NCBI GenBank assembly: GCA_024653825.1
Contig: JANLHF010000016.1
Location: 1-36,588 of the forward strand
Length of the DNA: 36,588 bases
Direction of reading: 5' to 3'
From: Patescibacteria group bacterium
GTDB taxonomy: Bacteria > Patescibacteriota > Minisyncoccia > Phycocordibacterales > Phycocordibacteraceae
Part shown: positions 1 through 36,588 of the stretch, piece after piece
Numbering within the stretch: the stretch's first letter is position 1
How the letters are laid out: every line of letters starts with the position of its first letter
The notes under the pieces: model-generated
The model's database searches: none
What the model saw: the letters and a program-made list of their open reading frames with translations, nothing else
What the model was told of the DNA's origin: nothing
Position numbers and translations under genes: made by a program

Positions 1-74
1 AGATTCGAACTCTCGGAGGGTTGCCCCTCACACGCTTTCCAAGCGTGCGCACTAGACCGCTATGCGACGCCTCC
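1..74 (-). tRNA. tRNA-Ser(GGA), 3' end cut by window edge
   Basis: Reverse complement reads GGAGGCGTCGCATAGCGGTCTAGTGCGCACGCTTGGAAAGCGTG...GTTCGAATCT; anticodon loop TTGGAAA gives GGA; long variable arm and T-loop GTTCGAATC. Confidence 0.9.
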
Positions 75-105
75 GTATGCATTTGTTATACCAGAAAAAG
101 GCGTT

Positions 106-1005
106 TTACGCCTGTGGGGCGAGGAGCGCCTTGATGCGATCGGGAATGGGTGGGTGGGTGGAAAAAAGTTTTTCTATCCAACCGCTGGGACCTTTGCTCG
201 TCGTGCCAAATGGACTACTGATGAAGAGGTGCGCGGTTGCGGTGTTCGCACTCTTCATCGGTGCAGCATACCCGCCTATCTTTTGGAGCGCGGAAGCAAG
301 CCCTTCGGGATAGCGCGTAAGAAGCGTGCCTGATGCATCGGCAAGAAATTCGCGCCGGCGCGAGACAGCGAGCTGAATAAGCTTCGCAGCAATCGGTGCG
401 AGCACGATGCCCACGACTGCAAGCACCATAAGAATCGCGTTCCCCTGCTTGTTGTCACTGTGACCACCGCCCCAAAATGACATTCTAATAAAAATATTCG
501 CAACGATGGCGGCGAAACCTGCGAGTACCACCGCAATAGTCATAAGCAGTATGTCGCGATTCTTGATGTGCGAGAGCTCATGAGCGATGACCCCCTCGAG
601 CTCGGGACGCGAGAGCATCGCGAGCAGGCCGGTCGTCGCACAGACGACCGCGTGCGTCTCGTCGCGTCCAGTGGCAAAGGCATTCGGTGCCGGATCGTCT
701 ATCACATAGAGCTTCGGCTTCGGGAGCCCAGCGATAATGGAGAGATTCTCGGTCACGGTGTAGAAATCAAAGAATTCTTCGCGCGAGGCCAGCCGCGCAT
801 GATTGAGCGAGAGGACAAGCTTGTCCGAATTCCAGTACGCGTAAAAATTAGTCCCAACGGCCAAAATAACGGCAACGTAGAGAATAAACGGGTCGCCGTA
901 ATACCACGAGATGGCGTAGCCGACTGCAATGACGACAATCAAAAAGCCGAATACCAACATCCAGGTTCGTCGGATGTTACTGGCGCGCTGTTCGTAGAGG
1001 TTCAT
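106..1005 (-). CDS. htpX: HtpX-like M48 family membrane zinc metalloprotease
   Basis: 299 aa, N-terminal TM pair, HELSH (HExxH) motif, 'SRRREFLADASGTLLTRYPEGLASALQKI', 'STHPPIPDRIKAL' C-terminus typical of HtpX. Confidence 0.93.
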   Translation of the reverse strand: MNLYEQRASNIRRTWMLVFGFLIVVIAVGYAISWYYGDPFILYVAVILAVGTNFYAYWNSDKLVLSLNHARLASREEFFDFYTVTENLSIIAGLPKPKLYVIDDPAPNAFATGRDETHAVVCATTGLLAMLSRPELEGVIAHELSHIKNRDILLMTIAVVLAGFAAIVANIFIRMSFWGGGHSDNKQGNAILMVLAVVGIVLAPIAAKLIQLAVSRRREFLADASGTLLTRYPEGLASALQKIGGYAAPMKSANTATAHLFISSPFGTTSKGPSGWIEKLFSTHPPIPDRIKALLAPQA

Positions 1006-1634
1006 TGCCCTGAATACACTTTGACGGCATTGCGGCCGGAATGTTTGGCGTCATAAAGAGCCTGGTCCGCGTGCGCTCGGATGTCTCCGGGCGTTTCTGC
1101 TCCACTGAGTTGGGCGATCCCGAAACTTGCCGTTACGTTCAAGTTTGGATAATCCTTGAAGGTGAGCGCCTGGATTTCTTTTCGAAGTTTCTCCCCCTTC
1201 TCCATTGCCTGTTCCACCTCCGTCCCCTCGAGGAGAATCGCGATCTCTTCCCCGCCGATACGTGCGACGACGTCTACTTCCCGAACTGAACGCTTAAGCA
1301 ACGCGCACACCTCTTTTAAAACTACATCCCCGCCCGCATGGCCGAGCGTGTCGTTCACCTTCTTGAAATGATCGATGTCAAGATAGACCAAGGAGGCCGG
1401 TATTTTCTCACGGCGAGCTAGCCCTATAAACTGTTCAAGTCGATTCGTGAATCCAAGAAGATTCGAGGTGCCCGTGAGCTCATCCGTAACAATCTGCGCC
1501 TCAAGGTCTTTCCTAAATTTGGCACCATACGCTGTCCGCTCATCGGTATAGTCATCCTTTTCTTCTTCGGTTATTCCTACTAGTTTTTCATCAGCCCTTT
1601 CTATCCGACGACGAACCGTCTTTTCTGATTCCAT
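1002..1634 (-). CDS. GGDEF-domain diguanylate cyclase
   Basis: 210 aa; 'VYLDIDHFKKVNDTLGHAGGDVVLKEV' and 'RIGGEEIAI' active-site variant; RxxD (REVD) five residues upstream as in the canonical I-site; stop overlaps htpX start by 4 nt. Confidence 0.93.
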   Translation of the reverse strand: MESEKTVRRRIERADEKLVGITEEEKDDYTDERTAYGAKFRKDLEAQIVTDELTGTSNLLGFTNRLEQFIGLARREKIPASLVYLDIDHFKKVNDTLGHAGGDVVLKEVCALLKRSVREVDVVARIGGEEIAILLEGTEVEQAMEKGEKLRKEIQALTFKDYPNLNVTASFGIAQLSGAETPGDIRAHADQALYDAKHSGRNAVKVYSGQ

Positions 1635-1637
1635 ACT

Positions 1638-2198
1638 TCAGAACTGCACCTTTATCGGTTCCTTCGCGGCGGCATCCGCGGCCGCAAGTTCAAAGAGATC
1701 CATCGGTTTGAAACCGAATGAGTTTGCAATGAGATTACCGGGGAACGTCTGTTCTGCCGTATTGAGCGTCATCACAGTCGTATTATAGAAGCGGCGTGAG
1801 GCCTGAATCTTGTCCTCGGTGTCGGCGAGCTCCTTCTGGAGCTGAAGGAAGTTCTGATTCGCCTTCAGGTCCGGATACGCCTCAGAGACGGCGAAGAGGG
1901 TCTTCAGCGCTCCCGAGAGCATATTCTCCGCCTGTGCCTTCTTTTCTGTACCAGTCGCACCCATTGCGGCGGCACGCGCCTTCGTCACATTTTCAAAGGC
2001 ACTTGATTCATGCGTGGCGTAGCCCTTCACCGTTTCCACAAGGTTTGGGATAAGGTCATAACGGCGTTTGAGTTGCACCTGAATATCTGCCCATGCCTCT
2101 TTCGCCCGATTGACGAGCGTAATAAGGCGGTTGTACGCGGCGATAGTCCAGATTACGATAAGCGCAAGAACAATAAGAATGATGGTGGTTGTAGACAT
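1638..2198 (-). CDS. lemA: LemA family protein
   Basis: 186 aa; N-terminal TM, 'NRLITLVNRAKEAWADIQVQLKRRYDLIPNLVETVKGY', 'FPGNLIANSFGFKP' typical of LemA. Confidence 0.95.
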   Translation of the reverse strand: MSTTTIILIVLALIVIWTIAAYNRLITLVNRAKEAWADIQVQLKRRYDLIPNLVETVKGYATHESSAFENVTKARAAAMGATGTEKKAQAENMLSGALKTLFAVSEAYPDLKANQNFLQLQKELADTEDKIQASRRFYNTTVMTLNTAEQTFPGNLIANSFGFKPMDLFELAAADAAAKEPIKVQF

Positions 2199-2216
2199 AC
2201 TCTTAGTATACCAAAA

Positions 2217-3353
2217 CTAGTGCACTGCGCGAGCGACCGCTTTCATCACACGCGGGTCGAGCATATCGGGGATGATTTTTGCTGCAGTCGGGCGGACGAC
2301 GAGCGTCGCGAGCGCACGGGCCGCACGGATCTTCGTTTCCTGTGTTATCTTTTTCACACCCTTATCAAGCGCACCACGGAAGATGCCTGGGAACACGAGT
2401 GAATTATTGATTTGATTTGGAAAATCGGAACGACCAGTGGCAATGACTGCCGCCCCCGCCCGCCTTGCGTCTTCCGGCAGGATTTCCGGTTCTGGATTCG
2501 CCATCGCGAAGATGATGCTCCGTGGCGCCATACTCGCCACGTGCGCGGCCTTGAGCAATCCCCTGCCCGAGACGCCGATGAAAACATCGACGTCTCGCAT
2601 CGCGTCCGCGAGGTCGCCCTTCACCTTGCGTGGATTTGTGAGTTTCGCGAGTTCTGCTTTATGAGAATTCAGGTCAGCACGTCCGGCATAAATCGTCCCC
2701 AAGCGGTCAAGAAGGACGATGTCTTTGACGCCGGCCGCGACAAGTAGTTTGGCAACTGCGGTGCCGGCCGCCCCCGCGCCACTTATTACCACTCGGAGTT
2801 TCTTCATATCTTTCTTCACCACCTTCGCCGCATTGATGAGCCCCGCGAGGACGACGATGGCCGTGCCGTGTTGGTCATCGTGCATCACCGGTATGTCGAG
2901 TTCCTCAACGAGACGCTTCTCGATGTCGAAACACTTCGGCGCCGCGATGTCCTCGAGATTGATGCCGCCGAAGGAGGGCGCGATAGCCTTCACGATTCGT
3001 ACAATTTCGTCCGGATCTTGCGTATCCAATACCAGCGGCCACGCGTCAATATTTGCCTTCCCTTTGAAGATAAGCGCCTTCCCTTCCATCACCGGCAGCG
3101 CACCGTAGGGACCGATATTCCCGAGACCCAAGACCGCCGAACCGTCGGAAACGACGGCAACGCTGTTCTTCTTTACCGACAGATTCCGTGTTTCTTTCGG
3201 GTGCTTCGCGAGATAGGAAGAGGCGACGGCGACGCCCGGCGTATACCAGAGCGAGAAATCTTTTTTCACCGCGAGCTTCACGCGCGCCCTAGTCTCTATC
3301 CGCGCGCCCTGTCTCTTAAATGCGGCGAGTATCTTTTTTGATTTTGTGTCCAT
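2217..3353 (-). CDS. NAD(P)-dependent malic enzyme
   Basis: 378 aa; 'LWYTPGVAVASSYLAKHPKETRNLSVKKNSVAVVSDGSAVLGLGNIGPYGALPVMEGKALIFK', 'MHDDQHGTAIVVLAGLINA', GAGAAG nucleotide-binding motif. Confidence 0.95.
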   Translation of the reverse strand: MDTKSKKILAAFKRQGARIETRARVKLAVKKDFSLWYTPGVAVASSYLAKHPKETRNLSVKKNSVAVVSDGSAVLGLGNIGPYGALPVMEGKALIFKGKANIDAWPLVLDTQDPDEIVRIVKAIAPSFGGINLEDIAAPKCFDIEKRLVEELDIPVMHDDQHGTAIVVLAGLINAAKVVKKDMKKLRVVISGAGAAGTAVAKLLVAAGVKDIVLLDRLGTIYAGRADLNSHKAELAKLTNPRKVKGDLADAMRDVDVFIGVSGRGLLKAAHVASMAPRSIIFAMANPEPEILPEDARRAGAAVIATGRSDFPNQINNSLVFPGIFRGALDKGVKKITQETKIRAARALATLVVRPTAAKIIPDMLDPRVMKAVARAVH

Positions 3354-3378
3354 AGAATCGCCAGTATACTATACGGGA

Positions 3379-5577
3379 GTGAACCCTCCAGACCTTATTG
3401 AACGACACTTTGCGCGGCTTCGGCCGGAGCAGAAGCGGGCGCTTCATAAGCTCGGAATACGGACTATTCGCGACCTGCTGTATCACTTCCCCGCCCGTTA
3501 CGAATCGAGCGGAGACGTCGGGACTATCGCCGGAGTAAGCGCCGGAGCCGAGGTGACGCTCTACGGCACCGTGCGAAAGCCGGATATCAGGAAGACATGG
3601 AAGAGCCGTCGGCCGATAGCCGAAGCGTGGCTCGAAGATGTCTCGGGAAAAATAAAGATGATGTGGTTCTCCCAGCCCTACATCGCCAAATCACTCCATG
3701 ACGGCATGGTGGTCAAAGTAAGCGGAAAGATAGCGGGAGCCGGAGCAAAAATATATTTAGCGAATCCGGCGATTGATAAGTCACCAATTAATCCGGACGA
3801 GGCGAACAATTCTCTCTTCAGCCGAGGAGACCGAAACCGGGGTGACTCCTCGCGCGAGAGAGGTGTCTCCTCGGTTCCGGCTTTGTATCCAATCTATCCG
3901 GAGAGTCAGGGCATCTCGTCGCTCTGGCTGATGCACGCGGTGCGGAAAGTGTTTGAAACAAAAGTGCACGAAAATATCGAAGACCCCATCCCTGAAGAGA
4001 TTCTCGTGCGATACAAACTACCTTCTCTCTCTTCTTCTCTCGTGTTCATCCACGCGCCACAAAAGCAACCCGACGCGGACGCGGCGCGGAAGCGATTCGC
4101 CTTTGAAGAAGTGTTCGCGCTCCAAATCGTCATGCAACAGCGCAGGAACGCGCTCCTGCGCGAAGAAGCACTCCCTGTCGCCGTGGACCGTACGAAGCTC
4201 GCAGACTTCATCGCGTCATTCCCCTTCCCTGCGACCGAGGCGCAGATGCAGGCGATAGAAACTATCGTAAAGGATTTTGAAAAGCCTCACCCGATGCTCC
4301 GGCTCCTCGAGGGCGACGTGGGTAGCGGTAAGACCGCCGTAGCCGCCGCAACTGCCTACCTCGTCGCAACGTCGCTACCAAAAGGGAGAATCGCAGGAGC
4401 TCTCCAAGTCGCGTATCTCTGCCCGACTGAAATTCTCGCGAAACAGCATTTCTCGACCTTTGTTTCCTACTTCCGCGACCATCCGATACCGATTGGCCTT
4501 ATTACCGGAAGTGAGTGCCGCGTATTCCCTTCCAAGGTTCGCTACGAGGAGTCAGCGAAGCTCACCAAAGCGACATTCCGAAAGCGCGTCACTGATGGGC
4601 TCATACCTATCGTTATCGGCACACATGCGATTATTGAGAAGTCGCTCTCATTTAAATATTTCGCCTACGCCATCATCGACGAACAACATCGCTTCGGCAC
4701 GGTGCACCGGCAAAAGCTCGCGACCAAGGACGACATTGCGCCACACCTTCTCTCGATGACGGCAACGCCCATCCCACGCACGCTCGCACTCACCCTCTAT
4801 GGAGACCTCGACCTGACCGTGCTCGATCAGATGCCGCTCGGACGGAAAACGGTCATCACTGAGATCCTTGGCAAAGAACAGCGTGAACGCGCATACGAGC
4901 GTGTCCACGCTGAGCTCGTGGCAGGCCATCAGGCATATGTCATTTGTCCGCGCATTGATGAACCTGATCCGGCAAAGGAACTCGCACTCCAGGCGAAGTC
5001 GGTGAAGGCTGAGGCGGCGCGTTTAAAAAAAGAGGTGTTCCCCGAGGCGGCTATCGACATCCTGCACAGTAAGATGACGCCGGCAGAAAAAGAAAAGACG
5101 ATGTTGAAGTTCGAGCGCGGCGAGACGAATATTCTTGTGGCGACTTCTGTCGTCGAAGTCGGCGTGAACGTCCCGAACGCGACGGTCATTCTTATCGAAG
5201 GAGCAGAGCGCTTCGGACTCGCCCAGCTTCATCAATTGCGCGGTCGCGTCATCCGCTCCACGCATCAGTCGTACTGCTTCGCACTCCCCGAATCCTCCGG
5301 CGAGACAACACGCGAGCGTATGAAAGCTTTTAAGAATGCAAAAAATGGCTTCGAGCTCGCCGAATACGACCTCGCGCTTCGCGGCGCGGGCGAGCTCGCG
5401 GGCGGCCGGCAGTGGGGCGTCTCCGACATCGCTATGGAAGCATTGAAAAATATAAAACTCGTCGAAGCCGCCCGCACCGAGGCCGCCCAGCTCGTCGCTC
5501 GCGATTCAGACTTACACAATCACCCCTCCCTCGCCTCCCGCGCCCTCGCCGCCGACAAAGAGATGCATTTGGAATAG
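3379..5577 (+). CDS. recG: ATP-dependent DNA helicase RecG; likely GTG start at 3379 (ORF track begins at ATG 3346, overlapping the divergent gene)
   Basis: Wedge/OB domain then helicase motifs 'LLEGDVGSGKTAVA', 'IIDEQHRFG', 'LLSMTATPIPRTLALTLYGDLD', 'GRVIRSTHQSYC'. GTG lies 8 nt after a TATACT -10-like element. Confidence 0.93.
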   Translation: MNPPDLIERHFARLRPEQKRALHKLGIRTIRDLLYHFPARYESSGDVGTIAGVSAGAEVTLYGTVRKPDIRKTWKSRRPIAEAWLEDVSGKIKMMWFSQPYIAKSLHDGMVVKVSGKIAGAGAKIYLANPAIDKSPINPDEANNSLFSRGDRNRGDSSRERGVSSVPALYPIYPESQGISSLWLMHAVRKVFETKVHENIEDPIPEEILVRYKLPSLSSSLVFIHAPQKQPDADAARKRFAFEEVFALQIVMQQRRNALLREEALPVAVDRTKLADFIASFPFPATEAQMQAIETIVKDFEKPHPMLRLLEGDVGSGKTAVAAATAYLVATSLPKGRIAGALQVAYLCPTEILAKQHFSTFVSYFRDHPIPIGLITGSECRVFPSKVRYEESAKLTKATFRKRVTDGLIPIVIGTHAIIEKSLSFKYFAYAIIDEQHRFGTVHRQKLATKDDIAPHLLSMTATPIPRTLALTLYGDLDLTVLDQMPLGRKTVITEILGKEQRERAYERVHAELVAGHQAYVICPRIDEPDPAKELALQAKSVKAEAARLKKEVFPEAAIDILHSKMTPAEKEKTMLKFERGETNILVATSVVEVGVNVPNATVILIEGAERFGLAQLHQLRGRVIRSTHQSYCFALPESSGETTRERMKAFKNAKNGFELAEYDLALRGAGELAGGRQWGVSDIAMEALKNIKLVEAARTEAAQLVARDSDLHNHPSLASRALAADKEMHLE
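3821..3880. repeat. Imperfect palindrome inside recG
   Basis: Perfect 10-nt arms ccgaggagac (3822-3831) and gtctcctcgg (3865-3874) enclosing a further self-complementary ctcgcgcgag core. Confidence 0.75.
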
Positions 5578-5601
5578 CTCTGCGTTAGTATTCAAATACG
5601 A

Positions 5602-5675
5602 CCGCCCCTAGCTCAGCTGGTTAGAGCATCGAGCTTATACCTCGAGGGTCCTTGGTTCGAGTCCAAGGGGGCGGA
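5602..5675 (+). tRNA. tRNA-Ile(UAU)
   Basis: CCGCCCC acceptor pairs with GGGGCGG; D-arm GCTC/GAGC; anticodon stem TCGAG/CTCGA with loop CTTATAC = anticodon UAU; T-arm CTTGG TTCGAGT CCAAG. CCA not encoded. Confidence 0.92.
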
Positions 5676-5680
5676 CAAGT

Positions 5681-7633
5681 TTATGCGACGCCGCCGGGAG
5701 TGCTCGGGATGATATCGATTCCTTCTTCGTCGCGCTTTTTGGGAGTGATGCCGTTCGCGATGAGAATCTTTTCAAACTCGGTGCGCTCAATGGTTTCTTT
5801 CTCGATGAGCTCCTTCGCTATCGCGTCGAGTGCGCCGCGGTGTTCGCCGATGACCTTTTCTGCGCGCGCTTTCGCTTCGTCAATGATGCGTGACACCTCG
5901 GCATCAATGTGAGACGCGACTTCTTCAGAATACGGTTCGTTCCCAAGCTGCCGGTCACCGAACGCTATCGGCCCCAACTTCTCGCTCATCCCGTAGCGAG
6001 TGACCATTTCTCGAGCGATTGCCGTGATGACTGCAAGATCATTAGAAGGGCCGGTGGTGACATCATCAAAAAGCATTTCTTCAGCAACGTAGCCCCCAAG
6101 TGTTGCGGCGATGTCATCGAGGAATTGTTTCTTCGACTGCATCTTCCGATCTTCGAACGGAAGCTTCAGCGTATAGCCGGCTGCGCGCCCACGACTGATA
6201 ATGGAAATTTTGTGTACCGGGTCGGCATTCGGCAGCACCGAAGAGACGAGGGCATGGCCGGCCTCATGATAGCTCGTGACCTCTTTTTCTTTTTTGGAGA
6301 GCAGGTGACTCTTGCGTTCGGGACCGAGCATCACCTTCTCTATGGAGCGAATAAGATCATATTGCGTTACCTCTTTCCGGCTCTCACGCGCGGCAAGGAT
6401 CGCGCCCTCATTCATGAGCGAATTGAGCTCGGCGCCCGAGAAGCCCGGCGTGCGTTCGGCGACGACGGCAAGATTTACATCCGGCCCCAATGGCTTCTTT
6501 ACTGCGTGAACCTTAAGTATTTCTTCGCGGTCGCGACGATCCGGCAGGTCAATCGTCACGCGTCGGTCAAAACGCCCGGGGCGGAGCAACGCCGGATCGA
6601 GCACATCAGGACGGTTCGTTGCCGCCATCACCACGACCTTTTCAGTCGGCTCGAAGCCGTCCATCTCGACGAGAATCTGATTGAGCGTCTGCTCACGCTC
6701 ATCGTTACCACCGCCAACTCCAGTCCCGCGCACGCGCCCGACCGCGTCGATCTCATCGACGAAGATGATGGCGGGAGCGGCCTTCTTCGCGAGCTGGAAG
6801 AGATCGCGCACACGAGAAGCGCCAACGCCAACGAACATTTCGACGAACTCGCTTCCCGAGATGGAGAAGAACGGAACTGAAGCCTCTCCCGCCACTGCGC
6901 GCGCAAGCAAGGTCTTACCGGTCCCCGGTGCGCCCATCAGAATGATACCCTTCGGGATGCGCGCACCGATATCGAGAAACTTCTTCGGACTTTTAAGGAA
7001 ATCAACAATCTCAAGCAGTTCCTCCTTCGCCTCGCGTGCGCCAGCCACATCCTTAAACGTAACGCGTTGCGAGATATCGGCAGGATCAATAACGCGCGCC
7101 TTTGACTGCCCGAAGGTGAATGCCTGCATACCCGCGCCCTTCACTTGTCGTGAGAGAAACCAGAAAAGAAATACAAAAAAGAGAATCGGAATGATGATCG
7201 GCGCGAGCGTGAGAAACCAGAATTGGAATCCCGACTGCCCTTGTATGGTAATCGAGACCTTAGCAAGCTCCGCAGGAGTGACCCCATAGGTGGCGAGTGT
7301 CTCTGGGAGGCCGGCCGACGGGTCCTTACGCGACGTCTTCACCGACTTATCGGCGTAGGTGAGGTCGAGAGAATCGCCGTTGACTGTAATCGTTTCTATC
7401 TTCCCTGCTGCGACATCGGCCGCAACGACTGAAAGAGGGACATCATTTGCCGGCTGCATAAAACTCGCGGCCAGCGAATACACGCTCATCAAGAGCAGAA
7501 ATATAAGAACGGTAGTTATGAGATTGCCGAAGAATGAGGGGCCACCTCCGCCAAGCAACCTCCGCCAGCCGCGCACCTGTTTCGGTACGGCGGGCTTCTT
7601 CCCCTTTGGCTTTTTTGGAGAAACTGGAGCCAT
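5681..7633 (-). CDS. ftsH: ATP-dependent zinc metalloprotease FtsH
   Basis: 650 aa; '[18 protein letters not shown]' Walker A, '[12 protein letters not shown]', SRH '[18 protein letters not shown]', 'HEAGH' zinc site. Confidence 0.98.
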
Positions 7634-7656
7634 AATAAGGTACTATACTCTTTCAT

Positions 7657-8100
7657 ATGGCCCTCGTCGAATATAAAAAGGCACTTCTGAAATACTTCCC
7701 GCTTGAAAGCTTTGCAGCGGGTCTTGAGTTATTGGGACCCGAGGTAAAGTCGCTCCGCAACAAGCAGGGCTCGCTTGACGGCGCCCGCGTGGTGGTACGC
7801 GCGGGCGAAGCCTTCATCGTCGGTATGACCATCCCGCCGTACCAGATGGCGAATACACCGAAGGACTACGACCCCGAACGAACGCGCCGTCTCCTGCTCT
7901 CTAAGAGAGAAATAGCTGAACTCGCTGCCGCCGAATCAAAGAAGGGGTTGACAATTGTTCCTCTTGAGGTGTATACTAGTGGCAGGTTCGTGAAAGCGCG
8001 CGTCGCGATTGTCCGCGGTAAAGGTAAGTCAGACAAGCGCGAAGACCTAAAGAAGAAAGATGCGCTTCGTGAAGCGGGCCGCGTATTGAAAAATCGCTAG
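7657..8100 (+). CDS. smpB: SsrA-binding protein SmpB
   Basis: 147 aa; 'FAAGLELLGPEVKSLRNKQGSLDGARVVVRAGEAFIVGM', 'YDPERTRRLLLSKREIAEL'; immediately upstream of the tmRNA gene. Confidence 0.96.
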   Translation: MALVEYKKALLKYFPLESFAAGLELLGPEVKSLRNKQGSLDGARVVVRAGEAFIVGMTIPPYQMANTPKDYDPERTRRLLLSKREIAELAAAESKKGLTIVPLEVYTSGRFVKARVAIVRGKGKSDKREDLKKKDALREAGRVLKNR

Positions 8101-8144
8101 TCCGATCAATCGCAGAAAGCACAGAATGGTATCCTGTATTTTCT

Positions 8145-8546
8145 GGGGGTGACCGGCTTTGACGGTCTGTTCTTTGAAAGACGTGCGACGCAGTGCACGC
8201 CCGCAATCACTCAAAAGCGCGGGCACCCAAACTTGCCAAGAACACTCTTGCAAGCGTGAAGTCGCCGTACTTCGGTACGCATGACTTTGCGTTCGCGTTT
8301 GCGAAAGTCTAACGACTAACGCCGCGCGACGTTCATCTCCCCTTGGTTTCTACAGCAGAGGGGATGGGCGGAATTATCTGTAGAATCGATGTCCGGTCTC
8401 CCGCCCGGCACATTTAAATAAGGGATCGGGCAGGAATGGTTTCGTCTGCGTTCCTCGCATCCTGCCTTAAATATAACGCTGACTACGCGTCGTAGACTCT
8501 CTTTCATCGATAGATTCGGACCGGGGTTCAACTCCCCGCGCCTCCA
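8145..8546 (+). ncRNA. ssrA: tmRNA (ssrA)
   Basis: 5' GGGGGTGACCGGCTTTGACG and 3' GGACCGGGGTTCAACTCCCCGCGCCTCCA form the tRNA-like domain (GGGGGUG pairs with CGCCUCC). PK1-like gcccgc/gcgggc (ends 8224), candidate resume codon GCC at 8235, in-frame TAA at 8310. Confidence 0.93.
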
Positions 8547-8639
8547 CTCGACTCGCTTCGCTCGCTCGTGGCAAGCCACCTGTTAGCAGAAGCGCGCAAC
8601 ACCTCTACACGGGGCGTTTTGCGTTAAGCGAGTCGAGTG
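8545..8639. repeat. 14-bp perfect inverted repeat flanking the tmRNA 3' end
   Basis: cactcgactcgctt (8545-8558) and aagcgagtcgagtg (8626-8639). Confidence 0.8.
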
Positions 8640-8687
8640 TCCCGAGCAGCGTCGAGGGACTGTTTATCCCGAGTTATATCGAGGGAT
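8639..8687. repeat. Two tandem related dyads TCCCGAG-N6-CGAGGGA
   Basis: gtcccgagcagcgtcgagggac (8639-8660) and atcccgagttatatcgagggat (8666-8687). Confidence 0.75.
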
Positions 8688-8749
8688 GTATAATTAGCGA
8701 CTCGTGACCAATTCCGAGAATGCCCGTATGGGTACTCCACCAAAAGGAA

Positions 8750-8772
8750 CGGACGCTTATTGAGCGTCCGTT
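8750..8772 (-). terminator. Intrinsic-terminator-like hairpin at 3' end of 8757-8942
   Basis: AACGGACGCT tattg AGCGTCCGTT, followed on the minus strand by tccttttgg. Confidence 0.55.
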
Positions 8773-8942
8773 TCCGTTTCCCGGCGTTCAGATGGCCACC
8801 AGCTCCCAGTTCTTTTTGCTTCGCAGACATAATCGTGTACTAGATATACGCCGAGAAGGAAGTAGAAAAGGGAGAGGAATACCGCGACCCCAAAGGTGAA
8901 CAGCACGGCAAACGAAAGAGCGATAATGAGTCTGAGATTCAT
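8757..8942 (-). CDS. Small membrane protein (hypothetical)
   Basis: MNLRLIIALSFAVLFTFGVAVFLSLFYFLLGVYLVHDY...; start preceded by GAGGAGGAATC (strong SD). Confidence 0.65.
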   Translation of the reverse strand: MNLRLIIALSFAVLFTFGVAVFLSLFYFLLGVYLVHDYVCEAKRTGSWWPSERRETETDAQ

Positions 8943-8991
8943 GATTCCTCCTCGCATCTACAGAACAATTCCCTCCCCAATGGTAGCAATA

Positions 8992-9019
8992 AAAAACGGC
9001 CCCTGATCGGAGGCCGTGC
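8992..9019 (-). terminator. Intrinsic terminator downstream of 9034-9531
   Basis: Minus strand CGGCCTCCGATCAGGGGCCGTTTTTTATT. Confidence 0.75.
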
Positions 9020-9033
9020 GCAAGTGCAAAAAA

Positions 9034-9531
9034 TCACATTCGCTCCCACTTGGTGTCTATGCTGTCCACCGAGATGATGCAGTTACTCCCCGAGACGAAG
9101 CGGACCGAGAATGCCCGCGTATACTCCCGCACATCATCTTCAATAAGCGAGACTCGCTTGATGACGACGACCTTCTCCTGTGGGTCCTTCGTGTCGGTGA
9201 TGCTGTAGAGAGAACAGGAACAACTCCGATTCGCTCCAGCGATTTCAGGATGTGCCGTAATCTGCTTGACCACCTCCTGCCCACGCTCCTCGTTATTGTT
9301 CCCGAAAACGGCCCACAGCGAGACATTCTCCGGAACGACCGACTTCAGAAGCGAGAGGCTGAATTCCCTGAAGCCGAGCAGGAACGTCGTTACTGCATTT
9401 TTCGGTGTATCACTGCAGACGTGCTGACGAGGTGTCTCGTCAGGGTATTCGTTACTCCCGCCGGTAAACACTGCACATCCCGCTATAAACAGCACCAGCG
9501 GTATGACAAACAACAATCTCGAACACTTCAT
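9034..9531 (-). CDS. Putative lipoprotein (hypothetical)
   Basis: MKCSRLLFVIPLVLFIAGCAVF: signal peptide with lipobox; GGGAGGAGTG SD upstream; terminator downstream. Confidence 0.75.
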   Translation of the reverse strand: MKCSRLLFVIPLVLFIAGCAVFTGGSNEYPDETPRQHVCSDTPKNAVTTFLLGFREFSLSLLKSVVPENVSLWAVFGNNNEERGQEVVKQITAHPEIAGANRSCSCSLYSITDTKDPQEKVVVIKRVSLIEDDVREYTRAFSVRFVSGSNCIISVDSIDTKWERM

Positions 9532-9702
9532 CACTCCTCCCTTCTATTCAGAAAATGAATTGCTATAGAACAATCTAGTCTCAATGTATAGCACAAAATA
9601 GAATCCGCGTCGCGGTTTTTCTTTACTTATCTCTTCCCTTCAGGTAGAGTCCGTTCCGAACAGTCCTTTTTCAACGTTGTCTACTGCCCAGGAGGTATCT
9701 CT

Positions 9703-10329
9703 ATGACCACCCCTGCAATGCGATTCATTCGCTATGCGCTCAGTATCGGCGCATTCGAATTCCCCAAGGGCGGATATGCGCTCAGGGGCAATCGGCTCTC
9801 GCCCTATTTCTTCAATGCCGGCAGATTCTGCACCGGAGAATCCATCGGCGTGCTGGCGCGCGCGTATGCCGTCGCGATAGCCAGACACTTCTATCCGGAG
9901 GTCATCTTCGGCCTGGCCTACAAGGGCATCCCCGTCGCGACGGCGCTCGCCCAGGTTCTGGGCGACACGGTCGGCTACGCCTTCAACCGTAAGGAAGCGA
10001 AGGAGCACGGCGACGGCGGAGGCCTTGTCGGCGCGCCGCTGGAGGGAAAGAAGGTCCTCCTCCTCGACGACGCGATGACGACTGGCAGCGCGCTGCGCGA
10101 AGCACGCGCTCTGGTACTCGCCGCCGGAGGAGTCCCGATTGGCTGTGCCGTCGCGATTGATCGACAGGAGATGGGTGCGAATGGGAGTCAGTCGGCGGCC
10201 ATGGAGTTTGAAGAGGACTTCACGCTTGAGGTCCGCGCCATCGCGACGATTGCCGACTTGATCTACGCGCTCAGGGGCGATCCTATGCTCGAGAAGATAC
10301 TCGAATATCGAACGCAGTACGGCGCCTAA
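9703..10329 (+). CDS. pyrE: Orotate phosphoribosyltransferase
   Basis: 208 aa; 'RLSPYFFNAGRF', 'FGLAYKGIPVATALA', PRPP motif 'VLLLDDAMTTGSAL'; SD CAGGAGGTATCTCT; terminator downstream. Confidence 0.93.
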   Translation: MTTPAMRFIRYALSIGAFEFPKGGYALRGNRLSPYFFNAGRFCTGESIGVLARAYAVAIARHFYPEVIFGLAYKGIPVATALAQVLGDTVGYAFNRKEAKEHGDGGGLVGAPLEGKKVLLLDDAMTTGSALREARALVLAAGGVPIGCAVAIDRQEMGANGSQSAAMEFEEDFTLEVRAIATIADLIYALRGDPMLEKILEYRTQYGA

Positions 10330-10348
10330 TCGGCCCACCCCTGCTCGA

Positions 10349-10377
10349 AGCCCCGCGACTTACGCGGGGCTTTTTTT
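10349..10377 (+). terminator. Intrinsic terminator of pyrE
   Basis: AGCCCCGCG acttac(g) CGGGGCT + TTTTTTT. Confidence 0.9.
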
Positions 10378-10404
10378 ATTTACTACCAAATGGGAGAAAA
10401 ATTC

Positions 10405-11550
10405 TCAGCGGACGCTCGTATACCCGCCCGCGACGCCATTTTTGGAGAGCACAATCTGCCAGAGTTGCATCTCGCGCGCTCGTGCGACACCGGCGCAGGA
10501 GAGGAGGTAATATTTCCACATTCTATAAAATCGATCGCCGTACTTTTCTTTCAGTGCAGGCTTGTCTCGCCGAAGCGAAGCGGAGGCGGACCACGCGGTG
10601 TCAAAATTCTTGAACCACGCCATCAGCGTCGTGTCATAGTCGGCGCCAAAGTTGTGCAAATCTTCGGCAATAAACAGCCCTTCAGACGCTTCCGCTATTT
10701 GTGTTAATGACGGAATCACCCCGCCCGGGAAAATATACTTCTCTATCCACGGGTCGCTGTTCCTCTGAGAAACTTTGTAACCGATAGTATGAAGAAGAAA
10801 GAGGCCGTCATCTTTGAGACAGCGTTTCGCAACTTCAAAATACGTCCGATAATTTCGCGCGCCCACATGCTCAAACATCCCGAGCGAGACGATGTGGTCG
10901 AACTGTTCGTTTACGTCGCGATAATCCTGCACGCGTATCTCTACCGGCAAGCCCGCACACCTTTCTCGCGCGAGCTCTGCCTGTTCTTTAGAAATAGTAA
11001 TGCCGACAACTGATGCTTCATATTTTTCTGCCGCATATTTCGCGAAGCTTCCCCACCCGCAGCCGATATCCAAAATACGGTCTCCCTTTTTTAATCCTAT
11101 TTTCCTACAAACGAGATCAAGCTTCTCTTCCTGCGCTTCGTCGAGCGTCTTTGCATTTCTCCAGTATCCACAGGTATAGACCATCCGTTTGTCGAGCATC
11201 GCCTCGTAGAGGTCGTTGCCGAGATCGTAATGCACTTCGCCGACCTTAAAGGCCTTCTTGCCAGACTGTTGATTAAAAAGAAATGCTTTCGCGACCGTGA
11301 GAATAGACGCAAGATTTACCGCGATTGCTTTGTCCAGCTTGGCCCGAAGCACTGTGTTAAAAAAGACATCGAGCTCATTCGCATCCCACCAGCCGTCCAT
11401 ATACGCTTCGCCGAGGCCAAGTGTGCCATACCGAATGACGCGGTTAAAGAACCGTTTGTCGTGAACCTGAATATCCTGCGGACGATTCCCACCGATTTCT
11501 ACGTCGGCTTTCTTCAACATTTCTTCTACAAATGTTCGTGCAGACGCCAT
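10405..11550 (-). CDS. cfa: Cyclopropane-fatty-acyl-phospholipid synthase
   Basis: 381 aa; 'RVIRYGTLGLGEAYMDGWWD', 'HYDLGNDLYEAMLDKRMVYTCGYW', SAM motif 'ILDIGCGWGSFAKYAAE', 'EKYIFPGGVIPSL'. Confidence 0.96.
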   Translation of the reverse strand: MASARTFVEEMLKKADVEIGGNRPQDIQVHDKRFFNRVIRYGTLGLGEAYMDGWWDANELDVFFNTVLRAKLDKAIAVNLASILTVAKAFLFNQQSGKKAFKVGEVHYDLGNDLYEAMLDKRMVYTCGYWRNAKTLDEAQEEKLDLVCRKIGLKKGDRILDIGCGWGSFAKYAAEKYEASVVGITISKEQAELARERCAGLPVEIRVQDYRDVNEQFDHIVSLGMFEHVGARNYRTYFEVAKRCLKDDGLFLLHTIGYKVSQRNSDPWIEKYIFPGGVIPSLTQIAEASEGLFIAEDLHNFGADYDTTLMAWFKNFDTAWSASASLRRDKPALKEKYGDRFYRMWKYYLLSCAGVARAREMQLWQIVLSKNGVAGGYTSVR

Positions 11551-11569
11551 ACGCGGATACTATACCAGA

Positions 11570-13375
11570 TTAGCGACGGGCCTTCGCGCGGTCGTTCTCG
11601 GTGAGATATTGCTTACGCAGACGCACAGACTTCGGCGTAATTTCCAAATATTCATCCTCTCCCATAATCTCCATACCGCGCTCGATAGTAAGGTCAAATA
11701 TTGGTACGAGCGTAAGCGCCTCGTCCATACCCGAAGAACGCACGTTTGATTGGTTCTTCCCCTTCGTCGGGTTCGCCATCATTTCTTCGCCCTTCGCGGT
11801 GTTGCCGATGACCATGCCCTCATACACTTCTGTCGCCGGTTTGATATAGAGCTGTCCGCGATCCTGTAGATACCAGAGTGCATAGCCTAGACTCTTCCCG
11901 CTCGCCATCGAGATCATCGAGCCCACCTGACGCTTCTTAATCTCACCTGCATATGGCTTGAAGCCGACGAAGTGCGACGAGAGGATCCCTTCGCCCTTCG
12001 TATCAATGATGAACATATTTTTGTATCCCAGAAGCCCCCGAGTCGGACCAACCAGGGTGAGGCGCACGATATTGCCGTGCTGGGTCATATTCTGGAGCAC
12101 GAACGCACGCTGGCCCAATTTTTCAATAATGGGACCTTGAAATTCTGATGGCGTGTCAATAACGACTTCTTCAAACGGTTCGAGCTTCACGCCATTTTCC
12201 TCGTGGGTGATAACATGCGGCTGAGAAACTTGAAGTTCGTATCCTTCACGGCGCATATTTTCGAGAAGAACGGCGATGTGGAGTTCTCCACGACCGGACA
12301 CGAGAAAAGATTCCGCGCTACCAAAATCAACTTTCAGCCCAACGTTCACTTCAAGCTCTTTTTCAAGACGGTCGCGGAGCTGACGGCTCGTGACGTACTT
12401 TCCTTCTTTCCCGGCAAAGGGAGAGTTATTGACGACGAAGTTGAGCGCGATAGTCGGCTCGTCCACGGCGATAGCCGGAAGCGGCGTCGCTGATTCGTTC
12501 GTTGTCACTGTCTCGCCGATGTAGATGTCCGGCAAGCCGGCGACAAGCGCAATGTCTCCTGCGCTCGCCTCTGCCGCTTCCACACGTTCAAGTCCTTTGA
12601 AGGTAAATATTTTAGTCGTACGGCCGGTACGCGTCATGCCGTCTGGTTTCTTGATGAGTACCTGCTGATTCGGACGGATAGTACCCTCATAGATACGACC
12701 GACCGCAAGACGTCCCATGAAGTTGTCATACGCGAGATTGAACGGTTGGAGCATCAGCGGCGCATCGGCAGAAGCATCCACGTTTGCCGCGGGGACTTTC
12801 TCCAGAATCAAATCGAGGAGTGGAGTGAGATCTTTATTGGCTTCTGCACCGCCCATCACCAGATCGTTCGACGTCATCGACGCTCTTCCATCGCGGCCGA
12901 TCGCATACACGACTGGGAAATCGCACTGCTCATCAGTAGCGCCAAGCTCCATAAAAAGTTCCAGCACCTGATCGTGCGAACGCGCGGGGTCGGCGGCCGG
13001 CTTGTCTATTTTATTCAAGACAACAATTGGCTTGAGCCCGAGTTCCAAGGACTTCTTCAACACGAAGCGCGTTTGTGGCATCGGACCCTCCTGCGCATCC
13101 ACGACGAGAAGAACAGAATCTATAGAACGGAGCACGCGCTCCACTTCACTACCGAAGTCGGCGTGCCCGGGCGTGTCTACGATATTTATTTTCGTACCTT
13201 TGTATTCAACCGCCGCGTTCTTGGCGTAAATGGTAATGCCGCGCTCTTTCTCAAGCGCGTTCGTGTCCATCGTCGTGCCCTCCGGCGATGCTCCCGTCTG
13301 CTTCAGGATGGCGTCAGTCAGCGCCGTCTTCCCGTGGTCGACGTGAGCGATGATGGCGATGTTGCGAATTTCCAT
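11570..13375 (-). CDS. typA: Translational GTPase TypA/BipA
   Basis: 601 aa; '[20 protein letters not shown]', 'ERGITI', 'DTPGHADFG', 'NKIDKP', '[28 protein letters not shown]'. Confidence 0.98.
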
Positions 13376-13498
13376 AAGTAAGCTTTCTCCCTACGCTCGC
13401 TCACAAATAATAATCAGAATTTTCATTTGTTCGCTTCGCTTGGTAGTAAAAATAAATGGCCACGAGGCCGATGCGTTCAATATACAATAAAGAGATTT

Positions 13499-14884
13499 TT
13501 ATGCAAGGAACACCACGATCGCGGCGAGGCCAGAGATGGACATAATGGCGATAGTGAACCAGCCCATAAGGGAAAAGAACGGTCGATTCGCGTATTCACC
13601 CATGAGATGTTTATTGCTTGAGATACGGACAACAAAGAAGAGAACAATCGGTGCGATGACGCCGTTCGCGATGGCGGCATAAATAAGGCCCTTGATGGGA
13701 TCAAGATGGAAGAAGTTCGCCACGATGCCGAGCAACATTGAGACGATGATGACGCCGTAGAAGGCGTAGGCCTGCTTCAGCTTATAGTGCAGGCCGTGCT
13801 TCCATCCGAAGCTCTCGCTAATCGCATACGCGCTTGAGCCCGCCAAGACTGGCACGGCGAGGAGCCCGGTACCGACGATGCCGAGCGCGAAGAGAAGGAA
13901 GGCGAACTCGCCGAAGGGTCTGAGTGCGAGAGCGGCTTGATCGGCGGTGACAATGTTGGTGATGCCGTTCGCATACAGCGTGCCCGCGCATGCGGCAAAG
14001 ATGAAGAAACTGATGAGATTGGAGAAGAGCATCCCACTCCAAACGTCCGTGCGCATACGACGTATGGTTTTTTTACTGACCTGCCCCCGTCGCTCTTCGA
14101 TGGTTATCTCTCCCTTCAGTATGCGATCTTCTACCTCCTGTGATGTCTGCCAGAAGAAGAGGTACGGGGAGATGGTGGTACCGAGCACAGCGCAGATGAG
14201 CAATATTTGGTCTTTAGAAAAAGACATCGAGGGGACGAGCGTATGGCGGATCACCTCCCCCCAATCAAGTCCGACAGAAAACGCAACGACGACATAGGAG
14301 AGTAGGGCGAGTGCGAGATATTTCAGATATTTCGCATAGCGCGCATAGGTTGTGAATATTTGAAGCATCAGGCTGATGAGCGCGAAGACGATGACCAGTA
14401 GTTCCAATCCGAAATCAGGAAGAATGAGGCGCGTACCCGCCGCCATCGCGCCAAGGTCGGCGGCGATATTGAGCACATTCGCGAGAAAGAGAAGCGCCGT
14501 TACCGTATAGAGCGCACCGAGAGGATACTGGCGTCGAATATTTGCCGCGAGCCCTTGCCCGCTCACGATACCAATACGCGCGCACATCTCCTGTACCACC
14601 GCCATAAAGGGATAGGTGAAAAGTGCGGTCCAGATGAGCTGGAGACCGTATTGTGCTCCCGCTTGCGAGTAGGTTGCGATACCGGAAGGGTCGTCATCAG
14701 CTGCACCGGTCGTGAGCCCCGGACCGAGCGTATCCCAATATTCTTCGGCAAGCTTGAAGGGGCGTTTCTTAATAATCGCTTTCTCCTCTTTCCTCACAAA
14801 TTCGATACCCTCTTCTAGGATTTCTGCAGGCACTTCAAAAGCCCTCTCCATTTCGTGTTGAAGATTTTTCTTCTCTTCTGTCAT
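13499..14884 (-). CDS. Nramp-family (SLC11-like) divalent cation transporter with variant metal-site motifs
   Basis: About 11 hydrophobic segments; TM1 'GAADDDPSGIATYSQAGAQYG', TM6 'LGTTISPYLFFWQTSQEVE' align with Nramp DPGN and GATVMPHN regions. Confidence 0.88.
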   Translation of the reverse strand: MTEEKKNLQHEMERAFEVPAEILEEGIEFVRKEEKAIIKKRPFKLAEEYWDTLGPGLTTGAADDDPSGIATYSQAGAQYGLQLIWTALFTYPFMAVVQEMCARIGIVSGQGLAANIRRQYPLGALYTVTALLFLANVLNIAADLGAMAAGTRLILPDFGLELLVIVFALISLMLQIFTTYARYAKYLKYLALALLSYVVVAFSVGLDWGEVIRHTLVPSMSFSKDQILLICAVLGTTISPYLFFWQTSQEVEDRILKGEITIEERRGQVSKKTIRRMRTDVWSGMLFSNLISFFIFAACAGTLYANGITNIVTADQAALALRPFGEFAFLLFALGIVGTGLLAVPVLAGSSAYAISESFGWKHGLHYKLKQAYAFYGVIIVSMLLGIVANFFHLDPIKGLIYAAIANGVIAPIVLFFVVRISSNKHLMGEYANRPFFSLMGWFTIAIMSISGLAAIVVFLA

Positions 14885-14934
14885 AGTGTCTCCACTATAC
14901 CTGTACAACTACGAACTGCACACCTAATCCCCAC

Positions 14935-16395
14935 TCAGGTGTCTAGATCGAGTGTCTCGTCGATGCGAATCTGGGAGACGAATTCGGGCACGTGCGAGAC
15001 GAGTATCATCGCCCCTGCGTATGCATCCAGCGCCGAAGCTATGACTGGTAGATGACGGAAATTGATGTGGTTCGTCGGCTCGTCGAGGATAAGGAGCCCG
15101 GGGCGTTCGAGAACGAGCGAGGCGAAGGCGACCAAGCCCTTCTGCCCTTCAGAAAGATTCCCAATCTTCGTCTGCATCACGTCATTCGTGAGTAAGAATC
15201 CGGCGGCCGTCGCACGTAATCTTTCTTCATCCGGTTGTCCCATTGCTTTCTCAAGCGCCTTGTAGACCGTCTGATCGAAGTCGAGCGTGGAAAAATCTTG
15301 ACGGTAATAGCCAATCTTTGTCCCAGCCGTGATCGCCACCCCTTCAGGCGTTCCGAGCGCGATCCTCTCGAGCAGAGTGCTCTTACCGATTCCGTTCGGA
15401 CCTTTCAAGAGAAGGTGCTGATTCTTACGAAGAGCAATGTTCGCCTTCTTCTTCACCGGCTTCTTGCTCTTATGTATCGTATAGGAAGTGAGCGTGAGTA
15501 TCGTGCCGCTTAAGTGTTCCTGCACAGGAATCGTGAAGGGTCGGATGGTCTTATCTTCTTTACGCACATCCACCTTCGCTTCCTCCATCTCTTCAACCTC
15601 AGTGCGCATCTTCTTGGCGACAAGACGCATCTTCCCTCCCTTTTGGGCGAAGAAGTTTGCCTTATCCTTATTCTCCTGAATTTTTTTCTCGAGCTGCGCA
15701 TTCTTCTTATTCTCGCGGTCGATACGCACCGAGATGTCGCGAAGCACGTCGTGATAGTTCCCCGGATACTGCTCGATCTTCCGTGTGAAGACGTCGAGAT
15801 AGAGGACGCCCGTAGTAAAAGCATTCAAGAATTCAGCGTCGTGCGAGATAACGACGCAGGTGCCCGAATATTCAACAAGAAATTTCGTTAAGTGTTCGAT
15901 GCCTGCAGTGTCGAGATTATTCGTCGGTTCATCAAGAAGCAGGAGATCGGGCTTCTGGATAAGCGCCGAGGCGAGGAGGAGGCGCGCCTGCTGACCGCCC
16001 GAGAAGCTTTTCATCACGCGATCATGCAATTTTTCATGACCCTTAAGATTCACCACCTCGAGCACGGCATCGATGCGCGGGTCGATGTCGTAGACGGGCG
16101 CGGCGAAGCATCTGAGAAAGAATTCGCGGACGGTGAGGGTTAGTTGGTCGCGCGGTATCACCTGCGGCGCGGTCGCTACCAGCATCCCGCGACTGACGTG
16201 TATCTCGCCGCTCTCTGGCTTAAGCTCTCCCGTCATCAGCGCGAAGAGGGTGGACTTCCCCGAGCCGTTCTGTCCCATCACGGCTATCTTCATTCCGCTC
16301 CGAATAGGAAAATCTACCTCGTCGAGGATCGGTTTATTGTGCCCATATTCAAACGACACTTTTTCAAAGCGTATGACGCTCTCTCCTCTAGACAT
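14935..16395 (-). CDS. ABC-F family ATP-binding protein
   Basis: Two Walker A motifs ('GQNGSGKSTLFAL', 'GPNGIGKSTLLER'), two ABC signatures ('SFSGGQQARLLLA', 'NLSEGQKGLVAFA'), 'LLLDEPTNNLD' and 'LILDEPTNHI'; no TM. Confidence 0.95.
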   Translation of the reverse strand: MSRGESVIRFEKVSFEYGHNKPILDEVDFPIRSGMKIAVMGQNGSGKSTLFALMTGELKPESGEIHVSRGMLVATAPQVIPRDQLTLTVREFFLRCFAAPVYDIDPRIDAVLEVVNLKGHEKLHDRVMKSFSGGQQARLLLASALIQKPDLLLLDEPTNNLDTAGIEHLTKFLVEYSGTCVVISHDAEFLNAFTTGVLYLDVFTRKIEQYPGNYHDVLRDISVRIDRENKKNAQLEKKIQENKDKANFFAQKGGKMRLVAKKMRTEVEEMEEAKVDVRKEDKTIRPFTIPVQEHLSGTILTLTSYTIHKSKKPVKKKANIALRKNQHLLLKGPNGIGKSTLLERIALGTPEGVAITAGTKIGYYRQDFSTLDFDQTVYKALEKAMGQPDEERLRATAAGFLLTNDVMQTKIGNLSEGQKGLVAFASLVLERPGLLILDEPTNHINFRHLPVIASALDAYAGAMILVSHVPEFVSQIRIDETLDLDT

Positions 16396-16433
16396 CAAAC
16401 CACCATACTCCATTTCGCATTAAAATGGAAAAA

Positions 16434-17108
16434 TTACCAAGGAAGTTTCTCGTTTTTGAACCAGAAGAATCCGGTCTCTGGAGACGTGAGCGTAAATTTA
16501 TAAATAGCCCCAACAGCCTCTTCAGGCGTGATATCTGCTTCATCGCCGCCCATAGCCGTCTTCACCCAGCCCGGATGTACAGAAGAGACGATGAGTCCAT
16601 CTTTTTTAAGTCGTTGCGCGAGGGTGCGCATATACATATTGAGAGCCGCTTTCGAGATTTTGTACGCGGGATAATGATTCGGCCAGTGACTCTCGAGATG
16701 GCCAGTTTGCTCGAGCGAACCGGCGGTCGAAGAGATAAAAATAATGTGTCCGTGCGGCGCCATACCAGCAATTAGATGTTCGGTAAAATCCGCCGTGCCT
16801 ATGAGGTTGACCTCAAGCGTAGCGCGAAGCCTCTCTGGAATCAGAGTAGTTTCATCTTCATCAAGCAGCACTCCGGCATTATTTATGAGAATATTTATTT
16901 TTTTACCAAGGCCATGTATTGCCTCTACACACTCCTTGGTGCTTTTCGTAGATGAAAGATTAAGCTTGCAGACAAAAAGATTTTCACGCGCAAAATCTGC
17001 AGTACCTGTCGTGGTTGTTCCAATCACAAAAAATCCTTTCTCGAGAAAGGTCTGTGCGAGCGCCTTTCCGATACCGCGCCCGACTCCGGTAATAAGTACT
17101 GTTTGCAT
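16434..17108 (-). CDS. SDR family NAD(P)-dependent oxidoreductase
   Basis: 'VLITGVGRGIGKALAQTF', 'NILINNAGVL', 'HYPAYKISKAAL' (YxxxK). Confidence 0.93.
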   Translation of the reverse strand: MQTVLITGVGRGIGKALAQTFLEKGFFVIGTTTTGTADFARENLFVCKLNLSSTKSTKECVEAIHGLGKKINILINNAGVLLDEDETTLIPERLRATLEVNLIGTADFTEHLIAGMAPHGHIIFISSTAGSLEQTGHLESHWPNHYPAYKISKAALNMYMRTLAQRLKKDGLIVSSVHPGWVKTAMGGDEADITPEEAVGAIYKFTLTSPETGFFWFKNEKLPW

Positions 17109-17140
17109 TATGTAGAGTATATACCTAGTATAGTTCCAAC

Positions 17141-17863
17141 ATGCTAAAACCTGTCGCAAAGCCCGCTGATGAATACCCGATGCGTATCAATAAATACCTC
17201 GCGCACGAGGGGATTTCAACGCGCCGAGGCGCCGACGAACTTATCGCTCGCGGGAAGGTGCTCATTAACGGTCGCGTCGCTACCCTCGGCGAGAAGGTCA
17301 ATAAAGGAGATAAAGTCGAGCTCCGCGGAAAGGACGCTTCAAAAAAGTATCTCTATTATGCTTACAACAAGCCGGTCGGCGTCATCACCCACTCTCCCCA
17401 GCTGGGAGAGAAAGACATTAAGGGAAGTGTCCCGATGGACGTCTTCCCTATCGGCCGATTGGACAAAGAATCGAGCGGACTCATCATTCTCACCAACGAC
17501 GGTCGCGTCACCGATCGTCTGCTTAATCCGGAATACGATCATGATAAGGAGTATCGCGTGCGTGTGAACGAGACGCTCCGCGAGGCTTTTAAGAAGACGA
17601 TGGAAGGAGGCGTCGATATCGAGGGATACCTCACGGCGCCCTGCGTCGTGCGTAAGACGGGGCCGAAGAGTTTTAACATCACGCTAACCGAGGGCAAGAA
17701 ACATCAGATACGTCGCATGGTCGCGGCGCTTCACAACACCGTCATCGAACTCGAGCGCACACGCATATTGAATATTCGACTTGAAGACTTGAAGCCGGGC
17801 GCCTGGCGCCCCATAGAAGGAGAAGAACTAAAAGACTTTCTCACGAAAATCGGAATGAAATAA
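17141..17863 (+). CDS. RsuA/RluB-family rRNA pseudouridine synthase
   Basis: S4 domain 'MRINKYLAHEGISTRRGADELIARGKVLINGRVA', catalytic 'FPIGRLDKESSGLIILTNDG', 'EGKKHQIRRM'. Confidence 0.95.
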   Translation: MLKPVAKPADEYPMRINKYLAHEGISTRRGADELIARGKVLINGRVATLGEKVNKGDKVELRGKDASKKYLYYAYNKPVGVITHSPQLGEKDIKGSVPMDVFPIGRLDKESSGLIILTNDGRVTDRLLNPEYDHDKEYRVRVNETLREAFKKTMEGGVDIEGYLTAPCVVRKTGPKSFNITLTEGKKHQIRRMVAALHNTVIELERTRILNIRLEDLKPGAWRPIEGEELKDFLTKIGMK

Positions 17864-17923
17864 AATTGACTTCCTCATCCCCTTCGGGCTTAATGAGGCC
17901 AGATTAACACAGGAGTTCTTACT

Positions 17924-18739
17924 ATGACATTACCGATAGATCTGGTACTTGTGCGCCACGGGCAGTCCGAAGGGAATAAAGCGAAGCGCCTTTCAGAAGC
18001 GGGCGACGACAGCGCATACACGGACGATTTCCTCATCAGACATTCCGCCGGTTTCCGCTTGACCGACAAAGGGCGCGAGCAAGCGCTTCAAACAGGCAAA
18101 TTTCTGCGGAAGGACTGGTTCGGAAATTACACCGGATTCAACCGCTACATCACTTCGGAGTATCTCCGGGCAATGGAAACAGCCGGGCATCTACAGTTGC
18201 CGGGCGCTGAATGGTACTGCGAACCGTATCTGACCGAGCGCGACTGGGGTGAGCTCGATATCTACCCCGAAAATGAACGACAAGAAAGATTCGGTGCGGA
18301 ATTACAACGCCGAGAAATCGAACCGTTCTTCTGGAGACCCCCGAACGGAGAATCGTTCTTGGGACTGTGCCGACGCGTCGATCGCGTCCTGGATACTCTC
18401 CATCGCGAATGCAGTGACAAACACGTGCTTATCGTCTGTCACGGCGAAGTAATGCGCGCATTCCAGGTACGGATTGAGCGCATATCACAGGTACGATTCA
18501 AAGAGTTGATGCTCTCGAGAAAAAGCGAAGATCGCATCTATAACTGCCAGGTCGTGCATTACACACGAGCCAATCCAGCTGACGGCGCGCTCTCTCCGTA
18601 TGCGGGATGGGTGAAGTGGACTCGGCCGACTGATACACCCGTCACGACGTCGGGCTGGCAGAAGATCATACGGCCTCCGCACTATTCGAACGAAAAACTA
18701 CTGGAAGTCGTCAGTCGCACACCTGCAATGATCAGGTAA
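17924..18739 (+). CDS. Histidine phosphatase (phosphoglycerate-mutase-like) family protein
   Basis: 'DLVLVRHGQSEGN', 'LTDKGREQALQTGKFL', 'HVLIVCHGEVMRAFQ'; SD acaGGAGttcttact. Confidence 0.92.
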   Translation: MTLPIDLVLVRHGQSEGNKAKRLSEAGDDSAYTDDFLIRHSAGFRLTDKGREQALQTGKFLRKDWFGNYTGFNRYITSEYLRAMETAGHLQLPGAEWYCEPYLTERDWGELDIYPENERQERFGAELQRREIEPFFWRPPNGESFLGLCRRVDRVLDTLHRECSDKHVLIVCHGEVMRAFQVRIERISQVRFKELMLSRKSEDRIYNCQVVHYTRANPADGALSPYAGWVKWTRPTDTPVTTSGWQKIIRPPHYSNEKLLEVVSRTPAMIR

Positions 18740-18752
18740 AGAAGTCTGTCAC

Positions 18753-18778
18753 CCCGGCGCATCCTGCGCCGGGTTTTA
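18753..18778 (+). terminator. Intrinsic terminator
   Basis: CCCGGCGCA tcc TGCGCCGGG TTTTATTTT. Confidence 0.9.
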
Positions 18779-18880
18779 TTTTGTTTGCATTTTTTGAGTT
18801 TTATTGCTAGATTTCTGGGCGAAGGTTCTTTCTCAACACAGTCAACAACGGCGCCTTAATCGGCGCGAATGGAGGAAATG

Positions 18881-19837
18881 ATGAGAATCACGACGTGGGG
18901 TACCCGCGGTTCGATGCCCGTCTCTTCGCCGGCCAGAGTGAAGCACGGTGGCAATACGACCTGCGTACAGATTCAGTCGGGCTGCATACCGGGCAACATG
19001 GTGCTCGTGATTGACTCGGGGACGGGAATCTTCCCCTGCTCCGCGCAGTACATCGCGATAAAACCGCGTCTCGCAATTCTACAGACGCACTGGCACAAGG
19101 ATCATCTCGACGGTTTGACCATGGCTCCGCACGCACACGCAGACCACGCTCGCGTGTCCGTGTACGGTCCTGAAGAGAACGGCTTCGGCCCAACTGAAGC
19201 AATGAAATGGCTCTTTCAGAAGCCCATATTCCCGCGAGAGTTCGCACAGATTGAGCATCGGTTCACCTGTACCACGCTTGGTAATCCGGGCAACCGGGTG
19301 ATCGTCGTTCATCCGAAGGCGGGCATCAACCTGATCACCATGGCGGAATACCTGACGGCAGGCACGAACAAGCAGCTGCATCTGGGCGACCAGTGGCACG
19401 ATGCAGCCGAGTGCATGATCATTACCATGTACAAAACGGCGCATCCCGACTTCGCAATCTCGTACCGCGTTGTCGAGAACCCAACGGGCAAGGTGTTCGT
19501 CTTCGTGACCGATCACGAGAAGCAGGCCGAGCATTCAAAGGACCTGCTCGACCACGTACGCGACGCTGACGTCTTGATCCAAGACGCCCAATACACCGAA
19601 GAGGTGTACGCCACGCGGACCGCAGGCTTCGGCCACGGCACGGCACATTACTGCGTCGAGGTGGCCATTCGAGCCAAGGCGAAGAAGTTGTATCTGACGC
19701 ATCACGACCCGATGGCGACCGACGAAGACATCGACCATATGGTCGAAGACGCGTGGTGGTTCGCGAGGAACATCATCGAACCGCTCTCGCTTCTCAAGAT
19801 CGAAGCCGCCTCAGACTATATGAAAATCGAGGTCTGA
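18881..19837 (+). CDS. MBL-fold metallohydrolase
   Basis: 'MRITTWGTRGSMPVSSPARVKHGGNTTCVQI', HxHxDH in 'QTHWHKDHLDG'; SD GGAGG at 18871 so start is 18878 or 18881 rather than 18869. Confidence 0.88.
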   Translation: MRITTWGTRGSMPVSSPARVKHGGNTTCVQIQSGCIPGNMVLVIDSGTGIFPCSAQYIAIKPRLAILQTHWHKDHLDGLTMAPHAHADHARVSVYGPEENGFGPTEAMKWLFQKPIFPREFAQIEHRFTCTTLGNPGNRVIVVHPKAGINLITMAEYLTAGTNKQLHLGDQWHDAAECMIITMYKTAHPDFAISYRVVENPTGKVFVFVTDHEKQAEHSKDLLDHVRDADVLIQDAQYTEEVYATRTAGFGHGTAHYCVEVAIRAKAKKLYLTHHDPMATDEDIDHMVEDAWWFARNIIEPLSLLKIEAASDYMKIEV

Positions 19838-19846
19838 CTTCCCTCT

Positions 19847-19881
19847 CGCCGCGTTCCACAACGGAACGTGGCGATTTCTTT
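19847..19881 (+). terminator. Intrinsic terminator
   Basis: CGCCGCGTTCC acaac GGAACGTGGCG followed by ATTTCTTTT. Confidence 0.8.
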
Positions 19882-20252
19882 TAGCCGATAAAGAAGAAGT
19901 AGACGCCGGCAACGAGAATGATGATGCCGTAAAGATTGACCGACTCTAGGAACTTTTTTGTAACCATTTTGTGAAGCACCTCAGGAGCGAGGATATACAT
20001 AACGCCCTTAGCAAGAGTCAGCCACAAGAGGATAGTGACAAGCGTGCGCCAAGTGCCGTCCCAAATATTGTTTTGGAGCAGGAACACGGTTGACAGAAAG
20101 ATGAGCATCGCACCGGCAAGATACATAATGGCCGGATGATCAAAGAGGTCTTTGAGTATATTTGCGAGCGTTTTACCGCGAAACATAAGAAAGAGGCCAC
20201 TGACAATGAAATACACTCCTAATACTTTGGCGACAAGCAACGGAATTTCCAT
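19881..20252 (-). CDS. Small integral membrane protein (hypothetical)
   Basis: 123 aa with four hydrophobic segments; same strand and downstream of msrB. Confidence 0.7.
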   Translation of the reverse strand: MEIPLLVAKVLGVYFIVSGLFLMFRGKTLANILKDLFDHPAIMYLAGAMLIFLSTVFLLQNNIWDGTWRTLVTILLWLTLAKGVMYILAPEVLHKMVTKKFLESVNLYGIIILVAGVYFFFIG

Positions 20253-20339
20253 AATGAATCAATAATGACTAATGAATATATGGTACCACTCTTCCCCGTG
20301 GTCAATCTGCCGCGTTTGGGAAAGCGCGACGCCAGTATT

Positions 20340-20711
20340 TCACTTTTTTTTAAAATCTAGGCAGACGGAGTTGATACAATATCGCTTACCACCCGCCTCT
20401 GCGGGGCCATCATCAAAGACGTGCCCGAGGTGCGCCCCACAGGTCTTGCACACAACTTCCGTGCGCGCCATGCCAAGACTTGTGTCTTGTTTCAGTTCAA
20501 CGTGCTCCAAATTAACCGGGTCGGTAAAGCTTGGCCAGCCAGTACCGGAATCAAACTTTGTGTCGGACGAGAAAAGTTCCGCCCCACATACTGCGCACTT
20601 ATAGGTGCCATTCTCATGATTGTTCACGTATGTGCCAGTAAACGGCATCTCGGTCCCGCCCTCGCGCGCGACACGACGGAGTTCCGGCGAGAGTTCTTCG
20701 TCTTTTTTCAT
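20340..20711 (-). CDS. msrB: Peptide-methionine (R)-S-oxide reductase MsrB
   Basis: 'CAVCGAELFSSDTKFDSGTGWPSF', 'CKTCGAHLGHVFDDGP', 'RYCINSVCLDF'. Confidence 0.97.
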   Translation of the reverse strand: MKKDEELSPELRRVAREGGTEMPFTGTYVNNHENGTYKCAVCGAELFSSDTKFDSGTGWPSFTDPVNLEHVELKQDTSLGMARTEVVCKTCGAHLGHVFDDGPAEAGGKRYCINSVCLDFKKK

Positions 20712-21253
20712 GGTGTTTTATTAGATTTAAGTAATTCAGCAAATTCTTTCTGCACTTTCTCCACCTTGGGATTAATGACAAGGTTGCAGTACGCCTTCTC
20801 GGGGTTGCGTGCGAAGTAATTGCGATGGTCGGGCTCCGCCTCGTAGAACGCAGTTAAGGGCTGCACCTCCGTTACGACGCGCCCGCCCTCCTTTGATGAT
20901 GCATCTATTTCGCGAATGAACGCCTCCGCCTCTTCTTTCTGCGCGGGCGTCGTATAAAGAATGATGGATCGATATTGCGTGCCGACATCGTTTCCCTGCC
21001 GGTTGAGCGTTGTCGGGTCATGCGTCGCGAAGAATACTGTCATAAGCGTACGGAATGACACTTTCGCCGGGTCGTACATTATCCGCGTCACCTCTGCGTG
21101 TCCAGTATCGCCGGTACACACTCGCTCATACGTCGGGTTCGGCGTCGTCCCGCCTGCATAGCCGGGTATAACCGACTCTACACCGTCCAGCATGGTGAAT
21201 ACTGCCTCGGTACACCAGAAGCAACCACCACCAAATACTGCAATTTCTTTCAT
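20708..21253 (-). CDS. msrA: Peptide-methionine (S)-S-oxide reductase MsrA
   Basis: 'FGGGCFWCTEAVF', 'GYAGGTTPNPTYERVCTGDTGHAEV'; overlaps msrB start by 4 nt. Confidence 0.97.
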   Translation of the reverse strand: MKEIAVFGGGCFWCTEAVFTMLDGVESVIPGYAGGTTPNPTYERVCTGDTGHAEVTRIMYDPAKVSFRTLMTVFFATHDPTTLNRQGNDVGTQYRSIILYTTPAQKEEAEAFIREIDASSKEGGRVVTEVQPLTAFYEAEPDHRNYFARNPEKAYCNLVINPKVEKVQKEFAELLKSNKTP

Positions 21254-21271
21254 AAGAATATGGTACTACGT

Positions 21272-22360
21272 TTAGCCGAAGGTAAATGCGTACAGACGCA
21301 ATCCCTTCCCTTTTACATTCAGCTTGAGCACGTGCTCACCGGCCTGCGGGTTGCGTATCAGTTTGTAGAGCCGACTTTCTTTCATAACAACGACGCCTCC
21401 CGACACATCTTCGCCGCCCGCATCTCCAACCGGCATGCCGTCTTGCAGGACTTCAACTGAGATGGCCGTGTCCGCTTCAGCAACGATGTATACGTTTTTC
21501 GCATTGTAGCGGTACACCGCGGAAGCGCTTGAAACCGATTCAGCATACTCGGGAGCGATGCTCCACGTCCCGCCGAGGTACAACACGTTTGGCGAAGACG
21601 TCTGCGGCAATGAGAACGTCTGCTCACCTGCGCGCCCCGGTGTCCCGTTTGCGAGGTATCTGTTCCGGGAGGAACCGAAGTACGTCTCAGGACTTTCCGC
21701 GGCAGTGATTTCCGCTGGCATCTCTGAGACGGCGAGCGCACTGTCCGTCGCCGGTGCATTCATACCAAGCACCTGCGCACGTTCGGCGAGCAGTTCGCGA
21801 ATCTTCATCTCGGTCTCCTCGTAGGAACCTTCACCGATATGGTCGTAGACGACGTTGCCATAGATATCGATGATGTACTTACGCGGCCAGTACTGATTGC
21901 CGTACGCATTCCACGTCGCGTAGTCATTATCAAGCACAATCGGATAGGTAATGCCGAATGTCTTCATTGCCTTACGCACGTTGTCGATATCCTTTTCAAA
22001 TGCAAATTCCGGCGTATGGATACCGATAATCTCGAGCCCCTGATCTTTATATGTTGCATACAACGCCTTCATATACGGGAACGTACGTTGACAGTTGATA
22101 CAGCTGTAGGTCAGGAAATCTACCACAATTACCTTCTTGCCGACGAGCTCTTTAATGGTGACGCCGTCGGTGTTTACGAACCCGGATGGATTTACTATTT
22201 CCGTATACGGGACGCCCGTGGATACCGCTTTCGTCTGTGCACCGGTAGGAGAGAGTGCTGATCCTTGCTGTACCGGCGCGGGCGACGCGAGAAACAGGAA
22301 CAGAAGTCCGACGACGACGACGCCAGACACAATCGCACTAATAGTATATTCTGCTTTCAT
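21272..22360 (-). CDS. Membrane-anchored redoxin (DipZ C-terminal-like/TlpA-like thioredoxin-fold protein)
   Basis: N-terminal TM; 'VVDFLTYSCINCQRTFPYMKALYATYKDQGLEIIGIHTPEFAFE' with CxxC; C-terminal beta-rich domain as in DipZ-type proteins. Confidence 0.9.
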   Translation of the reverse strand: MKAEYTISAIVSGVVVVGLLFLFLASPAPVQQGSALSPTGAQTKAVSTGVPYTEIVNPSGFVNTDGVTIKELVGKKVIVVDFLTYSCINCQRTFPYMKALYATYKDQGLEIIGIHTPEFAFEKDIDNVRKAMKTFGITYPIVLDNDYATWNAYGNQYWPRKYIIDIYGNVVYDHIGEGSYEETEMKIRELLAERAQVLGMNAPATDSALAVSEMPAEITAAESPETYFGSSRNRYLANGTPGRAGEQTFSLPQTSSPNVLYLGGTWSIAPEYAESVSSASAVYRYNAKNVYIVAEADTAISVEVLQDGMPVGDAGGEDVSGGVVVMKESRLYKLIRNPQAGEHVLKLNVKGKGLRLYAFTFG

Positions 22361-22363
22361 AAT

Positions 22364-23089
22364 TTATTTCACTTTCTCTAATAAGAGCTGTTCGAACTTG
22401 GTAACATCCGGGAAACCGACATCAAGAATCAGAATTTCGAGCCTCTTCTCGTAGCCAGTGATAATCAATAATCCAAGAATGACGAAGAGGATGCCGATGC
22501 CGCGTTTAAGATACCCTCGCGAGTCGGACACCCTCGTCAGACGGTCAGCGAAACGCTGTCCGAGAAGCGCGATGAGCAAGAGGACGAGCGCGAGGCCGAT
22601 AACATACGCGAGGATATACGCGGTCCCGAGCGCAAACGATACGGGAAGTACCGACGCGAGAATAACGAAGTAGGTCGGCGAACAAGTAGCAAACACGGGG
22701 CCCAAACCTGCACCGATGAGCATGTCACCGAGAACGCTCTTACGCTGGTAGCCACTGCCAACGAGCTTATTTGAACCGGCTGACATCTTCGCAATGCCGG
22801 GAATCCTCTCCCAGAGCGACGGGAAGATGAGCGTGAGACCGAAAAACAGAACAATGCCACCGGAGAGATACGCCCAGAATTGCGGCGGCACCATAATGAA
22901 TACGGTGGACACTTTCAAGAGATACGTGAAGACGATGACCGAGAGAGCTAGAGACCCCACCACAATATAGGGAGTCGCACGGCTTCTTCCCGAAGCCGAA
23001 GTCCCTATGACAACCGGTAAGAGCGGTAGTACGCAGGGTGCGAGTACCGTTAACACGCCCGCGATGAATGAGACGAAAAGGAGCGTCAT
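22364..23089 (-). CDS. ccdA: CcdA/DsbD-like thiol-disulfide transmembrane transporter
   Basis: 'LTVLAPCVLPLLPVVIGTSASG', 'GLGPVFATCSPTYFVILASVLP'; six hydrophobic segments with paired Cys in TM regions. Confidence 0.9.
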   Translation of the reverse strand: MTLLFVSFIAGVLTVLAPCVLPLLPVVIGTSASGRSRATPYIVVGSLALSVIVFTYLLKVSTVFIMVPPQFWAYLSGGIVLFFGLTLIFPSLWERIPGIAKMSAGSNKLVGSGYQRKSVLGDMLIGAGLGPVFATCSPTYFVILASVLPVSFALGTAYILAYVIGLALVLLLIALLGQRFADRLTRVSDSRGYLKRGIGILFVILGLLIITGYEKRLEILILDVGFPDVTKFEQLLLEKVK

Positions 23090-23090
23090 G

Positions 23091-23306
23091 CTACTGCACT
23101 GCGCCCTCGTCCTGCATCATGGCGTCCGTGCCGGTCGCCACCATCATTTCATCCACGGGATTCACCATCGTATCGCCGGCGGGCACCATCATGGAATTGT
23201 CCTGTTGCATTATTGCGTCGCTGTCCGCGTCGCGCGGAGCAAACATCGCCCATCCCGCCCAGCCCAAGAGGATAACTGCTGCACCGATAATAAACGTCTT
23301 TGTCAT
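23091..23306 (-). CDS. Small membrane-anchored methionine-rich protein
   Basis: 71 aa: single N-terminal TM then 'DSDAIMQQDNSMMVPAGDTMVNPVDEMMVATGTDAMMQDEGAVQ'; 10 Met total, 8 in the tail; 1-nt gap to ccdA. Confidence 0.8.
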   Translation of the reverse strand: MTKTFIIGAAVILLGWAGWAMFAPRDADSDAIMQQDNSMMVPAGDTMVNPVDEMMVATGTDAMMQDEGAVQ

Positions 23307-23330
23307 GTTTGATTGATTACGTGATAATTA

Positions 23331-23364
23331 AAAACTATGTCCCCAGTATAGAGGGCATAGTTTT
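23331..23364. promoter_or_regulatory. 34-bp dyad overlapping the -10 (operator candidate)
   Basis: AAAACTATG (23331-23339) and CATAGTTTT (23356-23364) flanking TATACT. Confidence 0.6.
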
Positions 23365-23373
23365 AGATGTAAA
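23345..23373 (-). promoter_or_regulatory. Sigma70-like promoter of the Met-rich/ccdA/msr operon
   Basis: Minus strand TTTACA - 17 nt - TATACT. Confidence 0.7.
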
Positions 23374-23389
23374 GTCGGTTTTACACGGC

Positions 23390-23752
23390 TTAGAGATAGC
23401 GCTCGGCGTAGAGACGCGCGGCAAGCTTTGAGATGACCATAACTCCAAGTGCGATAGAGATCCACGGGTCAATCGCATGCGCGAGCCCTTGTGCGATAAG
23501 AGCAATGGTCAATACTGTGATGCCAGAGAGGTAGGCGACGCGTCCTGCATGCATGGTATGAAGGGCTTCACGTTCGTCACTAGATCGTTCGTACAATACG
23601 AATCCAGCCCACAGGCATGCAAGTGCCGCAGCCGCAAGAAGCGCGATCATCTGTGCCTTCGCAGGCATCCATAACATAAACGGGTCGGAGAGAAGTATGA
23701 GTAGGACGACGAGTACCGCAGCTGTACTGATGTACGAGAGTTTATTTGCCAT
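23390..23752 (-). CDS. Small multi-pass membrane protein partnered with XRE regulator
   Basis: About 120 aa, four hydrophobic segments with 'ERSSDEREALHTMHAGRVAYLSG' loop; start overlaps the XRE stop. Confidence 0.75.
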   Translation of the reverse strand: MANKLSYISTAAVLVVLLILLSDPFMLWMPAKAQMIALLAAAALACLWAGFVLYERSSDEREALHTMHAGRVAYLSGITVLTIALIAQGLAHAIDPWISIALGVMVISKLAARLYAERYL

Positions 23753-23954
23753 AGGAAATGCGAAAGACATCCTCCACAGAGACCTTACATGCCGCGGCTA
23801 TTTTGAGCGCGAGCAGAACCGAGGGAGTGTAGTGCCCTTTCTCAATAGAGATGACCGTCTGACGGGTAACGCCAACTTTGTCCGCAAACGCTTCTTGGGT
23901 CAATCCTTTTTGAGTACGCAAGGTATACACGGAATTAGTGATATGTTCGGCCAT
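23742..23954 (-). CDS. XRE-family HTH transcriptional regulator
   Basis: 'TNSVYTLRTQKGLTQEAFADKVGVTRQTVISIEKGHYTPSVLLALKIAAACKVSVEDVF'; preceded by TTGACA-17-TATCAT. Confidence 0.93.
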   Translation of the reverse strand: MAEHITNSVYTLRTQKGLTQEAFADKVGVTRQTVISIEKGHYTPSVLLALKIAAACKVSVEDVFRISYGK

Positions 23955-24066
23955 GCAGGTGCGAATAGTGCTTCTGTATTCTGTAATATACATGATAAAT
24001 GCCGTCCGACAGATTGTCAAATCGTCTTTACATAATCAGCGCTTGATGCAAATCTAATATTCGTTC

Positions 24067-24792
24067 TCAAGTCGCCAAATAGTGCTTGAGCGTATATATC
24101 CAATCCGCCTCCGTCGCCGGATTCTTCTCCTTCTCTCCGAGCAACCACTCCAGATACTTCCGGTCGGTTGTTGCCACTTCCTCCAACTTCTTACCGCTAT
24201 ATTTCCCGAAACGGATGGTAGTGAAGAGGAGCGGGCGTGCCGATATCGCGAGCATCGCGTCGAGTGCCGCTTCCTCAGTACCATGTCGCTCCTTCATCTT
24301 CTCGGCGAGACGCCCAAAGAGCGCCTCTAGCACGAGCACGTCGCCAAGCGCGTCGTGTGCCTCGGCCTCGGCCTCGACGTCGAGATCGAGCAGATAGCGC
24401 AAATATTGGAGACGATAATTCGGCATGACGTCATCTGGGTCGAGCGCGTAGGCGAGCTTATAGGTGCAGATGGAGCGCTTCGGGACGACGCCCTCGCGTG
24501 CGAGCATCGCGAGATCAAAGGCAGCGTTGTGCGCGACGACGACCGTGTCCTCATGTTCCAATAAATCTTTCAGCCCAGAATATTCAGCCGCGTCCTTAAA
24601 CAACGGACGCTTGGCGACCATCCGCTCCGTGATGTGATGAATCGCCATCGATTCTATAGATATCGGCACCGGCGGCTTGTACGTGGCATCCACGAGGGGT
24701 TCGTCCACAAAGCGATCCTTCATCGCCAGCTGACAGAGCCGATCTTTATCACTGTTCCCCGTCGTCTCCGTGTCCAAAAAAATAATCCTCAT
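24067..24792 (-). CDS. DnaQ-like 3'-5' exonuclease
   Basis: 'MRIIFLDTETTGN' ExoI DxE, 'VVAHNAAFDLAML', 'AHDALGDVLVLEAL'. Confidence 0.9.
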   Translation of the reverse strand: MRIIFLDTETTGNSDKDRLCQLAMKDRFVDEPLVDATYKPPVPISIESMAIHHITERMVAKRPLFKDAAEYSGLKDLLEHEDTVVVAHNAAFDLAMLAREGVVPKRSICTYKLAYALDPDDVMPNYRLQYLRYLLDLDVEAEAEAHDALGDVLVLEALFGRLAEKMKERHGTEEAALDAMLAISARPLLFTTIRFGKYSGKKLEEVATTDRKYLEWLLGEKEKNPATEADWIYTLKHYLAT

Positions 24793-24854
24793 AATGCCAT
24801 TGTACCGCACCCCTGCGAGGGTTTTGTAAATACCTACATGGGCTATGAGGGATA

Positions 24855-24880
24855 AAAAGAACGCCCCCGGAGGGGGCGTT
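24855..24880 (-). terminator. Intrinsic terminator of 24897-26051
   Basis: Minus strand AACGCCCCCTCCGGGGGCGTTCTTTTT. Confidence 0.9.
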
Positions 24881-24896
24881 GTAGCACAGTACTCGC

Positions 24897-26051
24897 TTAC
24901 TTCGCGAAACGGCGCTTTGCCGCTTTGATGCCCATCCAGATGAGCATGCCGAATCCCACAAACGGGAGCGCGATGATATACGCGAGTCCGATGAACGGAG
25001 CAATGAAGAAGAGTGCAATATCCTTGATGCGAGTCGCGGCTCTCTCCGACATTCCGCACCGGACCAGTTCCCGCACGCCCATATACGAAAGCGCGCCCAG
25101 CCCGACGAACGGGAAGGTGATGACGTAGACGAGTCCGATGAACGGCGCCGTGAAGAACATCAGGATGTTCTTCAGATACTCGCCAATCGTCGCCGGCTCG
25201 CTTACAGCCTTCGCCGACTCGACCTTTTTCTCCACAGTCGTTTCCATCCGGAGGACGGCCTTCTGGGCCCCCGCCCTTATCGTCCCGAGTGAGAATGCTT
25301 CTCCTTCGGGCCCACGAGTCGCTGCCTCGTCGACGCCAAGACCAAAGGCTCGTCTCATCTCGCGCCAGCCCATCCAGGCGAGTATACCGAGTCCGGCTAT
25401 GGGCAGAGTGGCAAGATATGCGAGCTCCAGCAGTGGGGCGAGAGAGAGGAATGCGACGTTCCGCAGGAACCAGGCAAGACTGCTTGGCATTCCGCGCTTC
25501 ACGAGACCTTCTTCGCCCATCGCGCCGAGCATATCAAGCCCTTCGAGCGGGAGCGTGATCGTGTGCGCCAGCCCGACGAACGGAGCTGCAAAATAGAGTC
25601 TCACGTTCCGCGGGAAGACGATGATCCTCTCCGGTATTCCTTCTGCCTTGGCTTCAAGAGCCTCGGGGGCCGGAGCAACAGACGCTTCGCCCTTCTCGAG
25701 AGCATCTTTGGTGCTTCGCTCGATGACGTCGGGAGAGAGCGGCTTGTCGAGGAAGTCGGAAACACCCGCCGCCTCCGCCTGCTTCCTATTATCGTCGGAG
25801 CCGTAGCCCGTGATGATAACGACCGGAAGCCAGGGCTGGCTCGCACGGATGCGCTGCGCCACTTCGATGCCGCTCATGCCGGGCATCTTGATGTCGGCGA
25901 ATACGACGTCGTACTTCTCGTTCTTGATCTTCTCTAGGGCATCTTCCCCATCGTGGGCGGTTATCACCGCATATCCCTTACCGGAGAGAACTCCGCTGAA
26001 ACTTCTGCCGATCACCGGATCGTCGTCAACGACGAGAACCTTCTTCTGCAT
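24897..26051 (-). CDS. Response-regulator receiver domain fused to four tandem membrane-hairpin repeats
   Basis: REC: 'KVLVVDDDPVIG', 'DVVFADIKMPGMSG', 'VVIITGYGS', 'FLDKPLS'. C-terminal half has four copies of ~38-aa 'hydrophobic-APFIGLxYxIxxPFxGxGxLxxMG'. SD AAGGAGA upstream of MQKKV. Confidence 0.9.
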   Translation of the reverse strand: MQKKVLVVDDDPVIGRSFSGVLSGKGYAVITAHDGEDALEKIKNEKYDVVFADIKMPGMSGIEVAQRIRASQPWLPVVIITGYGSDDNRKQAEAAGVSDFLDKPLSPDVIERSTKDALEKGEASVAPAPEALEAKAEGIPERIIVFPRNVRLYFAAPFVGLAHTITLPLEGLDMLGAMGEEGLVKRGMPSSLAWFLRNVAFLSLAPLLELAYLATLPIAGLGILAWMGWREMRRAFGLGVDEAATRGPEGEAFSLGTIRAGAQKAVLRMETTVEKKVESAKAVSEPATIGEYLKNILMFFTAPFIGLVYVITFPFVGLGALSYMGVRELVRCGMSERAATRIKDIALFFIAPFIGLAYIIALPFVGFGMLIWMGIKAAKRRFAK

Positions 26052-26145
26052 ACTCACAATTTTCTCCTTTCTCAAAATTACCAACGAGCTTGCTTCCGCC
26101 TATTATCATATCAAATATCCTGTCGCAAGATGTCACCCTATAGGC

Positions 26146-27024
26146 TTACATTTTATAGTATGCAAAGAGTGCGGTGACGCCAGCGAGATTCTTCTCCCAT
26201 TCAATCGCCTCATGCGTTGTGAGCTCAACGGTAATCGCCGGAACGCCGATGGAGGCAAGCCATCCCTCGGAATCGCCGTGGATGACATACGCATCAAAAA
26301 CCTTCACCGCCGTATACCCCGTCGCCTTTGCATAGACGTTCATAATCTCAAGCGTCTTCGGAAGGATGCCGTTGTTGCACTCCGAAGCGTACACGGAACC
26401 TGATTTACTGTGTAGAAATATCATTGCCTCCGGACTGTTGTCCAACACGAAATCCCGAATCGCTTTCGCCTCGGGCTCCGAGAAGGGCGCCGTGCCGGCA
26501 CTCGTCACCTTCCCGAGGAAGGTGCTCGTCGCCTGCCAGTTACAGTCAAAGTTGCGGTTAAGGTCCACTGTGTCTGCGTTATAGCGTCCGGGCACGAGGT
26601 TGGTGCCGGTCGGCACATCCGCGAGCGTAAAGCGTCCGGTGATGCCGAGTGCCTTGTACACGCCGTCAGGGTTCGCATCAGGGATGACCGTGACTGAGAG
26701 ATTCGCCGGAATGATTTCGGGATGCTCCTCCAGATAATCCATAAGGTCATATGCGAGGAGTACACTGTTCAACTCGTATCCGCCGTGTATACCGCCGACG
26801 AATCCGAGACGTGTCGTTCCCGTCCCATAGGTATACGCGTCGATGGTGCGACCCTGGACCGATGAGCCGATGACGACATGTCTCGCGGATGTATCGAGCG
26901 CTTTAACTACCTCTGAAATGACGGGAGAAGGACTTCGCAGGAGATACGCGACGAGCGCGATACTCCCGCATATCGCGATAACCACTAATGCGACGACCGC
27001 CCGTCTTCTATTTGAATCGCTCAT
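26146..27024 (-). CDS. M14-family zinc carboxypeptidase, membrane anchored
   Basis: N-terminal TM; 'FVGGIHGGYELNS', 'VIPDANPDG', 'DLNRNFDC', 'IFLHSKSG', 'ITVELTTHEAIEW'. Confidence 0.82.
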   Translation of the reverse strand: MSDSNRRRAVVALVVIAICGSIALVAYLLRSPSPVISEVVKALDTSARHVVIGSSVQGRTIDAYTYGTGTTRLGFVGGIHGGYELNSVLLAYDLMDYLEEHPEIIPANLSVTVIPDANPDGVYKALGITGRFTLADVPTGTNLVPGRYNADTVDLNRNFDCNWQATSTFLGKVTSAGTAPFSEPEAKAIRDFVLDNSPEAMIFLHSKSGSVYASECNNGILPKTLEIMNVYAKATGYTAVKVFDAYVIHGDSEGWLASIGVPAITVELTTHEAIEWEKNLAGVTALFAYYKM

Positions 27025-27064
27025 AGTTCGACAAACTCACTCTGGGTCACTGAGCGTAGTGGTC
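27025..27064. repeat. REP-like imperfect inverted repeat at the end of 27047-27949
   Basis: agttcgacaaactcactctgggtcactgagcgtagtggtcga: TCGAC/GTCGA ends plus internal CTCACT...CTGAG and CACT...AGTG. Confidence 0.45.
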
Positions 27065-27949
27065 GAGGATAGCTTGGATTCCCTTCTGGTTCTGGGTCCA
27101 TTCGGTATCAGTATGATTCGTGAGGAGGACGCTAATCGCGGGGACCTGCATCTTGGCGAGCCAGTTGACCATATCGCCAGGTATCGCATTGAAGTCATAA
27201 CTCGCGTTTGAGGTATAGCCGGCGGCCTTGGCGTAGAGATCGGTGAGCGTGAGCGTCTCGGGCAATACGCCATTATGACAACTTGAGGCGAACACACCGC
27301 CTGCGGCGGCATACCATGCGACAACCGCCTTCGGCTTATTGTTTCCAACATAACCCCTGATCGCTTGGCTCTCGGGTTCGGAGAATGCTCCCGTTCCTCC
27401 ACTTATCGTCTTACCCTGCCAGATCGAAGTCTTCTGCCAGCCGCAGTCAAAGTTCCGGTTAAGGTCCACTGTATTCGCGTTAAAGCGTCCGGCGATTTGT
27501 GCCTCGGTCGAGGGGGCAACGTCCGCTTTGGTGAAGCTTGCGGTCGTCGTGCCGACGACTGCGGTGAGTCCGTCCGGATTCAAAACTGGGATGACCGTCA
27601 CTTTCAAATTACTCGGAATAACATCCAGATTATTCTTGAAATACTCCATCGTCTTGTACGCGAGAAGCGCGGTGTTCCAGATATAACCACCCTGTATGTC
27701 GCCGACAAACAAGATCTCGTCAGTTCCGGTGCCGAAGTGGTATGCCGTGATGTCACGACCCTCTACTGATTTACCGATGATGGTTTCTGCACTGTTCATC
27801 ACGGTCGTCGTGCTTTGGTCATTGCCGAGCGTCTGAGTCGTATCTACTCCCGGCGTTACGGCCGTGTTTGGCGGAGAACTGCGGGTGAAGACGTACACGC
27901 TGAAGCCGATAATAACGATAACAAGTACGGCGATAATGGTATTTTTCAT
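27047..27949 (-). CDS. M14-family paralog predicted catalytically inactive, membrane anchored
   Basis: Aligns along its length with 26146-27024 ('VIPVLNPDG', 'NANTVDLNRNFDCGWQ', 'GAFSEPESQAIRGYV') but H/E, His and Glu positions replaced; start MKNTIIAVLV. Confidence 0.82.
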   Translation of the reverse strand: MKNTIIAVLVIVIIGFSVYVFTRSSPPNTAVTPGVDTTQTLGNDQSTTTVMNSAETIIGKSVEGRDITAYHFGTGTDEILFVGDIQGGYIWNTALLAYKTMEYFKNNLDVIPSNLKVTVIPVLNPDGLTAVVGTTTASFTKADVAPSTEAQIAGRFNANTVDLNRNFDCGWQKTSIWQGKTISGGTGAFSEPESQAIRGYVGNNKPKAVVAWYAAAGGVFASSCHNGVLPETLTLTDLYAKAAGYTSNASYDFNAIPGDMVNWLAKMQVPAISVLLTNHTDTEWTQNQKGIQAILDHYAQ

Positions 27950-27986
27950 AAGAGGTTCATTGTACCAAGAATCCCTTGCGTATGCG

Positions 27987-28892
27987 TCAATCGAAAATAT
28001 TGATGAGGTATGCGTCAATTGCCCGTTGGTCCATATCGTAGAACTGTAAGCCGTTGTTGTGGAGAGAGGTCGCGAGCTTCACTCCAACAAAACGCCAGTG
28101 CCACGGCTCGTAGACGTAATAAGCGTTGCCCTTCGGGTACGAAAGCACGAAGCCGTAGCGATAGGCGTTCGCAAGAAGCCAAGGATAGCTTGTCGTGCTG
28201 TCAAATCCGTCGAGGGTACCACCGATGCCGGTCGTGATGAGGTCAATAGTTGTGCCGAGTTGGTGTTCTGAATAGCCCTGGTCTGCAGAAAATGAGTTAG
28301 CGGTACCAGCGCCGTAGACGACCGTATATAAGGACTTCAGCGACTGTTGCTCGCCGAACGAACGGTATGCAGAACTGACGTAGAGGGTAATACCGTCTGC
28401 CTTTGCCGCGTTGATGAGTTTATTCAGAAATGGCCACGCCTCTATGATGATCTGCTCGGGTTTCGTTTCGGTGTAGAGATACTCCTTCGGTATGCTGACG
28501 AGACGCGCCGGCAAATAATTTTCGTTCAGGAAAGATACCTTGGAGTATTTTTTCAGAAGTTCGGGGTCTATCTGCGAGAGTTTCTGGAGCGAGCCAACCG
28601 CGCCGGAGATAGAACCGACCGTTTGTTCAACACCGCCGACTTTTGTATTCACTGCATCAATGTTTTGTTGCGCGCTAGAGAGCGTATTGGAGAGTCCGGC
28701 TGTCTGCGAGCGCAGGTCTGTGACATTTCGTGCAATATGGTCCGCGTTCTGCGAAAGCGCCGCAGTGGTAGATGCCAGCTCGGTCGTGAGAAGGCCGATA
28801 TCCTCTGAGAGCGCGGAAATCCGCACGAAGGCGTATATGAGAACCCCGCCGAGCAGGACAAATACGACCACTGCGGGAACTATGTTCGGCAC
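27987..28892 (-). CDS. M15 (VanY-type) D,D-carboxypeptidase with TM anchor and coiled-coil
   Basis: 'YVSSAYRSFGEQ', 'SADQGYSEHQLGTTIDL', 'YEPWHWRFVG'; heptad-rich region after the N-terminal TM. Confidence 0.92.
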   Translation of the reverse strand: MPNIVPAVVVFVLLGGVLIYAFVRISALSEDIGLLTTELASTTAALSQNADHIARNVTDLRSQTAGLSNTLSSAQQNIDAVNTKVGGVEQTVGSISGAVGSLQKLSQIDPELLKKYSKVSFLNENYLPARLVSIPKEYLYTETKPEQIIIEAWPFLNKLINAAKADGITLYVSSAYRSFGEQQSLKSLYTVVYGAGTANSFSADQGYSEHQLGTTIDLITTGIGGTLDGFDSTTSYPWLLANAYRYGFVLSYPKGNAYYVYEPWHWRFVGVKLATSLHNNGLQFYDMDQRAIDAYLINIFD

Positions 28893-28944
28893 GAGACTTT
28901 TGAAATCTTGGTGTTCTATAGACGAAGTATAGCACCCTGCATTT

Positions 28945-29589
28945 TTACGGATAATCTCGACCGTCGCCTAGGATAGGTATCTTGTCGCCCAGATATTTTG
29001 GCCTCGTATGAAAGACGACATCGAAGAGCGCCTTCTCGTTTGAAAATATTTCGCGGGCATAATTGTGGAAAAGGATGTGACCACTGTCCGCATTGACGCC
29101 ATAGACGTCTATCCCGAGTTCGCGCGCAATGAAGAGCGCGCGCGGTAGGTGGAACGACTGCGTCGCGATGAGCATAGAGGAAACACCGAAGATAGCGCTG
29201 GCGCGATACATACTGCTGTAGGTATCAAAGCCCGCGTGGTCAAGGAAAATGTCTTCATCCGGAATACCCTTCTCAAGCAGGTAGAGGTGCACCGGATTCA
29301 CTTCGTTGTGACTCACGGTACTGTTGTCGCCGGAGACGAGTATCTTCGCTACTTTCTCCGCGTTATACAAAGCAATCGCCGTGTCCACGCGGTCTATGAA
29401 GATGGGTGAGGGCTTACCGTTCGCAAGAATCGCCGCACCGGGGATCAGCACGGCTTCGGCGCTTGGCGCGACAGCCACGCTTTGATAAATGTACATATAC
29501 GTCGAGAGCACAATGTAGGTATTGACGAGGAGGATGAACGCGGCAAGCGCCACGACGCCGAATATGCCGATGGAGATGACGCGCTTCAT
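28945..29589 (-). CDS. SanA/YdcF-like DUF218 envelope protein
   Basis: 'AVLIPGAAILANGKPSPIFIDRVDTAIALYNAEKVAKILVSGDN', 'FLDHAGFDTYSSMYRA', 'IATQSFHLPRALFIARELGIDVYG'. Confidence 0.92.
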   Translation of the reverse strand: MKRVISIGIFGVVALAAFILLVNTYIVLSTYMYIYQSVAVAPSAEAVLIPGAAILANGKPSPIFIDRVDTAIALYNAEKVAKILVSGDNSTVSHNEVNPVHLYLLEKGIPDEDIFLDHAGFDTYSSMYRASAIFGVSSMLIATQSFHLPRALFIARELGIDVYGVNADSGHILFHNYAREIFSNEKALFDVVFHTRPKYLGDKIPILGDGRDYP

Positions 29590-29626
29590 GCCACCCAGTA
29601 TACGCCGTTAATGAGGCACCTGGTAC

Positions 29627-29653
29627 AAACGGCTCAGACCGTCTGAGCCGTTT
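29627..29653. repeat. Palindromic element copy 1
   Basis: AAACGGCTCAGAC-C-GTCTGAGCCGTTT, 13-bp perfect arms. Confidence 0.95.
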
Positions 29654-29665
29654 GGAATGGCTTAG

Positions 29666-29977
29666 TTAGGCCACTTTATAAGAGACGTTTTTCCCCGTAT
29701 CGCCCACCTGACTGATGCGCCCGGCACTTTCAAGCTCTTGTAGATAGCGCTCCGCCGTCGCGTCAGAGACGCTAAGGAGCGCCTGCACGCCGTCGTTGGT
29801 GATGATCCCCTTCTGCTGAATCTCCGCGAACACCTTCTCCACCGCGGAGCGCTTCGCGGCGGCGCGCTCCTCGTTCAGCGCATACGCACTCGTGTCCGCC
29901 GTCTTGCCCCGCCGTGCTATATACATCCCGATCGCGACCCCGACCACTCCGACAAGAACTAATACAAAGTAGTTCAT
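29666..29977 (-). CDS. Membrane-anchored winged-HTH protein
   Basis: 103 aa; N-terminal TM then 'KVFAEIQQKGIITNDGVQALLSVSDATAERYLQELESAGRISQVG'. Confidence 0.8.
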   Translation of the reverse strand: MNYFVLVLVGVVGVAIGMYIARRGKTADTSAYALNEERAAAKRSAVEKVFAEIQQKGIITNDGVQALLSVSDATAERYLQELESAGRISQVGDTGKNVSYKVA

Positions 29978-30081
29978 ATAAATATAGTATCATCCGCCGC
30001 CCGCTCCGCGGGCGGCGAACGGGACAAAACCTACCGGGATTCAGGATTTTCCGAAATATTGTGACTGTCCCCATTTCTCAG

Positions 30082-30104
30082 AAAAAGCCCCACCGGAGTG
30101 GGGC
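30082..30104 (-). terminator. Intrinsic terminator
   Basis: Minus strand GCCCCACTCCGGTGGGGCTTTTT. Confidence 0.8.
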
Positions 30105-30186
30105 CTGACGCGTCGACAACAGCCCTAGTCTTGAGCAAGGACTCCCCTTGCTCATTGTGGTAACGAACGGCCTGTCGTGAGTGAAT

Positions 30187-30213
30187 CGAACGGCTCAGAC
30201 CATCTGAGCCGTT
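30187..30213. repeat. Palindromic element copy 2
   Basis: GAACGGCTCAGA-CCA-TCTGAGCCGTTC. Confidence 0.95.
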
Positions 30214-30251
30214 CAAAACAGCACCGCGGTAATCCGCGGCGGGTTGTGGTA

Positions 30252-30345
30252 GAAAATAAAAACCCCGGCGGTCTGCCGAGGTAGGTACTGCGCTGGCTTC
30301 CACAGAGTGGGATCCTATACAAAACGAGGATTTGGCCAGCGCAGT
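30252..30345 (-). ncRNA. Candidate orphan small RNA with promoter and intrinsic terminator
   Basis: Minus strand: TTGACA-17-TAACAT, 6-7 nt, then ACTGCGCTGGC...GCCAGCGCAGT outer stem with two internal hairpins, then CCTCGGC-AGACC-GCCGGGG-TTTTTATTTT. Confidence 0.65.
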
Positions 30346-30395
30346 TTCTCGATGTTAATCGCCTGTGTATCTATTGTCAAGAAAAACACCGTTAG

Positions 30396-30791
30396 TTATC
30401 TATTTAAATACGTGATGGTGAGCTGGAGCACGGTCGCAAACGAAACCCAGAGGAGGTACGGGATGTTGGCGAGGGCGACCCATTTGATATACGGGTAGAT
30501 AGCCATAAGCGCCCAGATGAGGGTGCCCAGGATAAGGAGGATGTCTACGGAGGCGAGAGTGTAATTTTTAAGCCCGAATTGAAGATATGTGTAGGAGAAG
30601 TTGAAGACGAGATTGAGAGCGAACGGCAGCGCGACCTTCCAGGGCAAGGCTCCCGTAAACGCTTTATAAAACACGGTCCCATAGGTCACCGCGATAATCG
30701 CGTAGAGAATCGTCCACACCGGCCCAAAGACCCAGCTCGGTGGCGACCAGCTCGGTTTAATTAATTCTTGATATGAGGTGTAGGTGTTCAT
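30396..30791 (-). CDS. TspO/MBR family tryptophan-rich membrane protein
   Basis: 'KPSWSPPSWVFGPVWTILYAIIAVTYG', 'PFALNLVFNFSYTYLQFGLKN', five TM segments. Confidence 0.94.
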   Translation of the reverse strand: MNTYTSYQELIKPSWSPPSWVFGPVWTILYAIIAVTYGTVFYKAFTGALPWKVALPFALNLVFNFSYTYLQFGLKNYTLASVDILLILGTLIWALMAIYPYIKWVALANIPYLLWVSFATVLQLTITYLNR

Positions 30792-30809
30792 TACCCGAAT
30801 ACTACCACC

Positions 30810-31547
30810 CTACTTACACGCGCCTACGAGGTACGAATTAACGAGCGGATTCTTGCAGGCGTTACAGGAATTGGAGAAGGTCTCCTGTATCGGGTCGCAA
30901 GGTGTCGTTATGCATTGAATCTGTACCGTGGCGCAGACCGGCGTGTAGTCTGCGGTACAGACGTCGGCATTTCTTTGTTCTGGTGTGCAGTACCCGCCCT
31001 TGCTCGCGTCCGCTTCGCCTTCAAAATTTTGTACCACAATGCCGAACTGGAGCGTCACGGGGTCGAGTTTGAGATAGAGACTCTTCCCCTCTCTCGGCTG
31101 GGCCGTCATCGGTTCACCTGCTTTGCGGTCGGCATAATTGACGATGAGTTTCCCGTCCCGTATCTCGGTCGTCTGCGGAGCGATACGATCGCCGAGCAGG
31201 ACGGCGTCCGTGCCCTTGTAGCTGCCGTCCGCGGCTACAATCGTCGCGACGACGTAGTAAAAGGTGCCGCTTCCTCCGGTATTTTGCGTAAGCAGGAACG
31301 CGACGTCCGGCAAACTGTCGCCATTTAAGTCTCCCGTCGCGACATTGCCGAAGTACTGTGTGACAACCTTTTCCGCCGAGCCCGGTGCGCCGTCAGTCTC
31401 TGCACGGCCGTTTACGAGCGTCACCGGTTGACCGTTGATGATGAATGTTGGAGCCGGAACAGCAGACTGTCTCCCACTCGTCCAATACCATGCTCCGCCC
31501 ACGACGATAAGCACGCCAACGAGTCCGACGATTGTGGATGTTTTCAT
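30810..31547 (-). CDS. Secreted/anchored protein with Kazal-like Cys-rich C-terminus
   Basis: N-terminal TM; 'ATGDLNGDSLPDVAFLLTQN' (Asp-rich Ca-loop-like); C-terminal 'CTADYTPVCATVQIQCITTPCDPIQETFSNSCNACKNPLVNSYLVGAC'. Confidence 0.75.
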   Translation of the reverse strand: MKTSTIVGLVGVLIVVGGAWYWTSGRQSAVPAPTFIINGQPVTLVNGRAETDGAPGSAEKVVTQYFGNVATGDLNGDSLPDVAFLLTQNTGGSGTFYYVVATIVAADGSYKGTDAVLLGDRIAPQTTEIRDGKLIVNYADRKAGEPMTAQPREGKSLYLKLDPVTLQFGIVVQNFEGEADASKGGYCTPEQRNADVCTADYTPVCATVQIQCITTPCDPIQETFSNSCNACKNPLVNSYLVGACK

Positions 31548-31557
31548 AGAGGAAAGA

Positions 31558-32550
31558 CTAAGAAACCGAAGCGTGTAAGCGGGGGCGATCGCCCATGAAG
31601 GAGAGAAGTGCGAGGATGGCGAAGATGGTCGGCATCCAGTAGCCCGGCAGGTAGAGGAGGGCGATATCCCAGAAGCTTATCCACTGGATAGAGACGGTGC
31701 CGTTGACCGTCGCCACGTTTGCGAGCAATGTTGCGTCTTGTGTCTGCACCGCCTTCTGCCACGTCTTCGCGTAGCTGATATTCGCGTCTGCGTTGCTTAG
31801 GTTCTGTGTGTATGCGGTGTTCTCTTTGGCGAGCTGGACCTGGAGAAGTGTCTTTGCGCTCTCGGTTGTGTTCGCATCGTCTATTTGAGCCTGAAGCGAC
31901 TGCACCGTTCCTGCGTGTGCATTGATAATCTTCTGTCGCGCCGTCGTGTAGTCGGCGAGCGCCTGGTCGGCCTGCTTCTGCTGTTCTTCGATACTTACCT
32001 TCTGCGACAACATATTCTGCGAGGAGATATCGAGCTTCAAGAAACGGCTGCCCACAAGGTCTTCAAGTTCGGCGCGAAAGGCGTCGTACTTGGCCTCGGG
32101 AAGTGCGAAGCTTACGTAGCCGTACTTATCAGAGCTGGACTCGTTGTCGATACGGCCGTCGTAGCCGCGCACAGTCGTCTCGACACGGCGCGTGAGCGCA
32201 GGCACGTCGCGCGTCTGCATCGTCGCGTTGTAATAAATCTTTAAGAACTCGCGTGTATCGCTTACCGGCACGTCCGGACTTGGATAGGGGTACGGATAGT
32301 AATCGGGGCGCATCATAGCGCCCGCAGAACTTGTGACACTGCCGTCCATCATCGGCACGCCGCCGCCGGAATTGGGCGGTACTGCCTTGGTGTCAGAGTA
32401 TTCCATCATCCCCCCGCCAAATCCCATCCGAGTTGCGTATTGCGCGCTCGGATTAGAAACCGCAAAAAAAGTGATAACTGCGAGGAGTGCGAGCACAATA
32501 GTGATCCACGAGACGTAGCCAGGCAAGAAACCAAGTTTGTTGTTGTTCAT
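31558..32550 (-). CDS. DUF4349-like membrane protein
   Basis: 'VETTVRGYDGRIDNESSSDKYGYVSFALPEAKYDAFRAELEDLVGS', coiled-coil, C-terminal TM. Confidence 0.82.
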   Translation of the reverse strand: MNNNKLGFLPGYVSWITIVLALLAVITFFAVSNPSAQYATRMGFGGGMMEYSDTKAVPPNSGGGVPMMDGSVTSSAGAMMRPDYYPYPYPSPDVPVSDTREFLKIYYNATMQTRDVPALTRRVETTVRGYDGRIDNESSSDKYGYVSFALPEAKYDAFRAELEDLVGSRFLKLDISSQNMLSQKVSIEEQQKQADQALADYTTARQKIINAHAGTVQSLQAQIDDANTTESAKTLLQVQLAKENTAYTQNLSNADANISYAKTWQKAVQTQDATLLANVATVNGTVSIQWISFWDIALLYLPGYWMPTIFAILALLSFMGDRPRLHASVS

Positions 32551-32581
32551 AGTGCCATGCTACCATTTTCCGCGCGTTGGC

Positions 32582-32632
32582 AAAAAGCGCCCCGCGAGAT
32601 GGCGGCTTTGCCTATCTCGCGGGGCGCTTTTG
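32582..32632. terminator. Long intrinsic terminator, 18-bp stem, bidirectional
   Basis: AAAAGCGCCCCGCGAGAT (32583-32600) and ATCTCGCGGGGCGCTTTT (32614-32631). Confidence 0.9.
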
Positions 32633-32649
32633 CTACACGTTTCAATTAT

Positions 32650-33783
32650 TTACCTCCACCCCTGAAGCATCTCCCACTTGATGGATGCTATTACACCTAT
32701 CGCGATGAGACTGATGATTGCCTGCACGAGCCATCCGATAAACGGAACGAATCCGAGAAGCTGGAAGACGAACACGCCGAGCAATATGGTCTTCCATGAG
32801 ATCTCCAGATCATCGGGTGAGAAATATCTCCACACAACGCTCCCGATGATAATCGGCGCGACGATACAGGTGAACAACATAAGCGCGATAAGGCCTATGA
32901 TGCCCAGAATCCCGAACGGTATGCCGAGTACGGTTATCATCAGTACGACCGACACGATAGGGAGCGCGACAAGAACGAGGAACCCTCTGCCGAGCTCGAC
33001 GAGCGGGCGCGCCGTCGCTCGCGTGACAACCTCGGTCGTGTATCGACGAAGTAGAAGACCGACGATGAGCGCGCACACGAGTATGACGAGGAATTTACCG
33101 ATGACCCATGCGGAGATGATCCCGAATATGAGACCGGGAGACACCGCCTGTTTCTTCACGAGCGGCGTATACTTCACCTCCCCGCGCACCTCTGCCCCGT
33201 CCTCCTTGGTGAGCTCACCCTTTGCCTCGTAAGAAAGATCTCCGTAAATTATCGCCGAAGGACCGAGCGTCACCTTGTTTGCCTTAAAGATGGTAACCGC
33301 GCCTGTGATCGGCGCATTGATGTAGATACTTCCACCGCCGACCTTCAGACTGCCCGCGATCGGCGCGTCTATCCGAACCGTGCCAGCGCCCATCAATACG
33401 TCTCCACCGACACCGGCTCCGCCGATGTTCACCTGCCCACCACCTACAATGACGTCGCCACCCACCTTGCCTAGTATGACGACGTTGCCACCGCCGACCC
33501 GCGCGTCGTCGCCAACATTTCCGCTGATAGTGACATTACCTCCGCCTGCTGCCACATCTATTCCTACATTTCCGCTGATAGTGACATTACCTCCGCCTGC
33601 CACGAGGTCGCCAGCGACTGTTCCTGCGCTTGTGACACTAGGGCCGAAGAGGTACACATCGCCTGCAATATTCTCACTTGCAAGCACCGCCGGCTGTTCG
33701 CCCGTGCGGAACTCTGCCGCAAGAGTAGTCAGAGGGGCGATAAGCGCTACCGCAACCGCTCCATACAATAAAGTCTTTTTCAT
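32650..33783 (-). CDS. Exported bactofilin-like beta-solenoid domain fused to C-terminal TM domain
   Basis: Signal peptide; repeated 'GGGNVTISGNVG' rungs; about five C-terminal TM segments. Confidence 0.82.
   Translation of the reverse strand: MKKTLLYGAVAVALIAPLTTLAAEFRTGEQPAVLASENIAGDVYLFGPSVTSAGTVAGDLVAGGGNVTISGNVGIDVAAGGGNVTISGNVGDDARVGGGNVVILGKVGGDVIVGGGQVNIGGAGVGGDVLMGAGTVRIDAPIAGSLKVGGGSIYINAPITGAVTIFKANKVTLGPSAIIYGDLSYEAKGELTKEDGAEVRGEVKYTPLVKKQAVSPGLIFGIISAWVIGKFLVILVCALIVGLLLRRYTTEVVTRATARPLVELGRGFLVLVALPIVSVVLMITVLGIPFGILGIIGLIALMLFTCIVAPIIIGSVVWRYFSPDDLEISWKTILLGVFVFQLLGFVPFIGWLVQAIISLIAIGVIASIKWEMLQGWR
33515..33600. repeat. 35-bp perfect direct repeat, period 51 bp, within the solenoid region
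   Basis: acatttccgctgatagtgacattacctccgcctgc at 33515-33549 and 33566-33600. Confidence 0.95.
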
Positions 33784-33845
33784 ACGGACATGAGATTATC
33801 TTTTACTAATATCTCTGAGTATATACCCCGCATAAGGAAAGGGAG

Positions 33846-33870
33846 AACGGCTCAGACGGTCTGAGCCGTT
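33846..33870. repeat. Palindromic element copy 3
   Basis: AACGGCTCAGAC-G-GTCTGAGCCGTT; 3' TT merges into the TTGACA-like -35 of 33937-34326. Confidence 0.95.
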
Positions 33871-33936
33871 TGACAACAGGGACAATAGGAATACAGTGCG
33901 GGTGGAAAGTAGTCCAACAAACCGATGGAGGTCCTT

Positions 33937-34326
33937 GTGAAACGTTTTATATTCTCCATATTCCTCTGCAGTATGTTCACGCCCGGACTCGCAAGGAGCG
34001 CCGACGAACCGGAATATCAGATTATCCCGCTCACGGCGGAAGTGATGAAGGCCGCCAACGACAAAGGGTGGACGACGTGCGGAGAATACTTCGTCGCGCT
34101 CGAAGGACCAAGCATGAAGGCCGTCCTTTTTTCTTTCGAAGGATTCAGCCTCAGCTATCCGTTCACGGGATTCCTCTTCGTTGACGTCGAGATGATTAAG
34201 CCCTCGGTAAGCAGTACGACTAAAGGACTCACCGTCGCCGACTCGGATGTGGGATACATTCTCAAGATGAACATTAAGGATTACAAAATCGCTCTCCCCT
34301 GCCTCGGCAAGGGCGAGAAGGCATGA
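33937..34326 (+). CDS. Secreted hypothetical protein
   Basis: GTG start with GGAGG SD; 'VKRFIFSIFLCSMFTPGLARSADEP' signal peptide; terminator downstream. Confidence 0.75.
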   Translation: MKRFIFSIFLCSMFTPGLARSADEPEYQIIPLTAEVMKAANDKGWTTCGEYFVALEGPSMKAVLFSFEGFSLSYPFTGFLFVDVEMIKPSVSSTTKGLTVADSDVGYILKMNIKDYKIALPCLGKGEKA

Positions 34327-34341
34327 GAGGCGCGCGACCGG

Positions 34342-34375
34342 GCCGTGATTCGCAGAGCGAATTACGGCTTTTTGT
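34342..34375 (+). terminator. Intrinsic terminator
   Basis: GCCGTGATTCGC aga GCGAATTACGGC TTTTTG. Confidence 0.85.
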
Positions 34376-34401
34376 TGCACTAGAGCTTGTTGGAATAAGA
34401 A

Positions 34402-35256
34402 TTATCCTTTCGTATGGATGACGCGTTGCGGGAATGGTATCTCGATGCCCGCCTTGTCGAAGGCGATCTTAAGACGCTTACGATACTCGCCGGCGACTGC
34501 CCACTGCCGAAGCGGCATCGTATCGCCGAGCACCTTCACGATGATGGACGAGTCAGCGAAGTCGTCTACGCGTTCAAATTTGACGGGTTTGATGATGTCG
34601 TCCTTCCACGCCGGATCTGCGGAGAGATCTTCCCCGACCGCGTTGACGACGCTGATGACCTTTTCCAGATCGCTGTCATAGGCGACCCCCACGTTAAGGT
34701 TCACGCGAGCAAATTCCTTAGAAAGATTGGAGACCTTGTTTACGGTGCCGTGCGATACGTGGTGGACGGTACCGTCGAGATCGCGGAGCGTCGCCATACG
34801 AATGCTGACATCCTCTACGAGCCCGCAGGTATCGTCGAGACAAACGACGTCGCCGACACGATACTGATTTTCAAGGATGATAAAGAGTCCAGCGACTGTG
34901 TCGCGGATAAGATACTGCCCGCCGAAGCCGATGGCGAGACCGGCCACGCCGGCGGCCGCGAGCAAGGGGCCGATATCAAGACCGGCCTCCGAAAGCACCA
35001 TAAGAAACGCTACTACCCAAATGAGTGTTCCGAGCGTGCCTCTCGTTATTCGAATGAGTGTGTCTTCACGCTTCTTCTCTGCATCTTTTGAACGGAAGTG
35101 CTTCGCGGGCACAAGACGACGGATGACGCGCGCGAGCACGGCGCCGAGCACCCACTGTGCGACAAATGTGATAACGACAATCGCGACAATACTTACACCA
35201 TGGTCGGTGCCCCACGACACAAAGGCATTCTGAAATAGGGCGATATCAAACGTCAT
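34402..35256 (-). CDS. MscS-family mechanosensitive channel
   Basis: 'LLAAAGVAGLAIGFGGQYLIRDTVAGLFIILENQYRVGDVV' pore helix/beta-domain signature, 'EFARVNLNVGVAYDSDLEKV'. Confidence 0.96.
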   Translation of the reverse strand: MTFDIALFQNAFVSWGTDHGVSIVAIVVITFVAQWVLGAVLARVIRRLVPAKHFRSKDAEKKREDTLIRITRGTLGTLIWVVAFLMVLSEAGLDIGPLLAAAGVAGLAIGFGGQYLIRDTVAGLFIILENQYRVGDVVCLDDTCGLVEDVSIRMATLRDLDGTVHHVSHGTVNKVSNLSKEFARVNLNVGVAYDSDLEKVISVVNAVGEDLSADPAWKDDIIKPVKFERVDDFADSSIIVKVLGDTMPLRQWAVAGEYRKRLKIAFDKAGIEIPFPQRVIHTKG

Positions 35257-35320
35257 ACCCCCACCCTACTAGGCTCCAGAAAATGTGCAACCGTTCGTTG
35301 CTATCTCATTACGCTGTCGG

Positions 35321-36031
35321 CTATGCCGCAGGCGCCTTTTCATCCTCTTTTTTGATAATCTTCTCCTCTTCTCTAATCACCTCTTTCGCGACGGTTTTCT
35401 TGACGGAGAACCGGAACATCGCGAACACGACCATCGCCGAGAAAACGACGCAAATAATGTTGACCAGAAAAAGAGCCATCGAGTTACTAAAGACCGTCCA
35501 ATCGAAAATCGAGAGAGCAACACCTGCAGCGGCTAACGGCGGAACAAGCGCGACTGATATCGCAACTCCCGGCAAGGTTTCATTCAGGTGCGGTTTTGTC
35601 ACCGCGAATGCGGCAGCAAACCCAGCAACAACGGCAACGAGAGCATACAGAAGCGACAATGACTCACCAGCAACGCCGAACGGGAAAACGATGGTGCTGT
35701 CGTGAGAAGAGAAAAAGAATCCGATGATAAATCCGGCGATAAGCGCATAGACGATCGACTTCACGATGGTATAGGTAGAATTAGTGACGAGCCTTTCGTC
35801 GGTAACGATGACCCCGAGCGCAAGTGAGAGGAGAGGATACAGGAGAGGCGCGATGAGCATGCTCCCGACGAGAATGACAGAATTATTGAGTAGGACACCA
35901 AAAGAAGCCATCGAGACCGAGAGCACAAGCATGAGGAAGAAATCATGCCGCGGTGTCGCATGCTGGATGATGCCCTCAACTGCGGCATTCTTCTCTATCT
36001 CGGTAACGTTGTGGAAGAGTCCTTGAAACAT
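35321..36031 (-). CDS. DUF389 membrane protein
   Basis: 'LMLVLSVSMASFGVLLNNSVILVGSMLIAPLLYPLLSLALGVIV', 'LPGVAISVALVPPLAAAGVAL'. Confidence 0.92.
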   Translation of the reverse strand: MFQGLFHNVTEIEKNAAVEGIIQHATPRHDFFLMLVLSVSMASFGVLLNNSVILVGSMLIAPLLYPLLSLALGVIVTDERLVTNSTYTIVKSIVYALIAGFIIGFFFSSHDSTIVFPFGVAGESLSLLYALVAVVAGFAAAFAVTKPHLNETLPGVAISVALVPPLAAAGVALSIFDWTVFSNSMALFLVNIICVVFSAMVVFAMFRFSVKKTVAKEVIREEEKIIKKEDEKAPAA

Positions 36032-36047
36032 AAGCGTACCCGCAATA

Positions 36048-36284
36048 CTACCATACCAGGGTCAGTTTTTTCTCACGACGCCAGCCCTTAATCTCCGCTT
36101 CCCTTTTTGAAGCAGATGACCGATCTGGATATTTCTCGGTATATACAACCCTCACCGCCTCTTTCGCTCTGGTGTAATGGCCACCCATCCCGCTTTTATG
36201 TTCTTTAAACCGCCGCTCCACATCGGTCGTGATACCAGTATAGAGTGAGCCATCCTTACACTCGAGGAGATAGACGAAATACAT
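36048..36284 (-). CDS. GIY-YIG nuclease family protein
   Basis: 'MYFVYLLECKDGSLYTGITTDVERRFKEHKSG...AKEAVRVVYTEKYPDRSSASKREAEIKGWRREKKLTLV'. Confidence 0.95.
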   Translation of the reverse strand: MYFVYLLECKDGSLYTGITTDVERRFKEHKSGMGGHYTRAKEAVRVVYTEKYPDRSSASKREAEIKGWRREKKLTLVW

Positions 36285-36356
36285 ATGAGTATTCTACTCT
36301 GTTGAATAAACCGAGTCTTTAAAGTACAGTCTCTGTTGTAGGGTAAAGTATTACCA

Positions 36357-36379
36357 TTGCTAGATCGTCTAATGGTAAG
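36357..36379 (+). pseudogene. 5' fragment duplicate of the downstream tRNA-Gln
   Basis: ttgcTagatcgtctaatggtaAg versus ttgcCagatcgtctaatggtaGg at 36517. Confidence 0.65.
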
Positions 36380-36516
36380 CCCTTCGGGCTTTCTGCGGCG
36401 CTCGTTCGGAAAGGATGAATGCAGACATTCACCCCTTACCTCGCTTCGCTTGCAGTAGGACCTCGATCCTCCTCATTGGATTGACCTGATAATGAGGTAG
36501 AGTGGTACTTATAGAT

Positions 36517-36587
36517 TGCCAGATCGTCTAATGGTAGGACCTCAGACTCTGAATCTGAGTATCTTGGTTCGAATCCAAGTCTGGCAG
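36517..36587 (+). tRNA. tRNA-Gln(CUG)
   Basis: TGCCAGA/TCTGGCA acceptor, anticodon stem TCAGA/TCTGA, loop CTCTGAA = CUG, T-arm TTGGTTCGAATCCAA. Confidence 0.9.
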
Positions 36588-36588
36588 C

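Follow-up and report, generated by a model that had tools for sequence, protein, structure and literature searches.

A putative small RNA gene, specific to its lineage, directly downstream of tspO in a Patescibacteria group bacterium

The 3' flank of the tspO gene in a Patescibacteria group bacterium (contig JANLHF010000016.1 of assembly GCA_024653825.1) on balance probably carries a stand-alone, lineage-specific small RNA gene, judging from its sequence and predicted fold. The window, i.e. the whole stretch of 36,588 nucleotides that was analysed, belongs to a draft genome of 669 kb in 41 contigs (G000), the relatives of which range from 0.3 to 1 Mb. Re-reading of the minus strand recovers the promoter, stem, hairpins and terminator of the original prediction. 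The sigma-70-type promoter (30352..30380, minus strand) consists of the -35 box TTGACA (30380-30375), a spacer of 17 nt and the -10 box TAACAT (30357-30352), agreeing with the consensus at 10 of 12 positions and recognised by that consensus match only. Six nucleotides (CGAGAA) separate the -10 box from the closing stem of a predicted three-way junction (30287..30345, minus strand), and a 4-nt linker after this stem leads to an intrinsic terminator with a U-rich tail (30255..30282, minus strand). The terminator has the form ACCUCGGC-AGACC-GCCGGGGU, with its hairpin at 30282-30262 and TTTTTATTTT after the hairpin. The predicted transcript would run on the minus strand from 30345 to approximately 30255, a length of about 91 nt. 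ATG is absent from it, and frames that open with GTG or TTG read on through the terminator. At the sequence level, the unit therefore combines a promoter of its own directly upstream, which matches the consensus, has the right spacing and is rare in shuffled sequences, with a short, apparently non-coding transcript that ends at an intrinsic terminator.

The junction is made up of the closing stem and two hairpins, P2 and P3. The closing stem is perfect, as originally described, with ACTGCGCTGGC (30345-30335) pairing fully with GCCAGCGCAGT (30297-30287) over 11 bp. P2 is formed by AUCCU and AGGAU around the 10-nt loop CGUUUUGUAU, and P3 by CCAC and GUGG around the loop UCU. P3 has 4 bp and not the 5 bp (CCCAC/GUGG) first proposed, the leading C of CCCAC being unpaired. 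Unpaired in the predicted fold are the P2 loop, the junction bases, the short linker and the tail. Both the minimum free energy structure and the centroid correspond to this junction, at -42 kcal/mol and with a z-score of -5.3 (200 shuffles); nearly the same segment gave z-scores of -3.8 and -5.1 when only 40 shuffles were used. Ensemble diversity is 3.0; there is a single dominant fold, and the best suboptimal structures differ from it only in details.

Neither the perfect stem alone nor the fold energy alone is decisive; the order of the parts is. Shuffled windows contain on average 0.67 perfect inverted repeats of at least 11 bp with a short loop, and the real window has five distinct ones. 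The folding energy is in approximately the top 1% of window segments, and is not unique among them. Of 200 dinucleotide-shuffled versions of the whole window, 26 contained a promoter followed by a terminator, with no stem required, and none contained a promoter, a stem of at least 8 pairs and a terminator in that order. Only one of the 25 promoter-like sites in the real window has a terminator shortly downstream, and that is the site of the predicted RNA.

The gene upstream, tspO (30396..30791, minus strand), encodes a TspO/MBR family protein of 131 aa (PF03073, E 4.1e-28). Its stop codon is 15 nt before the -35 box on the same strand, a setting that the original prediction had not noted, and the terminator of the unit is the first downstream of tspO on the minus strand. 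Given that the unit begins so close behind a same-strand stop codon, its terminator probably also serves the tspO operon. This setting would also suit a reading in which the segment is nothing more than the 3' UTR and terminator of that operon, with a junction that shields the 3' end of the mRNA or gives rise to a processed 3' fragment, and with a promoter that is fortuitous. Promoter-like sites are indeed at chance level around the locus, where positions 28000-32000 hold one, that of the predicted RNA, against 2.4 expected in 4 kb. We regard this reading as the likeliest alternative to a small RNA gene, if rather unlikely, since the promoter lies at a distance that fits initiation at the first nucleotide of the stem, and since the ordered arrangement did not arise in any of the 200 shuffles.

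The next gene downstream (29666..29977, minus strand) encodes a winged-helix-like protein of 103 aa, with weak, below cut-off matches to PF03297 and PF13412. Relatives of this gene are present in only three other genomes of the genus, and G065 carries five copies. From the terminator stem to the start of this gene there are 284 nt with no earlier gene start, in keeping with the original remark that no ORF follows. A second terminator-like hairpin, GCCCCACTCCGGTGGGGC followed by TTTTTCT, lies between the terminator of the unit and the winged-helix-like gene, and there are several other hairpins in the same 418-nt gap between tspO and that gene. Due to the distant next gene, the intervening hairpins and the absence of an ATG, the predicted RNA is unlikely to be the leader of a nearby gene. 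A riboswitch or attenuator controlling the winged-helix-like gene would explain a structured domain that is followed by a terminator, but is exceedingly improbable: the unit is not in a leader position, no alternative antiterminator fold appears among the best suboptimal structures, and there is no match in Rfam.

Further hairpin-forming sequences occur in this part of the window. Near-identical palindromes of the form AACGGCTCAGA-N3-TCTGAGCCGTT are located at 29628-29652, 30189-30213 and 33846-33870. Copies with exact arms number six genome-wide, of which three fall in one 4.3-kb part of the window, as against none for the reversed control, and the palindrome is possibly a repeated extragenic palindrome or a shared terminator. 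A hairpin-forming 28-mer, CGGAAAATCCTNAATCCCGGTAGGTTTT (30026-30053), lies upstream of the winged-helix-like gene, and its exact sequence is found in only one other of the 93 genus genomes (G102, after an ORF of 332 aa). Near-identical copies of the hairpin GAGCAAGGGGAGTCCTTGCTC (30132-30154) exist in G065 and, upstream of the DUF4349 gene, in G108. The strongest fold of the window is an intergenic, perfect inverted repeat of 18 bp with a 13-nt loop (32583-32631), of which similar copies are present in G066 and G108.

Searches for relatives of the unit recovered only itself. Two covariance models were built from this one sequence, R1 from the whole unit and R2 from the junction alone. With R1, for which stricter filters were used, the single match at E <= 1 in the 93 genus genomes (92 others) was the unit itself, and the 387-genome class sample contained no other match at E <= 0.1. 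With R2, run under laxer filters on 32 genomes, nothing credible was found, the two weak matches being to a simple hairpin and to the final part of a coding gene. DNA searches identified no homologue in 58 relatives, and only chance-level matches of 30 to 39 nt in phages and plasmids. An exact-stem scan of GTDB genomes gave one match; it falls within a coding gene in a planctomycete MAG, has a different interior and was judged to be due to chance. In its own genome, the element is single-copy by both DNA search and RNA model. Conserved structure with covariation is usual for small RNAs, though not required; no homologue for such a comparison was found in the 92 other genus genomes or the 387 class-sample genomes.

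Synteny gives the same picture. The most similar tspO is that of G108 (88% identity at the protein level, and 75-79% at the DNA level over the syntenic stretch), where the gene order is as here: the DUF4349 gene, a gene of 245 aa and tspO. In this relative, the nearest with synteny, the shared stretch breaks off at the stop codon of tspO, beyond which there is unrelated AT-rich DNA. The element is absent from the tspO 3' flank of G108 and from the region after tspO in G102, and following synteny via tspO and via the winged-helix-like gene revealed no element downstream of tspO in relatives. The tspO 3' flank is thus a variable spot. At the resolution available, the predicted RNA is lineage-specific, and as a small RNA it is most likely young. 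Absence from close relatives, which is one half of what the original prediction had named as speaking against it, is indeed what was found in the genomes searched, and the lack of any sign of conservation, including in the flanks of G108 and G102, counts against a small RNA gene. It also agrees with the view that the locus is a non-functional extragenic hairpin region, a variable and hairpin-rich tspO flank with no role as RNA, as do the additional hairpins of the 418-nt gap, the recurrence of palindromes elsewhere in the genome and a fold energy that is not unique in the window. We consider this unlikely, given that the element is single-copy where the palindromes are repeated, and that its promoter and terminator are oriented.

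Comparison with known RNA classes supports the original statement that the element matches no known riboswitch or ribozyme. Rfam 15 (4227 families) has nothing at the locus at or above the gathering cut-off, and the best match at relaxed thresholds is to a bare terminator helix, that of the cyanobacterial small RNA PsrR1 (RF02701, positions 53-79, 20 bits against a cut-off of 42). The PsrR1 terminator helix is similar in sequence to the terminator here, but the regulatory part of PsrR1 has no match. Two other candidates were set aside: a miniature mobile element or repeated extragenic palindrome, because the element is single-copy, and an integron attC site, because the usual core-site boxes were not seen on inspection. 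A divergent housekeeping RNA missed by its Rfam model, e.g. the SRP RNA, was also considered, as RF00169 (small bacterial SRP RNA) has no match in this genome at E <= 1 and matches 13 of 14 control genomes. However, none of 36 relatives gives an RF00169 match above the cut-off either, which makes the failure of this model a feature of the clade as a whole, whose SRP RNA is either very divergent or beyond the model's reach. A housekeeping RNA would moreover be expected in sister species, where the element is absent, and the fold is a three-way junction rather than a long hairpin with an SRP-type tip. The chance that the element is such a divergent housekeeping RNA is accordingly minimal.

The closest parallel for a small RNA gene in this setting is MicX of Vibrio cholerae, a small RNA that derives from an mRNA 3' region and has its own promoter (PMC9438474). 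As in 3'-region small RNAs of this type, the unit is at a gene 3' end, on the same strand, with its own putative promoter and a terminator that is probably shared with the upstream mRNA. It differs in that the promoter is located just past the coding sequence and not within it, in being a prediction from sequence, and in that the source genome yields no match to Hfq above the cut-off of that family. The Hfq profile gave one partial match in the 41-contig draft, at 12 bits against a cut-off of 27 and with an internal stop. The lack of an Hfq match above the cut-off in this draft, and a promoter recognised by consensus match only, are further points against a small RNA gene.

Returning to the small RNA gene as the preferred reading, we infer that RNA polymerase would start at approximately 30345 from the sigma-70-type promoter and stop near 30255 at the intrinsic terminator, producing a transcript of about 91 nt whose 5' end is fully paired. 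Read-through transcripts from tspO would end at the same terminator. The closed junction may act as a stable scaffold, with the 10-nt P2 loop exposed for antisense pairing with mRNAs. Target prediction with this loop, as originally proposed, yielded one weak candidate, a DsbD_2-family gene (22364-23089) with thioredoxin-like and MsrA-like neighbours. The loop and its flanking stem bases could form 13 contiguous pairs, G-U included, with the leader of this gene, approximately 15-28 nt upstream of its start. Apart from the RNA's own antisense, no other site on either strand of the window suits the P2 loop better; over 37 start regions, 1% of letter-shuffled loops pair as well. The search covered this window with two seeds, the P2 loop and the linker, and the latter found no target in the 37 start regions. 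Given the two seeds, the window-only scan and the partial opening of the P2 stem that pairing would need, the DsbD_2 site is a weak lead rather than functional evidence.

The locus is best read as an orphan small RNA with promoter and terminator, and in this the original prediction stands; its further description as a novel trans-acting RNA goes beyond what one copy and no homologue in the relatives searched demonstrate, and neither a novel class nor a decoy finds support. It is very unlikely that the element belongs to a new type of trans-acting small RNA from a Patescibacteria-like lineage, one whose closed three-way junction would expose a seed loop in the absence of Hfq and would adjust redox genes (here the DsbD_2-family gene) in concert with TspO. 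Bacteria commonly have orphan small RNAs, and a candidate from a single genome would be of interest only with expression or with covariation at the strain level. A full-text search of a literature collection found no catalogue of small or noncoding RNAs for this kind of bacterium, which makes a candidate with clear transcription signals a usable entry point.
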